From Thermoproteota archaeon (lineage in GTDB: Archaea > Thermoproteota > Thermoprotei > Gearchaeales > Gearchaeaceae), in the NCBI GenBank assembly GCA_021324265.1, contig JAJPJK010000001.1:115617-179616 (forward strand): a stretch of DNA of 64,000 bases, in the 5' to 3' direction. The position numbers and the translations under genes were made by a program. Positions 1 through 64,000 of the stretch are shown one piece after another. How positions within the stretch are numbered: the stretch's first letter is position 1; every line of letters begins with the position of its first letter. The notes beneath the pieces are model-generated. The model had not been told where the DNA came from. It searched no databases and saw only the letters and a list, made by a program, of their open reading frames with translations.

Positions 1-2
1 TT

Positions 3-431
3 GAATCTACTAAAGGGATCAACTGCAAATTCAGTGTTCACATCTGTTTCTCTAGGGATTACAGAATACTGTTTCCTCATATACTCGAAGCAAAGAATAT
101 TTCACAGTTAGCTTTGGAAATGGCTAATAGAGATACGCTGGAAAGAGGGTTGGATGATGAATCAAGAAAAGGTTATAGCTTTTTAAAATTCTTCAATGAG
201 CAAACTCAAGAACTAGAAATTGGACTTGGTGTTGTGGATGTCCATACAGATTTCATTGAACCTGTCGATTTGGTGAGAGATAGGATTCTTTTCGCTTCTA
301 AAATATTGAAGGATCCTAGTAGAATATACGTAAATCCAGATTGCGGCCTTAGAACGAGAACTTGGAAAGTGGCTAAGGCAAAGTTGGAAAGCATGGTCAG
401 AGCAGCGAAGGAGGCTAGGAAGCTGGTTTAA
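3..431 (+). CDS. metE: Cobalamin-independent methionine synthase (MetE) C-terminal part; truncated by window start
   Basis: Frame is open upstream of the ORF-track start: ...INCKFSVHICFSRDYRILFPHILEAKNISQLALEMANRD...; then VVDVHTDFIEPVDLVRDRI and NPDCGLRTRTW typical of MetE C-terminus. Confidence 0.9.
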   Translation, partial: ESTKGINCKFSVHICFSRDYRILFPHILEAKNISQLALEMANRDTLERGLDDESRKGYSFLKFFNEQTQELEIGLGVVDVHTDFIEPVDLVRDRILFASKILKDPSRIYVNPDCGLRTRTWKVAKAKLESMVRAAKEARKLV

Positions 432-466
432 CAAAGGAAAATTTTTTAGTTTATCCAAAAGAAATA

Positions 467-1996
467 TTGAAAATGATCGTTTCAGTTACAAATGAAGTTG
501 CTCTCGATGAAGATTCCATTTTTGCTGGGGGTTTAGGTGTTCTGGAAGCTGATAAGTTCTATGCAATGGCAAGGAAGAATTTAGACTATATTGTCTTGAC
601 TCCCTACTATCCTAAAGGTTATGTCAAATATGATTTCGTAAATAGCGATCCATTCGCTAAGGAAGATGTATTCCCATCTACGATTGATGAAAAATTGTCA
701 AAAATATATGAAGCAAACGTTAAGTTGAAGAAATTTTCCTCAGAAATAGGGTTTTTTGAGTATAGGATCAATAAGGCAAGGATTGTTTTCGTTAAAATCT
801 TGAATCCTGAATTGAGCGAGAAGTTATTCAGCAGACTTTATGACCATAGCCATTCTGTTAATATGTTCTATCGCTATCTTCTATTCTCCAAAGCGTGTAT
901 AGAATTTCTTGAAAAACATTTAGGTTTTTCTAATATAGATGTTATAGACCTTCAGGAATCCTTCTTTGCATTTATACCTTTACTTCTAGAGAAAGAAAAT
1001 AGACCTAGAATTAGACTCATTCTTCACACTCCAGTGCCTTGGGGCCATCCAAGTTTTTCAAGAGGGTTATTTCATGAAGAGTTCAATTTCGAATTTATAG
1101 AGCATGATGTGAATTTGACAAGTATCGCTGCAGCAATATGTGATGAAATCATCACAGTAAGTAAGAAACACGAAGAAGTTTCAAAGAATATGCTCCCCCA
1201 TTTCAGGCATAAGATTAGAAGCGTTACTAACGGCATAGAAATACCTAGATGGATGCATGCTGAATTGTATGATCGTTATAGATCAGGAATTCTCGATTTG
1301 AAAAGCCTGGGTGAAATAAAGTCTAATGCTAAACTAACCTTGATTGAGCATCTCAATAAGTACAAGAGGTTAGATAAAGACAAGATGATTATAATATGGG
1401 CTAGGAGGACTGTTACTTACAAGAGACCATACTTCATCATGAATTTCATAGAGGAAAATGAAGATTTGAACGTAAATTTTGTGCTTGCAGGGAAATCAGA
1501 TCCAAGGGATGGCGAAGGATTATCTAATATGAAAAGGATGAAGGAATTTTCGGATCGATATTCAAATGTGGTATATGTCTGGTCTTATGAACCTAAGTTT
1601 GCCAAGTTACTGTTTCAGGGTAGCGATCTCAACGTATTCACTCCACTTTCTGGATGGGAAGCATGCGGCACCTCGATGATGAAGGCAGGCATCAATGGAA
1701 CTCCGACGATATCTTCAAGAGACGGGGCATCTCTTGAGCTAATCAAAGATGGATACAATGGCTGGTTCTTCGGGAAAGAATTAAAAGAACTAATTTATCC
1801 TGGTTCGCAAAGAGCTTGGGAGATAGACTCTGAAGATTATTTAGATTTTAAGTCTAAGCTCTTATCCATCATCAATCTATGGGAAAGCGATAGGGATCGC
1901 TTTTTGGAAATTTCTTTTAATGCAATCAATTCTTTTATGCCCTTTGTTTCCTGTGATAGGATGCTGAAGGAATACTACGGAGATAAAGCATTTTAA
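467..1996 (+). CDS. Compact alpha-glucan phosphorylase-like (GT35-type) glycosyltransferase
   Basis: FAGGLGVLEAD near N-terminus; RRTVTYKRP; GWEACGTSMMKAGINGTPTISSRDGA closely matches the phosphorylase PLP-attachment signature EA[SC]GxxxMKxxxNG. Confidence 0.75.
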   Translation: MKMIVSVTNEVALDEDSIFAGGLGVLEADKFYAMARKNLDYIVLTPYYPKGYVKYDFVNSDPFAKEDVFPSTIDEKLSKIYEANVKLKKFSSEIGFFEYRINKARIVFVKILNPELSEKLFSRLYDHSHSVNMFYRYLLFSKACIEFLEKHLGFSNIDVIDLQESFFAFIPLLLEKENRPRIRLILHTPVPWGHPSFSRGLFHEEFNFEFIEHDVNLTSIAAAICDEIITVSKKHEEVSKNMLPHFRHKIRSVTNGIEIPRWMHAELYDRYRSGILDLKSLGEIKSNAKLTLIEHLNKYKRLDKDKMIIIWARRTVTYKRPYFIMNFIEENEDLNVNFVLAGKSDPRDGEGLSNMKRMKEFSDRYSNVVYVWSYEPKFAKLLFQGSDLNVFTPLSGWEACGTSMMKAGINGTPTISSRDGASLELIKDGYNGWFFGKELKELIYPGSQRAWEIDSEDYLDFKSKLLSIINLWESDRDRFLEISFNAINSFMPFVSCDRMLKEYYGDKAF

Positions 1997-2002
1997 ATAA
2001 CC
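1991..2002 (+). promoter_or_regulatory. Putative TATA box for tRNA-Asn overlapping the 3' end of the upstream CDS
   Basis: ttttaaataacc about 26 nt upstream of tRNA G1. Confidence 0.45.
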
Positions 2003-2022
2003 CTTTTGAAATAATAATAATT

Positions 2023-2096
2023 GCCGCCCTAGCTCAGCCCGGTAGAGCACCCGGCTGTTAACCGGGGGGTCATGGGTTCAAATCCCATGGGCGGCG
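2023..2096 (+). tRNA. tRNA-Asn (GTT)
   Basis: Acceptor GCCGCCC/GGGCGGC, discriminator G, anticodon loop CTGTTAA, T arm ATGGG-TTCAAAT-CCCAT. Confidence 0.97.
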
Positions 2097-3116
2097 TTAA
2101 CGCAGATAGAAATCCTTCACTCTTACGACATCATATGGATGCGGTGTACTATATTCCTCTAGCAATAAGTTTTCTTCAGCAATAAGCGAATGGATCTGTT
2201 TTGGCATTATCCTCACAGGATTTCCTTGGACCAACTTCTCCTTTTTTATAAGATTCAGCTGTTCATCATAGAATTCAACAAACCCGAAGCCTTTAAATGT
2301 ATTAATAGTTTCATCCTTATTTTCGTGGTAATGAATTGAGGTTCTGAATCCACCTTTGATATATAATTCTTTCACTAAGTATTTTTCATTACTAACAACG
2401 ATTCTTTCATATCCCCATGGTTTGTCCTCCCTATTTTTGTAGTGTTCTCTGACGAGCTCAAGATCCTTTATAGAATCTATAGAATGCCAGAACACGTCTT
2501 CGCTGTAGCTTGCTATTGCTCCTTCTGACGCTGCCTTTGGGAATATAGTTCTTTCTATATCTGTATGGTGATACTCATGTTTGAAATAGTTCAGAGCATC
2601 TCTCTTGAAGTAATAGACGCCTGCATTGATGAAGTATGGCAATATAGGTTTTTCGATAAAACTAGTTATCTTATTTTCTTCAACTGTAACTATTCCATAA
2701 GGACTTGGCATCTTCGTTACAGCTATCAAAATTGGTTCTGGCCTTCTATTGGCAATTTCCATGAACTTTTTGAGATTAAAGTCGTGAATAACATCCCCGT
2801 TGACGATGAGCATATCGCAGTTGGCATGTTCGAGTGCATTTCCGATTGCGAAATGTGTTCCCTTAGGCTTCTCTTCGATGAGATATGTCAACTTAATATT
2901 TTTCCATTTTTCTCCAAATTTTTCAAGAATCTTTTCATAAAGATGGCCTACCATTAAGAATACTTCATTCAGGCCAGCAAATCTTAGATCATTCAACTGT
3001 TTTTCCAAAATGCTATAGTTATCCTTTATTTCCAGAAGCACCTTGGGGTAATTATTAGTTAAAGGCTGCAGTCTTTTTCCATATCCTCCTGCTAATATTC
3101 CTCCGATTACCTTCAT
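2097..3116 (-). CDS. Sugar-phosphate nucleotidyltransferase fused to a C-terminal cupin (phosphomannose-isomerase type II-like) domain
   Basis: GGILAGGYGKRLQPLTNNYPKVLLEI NTase motif; C-terminal PWGYERIVVSNEKYLVKELYIKGGFRTSIHYHENKDETI cupin. Confidence 0.85.
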   Translation of the reverse strand: MKVIGGILAGGYGKRLQPLTNNYPKVLLEIKDNYSILEKQLNDLRFAGLNEVFLMVGHLYEKILEKFGEKWKNIKLTYLIEEKPKGTHFAIGNALEHANCDMLIVNGDVIHDFNLKKFMEIANRRPEPILIAVTKMPSPYGIVTVEENKITSFIEKPILPYFINAGVYYFKRDALNYFKHEYHHTDIERTIFPKAASEGAIASYSEDVFWHSIDSIKDLELVREHYKNREDKPWGYERIVVSNEKYLVKELYIKGGFRTSIHYHENKDETINTFKGFGFVEFYDEQLNLIKKEKLVQGNPVRIMPKQIHSLIAEENLLLEEYSTPHPYDVVRVKDFYLR

Positions 3117-3125
3117 TGAATATAT

Positions 3126-3452
3126 CTATGAAGGCCAGTTTTTAACATTTTCTTGTATATATAGTTTTATCTTTTTTAAAGTGCCACTTACCAATATTAT
3201 TCTTGCCTGTCTTATTTTTGAATCTCTTAAAAAGAATATCGTCGCTCTGAATTGATCTAAATAATCATTATTTAATCTGAATACAGCGAGCTTATCATTT
3301 GGCTTAAAGAAGACCAGTTTGATGTTGGAATAAGCTGCATCAATTACCCCGAAAAGCGATCTGAAATTATTTTCTACAAGTGTCTCTAGCTCTTCCTTGT
3401 TTAAATCATCATAGAATTTCACCAAAGCATATCTCCTTTTATAGAACTTCAT
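3126..3452 (-). CDS. rnp2: RNase P protein component, Pop5/Rpp14 family
   Basis: Small protein downstream of Rpp30-like gene; Pop5-like KRRYALVKFYDD... with R-rich middle; conserved neighbourhood. Confidence 0.65.
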   Translation of the reverse strand: MKFYKRRYALVKFYDDLNKEELETLVENNFRSLFGVIDAAYSNIKLVFFKPNDKLAVFRLNNDYLDQFRATIFFLRDSKIRQARIILVSGTLKKIKLYIQENVKNWPS

Positions 3453-4047
3453 AAACGAAAAGTTCTTTTAAGTTCTTTACATCTAGAAGTAATTCAGCAT
3501 CTTCAATGCCTATGCATCGAAGAAATGCAGCCACTTCTTTCGGAGATCTTATCTCTTTTTCTTCTTTTATACCAGATGACACTATTGGGCTCAATCCCTT
3601 TTTTATAGCATATTTCATTATTCTGCTTATCTTAGGAATTAGATCCTTAAGTTCTCCATAGTTAAGATACAGAAAATCTGAATATAATATTTCTATTTTT
3701 GTTCTTCTTTGGGAAATAAAATTAATAAATTCTTCATCTAGTTCGTTTATCTTAGATAAATAGACTGTAATAATATTAATTTTATATCTTTTTATTTCTT
3801 CCATGGATTCCTTTTTATTTTCGAAAATAGTTGCATATACTGTTTTCTCTTTATATTTTGGTACATACTTTTTTGATCTTATTATGTAGTCTAGCCTATA
3901 CAAATTACAGATTTCAATTTTTTTATCTAATATCTGATCTTCTTCAAAACCTATATACTTATATCCAAATTCTTTTATTTTATAGAGTACATTTTTGAAG
4001 GAATCTATACTATTTATTCTAATATATAAATCAATATATTTTTTCAT
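3439..4047 (-). CDS. rnp3: RNase P protein component, Rpp30/p30 family
   Basis: MKKYIDLYIRINSIDSFKNVLYKIKEFGYKYIGFE; SSGIKEEKEIRSPKEVAAFLRCIGI; conserved neighbourhood. Confidence 0.75.
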   Translation of the reverse strand: MKKYIDLYIRINSIDSFKNVLYKIKEFGYKYIGFEEDQILDKKIEICNLYRLDYIIRSKKYVPKYKEKTVYATIFENKKESMEEIKRYKINIITVYLSKINELDEEFINFISQRRTKIEILYSDFLYLNYGELKDLIPKISRIMKYAIKKGLSPIVSSGIKEEKEIRSPKEVAAFLRCIGIEDAELLLDVKNLKELFVYEVL

Positions 4048-4472
4048 TCGATTAACTTACTAAGTTCATTCGCTAAGGTTTTTTTCTTTCCTACGAAAGT
4101 GATAACTACTTTGATTATGTCATCGAAAGATGAGTAGACGATCTCGCCCTTATAGGCTTTTTGTTTATCAAAACGCAAGTGAATTCTGCCTCTTTCATCT
4201 ATCCTTTCATTGAGAGTATTCATTATTTCCTGTTTATCCAGAGATGTTAATCTAGCAAACAAATTTTTTAAAAACAATTCTGCGTCCTTATCAAGTAATT
4301 CATACTCAATACTTAAAATTGGATTTCCCCAATGGCCATATAACCTCTTTATGTTGGGGATTCCAGGATCGAAACTTATCAAATTTATCATTGCTTTCTT
4401 CACCTTCTCTTCATCTTCTGTAGCATGGGAAAAGCTTCCTATTGATACCCTTAAGTTTTCCCTATAACCCAT
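4044..4472 (-). CDS. Archaeal RNA-binding / predicted exosome-associated protein (COG1325-like)
   Basis: 142 aa, position beside RNase P genes and divergent to proteasome/exosome cluster; RGRIHLRFDKQKAYKGEI. Confidence 0.6.
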   Translation of the reverse strand: MGYRENLRVSIGSFSHATEDEEKVKKAMINLISFDPGIPNIKRLYGHWGNPILSIEYELLDKDAELFLKNLFARLTSLDKQEIMNTLNERIDERGRIHLRFDKQKAYKGEIVYSSFDDIIKVVITFVGKKKTLANELSKLIE

Positions 4473-4523
4473 GCTTAAACTAAGTATATAAACAACTTTC
4501 TATCTTATATTACTAGAAGCAAT

Positions 4524-5249
4524 ATGTTTTCGCCACCTAGTATGGGATACGATAGGGCTATCACCATCTTTTCACCAGATGGTAGGTTATATCAGGTAGA
4601 ATATGCTCTTGAAGCAGTTAAAAGAGGCTTAACGACTCTAGGAATCGTTTGTAAAGATGGCGCAGTGCTTGCAGCAGAAAGGAGGAAGTTTTCTCCTCTT
4701 CTAGATGAGAGTACTGTAGAAAAAATAGTTAAAGTTGATGATCATATCGCTTTCGCATATGCAGGTTTAGGTCCTGATGCAAGGATACTAATGGAGCAAG
4801 CTAGAACTGATGCACAGATCCATCGATTGCTTTATGATGAAGCTATTCCTCCTGAAACATTGGTAAGGAGGGTTTGCGACATAAAGCATACATATACCAT
4901 GTATGGTGGAGCAAGGCCATTCGGTGTAGCCTTTTTGGTTATAGGAATGGATGGGGAAAGGCCTGTTTTGTTGGGAACTGAGCCAGGCGGAGCATATGCT
5001 GGCTATAAGGCCTATGTTCTTGGAGCAGGTTCTCAAGCAGCGCAGGAAATATTAGAAAAAGAGCTCAAAAATAGGGAGCTAACGCTCGATGAAGGAATAA
5101 AGCTTGCAATAGATATCTTAAGAAGGGTAAGTGAGAAAGAGCTTAGCGCCGATGAAATTGAAGTAGGCGTAATAGATGTCAAGACCAAACTCTTCAGGAA
5201 ACTTTCAAGAGAAGAAATTGAGAATTATATAAAAGAAATCAAGAAGTAA
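4524..5249 (+). CDS. psmA: Proteasome alpha subunit
   Basis: MGYDRAITIFSPDGRLYQVEYALEAVKRG signature. Confidence 0.98.
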   Translation: MFSPPSMGYDRAITIFSPDGRLYQVEYALEAVKRGLTTLGIVCKDGAVLAAERRKFSPLLDESTVEKIVKVDDHIAFAYAGLGPDARILMEQARTDAQIHRLLYDEAIPPETLVRRVCDIKHTYTMYGGARPFGVAFLVIGMDGERPVLLGTEPGGAYAGYKAYVLGAGSQAAQEILEKELKNRELTLDEGIKLAIDILRRVSEKELSADEIEVGVIDVKTKLFRKLSREEIENYIKEIKK

Positions 5250-5287
5250 AATAAATAAAGTTAGATTTCTTTAATTCTTAAATATTC

Positions 5288-5980
5288 ATGCCGAAAGTAG
5301 TAGCGAGGTATGTTTCACACGGTGAGAGATTCGAGATCATTGTTGATTCTGAACTTGCTTGGGAGTACAGGCTGGGGAAGAGGAATACGCTTGATAACGT
5401 TTTGGAATCTGATATAATTTATAAAGATGCAAACAAAGGAGAAAAAGCTCCTTCAAATCTTCTCCAGAAAGTATTCGGGACTACTGATACGCTAAAAATA
5501 GCTGATACAATTATCAAGAAGGGCGAGTTACCTATTACAGCGGAGAGAAGGAATAAACTTATCGAAGAAAACAAGAAAAGAATCATCGACATCATTGCAA
5601 GGAATTGTATCGATACAAGAACTAATGCTCCTCTTCCACCTTCGAGAATTGAACTCGCACTTGAAGAAGCGAAGGTTAGGATAGATCCTTTTAAGGACGC
5701 TGAAAGTCAAGCAGCGGAAATAATTAAGCTTCTAAAAAGAGTTTTACCCATAAAGGAATCAAAAGCATTGATATCGCTAGAGATACCTAGCGAATTCGCC
5801 AGCAAAGTCTACAATCAAATAATAAGCAAAACAGCGAGTGTATTGAAATCTGATTGGAAAAATGATGGTTCTTGGGCGGGAGAAATTGAAATACCTGCAG
5901 GATTGCAACAGAGCTTGATGGCAAAACTTAATGAATTGACTAAAGGTAAGGTAATCGTGAAGAGCATAAAGGTATCATGA
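5288..5980 (+). CDS. Ribosome maturation protein SBDS homologue
   Basis: [20 protein letters not shown]...[56 protein letters not shown]. Confidence 0.97.
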
Positions 5981-6660
5981 GTAAGAGAGAAATAATTTTG
6001 CCCAGTTCTTTCCTAGTAAGTGATGAGAATGTTCAGAGTAACCTTGCTACTTACAAAATAGGTAGCAATGTGTATTCTAGCGTTGTGGGTTTATTTGAGA
6101 GATCCGAAGATAGTGGCGTAAGAGTTGTAACTCTAAGGGGTAAATATTACCCGCAGGTTGGGGATGAGGTCATAGGTATAATCACTAAAGACTCTATATT
6201 TTCTTGGTCTGTTGATATCAATTCTTTTGTTGAAGCGATACTTCCCGTATCTTATGCTATAAAGAAGAAGAGACGAAGCTTTTCGGGAAGTATTACGAAG
6301 TTGCTTACCATAAATGATATTGTTTATGCTCAAATTGTAGATTTCGATCGATTTAATCCTCCAATTCTTACCTTGAGAAAGAAAGGGCTAGGTAAAATAA
6401 CTTCAGGTTATCTGATAACTATAACACCAGGCAAAATTCCCAGAGTTATAGGAAAGAATCATTCTATGATCAAAATGATTAAAGAAAAACTCGATTTAAA
6501 TCTAATCGTAGGCAAAAATGGTCGAATCGTTGCTTTGACAAATGATTTTCAAAAAATAAAAATTCTCGAGGAAGTTATTCAGAAAATAGACAACGAAGCC
6601 CATGTTCCGGGTTTAACTGATAGAGTTAAGAATTTATTAGAAAGTAAAATATCAAAGTAG
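5977..6660 (+). CDS. rrp4: Exosome complex RNA-binding subunit Rrp4
   Basis: S1 then KH ([22 protein letters not shown]...IVGKNGRI) architecture; between SBDS and Rrp41. Confidence 0.93.
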
Positions 6661-6663
6661 TTC

Positions 6664-7377
6664 ATGTCGGAATATAAGCGGGTTGATGGTAGGGCTTATG
6701 ATGAGATAAGGCCTGTTAAGGCCGAAGTTAGAGTATTGAAAAACGCTGATGGCTCAGCTATTTTCGAATTGGGTAATACAAAGGTAATTGCTGCTGTGTA
6801 TGGCCCACGGGAGCTTCATTCAAAGCATATGGCTTCCTCATATGAAAGTCTAGTTAGGGTTAGATATCACATGGTTCCTTTTTCCACAAAAGATAGGAAG
6901 TCACAACCATTTACTAGGAGGGAGATCGAGATTTCAAAAGTTTTGAAGGAAGCATTAAGCGCTAGCATAAGAAGGGAACTTTTTCCTAGAAGTACAATAG
7001 ATATATATATTGAAGTATTGAATGCTGATGGGAGCACTAGGGTAGCAAGCCTTAATGCAGCTTCTCTAGCCTTGGCAGATGCAGGAGTCTTCATGTATGA
7101 CTTAATCGCTGCAGTTTCAGTAGGAAAGATTAATGGTCAGCTTGTGGTTGATTTGAATGAATACGAGGATCAGAACTCCGATTCAGATATCCCAATAGCC
7201 TTCATGCCTTCTTTGAATAAAGTTGTTTTACTTCAAATGGATGGAACAATGAGCCTAGAAGAAATAAGGCAAGCGCTAAAGATGGCTAAAAATGCAGCAG
7301 ATAAAATATACCAAGTGGAGAAGGATTGTCTGAAAGGCTCATTAGAGTCCGTATTAAAGGTTTATGGTTTGTTATAA
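6664..7377 (+). CDS. rrp41: Exosome complex subunit Rrp41 (RNase PH-like)
   Basis: RVDGRAYDEIRPVKAEVRVLKNADGSAIFELGNTKVIAAVYGPRELH. Confidence 0.97.
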   Translation: MSEYKRVDGRAYDEIRPVKAEVRVLKNADGSAIFELGNTKVIAAVYGPRELHSKHMASSYESLVRVRYHMVPFSTKDRKSQPFTRREIEISKVLKEALSASIRRELFPRSTIDIYIEVLNADGSTRVASLNAASLALADAGVFMYDLIAAVSVGKINGQLVVDLNEYEDQNSDSDIPIAFMPSLNKVVLLQMDGTMSLEEIRQALKMAKNAADKIYQVEKDCLKGSLESVLKVYGLL

Positions 7378-8204
7378 TGGATAACATCAAATATAACGTA
7401 TTGATCCCAAAGATAAGGCAAAAGTTCATCCTAAACACGCTAAAAGAGAATAAGAGGATAGATAATAGATCCTTTTATGAATATAGAGCTTTAAAAATAA
7501 GGTATGGGCACCTTCCCAATGCTGACGGCTCTGCTGAAGTTAGCTTAGGCAATACTATCGTGCTAGCTGGAGTGAAAGTAGATATAACGAATCCTTTTCC
7601 TTCAGAACCAGATAAGGGTATTATAATAGTAAATGCAGAATTCCCTCCAGTAGCATCTCCTGATTTTGAACCCGGGCCTCCAGATGAAAACGCAATCGAA
7701 CTTGCAAGGATAGTTGATCGTGGACTAAGGAAACCAGAAATTGTAGATTTGTCAAGTTTATGCATTGTTCCAGGTCAAAAGGTATACAGAATTTGGATCG
7801 ACATATATGCGCTTAATCATGATGGGAACATGATCGATGCAGCTGGAATAGCTGCTGTTGTAGCTCTGATGAATACGAAGTATAAGAAATTCACTTTTGT
7901 TCAAGATAAGGGTCTCGTTGATACTGGCGAAAAAGCCCAGCTTACACTTAAGAACTTCCCAGTTTACGTCACACATGTAAAAATAGGCGATCACATTTTA
8001 CTTGATCCAGTACTCGAGGAAGAGTCTCTCGCGGATTGTAAAATAACGACTATTGTATCTGAAGGTAACTTAATTACTGGGATCCAGAAATCAGGTGTAG
8101 GTGGCATCTCTCTAGATGAACTCGAAAAAATCATGCAGAACTCAATTAATTTATATCAGACAATAAAAGAAAATATACAGAAGGAGGTAAGCAAGAATGG
8201 TTAA
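7377..8204 (+). CDS. rrp42: Exosome complex subunit Rrp42
   Basis: RIDNRSFYEYRALKIRYGHLPNADGSAEVSLGNTIVLAGVKVD; ATG at 7377 overlaps the Rrp41 stop, preferred over ORF-track start 7326. Confidence 0.95.
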   Translation: MDNIKYNVLIPKIRQKFILNTLKENKRIDNRSFYEYRALKIRYGHLPNADGSAEVSLGNTIVLAGVKVDITNPFPSEPDKGIIIVNAEFPPVASPDFEPGPPDENAIELARIVDRGLRKPEIVDLSSLCIVPGQKVYRIWIDIYALNHDGNMIDAAGIAAVVALMNTKYKKFTFVQDKGLVDTGEKAQLTLKNFPVYVTHVKIGDHILLDPVLEEESLADCKITTIVSEGNLITGIQKSGVGGISLDELEKIMQNSINLYQTIKENIQKEVSKNG

Positions 8205-8499
8205 ATCATCAACTCCCTTTGGTACGAGGTATGGATCAACGCTTAGGAAGAGGTATGCTAAGATATGGAGTACCTACAAAAGCCCTAAGATTTGTCCTCG
8301 TTGTGAAAAGGAGGGCAGCGTATACAGGATAAAAATAGGCATTTGGGCTTGTAGGAAATGTGGCGCTAAGTTTGCAGGCGCAGCATATAATACCTTTAGC
8401 GAAATGGGGAGAGTGGTTAGACTTAGGGCAGTAATACCTGTAGAGGAGCTTAAGAAAGTAAATGAAACTGTTAATAACGACGTCGAGGAGGCCGTCTAG
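8197..8499 (+). CDS. rpl37ae: Ribosomal protein L37Ae
   Basis: CPRCEKEGSVYRIKIGIWACRKCGAKFAGAAYNT zinc ribbon. Confidence 0.95.
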   Translation: MVKSSTPFGTRYGSTLRKRYAKIWSTYKSPKICPRCEKEGSVYRIKIGIWACRKCGAKFAGAAYNTFSEMGRVVRLRAVIPVEELKKVNETVNNDVEEAV

Positions 8500-8968
8500 A
8501 AGAACTAGAAGCTTTGTTAGAGATTTAGCACTTCTTTTTAATGCTGAACGGATAACTAGAGGTAAATCAAGTATAGATGATCTTTTATCCGAACTTGTAA
8601 ATGGTTCAAAGCTTCTTGTAATCGATACAAAAAAAGGAAATCCGAGTCGGATAAGAGTATATGATAGAAATGGACTTCTAAAGATATACATCCTAAGAAG
8701 TGTTAAATTATTGAGAGAAATAAAGGGATTAAAAAAGGTTTCTTTTTCTAAAATTCCTGTTCTAGCTGAAGATGACTTCTCTAAAAACTTCGCAGAACTC
8801 TTCAATTTAAGCAAGGCTATTTCAAAAAATGGCCTTCATATCGAATTTTTGGTTCCTGAAGAAAAAGATCTCTCTATATACAGAGAATTTACAATCAAGG
8901 ATGGCTTAAATATCATTGCGAAATTATTTCTTTTGAAAGAATGGAATGATAAAATATCTTCAAGTTGA
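8462..8968 (+). CDS. Brix-domain (Imp4-like) rRNA biogenesis protein
   Basis: TTSRRPSRRTRSFVRDLALLFNAERITRGKSSIDDLL typical of archaeal Brix proteins. Confidence 0.88.
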   Translation: MKLLITTSRRPSRRTRSFVRDLALLFNAERITRGKSSIDDLLSELVNGSKLLVIDTKKGNPSRIRVYDRNGLLKIYILRSVKLLREIKGLKKVSFSKIPVLAEDDFSKNFAELFNLSKAISKNGLHIEFLVPEEKDLSIYREFTIKDGLNIIAKLFLLKEWNDKISSS

Positions 8969-9200
8969 TGTGGTTTACAACCTTAAAGATGAAAATGAGG
9001 CCATGTTCATATATCGTGCTTTGGTGCCTGAATTCAAAAAAGGTTTTCCTGGAATTAAGTCAAGTTATATTGATTTGAAAGGAAAGGAGATCAGATTTCA
9101 TCTTCAAGGTGAATCCGTTTCTCGTATAAGAGCAATCATCAATACTTTGACCAGATGGCTTATAAGTATAGAAAGTCTTAATGATACAATAGGAAGATGA
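8946..9200 (+). CDS. KEOPS subunit Pcc1-like protein (first copy)
   Basis: 84 aa, DENEAMFIYRALVPE...ESVSRIRAIINTLTRWL; usual position before prefoldin beta. Confidence 0.8.
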   Translation: MIKYLQVDVVYNLKDENEAMFIYRALVPEFKKGFPGIKSSYIDLKGKEIRFHLQGESVSRIRAIINTLTRWLISIESLNDTIGR

Positions 9201-9577
9201 GTCAACAACTGCCACCTGAAATTCAGAATTTGGTCCTTAAAGCTAGGCAGCTTGAGGAGCAATTAAGAATAGTAATGACAAGGAGACAGCAGATAAAGCT
9301 TGAGTTGCTGGAAATAGAGAGTGTTAAGGAAGAACTAGATAAACTTCCCGACGAAGTCGTGATACACAAACAAGTCGGAAATATACTTATTAAGAAGGAC
9401 AAGAAGAGTGTGAGTGAAGAGATTAATGATAGAAAGGAAACTCTACAGCTTCAAGATCTTGCGCTCGAAAAGCAAGAAGCAAACCTAAGGAAGCAATTTG
9501 AAAGTACATCACGGGAGCTTGAAAGTGCATTGAGGAGATATCAGACTGGAGAAACAGGCGAAGGTTTGGTTTCATAG
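9197..9577 (+). CDS. pfdB: Prefoldin beta subunit
   Basis: Coiled coil-hairpin-coiled coil: LPPEIQNLVLKARQLEEQLRIVMTRRQQIKLELLEIE...HKQVGNILIKKDK. Confidence 0.93.
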   Translation: MSQQLPPEIQNLVLKARQLEEQLRIVMTRRQQIKLELLEIESVKEELDKLPDEVVIHKQVGNILIKKDKKSVSEEINDRKETLQLQDLALEKQEANLRKQFESTSRELESALRRYQTGETGEGLVS

Positions 9578-9600
9578 TTACAAATTTTTTTGTAGTAACT
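9576..9600 (+). terminator. Possible terminator / imperfect inverted repeat with T-run after prefoldin gene
   Basis: agttacaaatttttttgtagtaact: AGTTAC...GTAACT around a T7 tract. Confidence 0.35.
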
Positions 9601-9629
9601 TAATAAATTGGTTCCTTTCATCTCCATTT

Positions 9630-10475
9630 ATGAGTCTCGTCAAGATCATTAACTTAAATTTTAAATATGCAAACACAGATTTCTGGTCTCTTAGGAATAT
9701 TAATTTAGAAATCTCAGAGGGCGAGTTCATAATTATTACTGGCCAGAGTGGCTGTGGTAAAACTACTTTGCTAAGAGCTATGAACGGCCTAATACCGCAT
9801 TATCATCAGGGTGAATATGATGGCCATGTCATACTTGATGGAAAGGAAGTAAGCAAGCATAAAGTTTATGAACTTGCTAAAATAGCAGGGATAGTTTTTC
9901 AGAACCCTGAGGATCAAATCTTTGCCATGACAGTCGAGAAAGAAGTAGCTTTTGGTCTGGAAAACTTGGGAATTGAAAGAAGTGAAATGAGGAAAATTGT
10001 AGATGAGACGCTTCAGCAAATGAGAATATCACATTTGAGATTTAGGCAACCATTTTTTTTAAGTGGCGGAGAGCAACAAAAGGTTATAATATCATCTATA
10101 CTTGCGCTGAAACCTAAGTTAATACTTCTTGATGAGCCGCTTAGTAGTTTAGATCCGATGTCTGCTCAAGCTCTTGTAGAGGAGCTTCATAGGTTGAACA
10201 GGCAATATGGTAAGACTATAGTGATAGCAGAACATCGATTAGATCTTCTATCAAAATACGCTAACAGGATGATTGTTATGGATAAAGGGCAAATAATATT
10301 GGATAATAGAATCGAGGAAGTGCTGGCAAAAATTGATCTCGAATCTCTAGGTATTAATGAGCCATTATTTGCGAAATTTGCAAGGTTTTTAAGAGCTAAA
10401 TACGGTCTCGAGCTAGGGAATTGTTTAAGCATCGAAGAAGTTGTGCGGAGGTTTAATCATGCAAAAAGTCATTGA
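9630..10475 (+). CDS. ecfA: Energy-coupling factor (ECF) transporter ATPase
   Basis: Walker A GQSGCGKTTL, signature LSGGEQQK, Walker B LILLDEP; ECF/CbiO-type. Confidence 0.9.
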   Translation: MSLVKIINLNFKYANTDFWSLRNINLEISEGEFIIITGQSGCGKTTLLRAMNGLIPHYHQGEYDGHVILDGKEVSKHKVYELAKIAGIVFQNPEDQIFAMTVEKEVAFGLENLGIERSEMRKIVDETLQQMRISHLRFRQPFFLSGGEQQKVIISSILALKPKLILLDEPLSSLDPMSAQALVEELHRLNRQYGKTIVIAEHRLDLLSKYANRMIVMDKGQIILDNRIEEVLAKIDLESLGINEPLFAKFARFLRAKYGLELGNCLSIEEVVRRFNHAKSH

Positions 10476-11283
10476 GTTTAAACATGTTTCATACAAATAT
10501 CCTTTTGAGGAAGACTATGCTATAAAAGATATAGACCTTAGTTTTTATGAAGAAGAAGTTGTTGCAATAATTGGATCTAATGGCGCTGGAAAAACAACAC
10601 TCATTAAGCACATGAATGGTTTATTAAAGCCCACTACTGGAGATGTATTTGTTGAAGGTATAAATACCAAAAAAGCTACTGTCGCAGAACTTTCTAAGAA
10701 GGTTGGTATTGTTTTTCAAAATTCAGATTACCAACTATTCGCTCAAACAGTATATGATGAAATTGCTTTTGCTCTAAGGAATTTCGGTTACAATGAAGCA
10801 GAGATAAAGGAAAGAGTTAAGAAAATGATGGATTATTTTTCTATTTCCCAATATGAAAAGAGTTCGCCAATCCTTCTAAGCGGTGGAGAAAAGAAAAGGG
10901 TTACACTTGCTTCAGTTCTAGTATATGACCCGAAAGTCTTGATATTAGACGAGCCTACTATAGGTCTTGATTTCAATCAGAAAAAGAATTTGAAGCATTT
11001 CATATCGAGGCTTAAGGAAGAAAGAAAGACCATTGTGATAGTCACTCACGATCTAGATTTTGTATCCGATATATCTACAAGAATTATTGTTATGAATCGC
11101 GGTCAAGTGATGGCTCAGGGAGATCCTAAAGATATTCTTTACGAAGAAGATCTATTAAAAGAAGCTAATCTTATGCCACCTTCAATTGTTAAGTTAGCTA
11201 AAGGTTTAGGCCTCAACGATCGCATTCTGAGCTTTGAGGAAATGCTTCAAAAGATCGATAACTTATTATTGAGGAATGTTTAG
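10459..11283 (+). CDS. ecfA: ECF transporter ATPase (second)
   Basis: GSNGAGKTTLIKHMNGL, LSGGEKKR, VLILDEPTIGLD; in-frame ATG at 10459 likely. Confidence 0.9.
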   Translation: MQKVIEFKHVSYKYPFEEDYAIKDIDLSFYEEEVVAIIGSNGAGKTTLIKHMNGLLKPTTGDVFVEGINTKKATVAELSKKVGIVFQNSDYQLFAQTVYDEIAFALRNFGYNEAEIKERVKKMMDYFSISQYEKSSPILLSGGEKKRVTLASVLVYDPKVLILDEPTIGLDFNQKKNLKHFISRLKEERKTIVIVTHDLDFVSDISTRIIVMNRGQVMAQGDPKDILYEEDLLKEANLMPPSIVKLAKGLGLNDRILSFEEMLQKIDNLLLRNV

Positions 11284-11986
11284 ACCCGAATACTTCTATT
11301 TCAGGAAAAAAGATACGATAATACATAGGCTAGATCCTAGAAGCAAACTAGTTTATGTGATAGCAATGTTCGTTTGGGCACTGATAAGAGGTGATCTTTT
11401 ATTCCTTTCAGCAGTTTTCTTGCTAACTCTAATACCTATATCGCTAGGAAAGCTTTTTAAGAATCTACTAATTTCTTTGAGGGCAGCGCTTTTTTTCATT
11501 GTTCTCATAATTCTAATAAACTATGTCTTTAGCCATAATCTGTCTTTGGCTATCGCGCTTGCACTTAGATTTATGATACTCATAAGCTCTTTTCTGATTT
11601 TCTCCATCACTACTTCGCCGGATGATTTGGCTTTAGCGCTGTATAGAATGGGCTTTCCTTATGATTTTGTGCTTACATTTAATCTTTCAGTGAGATTTAT
11701 TCCAACAGTTATGCGAGATGCAACGAATATTATAGATGCACAGAGAGCAAGAGGCCTCGAAACTCAAAAAGGTTTCATCAACAGAATAAAAAATTATGTA
11801 CCTGTTCTGATTCCGCTCATCGTTGTTGGCATAAAGAGAGCAATAAATGTCGCTGAATCCATGGAGGCTAGATGCTTCGGGGCATCAAAGAAACCGACCA
11901 CACTTTATGAACTGAAATTTGCTGTTAAAGATTATGTATTCATAGCTTTCTCATTCATTCCAACAATTTTCTACTTTTTGCTATAG
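11276..11986 (+). CDS. ecfT: ECF transporter transmembrane subunit EcfT (CbiQ family)
   Basis: LDPRSKLVYVIAMF; DATNIIDAQRARGLE and AINVAESMEARCFG coupling motifs (A-R-G). Confidence 0.92.
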   Translation: MFRPEYFYFRKKDTIIHRLDPRSKLVYVIAMFVWALIRGDLLFLSAVFLLTLIPISLGKLFKNLLISLRAALFFIVLIILINYVFSHNLSLAIALALRFMILISSFLIFSITTSPDDLALALYRMGFPYDFVLTFNLSVRFIPTVMRDATNIIDAQRARGLETQKGFINRIKNYVPVLIPLIVVGIKRAINVAESMEARCFGASKKPTTLYELKFAVKDYVFIAFSFIPTIFYFLL

Positions 11987-11993
11987 TCGTAAT

Positions 11994-12007
11994 CTTAATA
12001 TATTAAG
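11994..12007 (+). promoter_or_regulatory. Palindromic TATA-box candidate upstream of HMG-CoA synthase
   Basis: CTTAATATATTAAG perfect palindrome centred about 25 nt before ATG 12025. Confidence 0.5.
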
Positions 12008-12024
12008 AAGGACTTATCTCAAGG

Positions 12025-13074
12025 ATGAAGCCTGCTCAATCGGTATCTATAATTGGATATGGGGGCTATGTACCATTGAGGAGAATTAAGGCTAGTGAGA
12101 TTGCGAGAATATGGGGTAAAAGCGATCGTGCTCTTCCAGTAGAGGAGAAGTCTGTAGCATATCTTGATGAAGATACCGCTACAATGGCGGTAGAAGCTGG
12201 TGCGAATGCAATAAGCAGAGCAGGTATAGAACCTAGTGAAATCGGGGCAGTTTTCGTGGGCACAGAATCGAAGATTTATACTGTAAAGCCCACATCTACA
12301 GTTGTTGCTGAGGCTCTTGGAATAACGCCTCTTACATTAGCTTCAGATTACGAGTTTGCATGTAAAGCTGGAACTGAAGCAATGCAAACATCCATTGGCT
12401 TAGTTGCCTCAGGCATGGTGAAGTGTGCTCTTGCAATAGGTTCCGACATTGCTAGAGGCAGGCCTGGTGATGAACTCGAATACACTGCAGGTGCAGGCGC
12501 AGCAGCCTTCGTGCTTGCGAAGAGTGGGGTTTACAACGATATAGCAACCATAGAAGGTAGTGTTTCTTACGTAACAGATACCCCAGATTTTTGGAGGAGG
12601 GAGGGACAGATTTATCCTATGCATTATTACCGATTTACTGGCGAGCCGGCATATTTCAACCACATAAGGAATGCTGTAATTCGCTTAATGGATAATTTAG
12701 GTCTTAAACCATCAGACTTCAATCACGTTGTTTTTCATCAACCGAATGCAAAGTTTCCTCAGGAGGTAGCTAAATCTCTTGGCTTTAAGCAAGAGCAATA
12801 TAAAACTGGTCTTTTAGTGCCTTTAATTGGGAATACTTACGCCGCAGCTTCTTTGATAGGTCTTGCCGCAGTACTTGATGTAGCAAAACCAGGAGAAAGA
12901 ATTCTTGTTGGTTCGTTTGGTTCAGGTGCAGGCAGCGATGCGATATCTCTAGTAGTTAAAGATGGAATAGAGAAGGTCAGAAATGCGGCTCCTAAAATCA
13001 TGGATTACATAACCAAACGCGTGTATGTAGATTACGCGTTATATGCCAAATTCAGAAACAAATATAATGATTGA
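12025..13074 (+). CDS. Hydroxymethylglutaryl-CoA synthase
   Basis: MKPAQSVSIIGYGGYVPLRRI; catalytic DYEFACKAGTEAMQ. Confidence 0.95.
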   Translation: MKPAQSVSIIGYGGYVPLRRIKASEIARIWGKSDRALPVEEKSVAYLDEDTATMAVEAGANAISRAGIEPSEIGAVFVGTESKIYTVKPTSTVVAEALGITPLTLASDYEFACKAGTEAMQTSIGLVASGMVKCALAIGSDIARGRPGDELEYTAGAGAAAFVLAKSGVYNDIATIEGSVSYVTDTPDFWRREGQIYPMHYYRFTGEPAYFNHIRNAVIRLMDNLGLKPSDFNHVVFHQPNAKFPQEVAKSLGFKQEQYKTGLLVPLIGNTYAAASLIGLAAVLDVAKPGERILVGSFGSGAGSDAISLVVKDGIEKVRNAAPKIMDYITKRVYVDYALYAKFRNKYND

Positions 13075-14225
13075 CAGTGTCAGAGGTTTACATCACCGGA
13101 ATAGGCTATACTCAAGTTTCTGAACACTGGGTAAAGTCGATAAAGCAATTATCTTTAGAGGCAGCTGTAAAAGCGATCAAGGATTCAGGATATAAAAAGC
13201 CTGACTCAATCGTGTTATCTTCTTCTCTCGCGAGTTTTCTTCAACATCAAGAAGCATTGAGCAACTTGATAAGAGAATATCTTGGGTTCAGCAATCTACA
13301 TAACATCAAAGTAGAAGCCGGAGAGTGCTCTGGTTCAGCAGCAGTCGAAGTCGCTACCTCTTTAATAAACAGCGGAAGATTCAAAAATGTCTTGGTCTTA
13401 GGCGTTGAAAAACCTTCAGATAAGTTACCTCAGGAGTTTAACGCTTCATTGTCATCGACATTAGATAGGGATTATTATTTCTATAATGGAATTACGCATG
13501 CTTCTCTTTTTGCATTGGTATATAAGCTGTATATGAAGCAGTATGGGATAAAACAGGAAGATATAGCAGCATTTGCAGTTCATGATCATGCAATGGCAGT
13601 GAACGTTGATTACGCGCAATATAGGTTTCCTATAAGCATAGATCGTGTTTTATCTTCTCCCAACGTTTCTGAGCCTTTAAAACTTTTCGAGGCTTTCCCA
13701 ACCTCAGATGGTGCTTCTGCTCTTATGATATCTTCTAAAGATCAAGTGGACAATCCAGATTATGCAGTTAAACTTGAAGCGATTTCTAGTGCAAGTGATT
13801 TAAGCTTTGTATATAGGAGCGATTTTTTATCTTTTAATTCACTGCGCTTCGCCTTCGAAGATCTGAGGAAGAAGACGAAACTTGCAAAAAAAGACATAAA
13901 TTTTTTGGAAATTCATGATTCTTATTCAATCGCAGCGCCCTTAATAATTGAAAGTCTTGGTCTTGCTGAAAAGAGTGAAGCCTGTAAAATGCTCAAAGAA
14001 GGAGAATTCGAGAAGGATGGTACGCTTCCATTGAACATGAGCGGAGGTCTAAAGGCAAGGGGTCATCCTATAGGCGCTACCCCGATATATCAGATTGTAG
14101 AAGCTGTTCTCCAATTAAGGGGGAAGGCTTCAAACCAAGTGAGTAATGCTGAAACAGGACTTGTTCAATCAATGAGTAATATAGCTGATCAAGCATATCT
14201 TATCTTACTGAGGCGATACAAATGA
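13071..14225 (+). CDS. Acetyl-CoA acetyltransferase (archaeal thiolase)
   Basis: EAGECSGSAAVEVA active-site region; NMSGGLKARGHPIGATPIYQ C-terminal motif. Confidence 0.95.
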   Translation: MTVSEVYITGIGYTQVSEHWVKSIKQLSLEAAVKAIKDSGYKKPDSIVLSSSLASFLQHQEALSNLIREYLGFSNLHNIKVEAGECSGSAAVEVATSLINSGRFKNVLVLGVEKPSDKLPQEFNASLSSTLDRDYYFYNGITHASLFALVYKLYMKQYGIKQEDIAAFAVHDHAMAVNVDYAQYRFPISIDRVLSSPNVSEPLKLFEAFPTSDGASALMISSKDQVDNPDYAVKLEAISSASDLSFVYRSDFLSFNSLRFAFEDLRKKTKLAKKDINFLEIHDSYSIAAPLIIESLGLAEKSEACKMLKEGEFEKDGTLPLNMSGGLKARGHPIGATPIYQIVEAVLQLRGKASNQVSNAETGLVQSMSNIADQAYLILLRRYK

Positions 14226-14617
14226 GTGCACCTATTTATTGGAGGGAAAAACTCTACAGATATAGGCTTGTTGCATCTTACTGCGACAAATGTAATAAAA
14301 AATACTATCCACCTAGACCAGTTTGTCTTCAATGTGGCAATACTGAGTTGAGGGAAGTGAAGCTTCCAAATACGGGCACATTAATTAGTTTCACTACAGT
14401 GTATCAAACCTTTCCTGAATTTTCAAAACTTGCTCCCTATGTTATAGGTATAATAAGACTTGATGATGGCACGACAATAGTTGCACAGCTTACTGATGTT
14501 GACCAAATTGAGCTAAAAGAAGGAATTAGGGTTGAAGCTGTATTCAGAAAAATGTATGAGGACGGCGAATCTGGTCTTATATACTACGGCACCAAGTTTA
14601 GGCCGGTCTCAAGATGA
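14222..14617 (+). CDS. DUF35 OB-fold/zinc-ribbon acyl-CoA-associated protein
   Basis: CDKCNKKYYPPRPVCLQCGN; follows HMGCS-thiolase pair. Confidence 0.93.
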   Translation: MSAPIYWREKLYRYRLVASYCDKCNKKYYPPRPVCLQCGNTELREVKLPNTGTLISFTTVYQTFPEFSKLAPYVIGIIRLDDGTTIVAQLTDVDQIELKEGIRVEAVFRKMYEDGESGLIYYGTKFRPVSR

Positions 14618-15523
14618 ATATAGTAAGGGTTTAATGTAATCTTTATTAGACTGAATCACCACTCTCATATTTCCTTGCTTGTCTTTTTCCAATTGTCCCC
14701 TTATCAAAGCATGTTCTCCCTTTTTCAGCATTTCTGCATATCTTAGCTTAAAGGATATGACATCGAATCTTTTACCGCTAATATCTTTTACTTGATAGAT
14801 AGATGGGAAGAGAAAGTTCTGAGAATCGTCCTCAATAATTACGTTTGTCTCGAAATCCCCCAATACAAGGCTTGGCTCGTATTCTTTTCTATTCACGAAT
14901 TTAATAGAGTATATTTTATCTTTGAATTTTCCCTCAATAAGTTTTCTCTGCTCTAACAATTCAAATGTTTTATAGTCCATTATTTCTTCAGCTTCTCTTT
15001 CTTTGTAAAGTTTTAGCATGTATTCTTCGGGTAGTGCATCTAATTCTTTTTTCTCTCTAAGCTTTTTTAGCGCGAAATACACTTTAAAAGGCTCTTTACC
15101 ATAGTAGGCAATATCCATATCTGAATCAGGTCTATGAAGCCCAAGCAATATTGATCCTCCAATACCAAAGCTAGCTGTGCTTTCACCGCTTTCTTCAGCT
15201 AAAAGTTCAACGAATTCTTTAACACGCTTTTCACTTTCATCTCTAGGTTCTTTCAGAATCCTCTTCAATTTTGCAATAGGATTATAAACTAGCTTGATTT
15301 CTTCGAAGGGAAATATTAGTGCATCTCTTTTTAGAAATTTTGATTTCTTTAAAAGCGGATAGTCTACTATTTTCAATATTTCATTGATATCCTTTATTTT
15401 TATATATGTATCATTAATCTTAATATATTTAGGAATAATAAACAGTTCGTTATATTTTTCGTTGAAATAGATTACGTAAAAAATATTATCAAATTTATCT
15501 TTTATTCCTGTTAACTCAAGCAT
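14609..15523 (-). CDS. Predicted nucleotidyltransferase (MNT fold, COG1665-like)
   Basis: FGIGGSILLGLHRPDSDMDIAYYG = GS-x10-DSDxD motif; C-terminal OB-like segment. Confidence 0.75.
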   Translation of the reverse strand: MLELTGIKDKFDNIFYVIYFNEKYNELFIIPKYIKINDTYIKIKDINEILKIVDYPLLKKSKFLKRDALIFPFEEIKLVYNPIAKLKRILKEPRDESEKRVKEFVELLAEESGESTASFGIGGSILLGLHRPDSDMDIAYYGKEPFKVYFALKKLREKKELDALPEEYMLKLYKEREAEEIMDYKTFELLEQRKLIEGKFKDKIYSIKFVNRKEYEPSLVLGDFETNVIIEDDSQNFLFPSIYQVKDISGKRFDVISFKLRYAEMLKKGEHALIRGQLEKDKQGNMRVVIQSNKDYIKPLLYSS

Positions 15524-16602
15524 TATTTTTTAAAAAAAGGTGGTTCCTGAATCCTTGCGTCGTAAAGATTTTCTCTGATTTTGATCTGTACTGTGCCTCC
15601 TAGGTAAAAGAAACTAGGGTTTATATATCCCATAGCTAGTCCTCTATCTAAGCTAGGAGAATATCCTCCGCTAGTTACGGTGCCTATTAATGTTTTCCCT
15701 GCATATATCTGCGCTCCCTTTCTAGGGAGTGGCCCTTTATCTTTCATTACAAGACATGCTCTAAGCATTTGGACACCATTTTCAATGATTCTTTGGATTG
15801 CGTTTTTTCCTATGTATTCTTCTTTACTTAAAGAGAAAATCCAATATCTGGCACTTACGGGGTCAATTTCTTCACTAATCTCGTTGCCATATAATAAGAA
15901 TCCCGCTTCAAGCCTTAATATATCTCTACTCACGATTCCACAAGGCTTTATTCCTTTTTCTAAAAATCTTCTCCATAATTTTTTACCTTCCTCTACATTA
16001 GTAACAATTTCGAATCCGTTTTCACCCGTCCACCCACTTCTGCTTATAAGTAATGTATGAACCCCAAGTATCTCTTCGTCTCGGATGAAATTTTCTCTCT
16101 CCAGCTTTGATGGTAAAAAATCAAGATTTTCTATTTTCCTGCCCTGTATAGCTATCATCGCCGTTTTTAGTGTTATGTCTTCTGCTTCAACTTTAGCGTT
16201 CTTTTTTGAAGCATTGCTCTTTATCCAATTGAGCATTTTTACTCTATTTATGGCGTTGCAAATTATCAGAAAAGTCTCCTCTTCAAGCATGAAAAGGGAT
16301 AGATCATCTACGAATCCTCCTTTTTCGTTGAGCATTGCGGTCGGTATTATTATCTTACCTGGCTTGAGTTTGAATACATTCTTTGTTGTTAGATAGTCCA
16401 AAATATTCTGTGCATCTTTGCCTTTGACAATTATCCTACCCATGTGTGATACATCAAAAAGACCGTATTCGTTTCTAACTGCTAGGCTCTCTTCTATTGA
16501 ATTCGTGAAAAAAAGTGCTACTTCCCAACCTGCAAATTCCCCTAATTGTGCACCTTTTTCTATATGTAACTCCTTAAGAGGTGTAGATATTAGGTTGTCC
16601 AC
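15523..16602 (-). CDS. gcvT: Glycine cleavage system T protein (aminomethyltransferase)
   Basis: GLFDVSHMGRIIVKGKDA; SRSGWTGENGFEIV; DILRLEAGFLLYGNEI. Confidence 0.96.
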   Translation of the reverse strand: MDNLISTPLKELHIEKGAQLGEFAGWEVALFFTNSIEESLAVRNEYGLFDVSHMGRIIVKGKDAQNILDYLTTKNVFKLKPGKIIIPTAMLNEKGGFVDDLSLFMLEEETFLIICNAINRVKMLNWIKSNASKKNAKVEAEDITLKTAMIAIQGRKIENLDFLPSKLERENFIRDEEILGVHTLLISRSGWTGENGFEIVTNVEEGKKLWRRFLEKGIKPCGIVSRDILRLEAGFLLYGNEISEEIDPVSARYWIFSLSKEEYIGKNAIQRIIENGVQMLRACLVMKDKGPLPRKGAQIYAGKTLIGTVTSGGYSPSLDRGLAMGYINPSFFYLGGTVQIKIRENLYDARIQEPPFFKK

Positions 16603-16664
16603 TTGAATTATGCGTATTTTTACGATTTAACTTTATTAAGAGATGACATCTACTAAAAAATAGT

Positions 16665-16683
16665 AGCGCCGTAAAAGCGCCGT
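16665..16683 (+). repeat. Tandem duplication of the tRNA-Gln 5' acceptor strand
   Basis: AGCGCCGT aaa AGCGCCGT. Confidence 0.8.
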
Positions 16684-16749
16684 GGTGTAGCTGGCCAAGC
16701 ATGTTGGGCTTTGGACCCTGAGACCCAGGTTCGAATCCTGGCGGCGCTA
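16676..16749 (+). tRNA. tRNA-Gln (TTG)
   Basis: Acceptor AGCGCCG/CGGCGCT, discriminator A, anticodon loop CTTTGGA, T arm CCAGG-TTCGAAT-CCTGG. Confidence 0.93.
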
Positions 16750-18411
16750 TTTGAGAAGATATCTCTCCTTTAGCTGATTTAAGATACTATCTATTTTTGC
16801 TCTTGAATCCCTTATCATTCTCATGTTGAGATCCACAGTTCTTTTGTAAACATCCTGTTGCATTTTCTTAGTTTTGACTGCATTTCTTGCCTCTCTAAGA
16901 GCACTTTGGGCTTTGATCAGCCTTGAATATGCATTATTTAGCTCATTTATTATCTGTTTAGTCTCTGGATATTTTGAAGTAAGCATATTAGCTAGTGATC
17001 TGAAGTCGCTCTCCTTCGATTCTATGTTTCTTCTTAGATTGTTTATTCTAACTGTGTAATCTTGCTTCTTTATTGTTCCCCTTTCAAGTTCTTGGTCAAG
17101 TCTTTCCATTTCTTCATTATCTAAAATTAATGTTTCCATAAGGTTCACAAATCGAGGTAGTTCAGGTATCCTCGTTATTTCTTCTTTTGTAGGCCTGAAA
17201 GCAAACCTAGTGTAAGCGAAGGCAATAAACATTAATACTGCAACCACAGCTAGGATTTGATCAACAAAGTCTAAAGAGATCACATAAGGATTGATTGTTG
17301 CATTTAAAGAAATCTTAAAGCTTTCAGTTGGATCCACATTATGAAGAACATATATGTAGTCTATACCATCTTGATGCTTTATCACATTATCAGGCGTCGG
17401 CGAAATCTCTACATTTACAGGATATTTTACTGAAACTGTTAGAGTCAAATTATCGATTATGTAATAATTGTTCTGTAAAGCGTTCAAGCTTAAAGATATT
17501 CTCTGCTTATTCTGATCTACCGTTCCTATATTGGTTAAGTTGATCTCGCTTGTTACTATTACTTTTTCGAACAAATTGCTGATGAAGGCACTCGTTAAAT
17601 ATGTGTTGAGTAAGGGGTATCTCAGAGATATAGAGCCACCTGTGTAGGTTAATGTTCCAAGATCATCTCTCACGTTTACGACAGTCGCATTTGGTAACAA
17701 ATATGGAACCCATGAAGTAACTGTCTGGTTCCTTCCTACATATTGAAGCAGGAAAGAATCCACAATGGTTACTTTGCTTAGATTATCTACTATTATTGTC
17801 CTATTTAGACTGCTAATTTTTACCCATGGTATATCGCTCGCTGGGTTGAAGCTGAACGTAAGTAGGGTAGTATTCATAGCATTTAGGTTAGTAGCATTAT
17901 AAACAATGTAATTCACACCATTAACAAACTTTTGAGTAGCGCCTTTTGGCGAAGTTGGGTTGATATTGCTAACTGGAGATGTAAACTTAACAGTAGCGTT
18001 TAGCTTTGCTATAGGTAGATCAGAAGGGAAATATGCGAACATATTAACTTGTTCTCCTCCAGATACATCTTGGAAAATCCTGTCGTCATATACCCTAATA
18101 ACTGTTAGATTTCCTTGGAATCCATTCAAAGCTATTGTAAAACCTATGTATGAACCTTTAATCGGGCCCCACTGAATGGGGAAGTTTGGAATAGTATGTA
18201 CCGAATATAATGTGCTGTATTCGTTACTTGTAAGATATACAGTCAAGCTTGATAAACCAGTAGGGATTTTTATTGTATCATTCACAACAACGAAGCCAGG
18301 ATAAACTTGTATCAGTCTGTTAACGCTCAGCTGAGTCTGGGCATACGTATTCGTGAAGAAAGCTAGCGCTATAACTATAAGCAACAATGAAAATGCTAAA
18401 GTCTTCCTCAT
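16747..18411 (-). CDS. Ribophorin I/Ost1-like membrane protein (signal peptide, large extracytoplasmic beta-rich domain, one TM, cytosolic coiled coil)
   Basis: Segments [53 protein letters not shown] and [10 protein letters not shown] resemble conserved blocks of eukaryotic ribophorin I recalled from memory, in the same order. Confidence 0.7.
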   Translation of the reverse strand: [554 protein letters not shown]

Positions 18412-18471
18412 TTTTGGGTCTTTAGATATTAGCTTAAATAAATATTAAACCTTTATTCGATAATCACCAAT

Positions 18472-19767
18472 ATGACGGAGTTCATAGATACTATTCAAGA
18501 TAAAATTAAGCTTCATCGGCGCCTAGAACTTCCTAATCCCATGGGCGAGTTTGAAGCACTAACATTTATGGAAAAAAAGCTCAGATCAAATAGGGTAATT
18601 CATCCTTCCAAGGTATTTAACCCCGACCCTCCATATTTTACATACATCCCTGCTGCTGTAGATTACCTCTCTTCTGCTACTGAGTTACTGACGTCTTATA
18701 CACCTTACCAAGCAGAGGTATCCCAAGGGTTGTTGCAGATTCTATTCGAGTATCAAAGTTTGATTTGTGAATTAACAGGCATGGATGTTTGCAATGCATC
18801 ACTATATGATCATGCAACAGCTTTATGCGAAGCGTTACGAATGGCAATAAGGTATACTGAGAGACAAAGAATCCTAATACCTAAGTATATGAGACCTGAA
18901 AGGAAAGAAGTGCTGAAAACTTACTTCATGAATTCAGGATTAGAGATTGAAGAATATCCAATTGAAAAAGATACAGGAATGGCAGATGTTTCTTATATTG
19001 AATCCAAATCTAAGGATATCGCATGCATATACGCAGAGTGCCCAAGCTATTTTGGCATTATAGATGAAAATCTTCCAGAAATTGCAAAGCTTGCCCATGA
19101 TCGTGGAGGGCTCTTCATAGCTGGCATAGAACCCATTTCTCTGGCGTTAATAAGAGAACCTGGCTCATATGGCTCTGATATTGTGGTGGGTGAAGCACAG
19201 CATTTAGCCATAAATCCTTTTTATGGAGGTCCATCGCTAGGTATTATCGCTTGTAAAGAAGATTTGAAACTCGTTCATTTAATGCCTGGTAGAATTGTAG
19301 GTGCTACAACTACACAAGATGGTTCCAGAATAGGTTTTTCATTGGTACTTCAGGCTAGGGAGCAGCACATAAAAAGAGAAAAGGCCACATCGAATATAAC
19401 AACTAATCAATCTTGGCTTGCAGTTAGGGCTGCGATCTTTTTAACACTTCTAGGAAAAACTGGATTGAAGAAGCTCGCTGGTAAGATACTGTATAATACT
19501 ATCGAGCTTAAAATGATCTTACAAAAGCGTGGTTTCCAAATACCTTTTGCAAATTCTTCTCATTTCAGGAATATCTTAGTAAGCGTTAAAGGGATGAAGC
19601 GCTTGCATGAAGAGCTTCTTAGGCGTGGATTTTATTTTGGTAGATTATTATCAGATGTTTTCCAAGATTTCAATGATTCCACATTGTTGGGCGTGAATGA
19701 ATATCAAGATAGGAGTTTGTTTGATGAATTAGATAGCACACTTAAAGAGGTTGTTGGAAATGTATAG
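18472..19767 (+). CDS. gcvPA: Glycine dehydrogenase (decarboxylating) subunit 1
   Basis: YTPYQAEVSQGLLQILFEYQSLICELTGMDVCNASLYDHATA; YGGPSLGIIACKEDL. Confidence 0.97.
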   Translation: MTEFIDTIQDKIKLHRRLELPNPMGEFEALTFMEKKLRSNRVIHPSKVFNPDPPYFTYIPAAVDYLSSATELLTSYTPYQAEVSQGLLQILFEYQSLICELTGMDVCNASLYDHATALCEALRMAIRYTERQRILIPKYMRPERKEVLKTYFMNSGLEIEEYPIEKDTGMADVSYIESKSKDIACIYAECPSYFGIIDENLPEIAKLAHDRGGLFIAGIEPISLALIREPGSYGSDIVVGEAQHLAINPFYGGPSLGIIACKEDLKLVHLMPGRIVGATTTQDGSRIGFSLVLQAREQHIKREKATSNITTNQSWLAVRAAIFLTLLGKTGLKKLAGKILYNTIELKMILQKRGFQIPFANSSHFRNILVSVKGMKRLHEELLRRGFYFGRLLSDVFQDFNDSTLLGVNEYQDRSLFDELDSTLKEVVGNV

Positions 19768-21301
19768 ACAGGCAAGCTATCCAGAACGCTTAATATTCCA
19801 ATACAAAGATCAGAAAAGTGATCATGCATATTGGCTTAGCGATAAAGATCTTGAACTAGTAATGAACTATTTGCCTGAAAACATGAAGCGAACCGAAGAT
19901 CCTAACATTCCAGATCTACCTGAGAATTTAGTTGTGAGACATTTCACAAGACTATCTAGGTTGAATCATGCCATAGATATTTCTACATATCCACTAGGAT
20001 CATGTACAATGAAATACAATTTGAAGAGTATGGAAAGGTTATCGTCTATTAGTGATTTAGCATATCTTCATGACGCATATCCTGATGATATGGTTCAAGG
20101 TCTTTTGGAATTGCTTTACTTGCTTGATAAATATCTCTGTGAGATCACAGGTATGGATAAGTTCTCATTGCAACCATCTGCTGGTGCACATGGTGAGCTT
20201 ACGGGTGTTTTGATCATAAAGAAGTATCATGAAGTGAATGGCGAGGGTGGCATTAGGGATGAGATCTTGGTTCCAGACTCTGCACATGGTACAAACCCTG
20301 CCAGTGCAGCGATGGCCGGGTTTAAGGTCGTAGAGGTGAAGTCAAATAGCGAAGGTACAGTTGATATGGATGATTTGATTTCAAAGATTAGTAGAAGGAC
20401 AGCAGGGCTCATGTTGACAAATCCCAACACTCTTGGTCTCTTTGAAAAGGATGTTTTAGAAATCTCCAAGGTCATTCATGAAGCTGGAGGTTTGCTGTAT
20501 TATGATGGCGCTAACCTCAACGGAATATTATGTTATTCAAGGCCAGGAGACATGGGATTTGATCTTGCACATTTAAATCTCCATAAAACCTTTGGAACAC
20601 CTCATGGCGGTGGCGGTCCAGGTGCTGGACCCCTAGGAGTAAAAGCGCATTTGAAAGAATTTTTGCCAATTCCAGTAGTTGAGAAGGAAGGAGAAAAATA
20701 CAGATTGAATTATAATCTGAGACATAGTATTGGAAGGGTAAAAGAGGGCTTTGGCAACACGCTTGTTTTAATGAAAGCATTACTGTTCATATTAATAAAG
20801 GGTTATGAGGGTTTACGTGAAAGTAGGGAAAAGGCTGTAGAAAATACTAGATATTTTCTTGATCAAATGAAGGATGTCGAAGAAATCACTTTGACGCATA
20901 ATCCAAGGCTAATGCGTTACCATGAATGCCTACTTAGCGCTAAAAAACTCAAGGATAAGACTGGCGTAGATGCAAAAGATATAGCGAAACGAATATTCGA
21001 TTATGGCTTTCATCCACCGATGATTTATTTTCCTCTTATCGTTGATGAAGCCCTCTTAATAGAATTTACTGAAGACGAAACTAAAGAAAATATTAAGAGT
21101 TATGCTGAAGTCTTGAAAAAGATTGTAAAAGAGGCTTACGAAAATCCATTTTTACTTAAAACTGCACCTCATACCACGTTCATTGGCAGGCTCGATGAAG
21201 TAAAGGCATCCCATCCAAAGACGATGACTTTGAACTGGAAAAAGGCTAGAGAAAGATATAAAGATCTCTTAGAAAAGCTAGCTAGCCAGTCTAGCGATTA
21301 A
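19760..21301 (+). CDS. gcvPB: Glycine dehydrogenase (decarboxylating) subunit 2
   Basis: YPLGSCTMKYN; DLAHLNLHKTFGTPHGGGGPGAGPLGV; in-frame ATG at 19760 likely start. Confidence 0.97.
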   Translation: MYRQASYPERLIFQYKDQKSDHAYWLSDKDLELVMNYLPENMKRTEDPNIPDLPENLVVRHFTRLSRLNHAIDISTYPLGSCTMKYNLKSMERLSSISDLAYLHDAYPDDMVQGLLELLYLLDKYLCEITGMDKFSLQPSAGAHGELTGVLIIKKYHEVNGEGGIRDEILVPDSAHGTNPASAAMAGFKVVEVKSNSEGTVDMDDLISKISRRTAGLMLTNPNTLGLFEKDVLEISKVIHEAGGLLYYDGANLNGILCYSRPGDMGFDLAHLNLHKTFGTPHGGGGPGAGPLGVKAHLKEFLPIPVVEKEGEKYRLNYNLRHSIGRVKEGFGNTLVLMKALLFILIKGYEGLRESREKAVENTRYFLDQMKDVEEITLTHNPRLMRYHECLLSAKKLKDKTGVDAKDIAKRIFDYGFHPPMIYFPLIVDEALLIEFTEDETKENIKSYAEVLKKIVKEAYENPFLLKTAPHTTFIGRLDEVKASHPKTMTLNWKKARERYKDLLEKLASQSSD

Positions 21302-22570
21302 ATAATAAGGAGTAACTTCTTCAATTTTCACATTTACAAATTTTCCTATTAGTGTTTCATCTTCTTTTTTAATTATCACACATCTGTAGTCCTGTGCTCT
21401 AGCTTCCAAAAATCCCTTTTCTCCTTTTCCAGTTACTAATACTTTCATTTCTCTACCGATGAATTTTTCATTCTTTTTCAGCGTGATTTCATCGCATATT
21501 CTAACAAGCTCTTTGGATCTTCTTTTTTTAGTTGAATCTGGCAATTGAATTAAAGAAGCTGCCTTAGTAAGTGGTCTTTGAGAGTATTGAGCTACATGGA
21601 CTTTATCAAATTCGATCTCTTTAACTAGCTTTATCGTATTCTCAAAGGCTTCCTCATCTTCACCAGGATAACCAACTATAATATCCGTAGCAAGGAAAAT
21701 GTCAGGATGTTCACTCCTAAGATCTGCAATGAAATCTTTGAACTCCTTTACTGTATGTAATCTTTGCATATCAGCTAAAATTCTATCGTCTCCGCTCTGT
21801 ACAGGCACATGACAAAACTTGTAGACTTTTTCATTGTGATATATCTTCTTTAATCCATTTGATATCCTGAAAGCGAACCAAGGCGTGAACATCCCTATCC
21901 TTACTCTGTATTCTCCTTCTATCTCAATAAGACCCTCTATGAGTTCAATTAAGTTTGTGTTTATATCTAAACCATAGACAGCAGTATCTTGTGCAGTAAG
22001 ATAAATCTCCTTCGCTCCTTTTTTGATTGCTTCCTCAAATGCGGCCTTCAGCGTTGAAGGCCTATAGCTATAAAGTGTGCCTCTTGTATACTTCACTGCA
22101 CAGAAAGAGCATGAACCTAAGCATCCTGATGCGATCGGAAGTTCATAAGGTCCTTTTCCATCATATCTAGGTATGATTTCGTATTCTCTATCGCTTCCTC
22201 CTATTAGTAGCCTATTCTCTATCTTGTCTTGACTTACTATTTTCGGTATTTCTTTAATGAGCGAAGGCGTAACAAATATGGCATTTCGATTTACATTGTA
22301 TAGCTTGTAAGGGTTTAGCTTTACCATGCATCCTGTTACTAGGATTTTTGCTCCATTGCGTTCAGCAATTTTTGAATATTTCTCGAGTGCATGTATAGCC
22401 TTTAATTCAGATTCATTCCTAACTGCACAAGTATTGATGATCACTACATCAGCTTCATCAGGATTCTCAGTTTTAACGAAAGATTGAGCATCAAGAGATT
22501 GAGAGATGAATCTGCTATCTGCCTCATTAAATGTGCAGCCAAATGTTTCGATGTAATATTTCTGAAGCAT
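21278..22570 (-). CDS. tRNA methylthiotransferase (MiaB/e-MtaB family, radical SAM)
   Basis: YYIETFGCTFNEADS; ASGCLGSCSFCAVKYTRG; C-terminal TRAM-like segment. Confidence 0.93.
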   Translation of the reverse strand: MLQKYYIETFGCTFNEADSRFISQSLDAQSFVKTENPDEADVVIINTCAVRNESELKAIHALEKYSKIAERNGAKILVTGCMVKLNPYKLYNVNRNAIFVTPSLIKEIPKIVSQDKIENRLLIGGSDREYEIIPRYDGKGPYELPIASGCLGSCSFCAVKYTRGTLYSYRPSTLKAAFEEAIKKGAKEIYLTAQDTAVYGLDINTNLIELIEGLIEIEGEYRVRIGMFTPWFAFRISNGLKKIYHNEKVYKFCHVPVQSGDDRILADMQRLHTVKEFKDFIADLRSEHPDIFLATDIIVGYPGEDEEAFENTIKLVKEIEFDKVHVAQYSQRPLTKAASLIQLPDSTKKRRSKELVRICDEITLKKNEKFIGREMKVLVTGKGEKGFLEARAQDYRCVIIKKEDETLIGKFVNVKIEEVTPYYLIARLAS

Positions 22571-22613
22571 CAGAATATTTTATAAATTAGCGTTATTAAA
22601 AAACTTCCTAAGG

Positions 22614-24275
22614 CTATGCATTTTTTCTTATCGCTTCTAGCTTATTTTGAAGTTCTTCAAGGGTATATTTTCTAAACAAAATCTTAGGTTCAGAAATCTT
22701 ATGAGTTTTTTCAAAAGGATCCGCTAAAGCATCTTCCCATACAAATTGTTCAGGCAAGTTCATCATATGCCTAAGTTCCAAACATTTTGAAGGTATAATC
22801 GGGAAGAGAACTACAGAAAGTGAGTTTAACAATCTAAGTAATACATAAATTATTCTTGAGGCCTCTTCTCTATTTCTCTTGGCAATTTCCCATGGCTTTT
22901 TTTCATTAAAGAACCAGTTGCCTAACCTTGCTATATCCATAGCAGCATTGAGCGCATTTCTCAATTTTACTTGCCTGAAACTCGAATCAGCTTCTTTAAT
23001 TAATTCTTCAGTCTTTAGTAAAACATCTTTTTCTTCTTGAGTTAAAAGCTGCGGTTTCTTGACAGTATATTCAAAATAATTTTTGGTGAAACTCAAAACT
23101 CTGTATGCAAGATTCCCTAACGTATCATTAAGATGGGAATTTACGAGTTCAACAAATAGCTTTAAGGAAAATTCCGTATCTCTTTCTTCAGGCCTCAAAT
23201 ATATCAGGACATATCTCCAGTAGTCAGGCTCCGCAAGCTGTAAGGCTTCATCAAGCCATATTCCGATACCTTGGCTTTTCGAGAATTTTTTACCTTCATA
23301 TGTTAAAAATTCAGTTGTTGAGATAATATGGGGCAAGTTGTATCCTTGACTGTTAGCCATGAGTAGTGCTGGGAATATTACAGCATGGAATGGAATGTTG
23401 TCCTTTCCAATGAAGTAATAAGTTAAAGCTTCCTTGTTGAACCAAAATTCTTTCCACCGTTCGTCATTGAAATATTCTATCGTCGCTGATATATAGCCCA
23501 GTACAGCTTCAAACCAGACATATATAGTTTTATTTTCGAGCTCTTTAAAGGGTGCAGGTATGCCCCATTGATTATCTCTTGTAAGTGCTCTAGCTCTGAA
23601 TTCGTCTTTTATATAACTCAGACTCATTATTTTCGTTCTTTTGTCAAAGTAGGGATTATTGTTTATGTATTCTATGACTTTATCTCTTAGTTTAGGGAAG
23701 TCTATGAAGCCATGCTTAGTTTCTTTTTGTATTGGTTTGCTGCCACAAACAATACATCTTGGCTCTATAAGCTGCATTGGTTCTAAAAGGCTTCCGCAGT
23801 TTTCGCATTGATCACCTCTAGCTCTTTCATAACCGCATATCGGGCAAGTCCCTATAACAAATCTATCCGGTAAAAAGATGGAATCCTTCTCGCAGAATAA
23901 TTGTATCATTTTTTGGTAGAAGATGTAACCGTTCTCTTCAATCTTTTTGTAGAATTTTCTAACGAAATCTTTATGGATTTCGCTCTCAGTTCTAGTATAG
24001 TTGTTGAATGATATCTCCAAATTCTCGAAAATTTTTTTAATTTCTGCATGCATTTCGTCGGTCAATTCTCTTGGTTTCTTCTTCCTTAGCATTGCTTCTA
24101 CCTCAATAGGAGTTCCATGTTCGTCTGAGCCGCTTACAAAAACTACATCATCTCCCTTAAGCCTGTGATACCTTGCAATGACATCAGCTGAGAGCGGATG
24201 TATTAAATTGCCCAAGTGAGGTATCGAATAGGCATATGGCCATGCACACGTAACTAGTACCTTTAGATTTTTCAC
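22614..24275 (-). CDS. metG: Methionyl-tRNA synthetase
   Basis: VLVTCAWPYAYSIPHLGN; CPICG..CENCG..CIVCG; KFSKSQGIGI. Confidence 0.97.
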   Translation of the reverse strand: MKNLKVLVTCAWPYAYSIPHLGNLIHPLSADVIARYHRLKGDDVVFVSGSDEHGTPIEVEAMLRKKKPRELTDEMHAEIKKIFENLEISFNNYTRTESEIHKDFVRKFYKKIEENGYIFYQKMIQLFCEKDSIFLPDRFVIGTCPICGYERARGDQCENCGSLLEPMQLIEPRCIVCGSKPIQKETKHGFIDFPKLRDKVIEYINNNPYFDKRTKIMSLSYIKDEFRARALTRDNQWGIPAPFKELENKTIYVWFEAVLGYISATIEYFNDERWKEFWFNKEALTYYFIGKDNIPFHAVIFPALLMANSQGYNLPHIISTTEFLTYEGKKFSKSQGIGIWLDEALQLAEPDYWRYVLIYLRPEERDTEFSLKLFVELVNSHLNDTLGNLAYRVLSFTKNYFEYTVKKPQLLTQEEKDVLLKTEELIKEADSSFRQVKLRNALNAAMDIARLGNWFFNEKKPWEIAKRNREEASRIIYVLLRLLNSLSVVLFPIIPSKCLELRHMMNLPEQFVWEDALADPFEKTHKISEPKILFRKYTLEELQNKLEAIRKNA

Positions 24276-24324
24276 CTCTTTTCTTCAATCATAAAAGAAG
24301 TATATGAGCCTTAGGAATTTTAAA

Positions 24325-25131
24325 TTAGCATCTGCATTTTTTATCTTCACTTATTTTAGGTATAAGCAAAGTCAATAGGCGCTTCAGTTTTTCTTCGTTT
24401 CTTGAATAAACTTCCTTCACCTCTTCGAATGAAACCCTTTCTTGCATTCCAGCAGCGTAATTCGTTATGATAGATATGGAGCTATAGCATAGACCGAGTT
24501 CTCTTGCAAGGATAACCTCAGGAATAAGCGTCATGCCCACAACATCTGCTCCTATCATTCTGTAGAAATTGATCTCTGCTGGCGTTTCTAATCTTGGCCC
24601 TTCGGTGCATATATAACATGCTTTAGACACTATATCATATTTCAATTCCTTTGCAGTCTCTAGAATTAGTTCGTTCATTTCAGCGCAAAACGGTTCTGTC
24701 ATATCGATATGTTTGACAATTGAAGTATCCCCCAAAATCTCGTCATGGCCAAGGAATGTACCATCATAGAATGTGTAATGCCTTGTCTTAGTCATATCTA
24801 TGAATTGCTCCAATACTGCGAAACTACCTAACTTTAAGTCTTTTTTGAGCGCTCCAACAGAATTTATGGCTATGATTCTTCTTGCACCCATTTTTGCAAG
24901 TGCGAAGATGAGAGTTCTCGAGTTTATCTTATGAGGCGGTATGACGTGCTCGAAGGACTTCGAACCTGGTAATGAATGTCTATTAGTAAATAGTATTTCC
25001 TTTTCGTTCTCTCTAAAAATCGCAATAGGCTGAGAAATCCCGAAGGGAGTGCTTACATTCGTAATCGAAATTTCTTTCTCGAATATTTTTCTAACCCCAG
25101 AGCCTCCTATAATCGCTATCTTTTTATCCAT
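24325..25131 (-). CDS. mtnP: S-methyl-5'-thioadenosine phosphorylase
   Basis: IAIIGGSGV; NRHSLPGSKSFEHVIPPHKINSR; CTEGPRLETPAEINFYRMIGADVVGMTLIPEV; C-terminal CRC. Confidence 0.94.
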   Translation of the reverse strand: MDKKIAIIGGSGVRKIFEKEISITNVSTPFGISQPIAIFRENEKEILFTNRHSLPGSKSFEHVIPPHKINSRTLIFALAKMGARRIIAINSVGALKKDLKLGSFAVLEQFIDMTKTRHYTFYDGTFLGHDEILGDTSIVKHIDMTEPFCAEMNELILETAKELKYDIVSKACYICTEGPRLETPAEINFYRMIGADVVGMTLIPEVILARELGLCYSSISIITNYAAGMQERVSFEEVKEVYSRNEEKLKRLLTLLIPKISEDKKCRC

Positions 25132-25167
25132 CTTGTAAGAAATAGTAGAATATCACATAAGTCTTCC

Positions 25168-25596
25168 ATGAAAAAAACACTTACCATAACAAGTTATGAG
25201 AAGATGTTAGAAAGGCTATACAGCAGTATCGAAGTCAATCCAGAAAAGTTCAAAGGTTTTGAAGCTCCAATAGCTGAGGTTCAAAATGTTAAAAATAGGA
25301 CGATAATTACCAATTTTAGAGAGATCGCACAAAAATTGAACAGGAGTCCTGAAGAACTTGCTTCATTTTTCTTCAAGGATCTTTCCATCAATGGGATGAT
25401 TGACGAGAACACAAAACAGCTAATTCTTTTCGGTAAATTCTCATTTGAAAGAGTCAATATGACATTGAAATTCTACATCAAGAAATATGTTATATGCCCT
25501 ATTTGTTCTTCAGTCGATACTATTGTCGTTAAAGAAGGAAAGAATCTATTCCTTAGATGCCTAGCTTGTGGTGCTACTAGCTCCATAATAGATTGA
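25168..25596 (+). CDS. eif2b: Translation initiation factor aIF2 beta
   Basis: TIITNFREIAQKLNRSPEELASFFFKDL; CPICSSVDT...CLACGA. Confidence 0.95.
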   Translation: MKKTLTITSYEKMLERLYSSIEVNPEKFKGFEAPIAEVQNVKNRTIITNFREIAQKLNRSPEELASFFFKDLSINGMIDENTKQLILFGKFSFERVNMTLKFYIKKYVICPICSSVDTIVVKEGKNLFLRCLACGATSSIID

Positions 25597-26273
25597 TGCT
25601 GATCTGCGCTGTTTGTGGGAAGTCAGATGTAAAGGTTTCTCCTATTAGAGGAATATGTAAAGACTGCTTCGTAAAGCAAGGATTAATTCGTAACATAAAG
25701 CCTTTAAAAATAACCATATGCCCTAGATGTTTTCGAATAAAGAAGGATAGGTGGATTAGGATGGATAGATTTGAGGATATCGAGGTTTTCGTGGAAAAAG
25801 CACTAGAATCAAGGATAATCACGAAAGATGGCGTTAAGCTAGATTTCATCGAAGTATCCCTAAGCAAAGATCTTACATGTGCTAGTGTAGAAATGGATTT
25901 GGCACTTTTGGATTATGGCGAAATGGTTTCTATGAGTATAAATCTTGGGTTAGATCTAAAGAAGACACTTTGTGATAATTGTCTAAGGCTTAAGACTGAA
26001 AATTATGAAGCATTGATTCAGCTGAGGTCTAAAAACATTAATCTAATAGATGAATTCGAGTCAACTCTAAGAACCTTTTTCATCGAAGGTGAGGATTTCC
26101 TCATAAGGAGGGAAAGATTTGAATATGGTCTCGATGCATATTTCTCTTCTTTAAGCCAAGCAAGGCGAATAGCCCATGAGTTCAAAAGAAAACATTTTTG
26201 TAGATATAAAGAAACAAAATCTATTGTTTCAGGATCAAAATATAGATATACCATCCTTTTAGACTTTAAATAA
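25593..26273 (+). CDS. Nmd3-family 60S/50S export-assembly factor homologue
   Basis: MMLICAVCGK...ICKDCF...ICPRCFRI...LCDNCLRL zinc pattern; Nmd3 N-terminal domain. Confidence 0.85.
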   Translation: MMLICAVCGKSDVKVSPIRGICKDCFVKQGLIRNIKPLKITICPRCFRIKKDRWIRMDRFEDIEVFVEKALESRIITKDGVKLDFIEVSLSKDLTCASVEMDLALLDYGEMVSMSINLGLDLKKTLCDNCLRLKTENYEALIQLRSKNINLIDEFESTLRTFFIEGEDFLIRRERFEYGLDAYFSSLSQARRIAHEFKRKHFCRYKETKSIVSGSKYRYTILLDFK

Positions 26274-26284
26274 TAAATACTAAC

Positions 26285-26301
26285 TAGATAGATTATATCT
26301 A
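26285..26301 (+). repeat. Inverted repeat abutting the aIF1A start codon
   Basis: TAGATA-GATTA-TATCTA, ATG at 26303. Confidence 0.4.
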
Positions 26302-26302
26302 A

Positions 26303-26602
26303 ATGAGCAAAGAAGAAACAGGAGCAGTTCGTTTTCCTAAGGAAGGAGAGCTTTTAGGCGAGGTTATTCAGTCTTTAGGCTATGATAGAGTAAAGGTTAG
26401 GTGTGAAGACAATGAAATAAGGATCTGCAGAATTCCTGGCAAATTCAAGAAAAAGGAATGGCTTGAAGAGGGAGCTATTGTACTTGTACTACCTTGGTAT
26501 GGCATGCAGGAAAAGACAAGGGGCGATATTCTGCATATTTACAAGAGGCAAGAATTGAAGGAATTGGAAAAGGCTGGCTATTTAAAACGCCTTAAGGGTT
26601 GA
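26303..26602 (+). CDS. eif1a: Translation initiation factor aIF1A
   Basis: RFPKEGELLGEVIQSLGYDRVKVRCEDNEIRICRIPGKFKKKEWL. Confidence 0.97.
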   Translation: MSKEETGAVRFPKEGELLGEVIQSLGYDRVKVRCEDNEIRICRIPGKFKKKEWLEEGAIVLVLPWYGMQEKTRGDILHIYKRQELKELEKAGYLKRLKG

Positions 26603-27302
26603 CGATCTTCTCGAAAATTTCATAATCTTCAATCACTTTTACACCTCTGCTCCTGAAAAATTTGTTCACGTTTTTTATATCCCTGAGAAGAAAATTCATC
26701 GCATTAGGGTGATTCTTTTTTACTGACTGTCCGAAATCTAAGAAAAATGGTTCTTGTTTATGGAGCACGATGTTATATTCGGAGAGGTCTGCATGTATGA
26801 TCCCAGCTTTGTAGAGTAATTCAATGAAAGTAATTGTTTTTTTGTATATTGCTTCAAAATCAAATTTGGCTATGGTATAAAGTAAGGGCGCAGGTTTTCC
26901 ATTCTCGCCTAGAAATTCCATAACGAGGATGTTGTTCAAATAATCGATTGGTCTAGGAACATTCACTTTTGCGTTGTAAGCTATTCTCAAATGATTAAAT
27001 TCCCTTTTACACCATTCAAATACAGCTTGTCTAAAGTTTTTGGTGTAAATTCTGTAAAGTTCTTCATCCAAGTATATCCTCATTCCTCTTTTGAATTCAG
27101 CTGAGCTTGTCAAATAGATCTTTACTGCAAGAAATTCATCCTGCTTTGTGAAGGCGAGATATACCCTAGACTCTTTTCCTGAAGATATTGCTCCATTGAA
27201 CCTATCTACAATGCCTTTTCTAATGAGCTTATATGCAGTCATGACGGTCGAATAATCGAAGACTTCTTCCAAGGTTTCAAATTTTTCCCTATCTTTTTCC
27301 AT
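26592..27302 (-). CDS. rio1: RIO1-family serine protein kinase
   Basis: GAISSGKESRVYLAF; VNVPRPIDYLNNILVMEFLG; HADLSEYNIVLH; FLDFGQSV. Confidence 0.96.
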   Translation of the reverse strand: MEKDREKFETLEEVFDYSTVMTAYKLIRKGIVDRFNGAISSGKESRVYLAFTKQDEFLAVKIYLTSSAEFKRGMRIYLDEELYRIYTKNFRQAVFEWCKREFNHLRIAYNAKVNVPRPIDYLNNILVMEFLGENGKPAPLLYTIAKFDFEAIYKKTITFIELLYKAGIIHADLSEYNIVLHKQEPFFLDFGQSVKKNHPNAMNFLLRDIKNVNKFFRSRGVKVIEDYEIFEKIVNP

Positions 27303-27339
27303 TACAAATTAAAATAGGTAGCTTTCAATATTTGAGCAT

Positions 27340-27882
27340 ATGTCTACAAGCATCATAGTTAAAATTTCAAATAATTTTCTAAATAAGATAAAAAAGAATC
27401 CATCATTATTGGAAGAGATTGATAGGTATTCAGCATCTGTGCTGAACATCGATGAAGATGCGGGGTCTGTCATTATAAAAGGAAAGGATAATATGAGCGA
27501 TGTATTAAAGGCCAGAGATTTTGTCATCGCCCTTGATAACTGTGTCAGTGATGATATTGCCTTGGAAATCCTTAGAAAAGATCTTCAGCTTTATCTTATA
27601 GACTTAAAAGACTTTTTTTCTAAGGAAGATGTTAAGCGCGTCATGTCAAGGATAATAGGAGAAGGGGGTAAGATTAAAGCTAGGATTTCAGAGTCCACAG
27701 GCTCCCATATTTTCATAACAGATTCAAAAATTCTTTTGATAGGTAATTACGATGAAATTGAGTATGCTAGACAAGCAATTCAGATAATAGTGGATGGATC
27801 CCCTTTTTCCAGATTATTCAAATATCTTGAGAAGGTTAAAAGAGAAAAGCAATTAAAGCAAATCGAAGAGTATAATAGATGA
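27340..27882 (+). CDS. KH-domain protein Dim2/Pno1 homologue
   Basis: RIIGEGGKIKARISESTGSHIFITDSKILLIGNYDEIEYARQAIQIIVDGSPF. Confidence 0.95.
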   Translation: MSTSIIVKISNNFLNKIKKNPSLLEEIDRYSASVLNIDEDAGSVIIKGKDNMSDVLKARDFVIALDNCVSDDIALEILRKDLQLYLIDLKDFFSKEDVKRVMSRIIGEGGKIKARISESTGSHIFITDSKILLIGNYDEIEYARQAIQIIVDGSPFSRLFKYLEKVKREKQLKQIEEYNR

Positions 27883-29393
27883 TTAGATTCGAAGAAATAT
27901 CCCCATCTGATTTCTTCTATAGAAATAGAGAAATCACGGGCTTTGAAAACCCTGCTAAGGCATGCTATACAATTGTTAGGGAATATCTTGAAAATTCCCT
28001 AGATTCTTGTGAACTTGGAGGCTTTTTGCCTAATATAGAAATATATCTTAAATGTGAAAATGAAGAGGAAAAGAGGCTTAGGATAAAGGTAGCAGATAAC
28101 GGAATGGGAATTCCACATGAAAAGATACCTTACGCTTTTGGAAAGATATTGTATAGTTCGAAGTATGTTCTTAGGCAGCATCGAGGCATATTTGGGCTAG
28201 GGGGTAAGATGGCAGTACTTTATTGTCAGATAACCACGAATAAGCCTGTACGCGTAATTTCAGCTACGCCTGGAAGCGAATTCATATCTTACTTCGAATT
28301 GAAAATCGATATCGTTAGAAATGAGCCCAATGTAGTTAAACGATCTAAAGTTTTGAATCAAGATAACTGGCATGGCTTAGTGTTGGAGAGCGAATTCATT
28401 GGCGATTATCTTTTATCTAAAAAGAAAATCATGGAATATTTGTTCCAAACTTCTATAGCTGTTCCATATGCGAGGATTTATTATCAAGATTTTGAGGGCA
28501 ATGCGTTGATTTTTGACAGGAAAACTGATAAATTGCCTCCGATTCCAGAAGAAACTTTACTTCATCCACGAGGCGTAGATTTGGAGATGTTGAAGAGACT
28601 TATAAAAACAAGCCCAGGCATGCCATTGAACAAATTTTTGGTTAAAAGATTTCAGAGAATAGGTAATAAGACAGCGGAGGAAATTTCAAAGCTTGCGAAT
28701 ATCGAATTAGATAAGATCGTTTCTAAACTAAATGAAGATGAGATATCAAGACTTTATCAGATCATGAAAACTTATCCATTCAACAAACCAAATGTTTCTT
28801 CTCTATCTCCATTGGGTGAGGCCTTTGCTATAGGTATAAAAGAAGCATTCAAGCCTGAATTCCTTGCGTATGATATTCGAGAGCCCTCAAGTTATGAAGG
28901 TCATCCTTTCATAGTTGAAACTGCTATAGCTTATGGTGGAGAAATACCGATTCCTGAGCAGAATGAGATAAATCTCTATAGATTTGCCAACAAAATTCCG
29001 CTTATTTATGATAGCTACAATGATGTATCAACAAAGGTGATTAAAGAAATCAATTGGAACGTATACAAAATTAATATTTACCAAGATCCCATAGCCTTTT
29101 TCGTGCATATTTGTTCAACTAAGATACCTTACAAGACACTCGGCAAAGAGTACATTGCTAACCAGCCCGAAGTCTATAGAGAAATAGAATTATCTCTCCG
29201 CAAAAATGCAAGAGTTGTTTCTGCTTACATAAACAAAAAGAGAATAATTGAGTATCAAAAGATTAGATATAGGTATTTGAAGGAGTATATCGAGAAGATC
29301 GCAAATTTTGCATGTATCCTTTCAGGTGAGAAATTTTCCTATATTAAAAATAACCTCTTGAAATTGGTCGAGATCAATGAAGTCAGTAGCTGA
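27879..29393 (+). CDS. top6B: DNA topoisomerase VI subunit B
   Basis: ISPSDFFYRNREITGFENPAKACYTIVREYLENSLD; GHKL ATPase. Confidence 0.97.
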   Translation: MIRFEEISPSDFFYRNREITGFENPAKACYTIVREYLENSLDSCELGGFLPNIEIYLKCENEEEKRLRIKVADNGMGIPHEKIPYAFGKILYSSKYVLRQHRGIFGLGGKMAVLYCQITTNKPVRVISATPGSEFISYFELKIDIVRNEPNVVKRSKVLNQDNWHGLVLESEFIGDYLLSKKKIMEYLFQTSIAVPYARIYYQDFEGNALIFDRKTDKLPPIPEETLLHPRGVDLEMLKRLIKTSPGMPLNKFLVKRFQRIGNKTAEEISKLANIELDKIVSKLNEDEISRLYQIMKTYPFNKPNVSSLSPLGEAFAIGIKEAFKPEFLAYDIREPSSYEGHPFIVETAIAYGGEIPIPEQNEINLYRFANKIPLIYDSYNDVSTKVIKEINWNVYKINIYQDPIAFFVHICSTKIPYKTLGKEYIANQPEVYREIELSLRKNARVVSAYINKKRIIEYQKIRYRYLKEYIEKIANFACILSGEKFSYIKNNLLKLVEINEVSS

Positions 29394-30438
29394 TAAGCTA
29401 GCTGAAATCGGTAGGGATATTGTAGAGCAGATAAAAAAAGATAATTTTCCTGCCATAACATTTCCGTTGCGTTCTGTAAGCAACATAGTATTCGATGAAG
29501 AAGAGGGTGTTGTCAAGCTAGGTCAAAAGAAGGTAACCAGGCGTGCAAATAATATAAAACAGGCTAAAGTTTTCGCTCAGCTTCTTTGGATTGCAGCGTT
29601 TGCAAAAACTGAGCTTTTGGAAAAAGGGAGGTCATGTAGCCTTAGAGATCTCTATTATAATTCCTTCAACGATGTTAAAATAAAGTTTGAAGATCAAGAC
29701 GAATCTGATAATCTTGTTGTTGAGCTAGAGACCATTTTAGAAGTGGCGAGAGAACATTTCAATATAATACCTGAAGAAAAGAGCTCGATCTTCGGAGACC
29801 TTGTTATAGAATATACCATGCCTGTAACGCATAGAGGTCAGAGAGTAAGCCTAACAACTGATCCGGATGGAAAGAATATCGGTTTATCTCTTGCAACAGC
29901 AAAATTTGTTGATGTAAATGCTTCAATGGTGATAGCTATTGAGAAAGGAGCCATATTCAGAAGATTCGTGGAAGAGCAAGTATATAAGAAGCTCAACGCA
30001 ATCCTTATAGATACGGGCGGCCAAGCGCCACGCTTCACTAGAATGCTCATAAGGAGATTGAACAAAGAATTAGGGTTGCCTGTTTACGTTTTAACCGATG
30101 CCGATCCTTGGGGGATGCATATTGCAAGAGTCATAATATCTGGTTCTGCAATATCTGCACATATTCCTGAACTTGCTACACCAGATGCAAAATGGCTTGG
30201 TATATATGCCACTGACATAAAGAAATTCGGCCTTCCTTCAATACCATTAACACAACTGGATTTACATAGGCTTGAAACAATGAAAAGGGATCCTAGATAT
30301 GAGGATGGTCTCTGGAGAAATCAGTTAGAAGAATTTTCCAAGATAAAGGTGAAGGCTGAACTTGAAGCATTTAGCAAGTATGGTCTCACTGCGATCATAG
30401 ACAAGTATCTAATGAAGAAAATTAAGGAATTGAAATAG
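29377..30438 (+). CDS. top6A: DNA topoisomerase VI subunit A (Spo11-like)
   Basis: SLRDLYYNSF catalytic Tyr region; LPVYVLTDADPWGMHIARVI Toprim. Confidence 0.97.
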   Translation: MKSVADKLAEIGRDIVEQIKKDNFPAITFPLRSVSNIVFDEEEGVVKLGQKKVTRRANNIKQAKVFAQLLWIAAFAKTELLEKGRSCSLRDLYYNSFNDVKIKFEDQDESDNLVVELETILEVAREHFNIIPEEKSSIFGDLVIEYTMPVTHRGQRVSLTTDPDGKNIGLSLATAKFVDVNASMVIAIEKGAIFRRFVEEQVYKKLNAILIDTGGQAPRFTRMLIRRLNKELGLPVYVLTDADPWGMHIARVIISGSAISAHIPELATPDAKWLGIYATDIKKFGLPSIPLTQLDLHRLETMKRDPRYEDGLWRNQLEEFSKIKVKAELEAFSKYGLTAIIDKYLMKKIKELK

Positions 30439-30478
30439 TTCTCAATCTTTTTATTATACAATTGACTAATTTTAACTA

Positions 30479-31630
30479 ATGTCTCTTTACGATGTCATTA
30501 TTGTGGGCGCTGGTCCAGCAGGTGCAGCTGCAGCTAAAGCTGCTGCTAAAGCTGGCGCTAAGACTCTTTTGTTGGAGAAATATCCTACGATACAGGCGAA
30601 TAAACCCTGCGGAGAAGCTGTAAGTTCAAGAACATTCGAAACTGCGGGAATACCTATAAGGGATGAGTTCATCGTTAATGTAGCATATGCTCAAGTCTAC
30701 TCACCCTCTCTAAAGAGAATAGACATTAAAGAAAAAGGATATTTGATCAATAAATCTAGGTTCATCCAAGAACTTGTAGTGCATGCGAGTGAATATGGTG
30801 CAGAAATAAGAGTGAGGGAGGAAGTAAAGGAAGCAGGTTTTGACAAGGAAGAAAAGCTTGTGAAGCTGAAAACGATCCATGGAGAGTACAAATGCAAGGT
30901 TCTCTTAGGGGCTGACGGTTATGCTTCTGCTGTTGCAAAAGCGTTTGGAATAAATGAGAAATCTGAGCCCATTCCAACTGTTCAATATATAATGGTTGGT
31001 AAAAAATTCAAGGATGTAGATGCGGTTCGTTTTTATGTCGCTAATAAATGGGCCCCTAAGGGATACGCATGGATATTTCCCAAAGATGAGAAAATCGCAG
31101 AAGTAGGTGTAGGAGTAAGAGGAGGCCCTGCAAAGCTGTTTCTAGACAAATTCGTCCAAGACTTTAAGGAAGAGTTAGGAGGTGCTCAAATAATAGATTA
31201 CCGAGGTGCTCCTGTTCCAATAGGAGGAATGATAAATAGCGATGTCCAAGACGGCTTGATACTTATTGGTGATGCTGCTGGAACAGTTATGCCACTCACC
31301 GGAGGAGGAATCCATTCTTGTGTAGCTTCAGGAATGATAGCGGGCGAAGTTGCCGCGAAGGCTGCGCAGGAAAACAATAATTCGAAGGAAAGGCTTATGG
31401 AATACAGAATGAGGTATGATCAGTATTGGGGTGATAGAATAAAGAAAAGCCTCAAGGCAATGCGTGTATTAGAGCGTTTGAGCGATGATGAGCTAGATGA
31501 ACTCGCTGATATGCTCGTTGATAGTGATATTTTAGATTTAGCCAATGGGTTAGATATAAAACGTGTGGCACTTAAGCTACTCTCTCACCCAAGGCTTGCA
31601 ATAAGCGTAGCGAAGGCACTTTTAGTGTGA
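30479..31630 (+). CDS. Geranylgeranyl reductase family FAD-dependent protein
   Basis: DVIIVGAGPAGAAAAKAAAKAG; KPCGEAVS; LIGDAAGTVMPLTGGGIHSCVASG. Confidence 0.93.
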   Translation: MSLYDVIIVGAGPAGAAAAKAAAKAGAKTLLLEKYPTIQANKPCGEAVSSRTFETAGIPIRDEFIVNVAYAQVYSPSLKRIDIKEKGYLINKSRFIQELVVHASEYGAEIRVREEVKEAGFDKEEKLVKLKTIHGEYKCKVLLGADGYASAVAKAFGINEKSEPIPTVQYIMVGKKFKDVDAVRFYVANKWAPKGYAWIFPKDEKIAEVGVGVRGGPAKLFLDKFVQDFKEELGGAQIIDYRGAPVPIGGMINSDVQDGLILIGDAAGTVMPLTGGGIHSCVASGMIAGEVAAKAAQENNNSKERLMEYRMRYDQYWGDRIKKSLKAMRVLERLSDDELDELADMLVDSDILDLANGLDIKRVALKLLSHPRLAISVAKALLV

Positions 31631-32079
31631 AAAAGCGTGCACTTGATGATCTAGATTTCAAAATACTTAAAGCTCTAGTAGAAAACGGTAGACTTTCTGC
31701 AAGAAAACTAGCTGAAATTCTAAACGTTTCAGTTGGGACTGTGATCAAGAGAATTGAGAGTTTGGAAAAAGATAAGATAATTCTTGGCTACACAACACTG
31801 GTAGATCACGAGAAACTAGGTTATGACTTAGTAGCGATAATAGAAGTCCGTGTATCACAAGGAAAGCTCATAGAAGTAGAAAATCAGATAGCCAAACTGC
31901 CTAACGTTTATGGTGTTTATGATATAACTGGGGATTACGATGCCTTGATCATAGCAAGATTCAAAAGTAGGAAGGAACTAGATAGTTTCATTAAGAACAT
32001 TTTGGCAATGCCCTTTGTAGAGCGAACTAGGACACATTTTGTTTTAAATGTGGTAAAAGAAGATAATAGATTTATATGA
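31627..32079 (+). CDS. Lrp/AsnC family transcriptional regulator
   Basis: LDDLDFKILKALVENGRLSARKLAEILNVSVGTVIKRIESLEKD; RAM domain. Confidence 0.95.
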   Translation: MKKRALDDLDFKILKALVENGRLSARKLAEILNVSVGTVIKRIESLEKDKIILGYTTLVDHEKLGYDLVAIIEVRVSQGKLIEVENQIAKLPNVYGVYDITGDYDALIIARFKSRKELDSFIKNILAMPFVERTRTHFVLNVVKEDNRFI

Positions 32080-32831
32080 ATAATAGAGGGGCGATTTGCT
32101 TAGTTAGCGGAGGCGTCGATAGCGTAACGTGTCTATATTATGTTAAATACAGAATAAAACCAAGTGATCTAAAGATAATATTCTGCAATTATGGCCAAAG
32201 AACTTTTAAAGAAGAGGAATTTTGTATAAGAAAAATCTCATCAATGCTTGACTGCGAGCTAAGAATAATTAACTTGGATTGGCTTGGAGAGATAAGTACT
32301 TCGTTGCTAACAAAAAAGGACATTGAAATTCCAGAAACTAAAGTTGAGGATCTTCAAGATCCTGAAAAAGCAAAAGCTAGGATTCTTAGGTGGTGGGATC
32401 CTGCTAGGAATGCGATCTTGATTCTTGTTGCGTTAGCGCATGCAGAAGCACTGGACATAAAATTCTCGAGGAAGTATGATGTTTTCATAGGGATTAGAAG
32501 GGAAACACCCGTAGCTATGAAAGACAATACCCCAGAATTTCTCGAAGAAATGAACAGAGTTGCTGAGATAGCTACGCATTATGGAGGATACAAAGTATAT
32601 GCTCCATTAATAACATATGATAAGGATAAAGTAGTCAAGCTCGGTCAAGAACTCGAGGTGCCTTGGAAATATACATACAGTTGCTATCGCGGTAATCTAG
32701 GATTTAAGGAAATAGATGGAGAAGTTTTACCTATTCACTGTGGCTGGTGTAGCAATTGTAAAAGAAGAGCATTGGCCTTTAAGCTCGCTGGCGTAAAGGA
32801 TCCTTCGGTATATTTTAAGAACCCACTTTGA
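32076..32831 (+). CDS. queC: 7-cyano-7-deazaguanine synthase QueC-like PP-loop protein
   Basis: CLVSGGVDSVTCLYY; NYGQRTFKEEE; C-terminal YSCYRGN...HCGWCSNCKRR. Confidence 0.88.
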   Translation: MNNRGAICLVSGGVDSVTCLYYVKYRIKPSDLKIIFCNYGQRTFKEEEFCIRKISSMLDCELRIINLDWLGEISTSLLTKKDIEIPETKVEDLQDPEKAKARILRWWDPARNAILILVALAHAEALDIKFSRKYDVFIGIRRETPVAMKDNTPEFLEEMNRVAEIATHYGGYKVYAPLITYDKDKVVKLGQELEVPWKYTYSCYRGNLGFKEIDGEVLPIHCGWCSNCKRRALAFKLAGVKDPSVYFKNPL

Positions 32832-33310
32832 TGATATCAACTGAAGAATTTAGAGAATTAATGTCCTATTTTGCTACTGGCGTAACTATCGTAGCAATGA
32901 ATCTTGATGGAAAACTTTATGGATTAACTGTTAATTCCTTTACTTCTGTTTCTTTAGAACCCATGCTCGTTCTATTTTGCATTAAGAAGGGTAATAAGGC
33001 ACATGAAATGGTTTCTAAGGCAAAAACCTATAGTATAAATATATTAGCCGAGGATCAAGAAGAGCTGTCCATAAGGTTTGCAGATCCTAAGCTTGAGGAT
33101 GTGAGATTTGAGGGTATTAGTTATTCCTTAAACGAGTACGGTTGCCCTATTATAAAGGGATGCATCGCCTATATTACTTGCAGAAAATACTTGGAATATG
33201 ATGGTGGCGATCATACAATTTTTCTATGTAGTGTTCTAGGTTTGAAAAAGGGCGATGATAAACCTCCATTGATATTTTATAGAAGGGGTTATCGCAGGAT
33301 TAAAACTTGA
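32828..33310 (+). CDS. Flavin reductase-like FMN-binding protein
   Basis: SYFATGVTIVAMNLDGKLYGLTVNSFTSVSLEPMLVLFCIKKG. Confidence 0.93.
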   Translation: MMISTEEFRELMSYFATGVTIVAMNLDGKLYGLTVNSFTSVSLEPMLVLFCIKKGNKAHEMVSKAKTYSINILAEDQEELSIRFADPKLEDVRFEGISYSLNEYGCPIIKGCIAYITCRKYLEYDGGDHTIFLCSVLGLKKGDDKPPLIFYRRGYRRIKT

Positions 33311-34172
33311 TCGCCAAACTTGCTGGATCTATAAACATAAAGAGAAAAATCAAAGCTAAGTATGGCGTAGAGAATTTGAAAAGTAGCCATGCATTCTTTT
33401 TAGTTGGGTTCATAAGTATCCTAGCTATGATTACGAAGAAAATAACATTAAGCACCAAGCTGAGCAATAAATATACCAAACTGAAGCCACCAATATAACC
33501 AATCAGTGTAGAGACTATAGGTAGTGGAATTGCCGAATAAGCTATGTATTTAGAAGAGGTTTTTTCATCATACATGGCTGTCAACATCTTTATATTAGCG
33601 TTCAAATAATCTTCTCTCCTTCTCATCGCAAGGGCCCAGATATGCGGATTTGTCCAGAAATAAATGAGCATACCTAAAAGGAAGGCGAATACATTAAAGT
33701 TATTTGTTGCTGCAGCCCATCCTCCCCAAGCAGTGCAGTTCCCTGCGAAGCCGCCTATGATTACATTAAGCCACGTCCTTTTTTTTAGATATGTATATAT
33801 CATGTACATTGCTGTCGCAAAAAACATGAAGAAAGAGGTCAAGGCATTAATGAAGAGGTAAGAAAGCAGTATTCCAGCTATTACAAGAATGATTCCTGAG
33901 TAGAGTGCAAAGTTAGGGCTTATTGTGCCTTTGACAAGTGGCCTTTTCTTCGTTCTATCCATCAGCCTATCGGTATCCCTTTCCAGATACTCGTTAAGCG
34001 CACCATCGCCCATGATTGTAAATGAACCTGCGATTATCATCATAAGGAAAGTGAAGAGATTGAAGGTGTAGCCAGCTTTAACAGCTAGCAAATAAGATAT
34101 TATGGCTGTAAATATGAGCAATGTCCATACATTTAGTTTATATAACTTTATCAAATCCTTGACCCTTTGCAT
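33300..34172 (-). CDS. ctaB: Protoheme IX farnesyltransferase (heme O synthase)
   Basis: NEYLERDTDRLMDRTKKRPLVKG; GWAAATNNFN; WTNPHIWALAMRRREDYLNANIKML. Confidence 0.95.
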   Translation of the reverse strand: MQRVKDLIKLYKLNVWTLLIFTAIISYLLAVKAGYTFNLFTFLMMIIAGSFTIMGDGALNEYLERDTDRLMDRTKKRPLVKGTISPNFALYSGIILVIAGILLSYLFINALTSFFMFFATAMYMIYTYLKKRTWLNVIIGGFAGNCTAWGGWAAATNNFNVFAFLLGMLIYFWTNPHIWALAMRRREDYLNANIKMLTAMYDEKTSSKYIAYSAIPLPIVSTLIGYIGGFSLVYLLLSLVLNVIFFVIIARILMNPTKKNAWLLFKFSTPYLALIFLFMFIDPASLAIKF

Positions 34173-34233
34173 TAAAATTTCTCTTAACCATCTGCTTAAA
34201 TAATCTATCTATGTTTTTTCATATAGTTTAATA

Positions 34234-34737
34234 ATGTCGCTGAAAAGGGCAGCGGTTGCAGTTATTATCAGAAACGATAACGAAGCCTTATTCGTGAGGC
34301 GTATTAAAAGGGAAGGAGATCCATGGTCTGGCGATATAGCCTTTCCAGGAGGGATGTGTAAAACCGAAGAGGACTTCATTCATGCAGTGATCAGAGAGGT
34401 TTACGAAGAAGTCGGTATAGATCTAAAGGTTCACGAATTTTTAGCTGAATTACCTTTTGTTTCGAGCTCAAGATTTCCTGATATGAAAGTTAAACCCTTT
34501 ATATTTAAGCTCAGAAATGAAGTGGGTGTAAAAAAGAATGACGAAATCGATGAATTTTTCTGGATTTCTCTACCAAAATTGAAAAGAAAATTTGTATTTA
34601 TAGAAAAGATAGCCAGAAAAAGGATCGCCTACGTCTATGGCGACGTTGTTATTTGGGGATTAACTTATAGAATTCTTAAAGTGTTCAAGAAAGAATTTCC
34701 TCAATTCTTTTTGCCAACTGAAAATCCAGCTCAGTAA
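34234..34737 (+). CDS. NUDIX hydrolase
   Basis: GDIAFPGGMCKTEEDFIHAVIREVYEEVGI Nudix box. Confidence 0.94.
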   Translation: MSLKRAAVAVIIRNDNEALFVRRIKREGDPWSGDIAFPGGMCKTEEDFIHAVIREVYEEVGIDLKVHEFLAELPFVSSSRFPDMKVKPFIFKLRNEVGVKKNDEIDEFFWISLPKLKRKFVFIEKIARKRIAYVYGDVVIWGLTYRILKVFKKEFPQFFLPTENPAQ

Positions 34738-34969
34738 TGCCACCTTCATCATGCGTAGTGAGTCTTATAGTTAATTTGTTATAATCCTTCAATTCTAGAT
34801 CTGGGTGATGTTCTAATTCTTCTGCAATGGGAACAAGCTTGTTGATGAATTGTACAGCTGAAACGAAGTCTTTGAATTGTAGCCTCCTTACCAAATAGTT
34901 GTCCTCTAACTTCCATTCTTTCAAAGCCTTCAATCTTTGCTGAACCTCCTTTTCATTAAGTCTTACCAT
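34685..34969 (-). CDS. phhB: Pterin-4a-carbinolamine dehydratase
   Basis: LVRRLQFKDFVSAVQFINKLVPIAEELEHHPDLELKDYNKLTIRLTTHDEGGITELD. Confidence 0.95.
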   Translation of the reverse strand: MVRLNEKEVQQRLKALKEWKLEDNYLVRRLQFKDFVSAVQFINKLVPIAEELEHHPDLELKDYNKLTIRLTTHDEGGITELDFQLAKRIEEILS

Positions 34970-34977
34970 AATTTAAC

Positions 34978-35385
34978 TTAGAAATTCAAGGTTAAATCTG
35001 ATTCGCTCAGCAATGTGGCTATTTCAAAAATAGTCGATAGCTCAAAGTTTCCCTCTATATTTGAAGAATCTCCAAGTCTGCTTGATATGTTCCTCGAAAT
35101 TGTAGAGGTATTACAGATCTTTACCTTAGTACCGAATTTCTTCATCAAAAGCCTTATAAAGTCTATATGCGTCTTGACGTTTTCTAGATTGACTCCGGTT
35201 TGTGCTTGTGAAATCTTCTTCATCCTATCTTCCAAAGGTATTTCATTGCCCTTCACGAGCAACTCTACAGCTTCGTCGATAAAAATTAAGTATACCTCGT
35301 TAGTTCTAGCAAAATATGCAGCATATGAAAGGGCTACAAAAATCGATTTATTAAGTTTTCTTGTAAGGACTATACTTACCTTCAA
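34978..35385 (-). CDS. DsrE/DsrF-like small protein (tentative)
   Basis: MKVSIVLTRKLNKSIFVALSYAAYFARTNEVYLIFIDEAVELLVKG; internal KVKICNTS with single Cys. Confidence 0.45.
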   Translation of the reverse strand: MKVSIVLTRKLNKSIFVALSYAAYFARTNEVYLIFIDEAVELLVKGNEIPLEDRMKKISQAQTGVNLENVKTHIDFIRLLMKKFGTKVKICNTSTISRNISSRLGDSSNIEGNFELSTIFEIATLLSESDLTLNF

Positions 35386-35615
35386 CCCGGAGTTTCCATT
35401 TCGACAGTCCTATCTTCACCTGGTTTAAACGCTATATCGTAGATGTGAAGGATAAGGGCAAAGACGAACAAAGAAGCAGCTATGAGTATACCTGCGATTC
35501 TTTGATTATCGTAGTTTATGAAAGGATATTGGTCATATATGAAAATCGTCAGAACCACTTGTATCAAGAACAAAAGCATGATTAACATGCTACCTGTTCC
35601 TTTGTCCATTTTCAT
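35382..35615 (-). CDS. Small membrane protein of cytochrome b/Rieske locus
   Basis: Two predicted TM helices; overlaps neighbours by 4 nt on both sides, same strand as cytochrome b. Confidence 0.6.
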   Translation of the reverse strand: MKMDKGTGSMLIMLLFLIQVVLTIFIYDQYPFINYDNQRIAGILIAASLFVFALILHIYDIAFKPGEDRTVEMETPG

Positions 35616-35818
35616 CTCCTCTGTGCCTTATACATTAATGTGACGAAAAAGAGGATAAAAAAGATTTCTGCAAAACCTAGAGCAAGCAATAAACCCATTG
35701 TTAAGAGGCTCCACTGCCCAGCTAAGATGAACATGATCACGTGCACAAGGCCATAAGTAGTTATTATGAAGGCGAAGAGGATAATGTTGAGTAAGATGAA
35801 AATCTTATTCATATCCAA
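35612..35818 (-). CDS. Small membrane protein of cytochrome b/Rieske locus
   Basis: Two predicted TM helices; overlaps cytochrome b end. Confidence 0.6.
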   Translation of the reverse strand: MDMNKIFILLNIILFAFIITTYGLVHVIMFILAGQWSLLTMGLLLALGFAEIFFILFFVTLMYKAQRR

Positions 35819-37062
35819 TTCTTCTTTTTATATATTGCATAAGTAGAAGCGAAGATGAGGATTGCAACCAATGCAGTTAAACCCATGACTGTACCAAAAT
35901 CTGTTGATGTCTCGAAGCTCCAGCCAAAGGCACCGTTTGTATCGAGGTATATCTTAAACAAGTATATTATTATTGTATATAGAACTGCTTCGCCAACAAT
36001 TATGCTTCCCAAAGTAACGAAAATGAATCTTTTAGATATGTGTACTTCCTTAGCTCTATCTATGAATGGTAGAAGTAGTATGAATAAACCTCCGATCAGC
36101 ATTATTATGAGAGTTGTAAACGTTGCAACGTCGCCTATCCCGAAACTCCTCATGAATGATACATACGAATCTGGGAACCTAAGCCTTACTAGCGCATAAA
36201 CGAAATAGAAATACCACTCAGGTAAGGGGACTTCGTTTAAAGGTTGTGTTGGATTATAAGCTGGACCCAATGGATTGGGTAAAAGTGCAGCAACTAATAT
36301 TACAAACGCAACCTGTGCAAGCGCATACTTCAACACGTACACTGCTCCTTTTGGGAACCATAAATAATGCTTAACGACTTTGCTATTTCTTTTATCTCTA
36401 AAGGGATCGAAGGATCCATGATTTTCAAACATATACATTTTGATGCCTAGCAATAGCAGTATGCTGCCAGGAAGGATGAATACGTGGAGAATAAAGAATC
36501 TCTGGACCATATCTTGGTTTCCTATCCCTTGAAGAATATATGCGAGGAAATTGCCTATGAAAGGTACTTCAAGAGCGACATTATAACCGACTTGGGTAGC
36601 GTATACAGATTGCTGAGTATAAGGTAGCAAATATCCTGTAAAGGCCTGAGTAAGGACAACGAACCCTAATATAAGGCTGACTATCCACATCAGTTCTCTA
36701 GGTCTCTTATAAGCACCTGTGATCATTTGTCTAAAGAAATGTAAAGCAGCAGTTACAAGCATTCCGTATGCAGAATAGAGATGCAAAGTTCTTAACAATA
36801 GTCCAAAAGGAATGTTCTCATCTACATACTTAACGCTTTCATAAGCCTTCGGAAGTCCGCTAGATCCAGGTGCAGAAGTAGGTACAAAATAAAATACTAG
36901 TAATACGCCAGTTATTACTAGTAATACAAAAAACGTCAATACCCATGCTCCCATCCAGTGCGTTACATCGAAGGAGTAAGCAGGTATAGGTCTTAAGAAC
37001 GTGTTCGATATACCGATCCTTTTATCAAACCAATCTATAAGTCGCTTAAGTCTTGAGCTCAT
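35809..37062 (-). CDS. Cytochrome b (fused b6/subunit IV type)
   Basis: LHLYSAYGMLVTAALHFFRQMITGAYKRPRELMW helix B; PLPEWYFYFVYALVR Qo motif. Confidence 0.95.
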   Translation of the reverse strand: MSSRLKRLIDWFDKRIGISNTFLRPIPAYSFDVTHWMGAWVLTFFVLLVITGVLLVFYFVPTSAPGSSGLPKAYESVKYVDENIPFGLLLRTLHLYSAYGMLVTAALHFFRQMITGAYKRPRELMWIVSLILGFVVLTQAFTGYLLPYTQQSVYATQVGYNVALEVPFIGNFLAYILQGIGNQDMVQRFFILHVFILPGSILLLLGIKMYMFENHGSFDPFRDKRNSKVVKHYLWFPKGAVYVLKYALAQVAFVILVAALLPNPLGPAYNPTQPLNEVPLPEWYFYFVYALVRLRFPDSYVSFMRSFGIGDVATFTTLIIMLIGGLFILLLPFIDRAKEVHISKRFIFVTLGSIIVGEAVLYTIIIYLFKIYLDTNGAFGWSFETSTDFGTVMGLTALVAILIFASTYAIYKKKNWI

Positions 37063-37063
37063 C

Positions 37064-37711
37064 TCAAACTTGCTCTCCGCAAGTCCTAACTGTAGTATTA
37101 TCTACGATTGAGCCTGGCGGATTTAAGTTATCTGGTAAATCTGTTCCTTCTTCTCCTGCTCGGCCCTTACCTAGGATCACAGGTCCTACCATACCTACTG
37201 CATATATGTCACCGGTTGAATCATCATATTCAAGTATCACTCTAGGAAGAGGTCTTGGTGCAGGTCCGGCGATTACTTTAGCATCTTGTGTTACATCATA
37301 TACAGAGCCATGGCAAGGACATTCCATTACCTTTTGATACTTCCCGTTATAGAAAGGCTCTCCTGTGGGGTAGTACTTCTCGATTATACAGCCTAAGTGT
37401 TGACATATAGCACTAAAGGCTACAATATCTTTGTTTGGTCCAACCCCGTTCTCAACGGGTGTTCCGACTTTTATCAATAAGTTAACCTCACCTGTAAGAG
37501 GATAGCAGAATTTAATAGCATTTCCATCAGTAAGCTCACTTATGTTAGCAACCTTTACTTTTGGGTATTGTCTACTTGAAGCTGCTGTAGGTGAGAAAAT
37601 ATAAGTTGCTATTGATCCAGCACCTAATATTGTGGTTATTATCGAAGCTCCAATAACGCCTTTTATAAGCGTCCTTCTTTGCTCATCAATCTTCTCTTGA
37701 TCTTCTGCCAT
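37064..37711 (-). CDS. Rieske [2Fe-2S] protein
   Basis: CQHLGC...[12 protein letters not shown]-terminal TM anchor; [16 protein letters not shown]. Confidence 0.96.
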
Positions 37712-37756
37712 ATCTTTACAGAGCTGTAAAATACATAAATTTTCTCTTATACTTTT

Positions 37757-38221
37757 TTATATCTTTTTATATATTAGATCAGCTATTTTTTCACCTAATT
37801 TTAATATGAACCATTCATCGTTCTTGTCAAAGGCACCCAATTGGTAGCTATCTATATCGATCTCTCCAATTATTTTACCATCTTTATATATTGGTACTAC
37901 CAGCTCAGATTTTGTTTCAGGGAAACATTGTAAGTATGTTGGATTATTCGATACATCGTAGACATTGACAATACGATTTTCTCTGACAGCCATACCACAA
38001 AGCCCTTTATCTATTGGGATTACTTTGTGTTCTGTTTCCTTATCTCCGCTAAAAGAAAGTAATTCTAACTTATCTCCTTTTAGTACATAAATTCCTACCC
38101 AGCTATATTTTGGAAATTCCTTTCTCAAAAAATCCAATATATACTGAATCTTTTCATCTTCGGGCAAAGATATGCCATCTATGCCTTCCAAGAAGCTCAA
38201 ATACTTCTTTTTGATGCTCAT
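37757..38221 (-). CDS. GAF-domain free methionine-(R)-sulfoxide reductase-like protein
   Basis: IDKGLCGMAVRENRIVNVYDVSNNPTYLQCFPETKSELVVPIYKDGKIIGEIDIDS. Confidence 0.88.
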   Translation of the reverse strand: MSIKKKYLSFLEGIDGISLPEDEKIQYILDFLRKEFPKYSWVGIYVLKGDKLELLSFSGDKETEHKVIPIDKGLCGMAVRENRIVNVYDVSNNPTYLQCFPETKSELVVPIYKDGKIIGEIDIDSYQLGAFDKNDEWFILKLGEKIADLIYKKI

Positions 38222-38254
38222 TGCATATTTATTTCCCCATCTTAATAAAAAGTT

Positions 38255-38572
38255 ATGGAAACGTATAGAATCTTTTATTCAAATATCTATGACTTAATCC
38301 TCTATGCTATATCGCTTTTCCCAATATCCCCTTTCTATACACTGAACAGATACAAGGATTATATTTACTTCTATGAATCTATCTCTGACGGAGTCGCTTT
38401 GCATTATTCGAAGACAAACTTGGAACCTGCTATTTACATATTCGATACTACCAAGTTGGAATTAAGAAAGCAAAGTTCAATGCCTAAATTCATTGAACAG
38501 GGCTGCTATATTTTGGTAATAAAGAAGATAGATGAGGATACCTTATTTCTGGAAGCTTTGGAAGAATCTTAA
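38255..38572 (+). CDS. Uncharacterised 105-aa protein
   Basis: ORF fills the space between a divergent gene and IMPDH; no family recognised. Confidence 0.6.
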   Translation: METYRIFYSNIYDLILYAISLFPISPFYTLNRYKDYIYFYESISDGVALHYSKTNLEPAIYIFDTTKLELRKQSSMPKFIEQGCYILVIKKIDEDTLFLEALEES

Positions 38573-38597
38573 ATAAAGGGTAAGTTTAATAAAAATA

Positions 38598-40043
38598 ATG
38601 GGAAAGCTAAAAGAATTAGGTCTAGAAGAATCTAATTTAGTATTCGGTTTCGATGATTTCATACTGCTACCTTCCTACATATCAATTGAACCTTCAGATA
38701 TTTCTCTCAATACAAAGTTTTCTTTGAATAATGATCTCAATGTGCCCTTTGTATCATCGCCTATGGATACTGTTACCGAGGCTGAGATGGCAATAACTTT
38801 AGCTAGGAATGGAGGAATTGGTGTAATTCATAGGAATTGTAGTATAGAGGAGCAATTGGCTCAGGTGAAGCGAGTTAAAAGGGCTGAATCTTTCATAATC
38901 AAGGATGTGGTGACTATAAATCCTGAAGCAACTGTAGGCGAAGCAGCAAAAATCATGGAAGAGCATGGTATTTCAGGCCTACCTGTGGTAGACGAGTCCA
39001 ACAAACTTGTAGGTATAATAACAGGTAGAGATGTAAGGTTCGCATCCTATGAACTAAAAGTTAAAGATGCAATGACCAAAGACGTGATTGTTGCAGATGA
39101 AAGCATCACGCCTGAGGAATCGATAGATTTGATGAGAAAATATAGAATCGAGAAATTGCCAGTCGTTGATAAAGATGGTAAGCTGATAGGACTGATTACA
39201 TACAAGGATGTTAGCCATAGGGGTATGTATAAGGATGCTGTAAGAGATAAGATGGGGAGATTAAAAGTTGCGGCAGCGATTTCTCCTTTTGATCTTGAAA
39301 GGGCTCTCGCGCTGGAGAAATATGTTGATGCGCTTGTCATAGATGTTGCGCATTTCCATAATGAGAACGTCATAAGCGCAACTAAAAAGCTCACTGAACA
39401 AGTTAGTTGCGATGTAGTTATAGGGAATTTAGGTTCGAGAGAAGGTATTATTGACTCTATTTCAAAGATCGACAAAGTGGCAGGACTAAGAGTAGGTATA
39501 GGAGGTGGTTCTGTATGCACAACTACTCAAATAACAAGGGCGGGCTCACCTACACTTTATGCAGTAGCTGTTGCAAGAGAATGTTTAGATGAGCTAGGTA
39601 TGGACATACCGATCATCGCAGATGGTGGAATAAGGAATGCCGGTGACATAGCACTAGCCATTGCTTTCGGTGCTTCTAGTGCTATGATGGGTTATATGTT
39701 TGCTGGATGCAAGGAAAGTCCAGCTCCGCTTATGATGTTAGGTGGTAGGTATTATAAGTTACATAGAGGCATGGGAAGTCTAAGTGCTAGACAAAAGAGG
39801 TTAAGTGTAGACAGATACGCCAAGTTACCAAAAGAAATTCCTGAAGGAACAGAAGCTTGGATTCCATACAAAGGAGAAGCAAGTAATGTAATAAAGGAGC
39901 TCGCTTCAGCATTAAGAGCTGCAATGGGTTATGCGGGGGCTAGGAATATAAAAGAATTGCAAACTAAAGCGAAGGTTAAGCGCGTATCTCCTAGTGCTTT
40001 TTCAAGAGCTTCAGATCTTCTCTTCCCCGGCGAAAGCAGATAA
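38598..40043 (+). CDS. guaB: Inosine-5'-monophosphate dehydrogenase with CBS pair
   Basis: FDDFILLPSYISIEPSDISLNTKFS; two CBS repeats; GGGSVCTTTQITRAGSPTLYAV. Confidence 0.96.
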   Translation: MGKLKELGLEESNLVFGFDDFILLPSYISIEPSDISLNTKFSLNNDLNVPFVSSPMDTVTEAEMAITLARNGGIGVIHRNCSIEEQLAQVKRVKRAESFIIKDVVTINPEATVGEAAKIMEEHGISGLPVVDESNKLVGIITGRDVRFASYELKVKDAMTKDVIVADESITPEESIDLMRKYRIEKLPVVDKDGKLIGLITYKDVSHRGMYKDAVRDKMGRLKVAAAISPFDLERALALEKYVDALVIDVAHFHNENVISATKKLTEQVSCDVVIGNLGSREGIIDSISKIDKVAGLRVGIGGGSVCTTTQITRAGSPTLYAVAVARECLDELGMDIPIIADGGIRNAGDIALAIAFGASSAMMGYMFAGCKESPAPLMMLGGRYYKLHRGMGSLSARQKRLSVDRYAKLPKEIPEGTEAWIPYKGEASNVIKELASALRAAMGYAGARNIKELQTKAKVKRVSPSAFSRASDLLFPGESR

Positions 40044-40703
40044 ATCACTTATTTCATCATACCTTTTATTAATTATCTCGATTATTTTTCTAGCCTTTGC
40101 TTCTCCTAATATTCTAGCTAAATCCTTTTCGCTTGCGTTGAAGATTTGCTTCAAGCTTTTGAACTCATTTAAAAGTTTTTCAGCATTTTTGACTCCAATG
40201 CCTGGTAAGGATTGTAGTATATATAGTTGCCAATCTCTAGTCTTTTCGATTTTATGTGGTTTTCCTTTAACTACTGGGTACTGATTGTATCTTTGTTTTT
40301 TATTCTGCTGTTTTGCCATGAGGCTGATATACTCAGCGGTTTCTTCTTTTCCGCTCGAATGCAGAATTTTCACATCGAAGTCAACAATTAAAGATAGTAT
40401 CGCTCCTCTTAATGCATTGATATTATCTGTTATTAAAGGTAACTCAGAATATTCACCTTCTACGATTATGACAGGTGTTTCATATGCATCCTTTAATCTA
40501 GAAGCTTGATCGAACAAACGTCCATCATAGATTGACTTCGCGAAATCTTTGAGGCTTTTTCTCTCAATTGCAATCTTTTCTGAAATCAAGTAATCTCCTA
40601 CAGGAAGTTGCCTAAATCTAACACTTACTCCTTTCTTAACAAGGAGTTCAGGTATTTCAGATGCCCTTTCTCTTTCATCTACTATGACTATAGGTTTTTC
40701 CAT
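40011..40703 (-). CDS. xpf: XPF/ERCC4-family nuclease, short helicase-less form
   Basis: IVDERERASEIPELL; GDYLISEKIAIERKSLKDF; C-terminal (HhH)2: LPGIGVKNAEKLLNEF. Confidence 0.93.
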   Translation of the reverse strand: MEKPIVIVDERERASEIPELLVKKGVSVRFRQLPVGDYLISEKIAIERKSLKDFAKSIYDGRLFDQASRLKDAYETPVIIVEGEYSELPLITDNINALRGAILSLIVDFDVKILHSSGKEETAEYISLMAKQQNKKQRYNQYPVVKGKPHKIEKTRDWQLYILQSLPGIGVKNAEKLLNEFKSLKQIFNASEKDLARILGEAKARKIIEIINKRYDEISDLSAFAGEEKI

Positions 40704-41269
40704 TAAGAAAGAAGGATGAAATTGTGAAGAATTTTGGAGCCGAACTGTGTATGTTCAACTTCTGGATGGAATAAGACTCCAAAGATAGGTCTCTTTATGT
40801 GCCTTGCAGCCTCAATATAACCCTTTTCAGCTACGGCCAATATTTTGAACTCGTTCGGTAGAAAACTTACTGTGTCATTGTGACTTTCCCAAACCGAAAA
40901 AATATCTGGCAATCCTTCGAATATAACGTCTTTTTCTTTAACAATTATTTTTTGAGGGCCAAAAGAAGGTTGATCAGTGGTCAACTTTCCTCTGAAAGCT
41001 AAAGCTATGGCTTGGAAACCTAGGCATATGCCAAGAACAGGCATTTCTCTATCGAATACTAGTTTCTTTATAGCTCTGACTTCTTGGCTTGAATCATCAA
41101 GCCTAGCAGGACCACCCCCAATGATTACTACATCGAAACCATTTATTTTCAATACATTTTTTTCATTTAGCTCAAAGAGCTCTGCATAGAAGCCCAACTC
41201 TTTTACTCTTCTTAAAATTAGATGATTATACTGACCGCTAGGACCTAGAATAGCAACTCTTTTATTCAT
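40703..41269 (-). CDS. guaAA: GMP synthase glutamine amidotransferase subunit
   Basis: VLGICLGFQAIAL; GVLFHPEVEHT. Confidence 0.95.
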   Translation of the reverse strand: MNKRVAILGPSGQYNHLILRRVKELGFYAELFELNEKNVLKINGFDVVIIGGGPARLDDSSQEVRAIKKLVFDREMPVLGICLGFQAIALAFRGKLTTDQPSFGPQKIIVKEKDVIFEGLPDIFSVWESHNDTVSFLPNEFKILAVAEKGYIEAARHIKRPIFGVLFHPEVEHTQFGSKILHNFILLS

Positions 41270-42446
41270 ATTCTATCGTAGCAGGCGGTTTGGGTGTGAT
41301 ATCATAGTATACTTGTGTTATTCTGATATCTTTCATTATCTGCTCGACAATCTGCTGCAGTAGATCTATACTAACCTCAGGAACACTCGCAGTCATGAAA
41401 TCACTTGTCTTCACAGCTCTTATTGAAACCGCATACTTTCCAGCAGGCCTAGGTTCAGATACCAGCACAGCGACTCTAATGTAACTCTTTAAAACTTTCG
41501 GGAACATCTTGACTATTTCATCTTTATGCTTCAAAAGGAGTTCTGATTCTTTATGGTAAATTCCCAGCATCTTTGAATATTCTCTACTATCTCCCTTTAC
41601 TCCTGTCACATTCTCATAGAATTCAAACGTTTTAAAACCTCTTCCGCCTATGCCAACTATATTCTTAATTTCCTTGATGAAGTCGCTGATCTCTTTGGAA
41701 GTCGTCATTCTTGGCTTCCTAAAGATTGCTAAAAAGCTTTGTGAAGCATCGATCTTCATTAGGAGATCTTGACAAAGTGCCGTAACATTTCTAAGGGCTT
41801 TCAGTTTATCCAGTTCGACTTCGCCTACGCATCTAACTAAAAGACCTGGCCCCGGAAAAGGTTGTCTTTCGATAATTTCTTTGGGAACTTTAAGGTAATT
41901 AGCGATGGCTCTAACTTGATCCTTATACAAATTGGCCAATGGTTCAAGCAAACTAAAGCCATATTTTTCTTCAGTTTTTATTCCCAATTGGGCTAAAACG
42001 TTGTGTTGTGTCTTTATCTTACCAACAGTCTCGATCCAATCAGGGGCTATAGTACCTTGAACAAGATATTGGGCATTCTCGTCTTTAGCTAACTTTGCTA
42101 ATGTTTCATAAAATATTTCTCTGAATATTTTCCGCTTTTCTTCAGCATCTTTTTTTCCAAGTAATGAGCTGTAAAAAGCATCGCTTGCATCATAAACTTT
42201 TACAGGTAATCCCATATTTTCTAATAAGGCCTTTGTCGTCTCTACTTCATCTTCTCTCATGAAACCTGTGTTTATAATATAAGCCTTAACCCTATCTCCT
42301 ATTGCTAACCATGTTAAATAAGCTGCCACCGTACTGTCAATTCCACCTGATACTGCAGCCAAAACATTACTATCTTCAACAACTTTTCTGATGGAATTCA
42401 CTAACTCATCTACATACTCATGAATTTCTTTGTCGTAGATCTTCAT
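41262..42446 (-). CDS. guaAB: GMP synthase ATP-pyrophosphatase subunit
   Basis: AAVSGGIDSTVAAYL; QPFPGPGLLVRCVGEV; C-terminal ITPKPPATIEYE. Confidence 0.96.
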   Translation of the reverse strand: MKIYDKEIHEYVDELVNSIRKVVEDSNVLAAVSGGIDSTVAAYLTWLAIGDRVKAYIINTGFMREDEVETTKALLENMGLPVKVYDASDAFYSSLLGKKDAEEKRKIFREIFYETLAKLAKDENAQYLVQGTIAPDWIETVGKIKTQHNVLAQLGIKTEEKYGFSLLEPLANLYKDQVRAIANYLKVPKEIIERQPFPGPGLLVRCVGEVELDKLKALRNVTALCQDLLMKIDASQSFLAIFRKPRMTTSKEISDFIKEIKNIVGIGGRGFKTFEFYENVTGVKGDSREYSKMLGIYHKESELLLKHKDEIVKMFPKVLKSYIRVAVLVSEPRPAGKYAVSIRAVKTSDFMTASVPEVSIDLLQQIVEQIMKDIRITQVYYDITPKPPATIEYE

Positions 42447-42505
42447 CCCTAATTATTCCTTTTTGGTAGGGAAATAATTTTTTATGAAAATATAAATAGA
42501 AATAT

Positions 42506-43393
42506 TCAAATTGTTGTAATTATTACACCATCCTCCTTGACTATTACCGTATGCTCTTCCTGTGCAACAATGCCTTTTTCTTCCTCTACAAGCACATTGT
42601 ATCCAATCACATCTCCTTTCGATAAGCCTATTTCAATGGCTTCTCTGATTTTTTTTATGTCTCCTTTCGAATACCATCTAAGACAAAAAGGAAGATTGTA
42701 TCTATCCTTCCATATTTCAATCATAATTTTTTCTGCTTCCTTATCTCTTAGTTTAGGCGGTTTCCTTAAAGCGAATATTCTAATTTCCTCAGCATCATAA
42801 ACGTAGCCTTTGCCTGTTGTCAAGAAAGGTTCGATTGCATAGACTTCAAATGCCTTCATTGCTTCCTCAATTCCATCATCATAATTTGGAACGCTTTTAC
42901 CTGCATGTAACAAATTCCTTTTAATCATATGTCCTGAGAGGTTTTTTATCGTCCTATAACCATAGAGTTTTGCAGTATTCTCAACGATTTTTCCTATCTT
43001 ATTGGTTGTAATCCCCGGCTTTATGTTTTCTATTGCATTCATCAAGGCTTTCCTCGTAGCTTCGACAAGCTTATTCATTCTTTCATCAAGCGCTATTGTA
43101 GTAGCCGCATCTGCTATGTATCCTTGTATGTGTACTCCGACATCTACTTTCACTATTGCTTTCTTAGGTATTTTTCTTATATCGTTTATATCAGCGGTAT
43201 CATGCGCTGCGATTTCGTTTACAGATATGTTGCATGGGAAGGCTAGGCTTCCGCCTTGATTTTTTATGAAAGTTTCCAATGATTCACATAACTCTAGAAT
43301 GGGCATATCTTCATGAACAATATCTTTCGCATGCGCAAGCGTTTTAGATGCGATCTTTCCAGCTTCCAGATACAGCTTAAGTTCTTCACTCAC
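42506..43393 (-). CDS. map: Methionine aminopeptidase type II
   Basis: GGSLAFPCNISVNEIAAHDTADINDIRKIPKKAIVKVDVGVHIQGYIADAATTIAL. Confidence 0.96.
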   Translation of the reverse strand: MSEELKLYLEAGKIASKTLAHAKDIVHEDMPILELCESLETFIKNQGGSLAFPCNISVNEIAAHDTADINDIRKIPKKAIVKVDVGVHIQGYIADAATTIALDERMNKLVEATRKALMNAIENIKPGITTNKIGKIVENTAKLYGYRTIKNLSGHMIKRNLLHAGKSVPNYDDGIEEAMKAFEVYAIEPFLTTGKGYVYDAEEIRIFALRKPPKLRDKEAEKIMIEIWKDRYNLPFCLRWYSKGDIKKIREAIEIGLSKGDVIGYNVLVEEEKGIVAQEEHTVIVKEDGVIITTI

Positions 43394-43436
43394 GTAGATA
43401 ATGTTTTTAAATGTCTATTAATAATTTGTTAAACAC

Positions 43437-44036
43437 ATGGATGTTGAGATCTTGAATAAAAATGAGTTGACTATGGAGTTAAAGGTTAGTGGGATTTCTC
43501 CCCAATTCATGAACCTTTTGAGACGAGTACTTATAGCAAGGGTTCCTACAATTGCCATAGATGATGTCATCATCGTTGAGAATTCATCGATAATGTATGA
43601 TGAAATGTTAGCTCATAGGCTTGGGCTCATCCCAATAAAGGCAGACATACTCAATTTGAAGGAGGATACAATCGCTTATTTTAAGTGTGAAGTGAGTGCA
43701 GAATATGGTGATAGAGTAGTGTATTCAAGAGATTTGGTTTCTTCAGATCCTAATATCGTTCCAGCATATGATACCATACCTATATGTAAATTAGCTAGAG
43801 GGCAAAAACTTTCCTTTGAGGCAATAGCAAGAGTTAAGTATGGTTATCAGCATGCTAGATTTCAACCTGTATCAGCCTGCGCATATAAGCAGTTGGAAGA
43901 TGGTGAAACATTCATATTCAGATTTGATTCTACAGGTATAAGTGAGCCAGAAAAAATCTTGCAGAAGGGTCTAGAAGTAATTCTAAACACATATGATGAT
44001 TTATTAAAATCTATGATTTCAAAACTTAAGGAATGA
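43437..44036 (+). CDS. rpoD: DNA-directed RNA polymerase subunit D
   Basis: GISPQFMNLLRRVLIARVPTIAIDDVIIVENSSIMYDEMLAHRLGLIPI. Confidence 0.96.
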   Translation: MDVEILNKNELTMELKVSGISPQFMNLLRRVLIARVPTIAIDDVIIVENSSIMYDEMLAHRLGLIPIKADILNLKEDTIAYFKCEVSAEYGDRVVYSRDLVSSDPNIVPAYDTIPICKLARGQKLSFEAIARVKYGYQHARFQPVSACAYKQLEDGETFIFRFDSTGISEPEKILQKGLEVILNTYDDLLKSMISKLKE

Positions 44037-44398
44037 CGAAAAGGACAGGTCCTACAAATCCAATCTTGAGAAAAGAGATAAGAAAACTCTATAATAGTTA
44101 CAAGATTCATGGTGCCCCAATTTGGAAATATGTAGCTGAAAAACTTAGCGTGAGCAAAAGACAGCGTGTCGCGGTGAATTTGTTAAAGCTAAATAGGTTA
44201 ACTTCAGCCAACGACAGTGTTGTGGTTCCAGGCAGAGTGTTAGGCTTCGGCTATATTGAGCATCCAATAACGATAGCAGCTTTTTACTTTTCCAAATCAG
44301 CAAGGGATAAAATAGAAAAGGTAGGTGGTAAGTGTATTACTTACGAAGAAATGATTAAAATAAATCCTAAAGGATCTAACATTAAGCTTGTGATATGA
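44033..44398 (+). CDS. rpl18e: Ribosomal protein L18e
   Basis: KVAVNLLKLNRLT-like RVAVNLLKLNRLTSANDSVVVPGRVLGFG. Confidence 0.95.
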   Translation: MTKRTGPTNPILRKEIRKLYNSYKIHGAPIWKYVAEKLSVSKRQRVAVNLLKLNRLTSANDSVVVPGRVLGFGYIEHPITIAAFYFSKSARDKIEKVGGKCITYEEMIKINPKGSNIKLVI

Positions 44399-44841
44399 GC
44401 TTGGCCAGCGAAATGATATTCGTAGATGCATCAGAACAAGTATTAGGTAGACTAGCGTCTCATGTAGCTAAGATGTTGCTCAATGGTTATAGTGTAGTAG
44501 TTTTTAATGCTGAAAAATGTGTGATCTCAGGTAGTAAAGAAAGAATTATTGAAAAATTCAGACAGAGATATTCTAGGAGAACGCTTAAAAATCCTGAAAA
44601 GCTAGGGCACAGAGAACCAAAGACTCCTCATGGAATAGTTAGAAGAGCAATTAGGAGAATGCTTCCTTACAAAAAGGCAAGAGGCAGAGAAGCTTTCAAG
44701 AGATTGAAGGTTTATTCTGGGAGGCCGGAAATGCCTGCGAATGCAAAAGTATTGAAATTCGATGATGCGGATTCTTCTAAGCTGGGTAAAGGTTACGTTT
44801 ATTTAGGTGAGATAGCTAAGATATTCGGCTGGAAGGAATAA
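44395..44841 (+). CDS. rpl13: Ribosomal protein L13
   Basis: FVDASEQVLGRLASHVAKMLLNGYSVVVFNAEKCVISG. Confidence 0.97.
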   Translation: MSLASEMIFVDASEQVLGRLASHVAKMLLNGYSVVVFNAEKCVISGSKERIIEKFRQRYSRRTLKNPEKLGHREPKTPHGIVRRAIRRMLPYKKARGREAFKRLKVYSGRPEMPANAKVLKFDDADSSKLGKGYVYLGEIAKIFGWKE

Positions 44842-45248
44842 TGTCACAAGTAGTAATCGCTACAGGTGAGAGAAAGACTGCCATAGCAAGGGCATATCTA
44901 AAGTATCCTGGTAAAGGAAGAATAATGGTGAACAAAAGGCCGCTTGAGTTGTTGCAGCCGTGGCTTTTCAGAAATATGATAGAAGAGCCCCTACTCTTTT
45001 TAACGAATGAGCTTAGATCATCTATAGATATATTCGTCAACGTTAGAGGAGGAGGAGTTATGGGCCAAGCGCAAGCAGCGAGGACTGCAATAGCCAATGC
45101 ACTTTTGAAGTTCACCAAATCAGAGGAGTTAAGAAAGGCTTACATGGAATATAACCCTGCTCTTCTCAAAGGAGATCCAAGGCAAGTTGAACCCAAAAAG
45201 CCTAGAGGTAAAAAAGCAAGAGCTAAAAGGCAGAAATCTTATAGATAG
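44841..45248 (+). CDS. rps9: Ribosomal protein S9
   Basis: [29 protein letters not shown]-terminal [16 protein letters not shown]. Confidence 0.97.
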
Positions 45249-45250
45249 TT

Positions 45251-45526
45251 ATGCTAGTTCCTATTCGATGCTTTACATGTGGCTATCCTATATCCAGATT
45301 TTGGGATGAGTACAAAAGAAGGGTTCAAGCAGGCGAAGATCCAGCTTCAGTTCTTGATAGGTTAGGTATTAAGCGATATTGTTGTCGTAGAATGTTTCTT
45401 TCCACATACGAGTATATGGATGATCTTATGATATACTTTAAAGGTGAGGATGTGAAAAAAAGTGATGAAACTAGCTATCTTGATGAAAACGATTTGAAAA
45501 AATCTAAGAGAAGGAAAGAAGTTTGA
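45251..45526 (+). CDS. rpoN: RNA polymerase subunit N with C-terminal extension
   Basis: [24 protein letters not shown]...YCCRRMF. Confidence 0.96.
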
Positions 45527-46758
45527 GTTCTATCGAAGATATTAGACTTAGAGTTATATTCGATAGTAGAGGAGATAAAACAGTCGAGGCTGAAGTCATC
45601 ACCAAATCTTCTAGAGGAGTAGCTTCTTGTCCTGCCGGTGCAAGCAAAAGTATTTATGAGGTTGAAACAATCCCAAAAGAAGGTTTAAACTCTGCAATTA
45701 CAGACTTTAATAAAAAAGTTAAGCCCAAGCTTTTGGGCATTGACGTAAGAAATCAAGAGGAAATAGATTCTATCCTTATTCAATTGGATGGAACGGAGAG
45801 GCTAGAAAAATATGGTGCTGCTATAATCCTGTCTGTATCTATAGCTGTTTTGAAGGCAGCTGCTATGTACGAAAAAAAGGCAATTTTTGAGTACATTAAA
45901 CCTTTCACAGACTATAGCCTTCCAAGACCGCTGGGTAACATCATAGGTGGAGGGAAGCATGCAAGGGGTAGATCGATAGATATACAAGAGATTCTAGTTT
46001 TTTGTGAAAATGCTTCCAGTATAGAGGAAGCAATTGAAGCAAACATAAAGATGCATAGGAAGCTCTTCAAGCTCTTATCTATTAATGATCCTAATTTCGC
46101 AGGAGGAAAGAATGATGAAGGAGCATTAGTAACAAGAATGCCTTTGAAGAAAGTTTTGAGTCTCGTTAAGCAAGCAAAGCAAGAGCTTGAAAAAGAAGAT
46201 GGGAAAAAAATGATTATTGGTCTTGATGTTGCAGCTTCTTCGCTTTGGAATGGTAGTAAATATGAGTACAGTGTAGAAAACAAGACACTTACAGAAAGTG
46301 AACAGATGGAATTCATTTCTCGCATCATTGAAGATTTCGATATCTATTATGTAGAGGATCCATTTCATGAAGATGCTTTCAATTCTTTTTCAGAACTTCA
46401 AGAAAAATATAAAGACGTGCTTGTAGTTGGGGATGATTTATTTGCTTCAAACGAAGAACGTTTAAGGAAAGGTATAATTAACAAGGTAGCTAAAGGAATT
46501 ATAATTAAGCCGAATCAAGTAGGGACGATTACTAGGATAACTCGTACCATAAAAACTGCATTGGATAATGGAATAAAACCAATTGTTTCTCATCGCTCAG
46601 GTGAAACTGAAGACAATTTCATCGCTCATCTTGCAACCGCTTACTCTGCGCCATTGATAAAGACTGGAACAATTGGCGGTGAAAGGGTTGTTAAGTTAAA
46701 TGAGCTCATAAGAATAGCTGAATACCTTGGACCTAGAGCAAAGCTTGGTAAGCTTTAA
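45523..46758 (+). CDS. eno: Enolase
   Basis: [43 protein letters not shown]-like; [17 protein letters not shown]. Confidence 0.97.
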
Positions 46759-46784
46759 TATAACATCCATCGATTAATCTACTA

Positions 46785-47423
46785 ATGTCTGATTTAGGCT
46801 CAGAGTTTAAAGAAGAGGAACAGCTTATCTTAGCTCCTACAGAGCTCTATATCGATGCTACACTACCGTTAGGCACGAAATTCAAATCTAAATATATGAA
46901 AAATTTCATCTATAGAACTAGACCTGAAGGGATACATATCATAGATGTAAGAAGCATCGATGAGCGCATAAGGATTGCGGGTAAGTTTTTATCTTTCTAT
47001 GAGAGTGAAAAGATTCTCGTTGTCGCTTCAAGGCCTTTTGCCATAAAACCTGCAACAGTTTTCGCAAAAGTTATTGGTGCTAAAGTGATAACAGAGCGCT
47101 TCTTACCTGGAACGCTAACAAATCCATCTTTGGGCACATATATAGAGGTAGATTTACTATTTTTGAATGATCCATACCAAGATTCTCAAGCTCTAGATGA
47201 GGCTACGAAGATAGGAATACCAGTAGTAGCGCTTTGTGATACTGAGCATTCATGTGAGAACGTTGATTTGGTCATACCATGCAACAATAAAGGAAGAAAG
47301 GCTTTAGCAACAGTTTATTGGCTCTTGGCTAGACAAGTTTTGAGGGAGAAAAAACTCATAACGAGTCCTGACCAATTTAATTACTCTATAGAGGATTTCG
47401 AAACAGAACTAGTAGAAGCTTAA
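46785..47423 (+). CDS. rps2: Ribosomal protein S2
   Basis: YRTRPEGIHIIDVRSIDERI; GIPVVALCDTEHSCENVDLVIPCNNKGRKALATVYWLLAR. Confidence 0.97.
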   Translation: MSDLGSEFKEEEQLILAPTELYIDATLPLGTKFKSKYMKNFIYRTRPEGIHIIDVRSIDERIRIAGKFLSFYESEKILVVASRPFAIKPATVFAKVIGAKVITERFLPGTLTNPSLGTYIEVDLLFLNDPYQDSQALDEATKIGIPVVALCDTEHSCENVDLVIPCNNKGRKALATVYWLLARQVLREKKLITSPDQFNYSIEDFETELVEA

Positions 47424-47428
47424 AAAAA

Positions 47429-47722
47429 TTAACTCAATTCTTTTTCACTAGATCTCCTTTTCACCGCTCTATCGAAGATAATCCAATTGTTATACCATTC
47501 CTCCTTCTCTTTCTTCAATAAAATGAGTGTTTCTTTCATCAATTCTTTTGTAGATATTTTCTCTGTATTATTTTCGAGTAATTTGCCTATGATTACGAAA
47601 GTAATTTTCCTTGCAACCTCAGGAGGCGCGCCTGTTTTAAGTATACTGACAATTAATTTTTCAGGCACAAAATCCTCTTCACTACCATCTCTTTTAGTAA
47701 CTTTAATTTTAAAGCTATACAT
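47429..47722 (-). CDS. Stand-alone ATP-cone domain protein
   Basis: IKVTKRDGSEEDFVPEKLIVSILKTGAPPEVARKIT. Confidence 0.85.
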   Translation of the reverse strand: MYSFKIKVTKRDGSEEDFVPEKLIVSILKTGAPPEVARKITFVIIGKLLENNTEKISTKELMKETLILLKKEKEEWYNNWIIFDRAVKRRSSEKELS

Positions 47723-47751
47723 AACATAAAACGTTTTAAACGCTTATATTA

Positions 47752-48606
47752 TTGATGATAAGGAAATCTGCTGTAGCAGGATATTTTTATGAGAAGGACA
47801 GAGAAGCGCTCGTTAGGCAGATAGAAGGATGTTTTAAGCATGAATTCGGTCCAGGAAAACTAGCACATGTCAGTGAAAGAAAAGAAATAACCATACCTGC
47901 TTTCATCGTACCCCATGCAGGCTATATGTACAGTGGCCCTGTCGCTGCTCATGCATACAAATTATTGGCTGAGACTGAAAAACCGGATATCTTCATTATT
48001 TTAGGTCCGAATCACACAGGTTATGGAGAGCTTGTGTCTATAATGCCGCAAGGTGAGTGGGAAACACCACTTGGGAAAGTGAGGATAAATGAAGAAATAG
48101 CAAAAAAGATTCTCACATCATACAAAATGGTAAGGCCAGATATGTATGCTCATCTCTATGAACATTCAATAGAGGTTCAGCTACCTTTTCTTCAATATAT
48201 TTTCAAAGACTTTGAATTTGTTCCAATATGCATAATGCTTCAGACACTCGAGGTCGCGACAGAATTGGCAAAAGTTCTGAAGGATATTGTAAATGAGTAT
48301 AGCGCTGTGGTTCTCGCATCTACTGATCTCAATCATTACGAAAACAATGAGATTACCTATAAAAAGGATTCAAAGGTTATAGAAAATGTTCAAAATCTTG
48401 ATGCAGAGGGTCTTTTTAAGGCAATCGAAAGATATGACATTTCGATGTGCGGTCCTTGTCCTACAGCTACTGTTTTGAACCTATCAAAGCTAATAGGCGT
48501 AAATAACGTTAAAATATTGAAGCATGCAACATCAGGCGATATAGAGGGGAAGAAATCTAGCGTTGTAGGCTACTTAGCTGCAGCTTTCGAAATCAAAAGA
48601 CCTTAA
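47752..48606 (+). CDS. MEMO1 family protein
   Basis: RKSAVAGYFYEKDREALVRQI; FIVPHAGYMYSGPVAAHAYKLL; LGPNHTGYGELVSIMPQGEWETPLG. Confidence 0.96.
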   Translation: MMIRKSAVAGYFYEKDREALVRQIEGCFKHEFGPGKLAHVSERKEITIPAFIVPHAGYMYSGPVAAHAYKLLAETEKPDIFIILGPNHTGYGELVSIMPQGEWETPLGKVRINEEIAKKILTSYKMVRPDMYAHLYEHSIEVQLPFLQYIFKDFEFVPICIMLQTLEVATELAKVLKDIVNEYSAVVLASTDLNHYENNEITYKKDSKVIENVQNLDAEGLFKAIERYDISMCGPCPTATVLNLSKLIGVNNVKILKHATSGDIEGKKSSVVGYLAAAFEIKRP

Positions 48607-49576
48607 CACCTTCATCAACTATTTTTGCCTCATATACAAACTTCGCTCGCTTAGTCAAAGCTTCTTTAACTCTTTCCAAAGAATCCTTATCGACAAGCGC
48701 AAACATAACACCTCCTTTTCCTGCGCCTGTGAGCTTTGCGCCATATGCTCCTTTCTTCCTAGCAATATTGACGAGAAGATCTATCTTAAACGTGGACAGT
48801 CCTAGTGCTGAGAGTAGTTCGTGGTTTATATTTAATAGTTTCCCAGCGTTGACTAAATCTTCATTTTTCAAATAGTCAACTAATTTTTTCGTAAGCGCTC
48901 CAGCTGAGATGTACAATGGGTTAATTATTTCAGGAAAACTTTTTTTGAGATTGAGCACCTCTTCAACAATCTTTCCTGTAGGCATCCTTTTTCCAGTGTA
49001 TGCAATCAAGAAAATCGCCTTTTCGCTTCTCTTAAGAATCACAGGCTTCTCTCCTTTTTTGTATAATATCATTCCCCCATAGGTACTGATTGTTATATCT
49101 ATACCCGAAGGATTTTTGTGTACAATCCTTTCAGCTTCAAAAGCAGCCTTCCAAACAGTTTCCTTATTTAATTCAAATCCTAAAAGCTTCATCGTAGCTG
49201 CTGAGGCAGCAACTGCAACCGCTGCAGATGACCCAAGTCCTGCTGACGGAGGTATTTTTGAGTTGATGTAGATATCAATGCCAGTATTTACATTTAAAAA
49301 ATCCATCGTTTTCCTTACAGCTCTCAAAATGGGTCTTAAAGTCTTCTTTGTTTTCTCCTTTCCAGTATAGTCAATGATCCTTTCATTAAGTGTGCTCTTG
49401 ATCACGTGCTTCCTATTATCTAGATCCACGCTTTCTATTCTTATTGCATTTTCATAACTTTCTTCTGCAGTTACATCTGCGAACAGGTCTATTGCAGATG
49501 CTATAGCAGGTTCTCCTTCTACTACGAAGTGTTCTCCAGCTATGATGATCTTAGATGGAGCTAGCGCTCTTGCCAC
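48593..49576 (-). CDS. mvk: Mevalonate kinase
   Basis: APSKIIIAGEHFVVEGEPAIASAI; PPSAGLGSSAAVAVA; KLTGAGKGGVMFAL. Confidence 0.96.
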   Translation of the reverse strand: MARALAPSKIIIAGEHFVVEGEPAIASAIDLFADVTAEESYENAIRIESVDLDNRKHVIKSTLNERIIDYTGKEKTKKTLRPILRAVRKTMDFLNVNTGIDIYINSKIPPSAGLGSSAAVAVAASAATMKLLGFELNKETVWKAAFEAERIVHKNPSGIDITISTYGGMILYKKGEKPVILKRSEKAIFLIAYTGKRMPTGKIVEEVLNLKKSFPEIINPLYISAGALTKKLVDYLKNEDLVNAGKLLNINHELLSALGLSTFKIDLLVNIARKKGAYGAKLTGAGKGGVMFALVDKDSLERVKEALTKRAKFVYEAKIVDEGVKVF

Positions 49577-49606
49577 GCTCTCTTAATGTAATAAAAGATT
49601 AAATCA

Positions 49607-50401
49607 TTGACCCTCTTTTCTCTTATGGATAGTTTCGTAATCAAGCTCGGTGGTTCCGTTATAAGCTACAAAGACAAACCGTTGAAAGCGAGGATTAGTG
49701 ACATAAACAGATTGGCTAGAGAAATTTCAGAGGTTTTAGGAAACAGGAGGTTATGTATAGTGCATGGAGGAGGGAGTTTCGGGCATTATGTAGCAAAGAA
49801 ATATGGTATCCATATGGGTATGCCTAGGATTAAAATCGGTCTTTCGATCCTCGAATATGAGATGAGGAGGTTAAATCTCATGATCGTTAATGCAATGATA
49901 AATCATGGCGTACCAGTACTTCCTTTTTCACCCTCTAATATAATGGTAACAGATAACGGCATGGTTTCCACATTTTTCAAAGATTCATTGCTCAAAGCGT
50001 TAGAATGGGGTTATGTGCCCTTACTATATGGTGACTTTGTATTTGATGAGCGCAAATCATGTGTAATTTATTCCGGTGATCAGCTTTGTTTGGAGGTTAG
50101 TAAGCTAATGAATGCTTCAACGATAATATTTTGTTTAGATGTCGCCGGGATTTATGATAAGGATCCAAAGAAATTCAATGACGCAAAACTCATAAAAGAG
50201 CTCAATCATGACGAAATACCTAAGTTTCTCAGTGGCGTGAGCAAGGGAGATGACGTAACAGGCGGCCTATACAACAAAATATCTGTAGCATATGAGGCTG
50301 CGAAGATTGGCATAAAATCTGTTTTCATCAATGGATTGGCACATAATATTTTGCCAAAGGTAATCAAAGGTGAAGATTTCATTGGTTCTTTGATATATTA
50401 A
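49607..50401 (+). CDS. ipk: Isopentenyl phosphate kinase
   Basis: FVIKLGGSVISYKDKP; IVHGGGSFGHYVAKKY; VSKGDDVTGGLYNKI. Confidence 0.94.
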   Translation: MTLFSLMDSFVIKLGGSVISYKDKPLKARISDINRLAREISEVLGNRRLCIVHGGGSFGHYVAKKYGIHMGMPRIKIGLSILEYEMRRLNLMIVNAMINHGVPVLPFSPSNIMVTDNGMVSTFFKDSLLKALEWGYVPLLYGDFVFDERKSCVIYSGDQLCLEVSKLMNASTIIFCLDVAGIYDKDPKKFNDAKLIKELNHDEIPKFLSGVSKGDDVTGGLYNKISVAYEAAKIGIKSVFINGLAHNILPKVIKGEDFIGSLIY

Positions 50402-50429
50402 TTTAAGTCGATCAAATGAAAATAGTGAG

Positions 50430-51389
50430 ATGCAAGATATAAAAGAAGTAGCCAATCAAGTAACTAAAAGAATAGTTGAATATATTTCAGAGCTTAGGCC
50501 AGAAATTTTGAGAGATTCCTCAGCTCATCTCATAATCTCGGGCGGCAAGAGGTTAAGACCTTATCTTTTGTTGAAGATTGCAGAGCTTTACGGATGCGAT
50601 TTCGAAAGCGCAATTTATGCTGGTATCTCAGTAGAACTAATCCACAATTTCAGCTTGGTTCATGATGACATAATGGATAACGATGAATTCAGGCATGGTA
50701 AACCAACCGTTCATGTAGTTTATGGAATTCCTTTCGCTATACTTGCAGGTGACACTTTATTTTCTCTCGCATTCAATGCGCTTAATAGGGTCGAAACGTC
50801 GAAGGAAAGAAAGCTTAGGCTTTTTAAAGAGTTATCACTCGCTACATTGAGGCTTTCTATAGGCCAGGCATATGATATGTATTTATCGTCTTCTAAGAAA
50901 ATGGGAAGAAGGTTGTATTTAGAAACCGTTGAGAACAAAACTGCAGCTCTCTTTGAGTGCAGTGCAGTTATGGGAGCAATATTAGGCGGTGCTAAGAATG
51001 AAGAAATTGAGAATATTAGGCGTGCTGTGCGCTATGCAGGAATAGCATTTCAAATTAAAGATGATATACTTGGAGTATTCGGTGATCCTAAAGTTACAGG
51101 TAAACCTGTAGGAAACGATATAAGAGAAGGTAAGAAGACTCTCATCGCAGTTTTTGCACATGCTTTGCTAAGAGATAAACTCTTCAGTTATCTGGGGAAT
51201 AAGGCAGTAGGAGAGGAGGAGATGAAGGCTTTCATAGAGGAATTAAGGGTTAAGGGAATTTATGAAATGACAATGAAGGAAGCTAAGAAGTATGAGGACA
51301 GAGCTTTCTATTATGTTAAGAAGTTAACTCCCAGCGTAGGCCAGTTCCTTACATCCTTCATTTCATTTCTTGTTGAAAGGGAGTTTTAA
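50430..51389 (+). CDS. Geranylgeranyl/polyprenyl diphosphate synthase
   Basis: GGKRLRPYLLL; LVHDDIMDNDEFRHGKPTVH; FQIKDDILGVFGD. Confidence 0.96.
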   Translation: MQDIKEVANQVTKRIVEYISELRPEILRDSSAHLIISGGKRLRPYLLLKIAELYGCDFESAIYAGISVELIHNFSLVHDDIMDNDEFRHGKPTVHVVYGIPFAILAGDTLFSLAFNALNRVETSKERKLRLFKELSLATLRLSIGQAYDMYLSSSKKMGRRLYLETVENKTAALFECSAVMGAILGGAKNEEIENIRRAVRYAGIAFQIKDDILGVFGDPKVTGKPVGNDIREGKKTLIAVFAHALLRDKLFSYLGNKAVGEEEMKAFIEELRVKGIYEMTMKEAKKYEDRAFYYVKKLTPSVGQFLTSFISFLVEREF

Positions 51390-53164
51390 TGAGTCAGGAA
51401 ATAAGAGACTTATTGTTTAGGAAGTCGCTTTCTAATGCTTACAAGCATGAAGGAAAGGCAGATCTTGATGCCGTCATAAGAAAAATCATCTTTCTTCGAC
51501 CAGATCTCAGACCAAAGATTAAGGAAATAATTCCTATAGCCAAAGAGATAATAGCACAGGTAAACTCTCTTTCGCTTGATGAGCAATACAATTATCTCAT
51601 AGCAAAATATCCAGAAGAATTAAAAGAAGAAAAGATTGAAACAAAAAAATTTGAATTGCCGCCACTTGAGGGGGCAGAGCAAGGAAAAGTTATAACAAGA
51701 TTTGCACCTAATCCAGATGGCCCTCTTCATATAGGAAATATAAGGGCAATGTTGTTATCGCATGAATATGCAAGAATATATCAAGGTAAATTTATACTCA
51801 GACTTGAGGACACAGATCCTAGGACTAAAAAACCAATTCTCCATATCTATAATGATGAGAAAAGGGATTATGAATATATATTAAGAGATTTGGAATGGTT
51901 TGAAGCTTATCCTGATGAAATCTACATCCAATCGGACAGACTTAAAATCTATTACGATGTGGCAAGAGAACTTTTTTCAAAAGAGGCATTATATGTTTGT
52001 TTTTGTAGTAAGGAGGAGATATCGAAGAAGCGAGTTGCTGGTCTTCAATGCGAGCATAGAAATAGAGGGATTGAAGAGAATCTAAGGGATTTCGAAGCAT
52101 TGATCCAAGGATCTTTAATAGAACAACAGCCTGTAGTAAGAATTAAGACCGATCTAAGCCATCCAGATCCCAGCGTTAGAGATTGGATAGCTTTCAGAGT
52201 CATCGATCCAGTTAAGTATCCTCATCCTAGGATTTCTGCTATAGAATCCTATCTCGGTCATAAACCGTATCTCTGGCCTACGTACAATTTTGCCTCGACG
52301 ATCGATGACCATCTCATGGGTATTACTCACATATTCAGAGCAAAAGAACATATGGGAAATACTGTAAAGCAATCGTTTATATATAAAGCTATGAATTGGA
52401 TTCAGCCTTTTACAATTCACTATGGAAGGATAAAATTTGAGGGTGCAGTGCTTTCGAAAAGCAAAATAATCGATGGAATAAAGAAGGGGATCTACGAAGG
52501 GTTCCAAGATGTAGATCTTGCAACGATAATGGCTTTTAGAATGAGGGGTTTCCTAGCTAAATCAATAAAGCAAGCAATACTTGAGATGGGGGCTAAGCCT
52601 GTTGAAGCTAAAATAAGTTTTGAGACTTTACATGCAATAAATAGGAAGATCATAGATCCCATTGCAGATAGATATTTCTTTGTTCCCAATCCAGTATCGG
52701 TAAAGCTAAGACTTGATCAACGCGTCTTGATTAGAAGACAACTTCATCCTTCAAGAAATGATTTCTTTGAGTTTGAGCTTTCTCCAAAAAACGGTTATGT
52801 TGACATTTTCCTCGATTCTAGAGATATTCAAGACAACTTCGAAGTCCGCCTTATTGAGTTAGGGAATTTTAGAATAACGAGAAGAGAGAATTTCTACGAA
52901 GGAATACTTCTCGGAGATCAATCACTGGAATATGCCAGAGAGAAGAAATTAAGATTAATTCAATGGGTAAGCGAGGATCACAGTATTAACGCAGTGGTTA
53001 AAGTTCCTTCCTATATATTTGGGAAGAAAAACATTTATGGAAAAGTTGAAGATCATGTTAAGAATTTGAAGCCTAATACCTTTATACAATTCGTAAGAAA
53101 CTTTTTCGTGAAGTTTCACGGAATAGATAACAAGGATGCAATCTTCTACTATCTGCACGACTAG
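51389..53164 (+). CDS. gltX: Glutamyl-tRNA synthetase (archaeal)
   Basis: TRFAPNPDGPLHIGNIRAMLLSHEYAR; LRLEDTDPRTKKP; VLSKSKI. Confidence 0.97.
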   Translation: MSQEIRDLLFRKSLSNAYKHEGKADLDAVIRKIIFLRPDLRPKIKEIIPIAKEIIAQVNSLSLDEQYNYLIAKYPEELKEEKIETKKFELPPLEGAEQGKVITRFAPNPDGPLHIGNIRAMLLSHEYARIYQGKFILRLEDTDPRTKKPILHIYNDEKRDYEYILRDLEWFEAYPDEIYIQSDRLKIYYDVARELFSKEALYVCFCSKEEISKKRVAGLQCEHRNRGIEENLRDFEALIQGSLIEQQPVVRIKTDLSHPDPSVRDWIAFRVIDPVKYPHPRISAIESYLGHKPYLWPTYNFASTIDDHLMGITHIFRAKEHMGNTVKQSFIYKAMNWIQPFTIHYGRIKFEGAVLSKSKIIDGIKKGIYEGFQDVDLATIMAFRMRGFLAKSIKQAILEMGAKPVEAKISFETLHAINRKIIDPIADRYFFVPNPVSVKLRLDQRVLIRRQLHPSRNDFFEFELSPKNGYVDIFLDSRDIQDNFEVRLIELGNFRITRRENFYEGILLGDQSLEYAREKKLRLIQWVSEDHSINAVVKVPSYIFGKKNIYGKVEDHVKNLKPNTFIQFVRNFFVKFHGIDNKDAIFYYLHD

Positions 53165-53217
53165 GAAAATAATGCTTAAATACCAAGTATTTAGTTTAAA
53201 ATATTACTGACCTAAGC

Positions 53218-53631
53218 ATGTCGAGTAAAAAACCTATGTATGTTAGATTTGAAGTAGGCGCAGATGTCTACGGAAAAATATATGACTTCGTGAGACAGTG
53301 TAAGGAGAGCGGAAAGCTCAAAAAAGGCGTCAATGAAACAACCAAATCTGTTGAGCGCGGTTTAGCTAAATTTGTAATTATTGCTGAGAACGTGGATCCT
53401 CCCGAAATTGTTGCCCATTTACCACTGATTTGTGAAGAAAAAGGAATTCCTTATCTATATGTAGAGGATAAAAAGAAGCTGGGCGAAGCTGCAGGCATTA
53501 ACGTTCCTGCTTCTTCTGTAGCCATTCTAGATGTTGGAGAGGCAAAGAGTCTCTATGATGAGCTTGTTAGCAAGTATTCCGAATTAAGGGCTAAGGTAGC
53601 ACCTCAAGAAGCTAAAGCTGCTAAGAAGTAA
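53218..53631 (+). CDS. rpl7ae: Ribosomal protein L7Ae
   Basis: [55 protein letters not shown]. Confidence 0.98.
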
Positions 53632-53846
53632 TGAGTGAAAAGCAAGAAGCAACACCTGCAGAAGTAATTGAAATACTAGGTAGAACAGGGGTAGGCGGTG
53701 AGGTGACGCAAGTAAGAGCAAGGATATTGGAAGGTAAAGATAAGGGAAGAGTATTGACTAGGAATGTAATGGGACCTGTAAGGCTTGGAGATATTCTAAT
53801 GCTAAGGGAGACTGAAAGGGAAGCTAGGAAACTCACAACGAAGTAA
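53631..53846 (+). CDS. rps28e: Ribosomal protein S28e
   Basis: [60 protein letters not shown]. Confidence 0.98.
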
Positions 53847-54034
53847 TGCCCACGGAATATACTTGCAGCTTTTGTGGAACAAAGTTTGAGAAGTCCAGAG
53901 GTATTACCTATGTGATGAAGGACGGTACAATTTTGAGATTTTGCTCTAGCAAATGTAGCAAAAATAGGCTGAAGCTGGGCAGAAATCCTGTTAAGCTTAA
54001 GTGGACAGCTTTTTATCCAAGATCTTCTAATTAA
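53846..54034 (+). CDS. rpl24e: Ribosomal protein L24e
   Basis: CSFCGTKFEKSRGITYVMKDGTILRFCSSKCSKNRLKLGRNPVKLKWT. Confidence 0.98.
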   Translation: MPTEYTCSFCGTKFEKSRGITYVMKDGTILRFCSSKCSKNRLKLGRNPVKLKWTAFYPRSSN

Positions 54035-54057
54035 ATTTCAATAATTTTTTCAGGCTC

Positions 54058-55809
54058 ATGAAGATTAGGCAACCTGTATTAGTAGTATTGGGTCATGTAA
54101 ATGCGGGCAAGACTTCTTTGCTAGACAAGATTAGGGGCACAGCCATACAGTTGAAAGAAGCTGGTGGGATGACACAGCATATTGGGGCTTCTTTCCTACC
54201 CAAGCAAGTAATAGAGACAATAGCAAGGGATTTGATACAAAAATACAAGATCAAGCTTGAAATACCTGGCATACTCATCATCGATACTCCAGGTCATGAG
54301 ATTTTTTCAAATTTGAGGAAAAGAGGTGGCTCAGTAGCAAATATGGCAATATTGGTAGTCGACATAACCAAAGGGTTCGAAAAGCAAACTTATGAAGCTG
54401 TTGAGATCTTGAAGCAAAGGAAAGTTCCTTTTGTGGTTGCCTTGAATAAGCTCGATCGCTTTGAAGGCTTTAAAGCAGAAGAAAATTTCTCTTTCTTATC
54501 TGTTCTTGTAAAACAGGATCGATGGGTTCAAGAAAAACTTGATGCTAAAATTTATGAAATTGTTAGTGTTCTTTCAAAGCTTGGTTTCGATTCAGAGCGT
54601 TTTGATCGCGTAAGGGATTTTTCGAGACAAGTAGGCATCGTTCCCACAAGCGCTACATATGGCATAGGTATTGCTGAGCTTTTACTTGTAATAGGAGGCG
54701 TTTGTCAGAATTATCTTAAATCAAATCTGTCATATACAGAAGGGCCTGCTCAAGGTGTAGTGCTGGAAGTTAAGGAAGAGCAAGGTTTAGGAACTACCAT
54801 CGATGCCATAATTTACAACGGAATATTGAAAAAGAACGATATGATTGTTGTAGCAGGTATCAATGGGATAATAACTACCAGAGTAAAGGCTTTACTCATT
54901 CCTAAACCCCTAGATGAGATGCGTGCACCTGAAGATAAATTTATGAATATTGACGAGGTCGTAGCTGCAGCAGGCGTTAAAATCGTGGCTAGCGGTCTTG
55001 AAGAAGTAATTGCTGGCTCTCCAATATATGTTGCAACCCAAGAGAGCTTTGAAAAAATTAAGAAGTTAATAGATGAGGAGGTGCAAAGCCTTAAGATAAA
55101 GAGTGATGAGACAGGGATCGTAATCAAAACTGATACATTAGGTAGCCTTGAAGCTCTGACAGGTTATCTTAAGTCTTTAGAAATACCTATCAGAATTGCT
55201 GACATCGGTCCTGTTACAAAGAAAGATGTATTCGAAGCCTCTATTTCAAAGGCTATTAGTCCTATGTATGGTGCCATTTTAGCTTTCAATGTAAAGGTAC
55301 TCCCAGAGGCTGAGGAAGAAATAAATGCGAAGAATGTGAAGCTCTTTAAGGAAAGCGTAATATACAAGCTCGTAGAAGATTATCTTTCTTGGATAAGGAA
55401 TTTGAAGGAAGTTGAAAGGAATGAACTCAAAAAGAAACTACCTACGCCTGCGAGAATAAAGATCCTTCCCGGCTTCGTATTCAGAAGAAGTGAGCCTGCA
55501 ATTGTTGGCATAGAAGTTGAGATGGGTAAGATTAAGCCAGGCTTACAACTTGTGAACAAGAATAAAAGAATAATTGGTTCAATACTTCAGATCCAAGATC
55601 AAGGTAAGCCAATTCCTGAAGCTGTAAAAGGCATGCAAGTAGCGATATCCATTAAAGGTGAAGCATACGTTGGAAGAAATCTCTTCGAAGGAGAAGAGCT
55701 TTATTCCCTCATTCAAAGAGATGAAGCTAAGATATGGCTTGAGAAACTAAAGGATGAGCTTAGTCAAGAAGAGATCGCATACCTTGAGAAATGTTTGAAG
55801 GAGGGCTAA
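54058..55809 (+). CDS. infB: Translation initiation factor aIF5B/IF-2
   Basis: RQPVLVVLGHVNAGKTSLLDKIRGTAIQLKEAGGMTQHIGAS; DTPGHEIFSNLRKRGG. Confidence 0.97.
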   Translation: MKIRQPVLVVLGHVNAGKTSLLDKIRGTAIQLKEAGGMTQHIGASFLPKQVIETIARDLIQKYKIKLEIPGILIIDTPGHEIFSNLRKRGGSVANMAILVVDITKGFEKQTYEAVEILKQRKVPFVVALNKLDRFEGFKAEENFSFLSVLVKQDRWVQEKLDAKIYEIVSVLSKLGFDSERFDRVRDFSRQVGIVPTSATYGIGIAELLLVIGGVCQNYLKSNLSYTEGPAQGVVLEVKEEQGLGTTIDAIIYNGILKKNDMIVVAGINGIITTRVKALLIPKPLDEMRAPEDKFMNIDEVVAAAGVKIVASGLEEVIAGSPIYVATQESFEKIKKLIDEEVQSLKIKSDETGIVIKTDTLGSLEALTGYLKSLEIPIRIADIGPVTKKDVFEASISKAISPMYGAILAFNVKVLPEAEEEINAKNVKLFKESVIYKLVEDYLSWIRNLKEVERNELKKKLPTPARIKILPGFVFRRSEPAIVGIEVEMGKIKPGLQLVNKNKRIIGSILQIQDQGKPIPEAVKGMQVAISIKGEAYVGRNLFEGEELYSLIQRDEAKIWLEKLKDELSQEEIAYLEKCLKEG

Positions 55810-55839
55810 ATTTTTAAAATAGCTTAGTGAATAAGTCTT

Positions 55840-56181
55840 ATGCCTGAATTCAAGGTTGTGGTTTCGAACCCTAAGGATGGAAGTTCGAAGACATTCGAAG
55901 TCAAGGATCAGCAGGCAAGAGCACTTATTGGCATGAAGATAGGCGATGTATTTGACGGTGTAATTTTGGGGCTTAATAACGTTAAGCTTAAAATAACAGG
56001 AGGCTCTGACAGATCTGGCTTTCCTATGATGGCTGGCATTCAAGGAGGAGTGAAAAAAAGCGTGATATTGAGCAGAGGCTTTGGGATGAAATCTAAGAAA
56101 TATCAGAGGAAGAGGAAGACCGTTAGAGGTAACATGATAACAGAAGATACTGCGCTCATAAATACTGTGATTGTAGAGTAA
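55840..56181 (+). CDS. rps6e: Ribosomal protein S6e
   Basis: FKVVVSNPKDGSSKTFEVKDQQARALIGMKIGDVFDG; KITGGSDRSGFPMMAGIQGGVKKSVILSRGFGMK. Confidence 0.97.
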   Translation: MPEFKVVVSNPKDGSSKTFEVKDQQARALIGMKIGDVFDGVILGLNNVKLKITGGSDRSGFPMMAGIQGGVKKSVILSRGFGMKSKKYQRKRKTVRGNMITEDTALINTVIVE

Positions 56182-56212
56182 TTTTAAATTCTTCTTAAAT
56201 AGATTTAGATTT

Positions 56213-57469
56213 GTGTTTGAAGAATTAGGTCAGCCGAGGATAAACATAGGTACCTTAGGGCATGTTGATCATGGGAAAACCACACTTGTTCATTCTCTAA
56301 CAGGCACTTGGACATCACGTTATTCAGAAGAGATCAGAAGAGGAATGACGATAAAGTTAGGCTATGCAAATGCAGTGATCATGAAATGTCCGCGCTGTCT
56401 TCCTCCGGACTGCTATCAAACTTATGCGATGTCAAAGGGAGGTAAATGCATTTATTGTGGCGCTGATTTGATCCCTTTGAGGAAAGTTTCTTTTGTGGAT
56501 TCGCCAGGTCATGATATGCTTATTGCCACTATGCTTTCCGGTGCTGCAATTATGGATGCAGCAATCCTAGTAATTGATGCAACTGTTCCTTGTCCTCAGC
56601 CACAAACAAGGGAGCATTTGAAAGCACTTGAAATCATAGGATTGAAAAACATTGTGATTGTACAAAATAAGCTCGATGTAGTGACCAAGGATCGTGCGCT
56701 GGAAAATTATAAAGAGATAAAGGACATGATAAGTAGTACTTTCCTATCTAGCATAAACCCTCCAGTCATCCCAATTTCTGCGCTTCATAAAGCAAATCTA
56801 GATATACTTGTTGAGAGTTTCGAGGTATTTTTTCCAAATCCTCAAAAGGATGAGCAAGGAAATCCCTTAATCTATGCAGTAAGATCCTTTGATACAAATA
56901 AGCCTGGTACAAAGCTTAAAGATCTCCGTGGCGGTGTTATTGGAGGATCTATAATAAGAGGAAGGCTTAGAGTTGGAGATGAAATAGAGATTAAGCCAGG
57001 TTACAAAGTGAAGAAAGATGGCAAGATAACTTATGTACCACTGCAAACAAAAGTTGTTAGCCTTAAAAGTGAGGATTTAACTCTTAAGGAGGCAGTTGCT
57101 GGTGGTTTAATAGGAATAGAGACAGAGTTAGATCCTTCGATAACAAAAGGGGATCAATTGGTAGGTAATGTAATCGGCTTGGTTGGAAAAACTCCTCCTG
57201 TATGGAATTCTCTTAGGATCAACTTTAACCTCTTCGATATAGTTGTGGGAATAAAAGAGCCTATAAAAGTTGAACCCATGAAGATTAAGGAAGAACTTGT
57301 GCTTAACGTTGGTCCAGCTAGGACGGTGGGAATAGTAAGTGCAGTAAAGGGCGATATTATGACTGTAAATCTATCAATACCAGTTTGTGCAGAACTTAAA
57401 ACAAAGGTGGCTATAAGTAGAAAAGTAGCTGGTAAGTGGAGGCTAGTAGGTTACGGTGAAATTGTATGA
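56213..57469 (+). CDS. eif2g: Translation initiation factor aIF2 gamma
   Basis: INIGTLGHVDHGKTTLVHSLTGTWTSRYSEEIRRGMTIKLGYA; CPRC..C..CIYCG. Confidence 0.98.
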   Translation: MFEELGQPRINIGTLGHVDHGKTTLVHSLTGTWTSRYSEEIRRGMTIKLGYANAVIMKCPRCLPPDCYQTYAMSKGGKCIYCGADLIPLRKVSFVDSPGHDMLIATMLSGAAIMDAAILVIDATVPCPQPQTREHLKALEIIGLKNIVIVQNKLDVVTKDRALENYKEIKDMISSTFLSSINPPVIPISALHKANLDILVESFEVFFPNPQKDEQGNPLIYAVRSFDTNKPGTKLKDLRGGVIGGSIIRGRLRVGDEIEIKPGYKVKKDGKITYVPLQTKVVSLKSEDLTLKEAVAGGLIGIETELDPSITKGDQLVGNVIGLVGKTPPVWNSLRINFNLFDIVVGIKEPIKVEPMKIKEELVLNVGPARTVGIVSAVKGDIMTVNLSIPVCAELKTKVAISRKVAGKWRLVGYGEIV

Positions 57470-57837
57470 GATACATGTTCATCGATACAAGTTTCCTCAT
57501 ATCTGCAATAGATTTAGGGAAAGATTTGATCAGTATAGGTGAAAATTATATCGATGAAGCAATTATTCCTGCAACTTCGAAGCAAGTCTTGGATGAACTG
57601 GGCTTACTCGCAAGGGAGAATGATAAAAAAATCGAATTAGCGAAGAAAATAGCTTCTAGATTCAAGGTGTTTGAAGCCAGTTCTAGCAATGCAGATGATA
57701 GTCTTATAGAATTATGTATTGAAAAGAAGGGCATTTTGGCTACTGCTGATCTTGAACTTATGAACAAGGCTAGAGATAGAGGTATTCCAGTATTGTTTCT
57801 AAAAGCTAACAAAAAACTGGTATATTTTGAGCGTTAA
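57466..57837 (+). CDS. PIN-domain ribonuclease-like protein
   Basis: MFIDTSFLISAID; ADDSLIELCIEKKGILATADLELMNKARDRGIPVLFLK. Confidence 0.88.
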   Translation: MRYMFIDTSFLISAIDLGKDLISIGENYIDEAIIPATSKQVLDELGLLARENDKKIELAKKIASRFKVFEASSSNADDSLIELCIEKKGILATADLELMNKARDRGIPVLFLKANKKLVYFER

Positions 57838-57865
57838 TTATTTAAACTGATAACCTTTAAATATT

Positions 57866-57888
57866 AACTCACTTAACTAGAGTGAGTT
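57866..57888 (+). promoter_or_regulatory. 8-bp perfect inverted repeat between TATA-like element and rpoE start
   Basis: AACTCACT-taactag-AGTGAGTT, 3 nt before TTG start at 57892; TATA-like tttaaatatta just upstream. Confidence 0.5.
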
Positions 57889-57891
57889 GAA

Positions 57892-58455
57892 TTGTTTAGG
57901 CTAGTTTCCTCGCGTACTACGATAGCGATACCTCCGAACGTGTTGAAACCAAAATTAGATTTGAATAGAACACTCTTGGAACTGTCGAGAGAAGAATATG
58001 AGGATCGCTATATCGAAGGAGTAGGTTATATCATCGCAATCTTATCCGCTAAAGCACCACGCTACGCTGTTGTTTATCCGAGATCAGGAATTTTATACAG
58101 CGAGGTCGAACTCGAGATGCTTGTCTGGTATCCTGTAGTCAAGGAAGTCATATATGCTGAAGTCGCAGATGTTAGAGAGTTTGGGGTATTTCTGCAGATC
58201 GGCCCTATTGAGGGCTTGGTGCATATATCTCAGGTCTTAGATGATTTCGTTAGCTTTGATAAGAAGGGTTCTAGAATTGTAGCTAAGAAAACTAAAAGAG
58301 TTCTGACGAAGTATGATGATGTACGTGCTAGGATAATATCAGTTAGCACAGGTCAATCTGATTCCTTTAAGCTTGCTTTTACGATGAGGCAGCCTTTCCT
58401 AGGAAAGCTGGATTGGATCAAAGAAGATTTGGAAAAAATGAGCAAGAAGAAGTGA
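57892..58455 (+). CDS. rpoE: RNA polymerase subunit E (Rpo7, S1 domain)
   Basis: MFRLVSSRTTIAIPPNVLKPKLDL; VADVREFGVFLQIGPIEGLVHISQVLDDFVSFD. Confidence 0.96.
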   Translation: MFRLVSSRTTIAIPPNVLKPKLDLNRTLLELSREEYEDRYIEGVGYIIAILSAKAPRYAVVYPRSGILYSEVELEMLVWYPVVKEVIYAEVADVREFGVFLQIGPIEGLVHISQVLDDFVSFDKKGSRIVAKKTKRVLTKYDDVRARIISVSTGQSDSFKLAFTMRQPFLGKLDWIKEDLEKMSKKK

Positions 58456-58456
58456 T

Positions 58457-58666
58457 ATGGTAAGGAAAGCCAGCTACGGTTTCAAGGCATGTTTGAATTG
58501 TAAGATGCTTGTTGATAAAAGGGAAAAGGTTTGTCCTAACTGTGGCAATAAGGATTTTTCAGATGAATGGAGTGGAATGGTAATAATATTTAATGTCAAG
58601 GAATCCAATCTCGCAACAGTTCTAAACATCAAAAAAGAAGGAATGTATGCGATCAAGGTCAGATAA
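58457..58666 (+). CDS. spt4: Transcription elongation factor Spt4
   Basis: KACLNCKMLVDKREKVCPNCGNKDFSDEWSGMVIIFN. Confidence 0.96.
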   Translation: MVRKASYGFKACLNCKMLVDKREKVCPNCGNKDFSDEWSGMVIIFNVKESNLATVLNIKKEGMYAIKVR

Positions 58667-59225
58667 CTTATTAATACTGAAGAATCCGAGAAAAGAGAGG
58701 CTTTTCTATCTCAGCATGTCATCCAATTTTAGGAATTTAAGAAAAAAATTAAAAAAGCCCTTGGGCATGCTCATAGCAACTTCTCATCCAAAATCAACAG
58801 AGTATATTAAAGAATTGATACGAGTCTTGAAGCCAGAGAAGATAATAACCGTAGGTGATATCGTTACAAGTTATATGCTAAGTTCAGACATAAAGCCTGA
58901 TCTAGCAATAATAGATATGAAGGCTGAAAGGAAGCCTTTGGAAAGGCAAGATATCTTGAGTTTTTTTACCAAATTATTTGAAGTTGAAAATCCTCCAGGA
59001 ATGTTATCTTACGAAGCTCACAATAAGGTAAAGCTCGCACTTGAAAACAATAATTCATTACTTTTAGTTAGAGGAGAAGAAGATCTCTTAGTCCTTTCCG
59101 CAATCAAGGAAGCAAGAGAAAATTCTATTATCTTCTATGGAATGCCAAAGCTGGGCATCGTTGCAGTTTATTGCACAAAAAATAAAAAGAAGGCAATAAA
59201 TAAAATACTAACAAGGGAAAGCTAG
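58647..59225 (+). CDS. GTP-dependent dephospho-CoA kinase (DUF359)
   Basis: KIITVGDIVTSYMLSSDIKPDLAIIDMKAERKPL; position between Spt4 and S24e. Confidence 0.85.
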   Translation: MRSRSDNLLILKNPRKERLFYLSMSSNFRNLRKKLKKPLGMLIATSHPKSTEYIKELIRVLKPEKIITVGDIVTSYMLSSDIKPDLAIIDMKAERKPLERQDILSFFTKLFEVENPPGMLSYEAHNKVKLALENNNSLLLVRGEEDLLVLSAIKEARENSIIFYGMPKLGIVAVYCTKNKKKAINKILTRES

Positions 59226-59227
59226 AT

Positions 59228-59593
59228 ATGGAGACCAACAAAATAAATGTACTATACGAGTTCCATAATCCTTACTTGAATAGATCTGAATATCTAGTTG
59301 AATTTGATATAAATAAAGGCAAAATGCCTACAAGGAATGAGCTTAGGGATTTTTTTGCTAAACGTTTCAATTGTCCTCCTGAATTGATTGTAATTAAAAG
59401 CATGAAATCCACTTATGGAGGCCTAAAGGCGTATGCAGATATCAGAATTTACAACGATAAGGAAAGTATGAACGTTGAGCCACAGTATGTTTTATTAAGA
59501 CATTTAAGCAGAGAGGAAAGAAATAAGATTATTGAAGAAATGAAGAAGAAAAAGTTGGAGGCCAAGAAGAGTAAAGAGGTTTCTAAGAAATGA
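59228..59593 (+). CDS. rps24e: Ribosomal protein S24e
   Basis: YEFHNPYLNRSEYLVEFDINKGKMPTRNELRDFFAKRFNCPPELIVIKSMKSTYGG. Confidence 0.96.
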   Translation: METNKINVLYEFHNPYLNRSEYLVEFDINKGKMPTRNELRDFFAKRFNCPPELIVIKSMKSTYGGLKAYADIRIYNDKESMNVEPQYVLLRHLSREERNKIIEEMKKKKLEAKKSKEVSKK

Positions 59594-59754
59594 GCATCCA
59601 TAAGCTTTATGAAATAGATTATTCTTCAGGAAAGGTCAAGAGGAAAAACAAGCGTTGCCCTAGGTGCAATGTTTTTATGGCCAAACATAACGAGCCACCA
59701 AGATGGGCATGCGGTAAGTGTGGTTATACAGAGTTTATACCCGTTAAAAAGTAA
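59590..59754 (+). CDS. rps27ae: Ribosomal protein S27ae (below the length cut-off of the supplied ORF track)
   Basis: Manual translation MSIHKLYEIDYSSGKVKRKNKRCPRCNVFMAKHNEPPRWACGKCGYTEFIPVKK. Confidence 0.96.
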   Translation: MSIHKLYEIDYSSGKVKRKNKRCPRCNVFMAKHNEPPRWACGKCGYTEFIPVKK

Positions 59755-60740
59755 TGCATGTTCTTGGAATTGAGAGCACTGCACATACAATTGGTGCTTC
59801 TGTAGTATCTGAAAAAGGCATAATATCGAATGTAAATTCAGTTTATATACATCCAAAAGGTAGTGGAATTCACCCCAGGGAGGCAGCTATTCATCATAGT
59901 GAAGAAGGTCCTAAGGTTATAAAAGAAGCGCTCAGGAATGCTGGAATAGATATCAATGATTTAGATGCCATTGCAATTAGCTTGGGTCCAGGATTAGGGC
60001 CGTGTTTAAGAGTTGGTGCTACATTAGCGAGATATCTCTCTTTGAAGTTTTCAAAGCCGCTTGTCCCGGTGAACCATGCAGTAGCGCATATTGAAATTGC
60101 TCGCTTTGCTTGTAAAGCTAGCGATCCTCTGGTTGTTTATATTGCTGGAGGAAATACTATAATCTCTACGCTTGTAGATGGAAGATATAGGATATTTGGA
60201 GAGACACAAGATATTGCCATAGGTAATGCCATCGATTATTTCGGTCGTGTTATAGGTGTGGACTATCCTGAACTTATCAATGTGGAAAAGCTTGCAATGG
60301 AGGGTAAAGAGATATATGAATTACCTCTTCCAGTTAAAGGTCAGGATGTATCATATTCTGGGCTACTCACCGCTGCTCTTAAACTTGTTAAAGAGGGCAA
60401 AAAACTCGAAGATGTATGTCTTAGCTTCATTGAACATGTATACGCTACGCTATGCGAATCTGTCGAAAGAGCTTTAGCTTATACCGGTAAAAAGGAGCTT
60501 TTGCTTACAGGTGGTACAGCGAGATCGCTCATCCTAAAGGAAAAGCTGAAATATGTAGCTCAAGAACATGATGCAAGCTTTGCAGTTGTGCCTGCAGAAT
60601 ATGCAGGAGATAATGGGGCTATGATAGCATATACGGGCTTTCTTGCATTTAAGTCGGGAGTTAGAATTAATGTTGAAGAAAGCTATGTTAAGCCTATGTG
60701 GAGAATAGATGAAGTCGATATAATTTGGCATACGAATTGA
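59754..60740 (+). CDS. kae1: tRNA N6-threonylcarbamoyladenosine synthase Kae1 (KEOPS)
   Basis: MHVLGIESTAHTIGASVV; HPREAAIHHSE; NHAVAHIEIAR; VVYIAGGNTII. Confidence 0.98.
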   Translation: MHVLGIESTAHTIGASVVSEKGIISNVNSVYIHPKGSGIHPREAAIHHSEEGPKVIKEALRNAGIDINDLDAIAISLGPGLGPCLRVGATLARYLSLKFSKPLVPVNHAVAHIEIARFACKASDPLVVYIAGGNTIISTLVDGRYRIFGETQDIAIGNAIDYFGRVIGVDYPELINVEKLAMEGKEIYELPLPVKGQDVSYSGLLTAALKLVKEGKKLEDVCLSFIEHVYATLCESVERALAYTGKKELLLTGGTARSLILKEKLKYVAQEHDASFAVVPAEYAGDNGAMIAYTGFLAFKSGVRINVEESYVKPMWRIDEVDIIWHTN

Positions 60741-61381
60741 TCGAACTTCTGAGCAAGGGGGCTGAGGCAGAGATATGGAAAGGTAAGTGGCTTGATTTGG
60801 AGGCAGTATTTAAGGTTAGGAAATCAAAGCCATGGCGTCATCCTAGACTCGATAAAATGATATTAGAGACTAGAACAGTGAAAGAGGCGAAAATTATGTA
60901 TGATGCTTTTAACGCAGGCATAGATGTGCCTTACATTTTCGATATAGATTTGCAGAGATATACGATCGTCATGGAATATGTTAGAGGTGTAACGCTAAAG
61001 AATGTGCTGAATAAAAAAGAAGATAAAGTTTATGAATTGTGCGAAGAACTAGGTAAGATCGCTGCGAAGCTACATATGAGATCTATAGTTCATGGGGATT
61101 TAACTCCTGCGAATGTAATAATAAGGGAAAATGGGAAGTTATGTCTTATTGATTTTGGTCTCGCCAATTTCAGCAATAGAATAGAAGATATGGGTGTGGA
61201 TTTGCATTTGTTTTTAAGGGCTCTTGAAAGCAGCTTTGCTCTCATTGCAGAGAAATGCTTTGATAGCTTTGTGAGAGGTTATGCAATTATGGATGGTTAC
61301 AAAGCAGTTCTTGAAAAGGTTAAGGAGATAAGGAGGAGAGGGAGGTATGTTTTAGAGCGAAGATTGGTTGCCAAGCTTTGA
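60725..61381 (+). CDS. bud32: Bud32 atypical kinase (KEOPS)
   Basis: LLSKGAEAEIWKG; VKVRKSKPWRHPRLDKMI-like; IVHGDLTPANVIIRENGKLCLIDFGLA. Confidence 0.97.
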   Translation: MAYELIELLSKGAEAEIWKGKWLDLEAVFKVRKSKPWRHPRLDKMILETRTVKEAKIMYDAFNAGIDVPYIFDIDLQRYTIVMEYVRGVTLKNVLNKKEDKVYELCEELGKIAAKLHMRSIVHGDLTPANVIIRENGKLCLIDFGLANFSNRIEDMGVDLHLFLRALESSFALIAEKCFDSFVRGYAIMDGYKAVLEKVKEIRRRGRYVLERRLVAKL

Positions 61382-61921
61382 ATACCATTGGGCGAACTTC
61401 AAGGTAGCGATTCCTCTATGAGAATATTTATTCTTTTCCTCGCTTTGCATTTCACCAAAAGTTTTCTTTGAATTATTTGGAATGAAAATTGGGTCAAAAC
61501 CCCATCCATTACCTCTTATCTCTCTGGATATTTCTCCTTTAATCTCTCCCACAAATGTCTCTTCAAATTTATCATCCTTGTATACTATCACAGCTTTGAA
61601 TGTAGCAGTTCTTTCCTTTTCATCATACATTAACCTCAAGATTCCCTCATTGCCTATTGTTTTATTGACATAAGAGGAATAGGGGCCTGGAAATCCATTT
61701 AAAGCTTTTATAAAGAGTCCTGAGTCTTCGACGATTAATGGTTTCCTTATTTCTTTGTAGGCGTTTCTTGCATAATTAAGTGCTATTTCCTCTATTTTTT
61801 CTGACTGTATTTCGAATAAGTCCAAATCGAGCATTTCAAGTTCAATCCCGTATTCTATGAGGATCAGACTCATTTCCTTGAATTTGTTTGTATTCCCAGT
61901 TATGAGTGTGACTTTTTTCAT
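61352..61921 (-). CDS. XTP/dITP pyrophosphatase (Ham1/RdgB family)
   Basis: LITGNTNKFKEM; VEDSGLFIKALNGFPGPYSSYVNKTIGNEGIL; SHRGIALKKF-like SHRGIATLKFAQW. Confidence 0.96.
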   Translation of the reverse strand: MKKVTLITGNTNKFKEMSLILIEYGIELEMLDLDLFEIQSEKIEEIALNYARNAYKEIRKPLIVEDSGLFIKALNGFPGPYSSYVNKTIGNEGILRLMYDEKERTATFKAVIVYKDDKFEETFVGEIKGEISREIRGNGWGFDPIFIPNNSKKTFGEMQSEEKNKYSHRGIATLKFAQWYSKLGNQSSL

Positions 61922-61954
61922 AAGTTTATAAATGGGTATAATTTTATTTCAACT

Positions 61955-62395
61955 ATGCGGCGAGGTCGTGAGAAGGGAAAGACTCATTCAACTAGACCAT
62001 CAACTCGTGATGAGGCTCTTATTAGTGAACTTGATCAAGAGGCAATAAAAAATAGAATAATAGATTTAGCAAAAAAAGGAATTCCTCCCTCTAGGATTGG
62101 CATTATACTTAGAGATGAGGAAGGAGTCCCATTGGTGAAGCATGTTTTTGGAAAGAAACTAGTTTCTCTTTTAAAGGAATGGGGTTATGCTCCACAAATC
62201 CCTGAAGATCTTCAAAATTTAATTGATAGGGCTAACAACACAATAGAACATCTGAAAGAACATCCAAAGGACTATAGAGCTAAGAGAGGGCTTGAGGAAA
62301 TCATTTCAAAGATCAATAGATTGAGTAAGTATTATAAGCGAAATGGCTACTTACCTGAGAACTGGGAACATGGAATCAAGATCCCTAAGACATAA
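61955..62395 (+). CDS. rps15: Ribosomal protein S15
   Basis: LAKKGIPPSRIGIILRDEEGVPLVKHVFGKKL; IEHLKEHPKDYRAKRGLEEIISKINRLSKYYKRNGYLP. Confidence 0.97.
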   Translation: MRRGREKGKTHSTRPSTRDEALISELDQEAIKNRIIDLAKKGIPPSRIGIILRDEEGVPLVKHVFGKKLVSLLKEWGYAPQIPEDLQNLIDRANNTIEHLKEHPKDYRAKRGLEEIISKINRLSKYYKRNGYLPENWEHGIKIPKT

Positions 62396-63733
62396 ATGTC
62401 CTATGAATTTGAAAGTAAATTAGAAAATTTCACTAAATTTTTCGACGAGGATTTTCTTCCTTTCCTTTTGGTGGGTCATTATGACGCTGACGGCCTGATC
62501 TCTTTATCTATAATTGCCAAGCTACTTTATATCAAAAAAATACCCTTCATTTTCAGAATATCAGAAGTATTGAATGCAAACGAGATCAAAGAATCTGCAT
62601 TTTATAAGATTATTATAGTTGATTTTCAGATAACTGAAGAGATCTCAAAAATAGGTGAAGAAAAGCGAATACTTGTTATTGATCATCACCCGATAAGAGG
62701 CGATGCTGAGAGATTGATGGTAATTCATCCGGTAGTGCTCGGAATAAATGACGATGTTTCTTCATGTTCATCGACTTTGTCATATTTGCTTGCAAGGTGC
62801 ATTGATGATTCTTTTATAGAACTTTCTCCTCTTGCTATAGCAGGAGCTCTCGAAGATAGACTGGATAGGGAGGATAAAAGGGGGTTTCGAGGAATAAATA
62901 AAATCGTTTTAGAAGAAGCTGAGGAGGTTGGATTAATTAATAAAGAAGAGGGCTTGATATGCTACGGTGATTTTTCCGAAACACTTCCTGATGTTTTAGC
63001 TCATTCATTTGAACCATTCTTCCCCAATTTGTTTTCTTCTCGTGAAAGCGCGCTGGAATATCTAAAAGGTTGCGATATAGCAAACGATCTCTTAGATAAA
63101 CCCCTTAACGAAATACAAAAAGAACAGCAAGCTGAGATAGGTAAAAAGCTCGCTAAACGTATGCTCAAAGAAGGTTTTAGAGCATCGATAATAGAGAAAA
63201 TTTATGGTTACAATTATAGTACGAGCATGCATAGTAAGTATAGGAATCTAAGATTCATAGCTAAATCAATTGATTTTATTGCAAGATCCATGAATTATGG
63301 TGAGTTCATAGATGTTCTTTTCAAAGATAGACTCCATCATTTTTCCTTCGAAAAGTACTTCAATGAATACATCAATGTTATAGACAAGATATTACTTCGA
63401 TCGATGCGTGAAAAAAGGAAAAAAGAGTACAAGAAGCTTTACTTCTTATCCTTTGAAGGCAAGATAGACCGTTATGTTGGCAGCTTTGCGAATTTACTTT
63501 CCTCATCTAACATAAACAAACCGGTCATCGTGATTGCTTCAGAATTCGGTAAGGACATGTATAAGCTCTCTCTTAGGTCAAATAATTCAATAGATGCAGA
63601 TTTGGGCTCATTGGCTTCGATTATATCCAAGAAGCTTAATGGAAGTGGTGGAGGACATAAGCATGCTTCAGGCGCAATAGTGCCAAAAGAAAATCTAAAT
63701 GCTTTCTTAGAAGAGCTTGATGCTTCTTTATGA
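62396..63733 (+). CDS. DHH/RecJ-like phosphoesterase
   Basis: HYDADGLISLSIIAKLL; IDHHPI; C-terminal GSGGGHKHASGAIVP DHHA1. Confidence 0.94.
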   Translation: MSYEFESKLENFTKFFDEDFLPFLLVGHYDADGLISLSIIAKLLYIKKIPFIFRISEVLNANEIKESAFYKIIIVDFQITEEISKIGEEKRILVIDHHPIRGDAERLMVIHPVVLGINDDVSSCSSTLSYLLARCIDDSFIELSPLAIAGALEDRLDREDKRGFRGINKIVLEEAEEVGLINKEEGLICYGDFSETLPDVLAHSFEPFFPNLFSSRESALEYLKGCDIANDLLDKPLNEIQKEQQAEIGKKLAKRMLKEGFRASIIEKIYGYNYSTSMHSKYRNLRFIAKSIDFIARSMNYGEFIDVLFKDRLHHFSFEKYFNEYINVIDKILLRSMREKRKKEYKKLYFLSFEGKIDRYVGSFANLLSSSNINKPVIVIASEFGKDMYKLSLRSNNSIDADLGSLASIISKKLNGSGGGHKHASGAIVPKENLNAFLEELDASL

Positions 63734-63951
63734 AATTGAGTCTAAGAATTTCCTGTTCAAGTAAGGAGGAAGCAGCCTATATTTTTAATGCGCTTAATCC
63801 TGATAATAGAAATGTACCTAAGGATCTTAAACTGGAACTAGATATTCAGGAAGATGAAATCTTGATAGTTTTAGAAAGTGAAAACCTTAGAAGAGTTAGA
63901 TCTACAGTTGATGAGATCCTATCTTTAATCTCCTCAATGGAAAAACTTTAA
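63730..63951 (+). CDS. KEOPS subunit Pcc1-like protein (second copy)
   Basis: ISCSSKEEAAYIFNALNPDNRNVP...VLESENLRRVRSTVDEILSLIS. Confidence 0.82.
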   Translation: MKLSLRISCSSKEEAAYIFNALNPDNRNVPKDLKLELDIQEDEILIVLESENLRRVRSTVDEILSLISSMEKL

Positions 63952-63977
63952 AATGTTGCAATTAGATAAGTGAAGGT

Positions 63978-64000
63978 ATGAGTGTAAAGGCAATAAGAAA
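63978..64000 (+). CDS. Start of next CDS, possibly ribosomal protein S3ae; truncated by window end
   Basis: ATG AGT GTA AAG GCA ATA AGA ...; S3ae commonly follows S15-RecJ-Pcc1 in archaea. Confidence 0.35.

Follow-up and report, generated by a model that had tools for sequence, protein, structure and literature searches.

Ribophorin I (Ost1) is a helper subunit of the oligosaccharyltransferase (OST), the enzyme complex with which eukaryotic cells glycosylate their proteins, and the accessory subunits of this complex were long regarded as eukaryotic. A survey published in 2016 recorded no convincing archaeal candidates for them (PMC4973528), while the OST subunits of Asgard archaea have been reviewed elsewhere (PMC10307638), and a single sentence in a further study places OST1 and OST3/6 in eukaryotes, TACK and Asgard archaea (PMC11417166). 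The latter study demonstrated experimentally that the cytoplasmic domains of both MK-D1 and human OST1 bind ribosomes, in pull-downs for MK-D1, and TRAP subunits are not expected outside Asgard archaea and eukaryotes (PMC11417166). The OST1 of the Asgard archaeon Candidatus Prometheoarchaeum syntrophicum MK-D1 consists of a signal peptide, a beta ectodomain, one transmembrane (TM) helix and a cytoplasmic four-helix bundle (cytosolic domain, PDB 8WHN).

The same anatomy is found in a protein encoded within the window (i.e. the whole stretch of 64,000 nucleotides analysed here), the bundle of which resembles that of MK-D1 (8whn) by both sequence and fold. Human ribophorin I and yeast Ost1 (6s7o_E, 8b6l_O and 8agb_E) also correspond to the window protein in architecture, fold and block order and share with it a C-terminal KIDxIL motif, at ~11-16% identity in structural alignments. 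In contrast to these proteins of the ER, the window protein belongs to the cell membrane, and the only putative partners detected for it are AglB and an OSTC/Ost3-like protein. The gene, its parts and its relevant neighbours in the window are as follows:

16747..18411, minus strand: Ost1/ribophorin I-like open reading frame of 554 aa with an ATG start (coordinates include the stop codon)
18337..18411, minus strand: signal peptide, approximately residues 1-25 (helix 2-24 in the model)
17290..18336, minus strand: extracytoplasmic beta ectodomain, residues 26-374 (strands in the model; 12 N-X-S/T sequons)
17200..17289, minus strand: single TM helix, residues 375-404 (from the model; aligns with the TM helix of ribophorin I)
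16756..17160, minus strand: basic cytoplasmic four-helix bundle, residues 418-552, ending in KIDSILNQL
16676..16749, plus strand: tRNA-Gln gene, a convergent neighbour outside the system
21278..22570, minus strand: MtaB-like methylthiotransferase (UPF0004, radical SAM, TRAM), a syntenic neighbour of Ost1
22614..24275, minus strand: methionyl-tRNA synthetase (MetRS), a syntenic neighbour of Ost1

A sequence-only reading of the window had already delimited the open reading frame exactly (16747-18411, minus strand, 554 aa), and the architecture that it described, comprising a signal peptide, a beta-type ectodomain, one TM helix and a basic helical C-terminal tail, was borne out by the present analysis. 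The TAG stop codon of the gene (16747-16749) overlaps by three bases with the 3' end of the convergent tRNA-Gln gene. In an AlphaFold2 model generated without templates (mean pLDDT 86.8), the ectodomain is composed of two parts with ~20 beta strands between residues 28 and 373, and the cytoplasmic bundle is formed by helices 418-443, 449-480, 482-513 and 519-552. A type I topology is predicted, with a cleavable signal peptide, a single TM helix and a cytoplasmic C-terminus. The distribution of sequons fits this topology, as the ectodomain contains 12 (shuffle mean 6.3, P=0.013) and the 150-residue cytoplasmic tail none. The net charge of this tail is +8, and that of its counterparts in relatives ranges from +7 to +15 in nearly all cases, with a value of +1 in one.

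To assess the proposed relationship to ribophorin I, a profile (A1) was constructed from ten class-level homologues, which exhibit 16-34% identity to the window protein and are of similar length, one being cut by a contig end. Their architecture is uniform from the signal peptide to the helical C-terminus, with a conserved hydrophobic N-terminus, and the nearest relatives carry a KID-x-IL type ending. When A1 was searched against 177,635 PDB sequences, the top match was 6s7o_E, the chain of human ribophorin I, aligned over its residues 202-254 and 273-607 (E=2.3e-14), followed by the cytosolic domain of MK-D1 OST1 (8whn; 2.3e-10) and then by an unrelated coiled coil (4e-4). As coiled coils draw false matches, the search was repeated with an ectodomain-only profile (A2), which takes in part of the TM helix, and its sole match among the same 177,635 sequences was ribophorin I (E=5.6e-6). 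The window sequence on its own retrieved 8whn with phmmer (E=2e-4). Furthermore, the full-length Ost1 of Prometheoarchaeum (L119:4615-6432), a close orthologue of MK-D1 OST1, yields a collinear alignment of 509 columns to A1 (E=3.8e-17), at ~17% identity in the profile alignment, and its ectodomain alone matches that of the A1 family at 6.2e-8. A genome scan with the MK-D1 OST1 domain returned Prometheoarchaeum loci only. The six blocks from which the sequence-only reading had argued all recur in the HMMER alignment between the family profile and human ribophorin I, namely an 11-residue block, LP...RDEIGN, RFPL, DSLTVKI...NIEI, the TM segment and KIDHILDAL. The homology that it proposed is thus supported by the profile as a whole and by the ectodomain alone, and the window protein is a genuine Ost1/ribophorin I relative, homologous along its full length.

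Structural comparison led to the same protein family. As anticipated when a fold search was suggested, Foldseek ranked Ost1 subunits ahead of all other PDB entries, with ranks 1-8 all occupied by human or yeast Ost1 (E values from 8.1e-26 to 1.4e-15); the first non-Ost1 entry, which is unrelated, followed at 2.4e-6, and the beta domains of M1 peptidases were single-domain matches at ~1e-3. The 8whn structure superposes on the bundle of the window protein with a TM-score of 0.76 by target length. Global TM-scores to Ost1 were modest (0.41-0.44 by query length, with a large rmsd), so that the relative placement of the domains is not established by the model; it is uncertain whether their orientation differs from that in Ost1 or was mispredicted.

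The Pfam model Ribophorin_I (PF04597) detected neither the window protein nor any other protein in its genome, and Pfam and NCBIfam scans of the window protein yielded weak coiled-coil matches only. PF04597 also gave no match to Prometheoarchaeum Ost1, the MK-D1 counterpart of which is accepted as OST1. Since this protein was missed as well, and relatives from the phylum were caught, the failure reflects a limit of sensitivity. Indeed, the curated cut-off was passed in 51 of the 398 genomes sampled from the phylum, and in the cases compared these matches share their loci with A1 matches (e.g. G088:C70, G116:C26 and G364:C73). In the Pfam check proposed earlier, the window sequence alone was not detected, and relatives of it were detected above the cut-off. 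The homologues that pass PF04597 share the family profile of the window protein, whereas its own order is more divergent and lies below the cut-off. The wider family is therefore already covered by the Pfam definition, and the members from this order represent its divergent edge.

The family is widespread, and its conservation is well in excess of chance. Each of the five genomes searched from the order contained a homologue (four full-length, one truncated by a contig end), and a single-sequence search identified them in 11 of 81 genomes of the class. The A1 profile extended the family to 199 of 398 genomes, representing 106 of the 163 genera sampled from the phylum, with matches at 1e-8 or better in 161 genomes. 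The weakest A1 matches, most of them from families f13 and f14, are possibly noise caused by coiled coils. In family f36, several matches either are interrupted by an in-frame stop or correspond to the second half of the profile alone (G144:C1:213546-214580, G187:C10, G309:C1 and G156:C27), for which gene splitting, a frameshift or a search artefact are possible readings.

As stated in the sequence-only reading, the window contains neither an STT3 nor an Ost3/6 gene. The genome search that it recommended located both an STT3/AglB and an Ost3/6-family protein on another contig, where the single STT3/AglB gene of the genome (G000:C15:209885-211006; E=3.4e-30) lies in an open reading frame (L040:5028-7157, minus strand) carrying the WWDYG motif. 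The second gene is described by the following feature:

212138-212503 of contig C15 in the source genome (G000; L040:8112-8510), 1.1 kb from AglB and diverging from it: small OSTC-like protein with three TM helices

This protein scored 22 bits against Pfam OST3_OST6 (E=1.2e-4; cut-off 27). Its open reading frame of ~130 aa covers the membrane part only, and in the absence of a thioredoxin domain the protein is regarded as OSTC-like rather than as Ost3/6 proper; it resembles human OSTC and MAGT1 in its three TM segments and differs in lacking that domain. An alignment of sixteen such proteins (A3; ~115-140 aa, three TM helices) gave human OSTC (7e-7) and MAGT1 (7.7e-6) as its best PDB matches, and a fold search with a lower-confidence model of the OSTC-like protein (pLDDT 75) ranked OST chain H first at a non-significant E value of 0.19. 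Thioredoxin-like matches to OST3_OST6 (profile positions ~10-110) were set aside, as the model also fires in bacterial controls. Eukaryotic Ost1 pairs with Ost5, and a search of the source genome for Ost5/TMEM258, which had low power as the model gives noise in controls, returned no match.

Across the class, 18 genomes have the OSTC-like gene at a distance of 0.5-6 kb from STT3, and one genome (G018) has it on the same strand as Ost1, 1.2 kb away from that gene. When strong Ost1 matches (A1 at ~1e-8 or better, leaving the weaker ones, chiefly of f13 and f14, uncounted) were compared with OSTC-like proteins across the 398 genomes, 151 encoded both, 10 Ost1 only, 48 the OSTC-like protein only and 189 neither, a co-occurrence that is inflated by shared ancestry. 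Most of the weak A1 matches in f13 and f14 are from genomes without an OSTC-like protein. Co-occurrence of this kind is what would be expected if the two proteins were subunits of a single machine.

Based on full-length homology, fold, topology signals, the presence of AglB and the OSTC-like protein and the co-occurrence of the accessory families, the window protein is very probably an archaeal Ost1/ribophorin I orthologue that serves a small cell-membrane OST as a non-catalytic subunit, positioning AglB and perhaps also the ribosome; from these observations we infer physical association with AglB, ribosome docking and co-translational action. The mechanism outlined here derives from the anatomy of the protein and from the structures of eukaryotic OST complexes. 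Its signal peptide would direct the ectodomain to the outside of the cell, and the TM helix would anchor the protein beside AglB. The ectodomain would then be positioned next to the catalytic domain of AglB/STT3, on the acceptor side, where it probably helps to hold or present nascent polypeptides. The basic cytoplasmic bundle probably docks the translating ribosome or the translocon, and such docking would couple AglB to nascent chains and allow glycosylation as the chain emerges. By analogy with the MK-D1 bundle, to which it is similar in fold and charge, the bundle of the window protein may bind ribosomes.

An alternative explanation is that the protein has retained the fold and ancestry of Ost1 and lost its role in glycosylation, for example as a translocon-associated or ribosome-anchoring protein that acts independently of AglB. 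The Ost1 gene is unlinked to AglB in the source genome, its conserved neighbours (MtaB and MetRS) are translation genes, and the type of bundle that is conserved is a ribosome-binding one, all of which would suit such a role. However, Ost1 strongly co-occurs with the OSTC-like protein, which itself clusters with AglB in the 18 genomes mentioned above and adjoins Ost1 in G018, and the ectodomain, too, is conserved with that of Ost1. Loss of the glycosylation role is consequently considered unlikely, and an OST subunit remains the favoured interpretation.

The resemblance to ribophorin I might alternatively have arisen from coiled-coil composition in a generic membrane-anchored protein with a beta domain and a coiled coil, such as an S-layer anchor or DUF2207-like protein, in keeping with the weak coiled-coil matches of the single-sequence scans and with a match of one family member to DUF2207 at E=0.034. 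No significant match of the family to DUF2207 or an S-layer anchor was obtained in Pfam scans of the window protein and family members. Both the coiled-coil artefact and the generic protein are refuted by the coiled-coil-free ectodomain profile, which finds ribophorin I alone in the PDB, by the fold search, in which Ost1 leads by many orders of magnitude, and by the relatives that pass Pfam Ribophorin_I, leaving this explanation with a negligible likelihood. It is equally improbable that the gene was recently acquired from Asgard archaea or eukaryotes or that the assembly is contaminated, the eukaryote-like character of the protein being the sole point in favour. The gene resides on a 180-kb contig, its base composition is ordinary (36% versus 37% GC) and homologues occur in each of the five genomes from the order and in half of the phylum sample. 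Moreover, in a gene tree of 52 sequences from the phylum and three Asgard sequences (phylum Promethearchaeota), sequences are grouped by taxonomy, with the family and order of the window protein forming a clade at 100/96, although the deep branches of this tree are long and unreliable. The tree and the recurrent linkage to MtaB and MetRS fit vertical inheritance and argue against contamination or recent transfer.

The find is real and informative, and its novelty is smaller than suggested in the sequence-only reading, as such proteins are common across the phylum and OST1 has already been stated for TACK archaea (PMC11417166). The window protein is a divergent addition to the Ost1 of TACK archaea, which is already published and visible in Pfam. 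The present analysis adds the breadth of the family, the proof by ectodomain and fold, and the AglB-linked OSTC-like partner; in openly searchable papers, no description was found of an OSTC-like protein that lacks thioredoxin and is encoded in a cluster with AglB in archaea of this kind. With Ost1, AglB and an OSTC-like protein in one genome, and with the accessory families co-occurring, the origin of the multi-subunit OST becomes testable outside the Asgard archaea. It is somewhat more likely than not that much of the phylum, taken to be Thermoproteota (TACK) from the composition of the class and phylum samples and from the sequence-only reading, operates a minimal, ribosome-docked OST at the cell membrane, the three subunits of which are AglB, Ost1 and an OSTC/Ost3-like protein without a thioredoxin domain. 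If so, a multi-subunit, co-translational OST would predate the split between TACK and Asgard archaea and would be neither an Asgard nor a eukaryotic invention.

In addition to full-length homologues, reading frames of ~464-488 aa were observed that match only the N-terminal part of Ribophorin_I (positions ~10-101; E values from 1e-4 to 7e-3), located at G357:C50, G106:C10, G199:C14, G219:C1, G363:C24 (family f17) and G009:C85. These frames possibly represent a second, distantly related beta-domain family.

The flanks of the Ost1 gene in the window are ordinary and comprise a GcvT-like gene (identified from sequence only), the glycine-cleavage genes GcvPA and GcvPB, and the MtaB-like methylthiotransferase and MetRS genes. 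Among ~40 loci surveyed across the phylum, the MtaB-like gene is linked to Ost1 in 17 and MetRS in 11, indicative of an old syntenic block, the functional reason for which is not obvious. A 304-aa protein with a nucleotidyltransferase domain (NTP_transf_2) is encoded at positions 14609-15523 of the window, adjoining GcvT.
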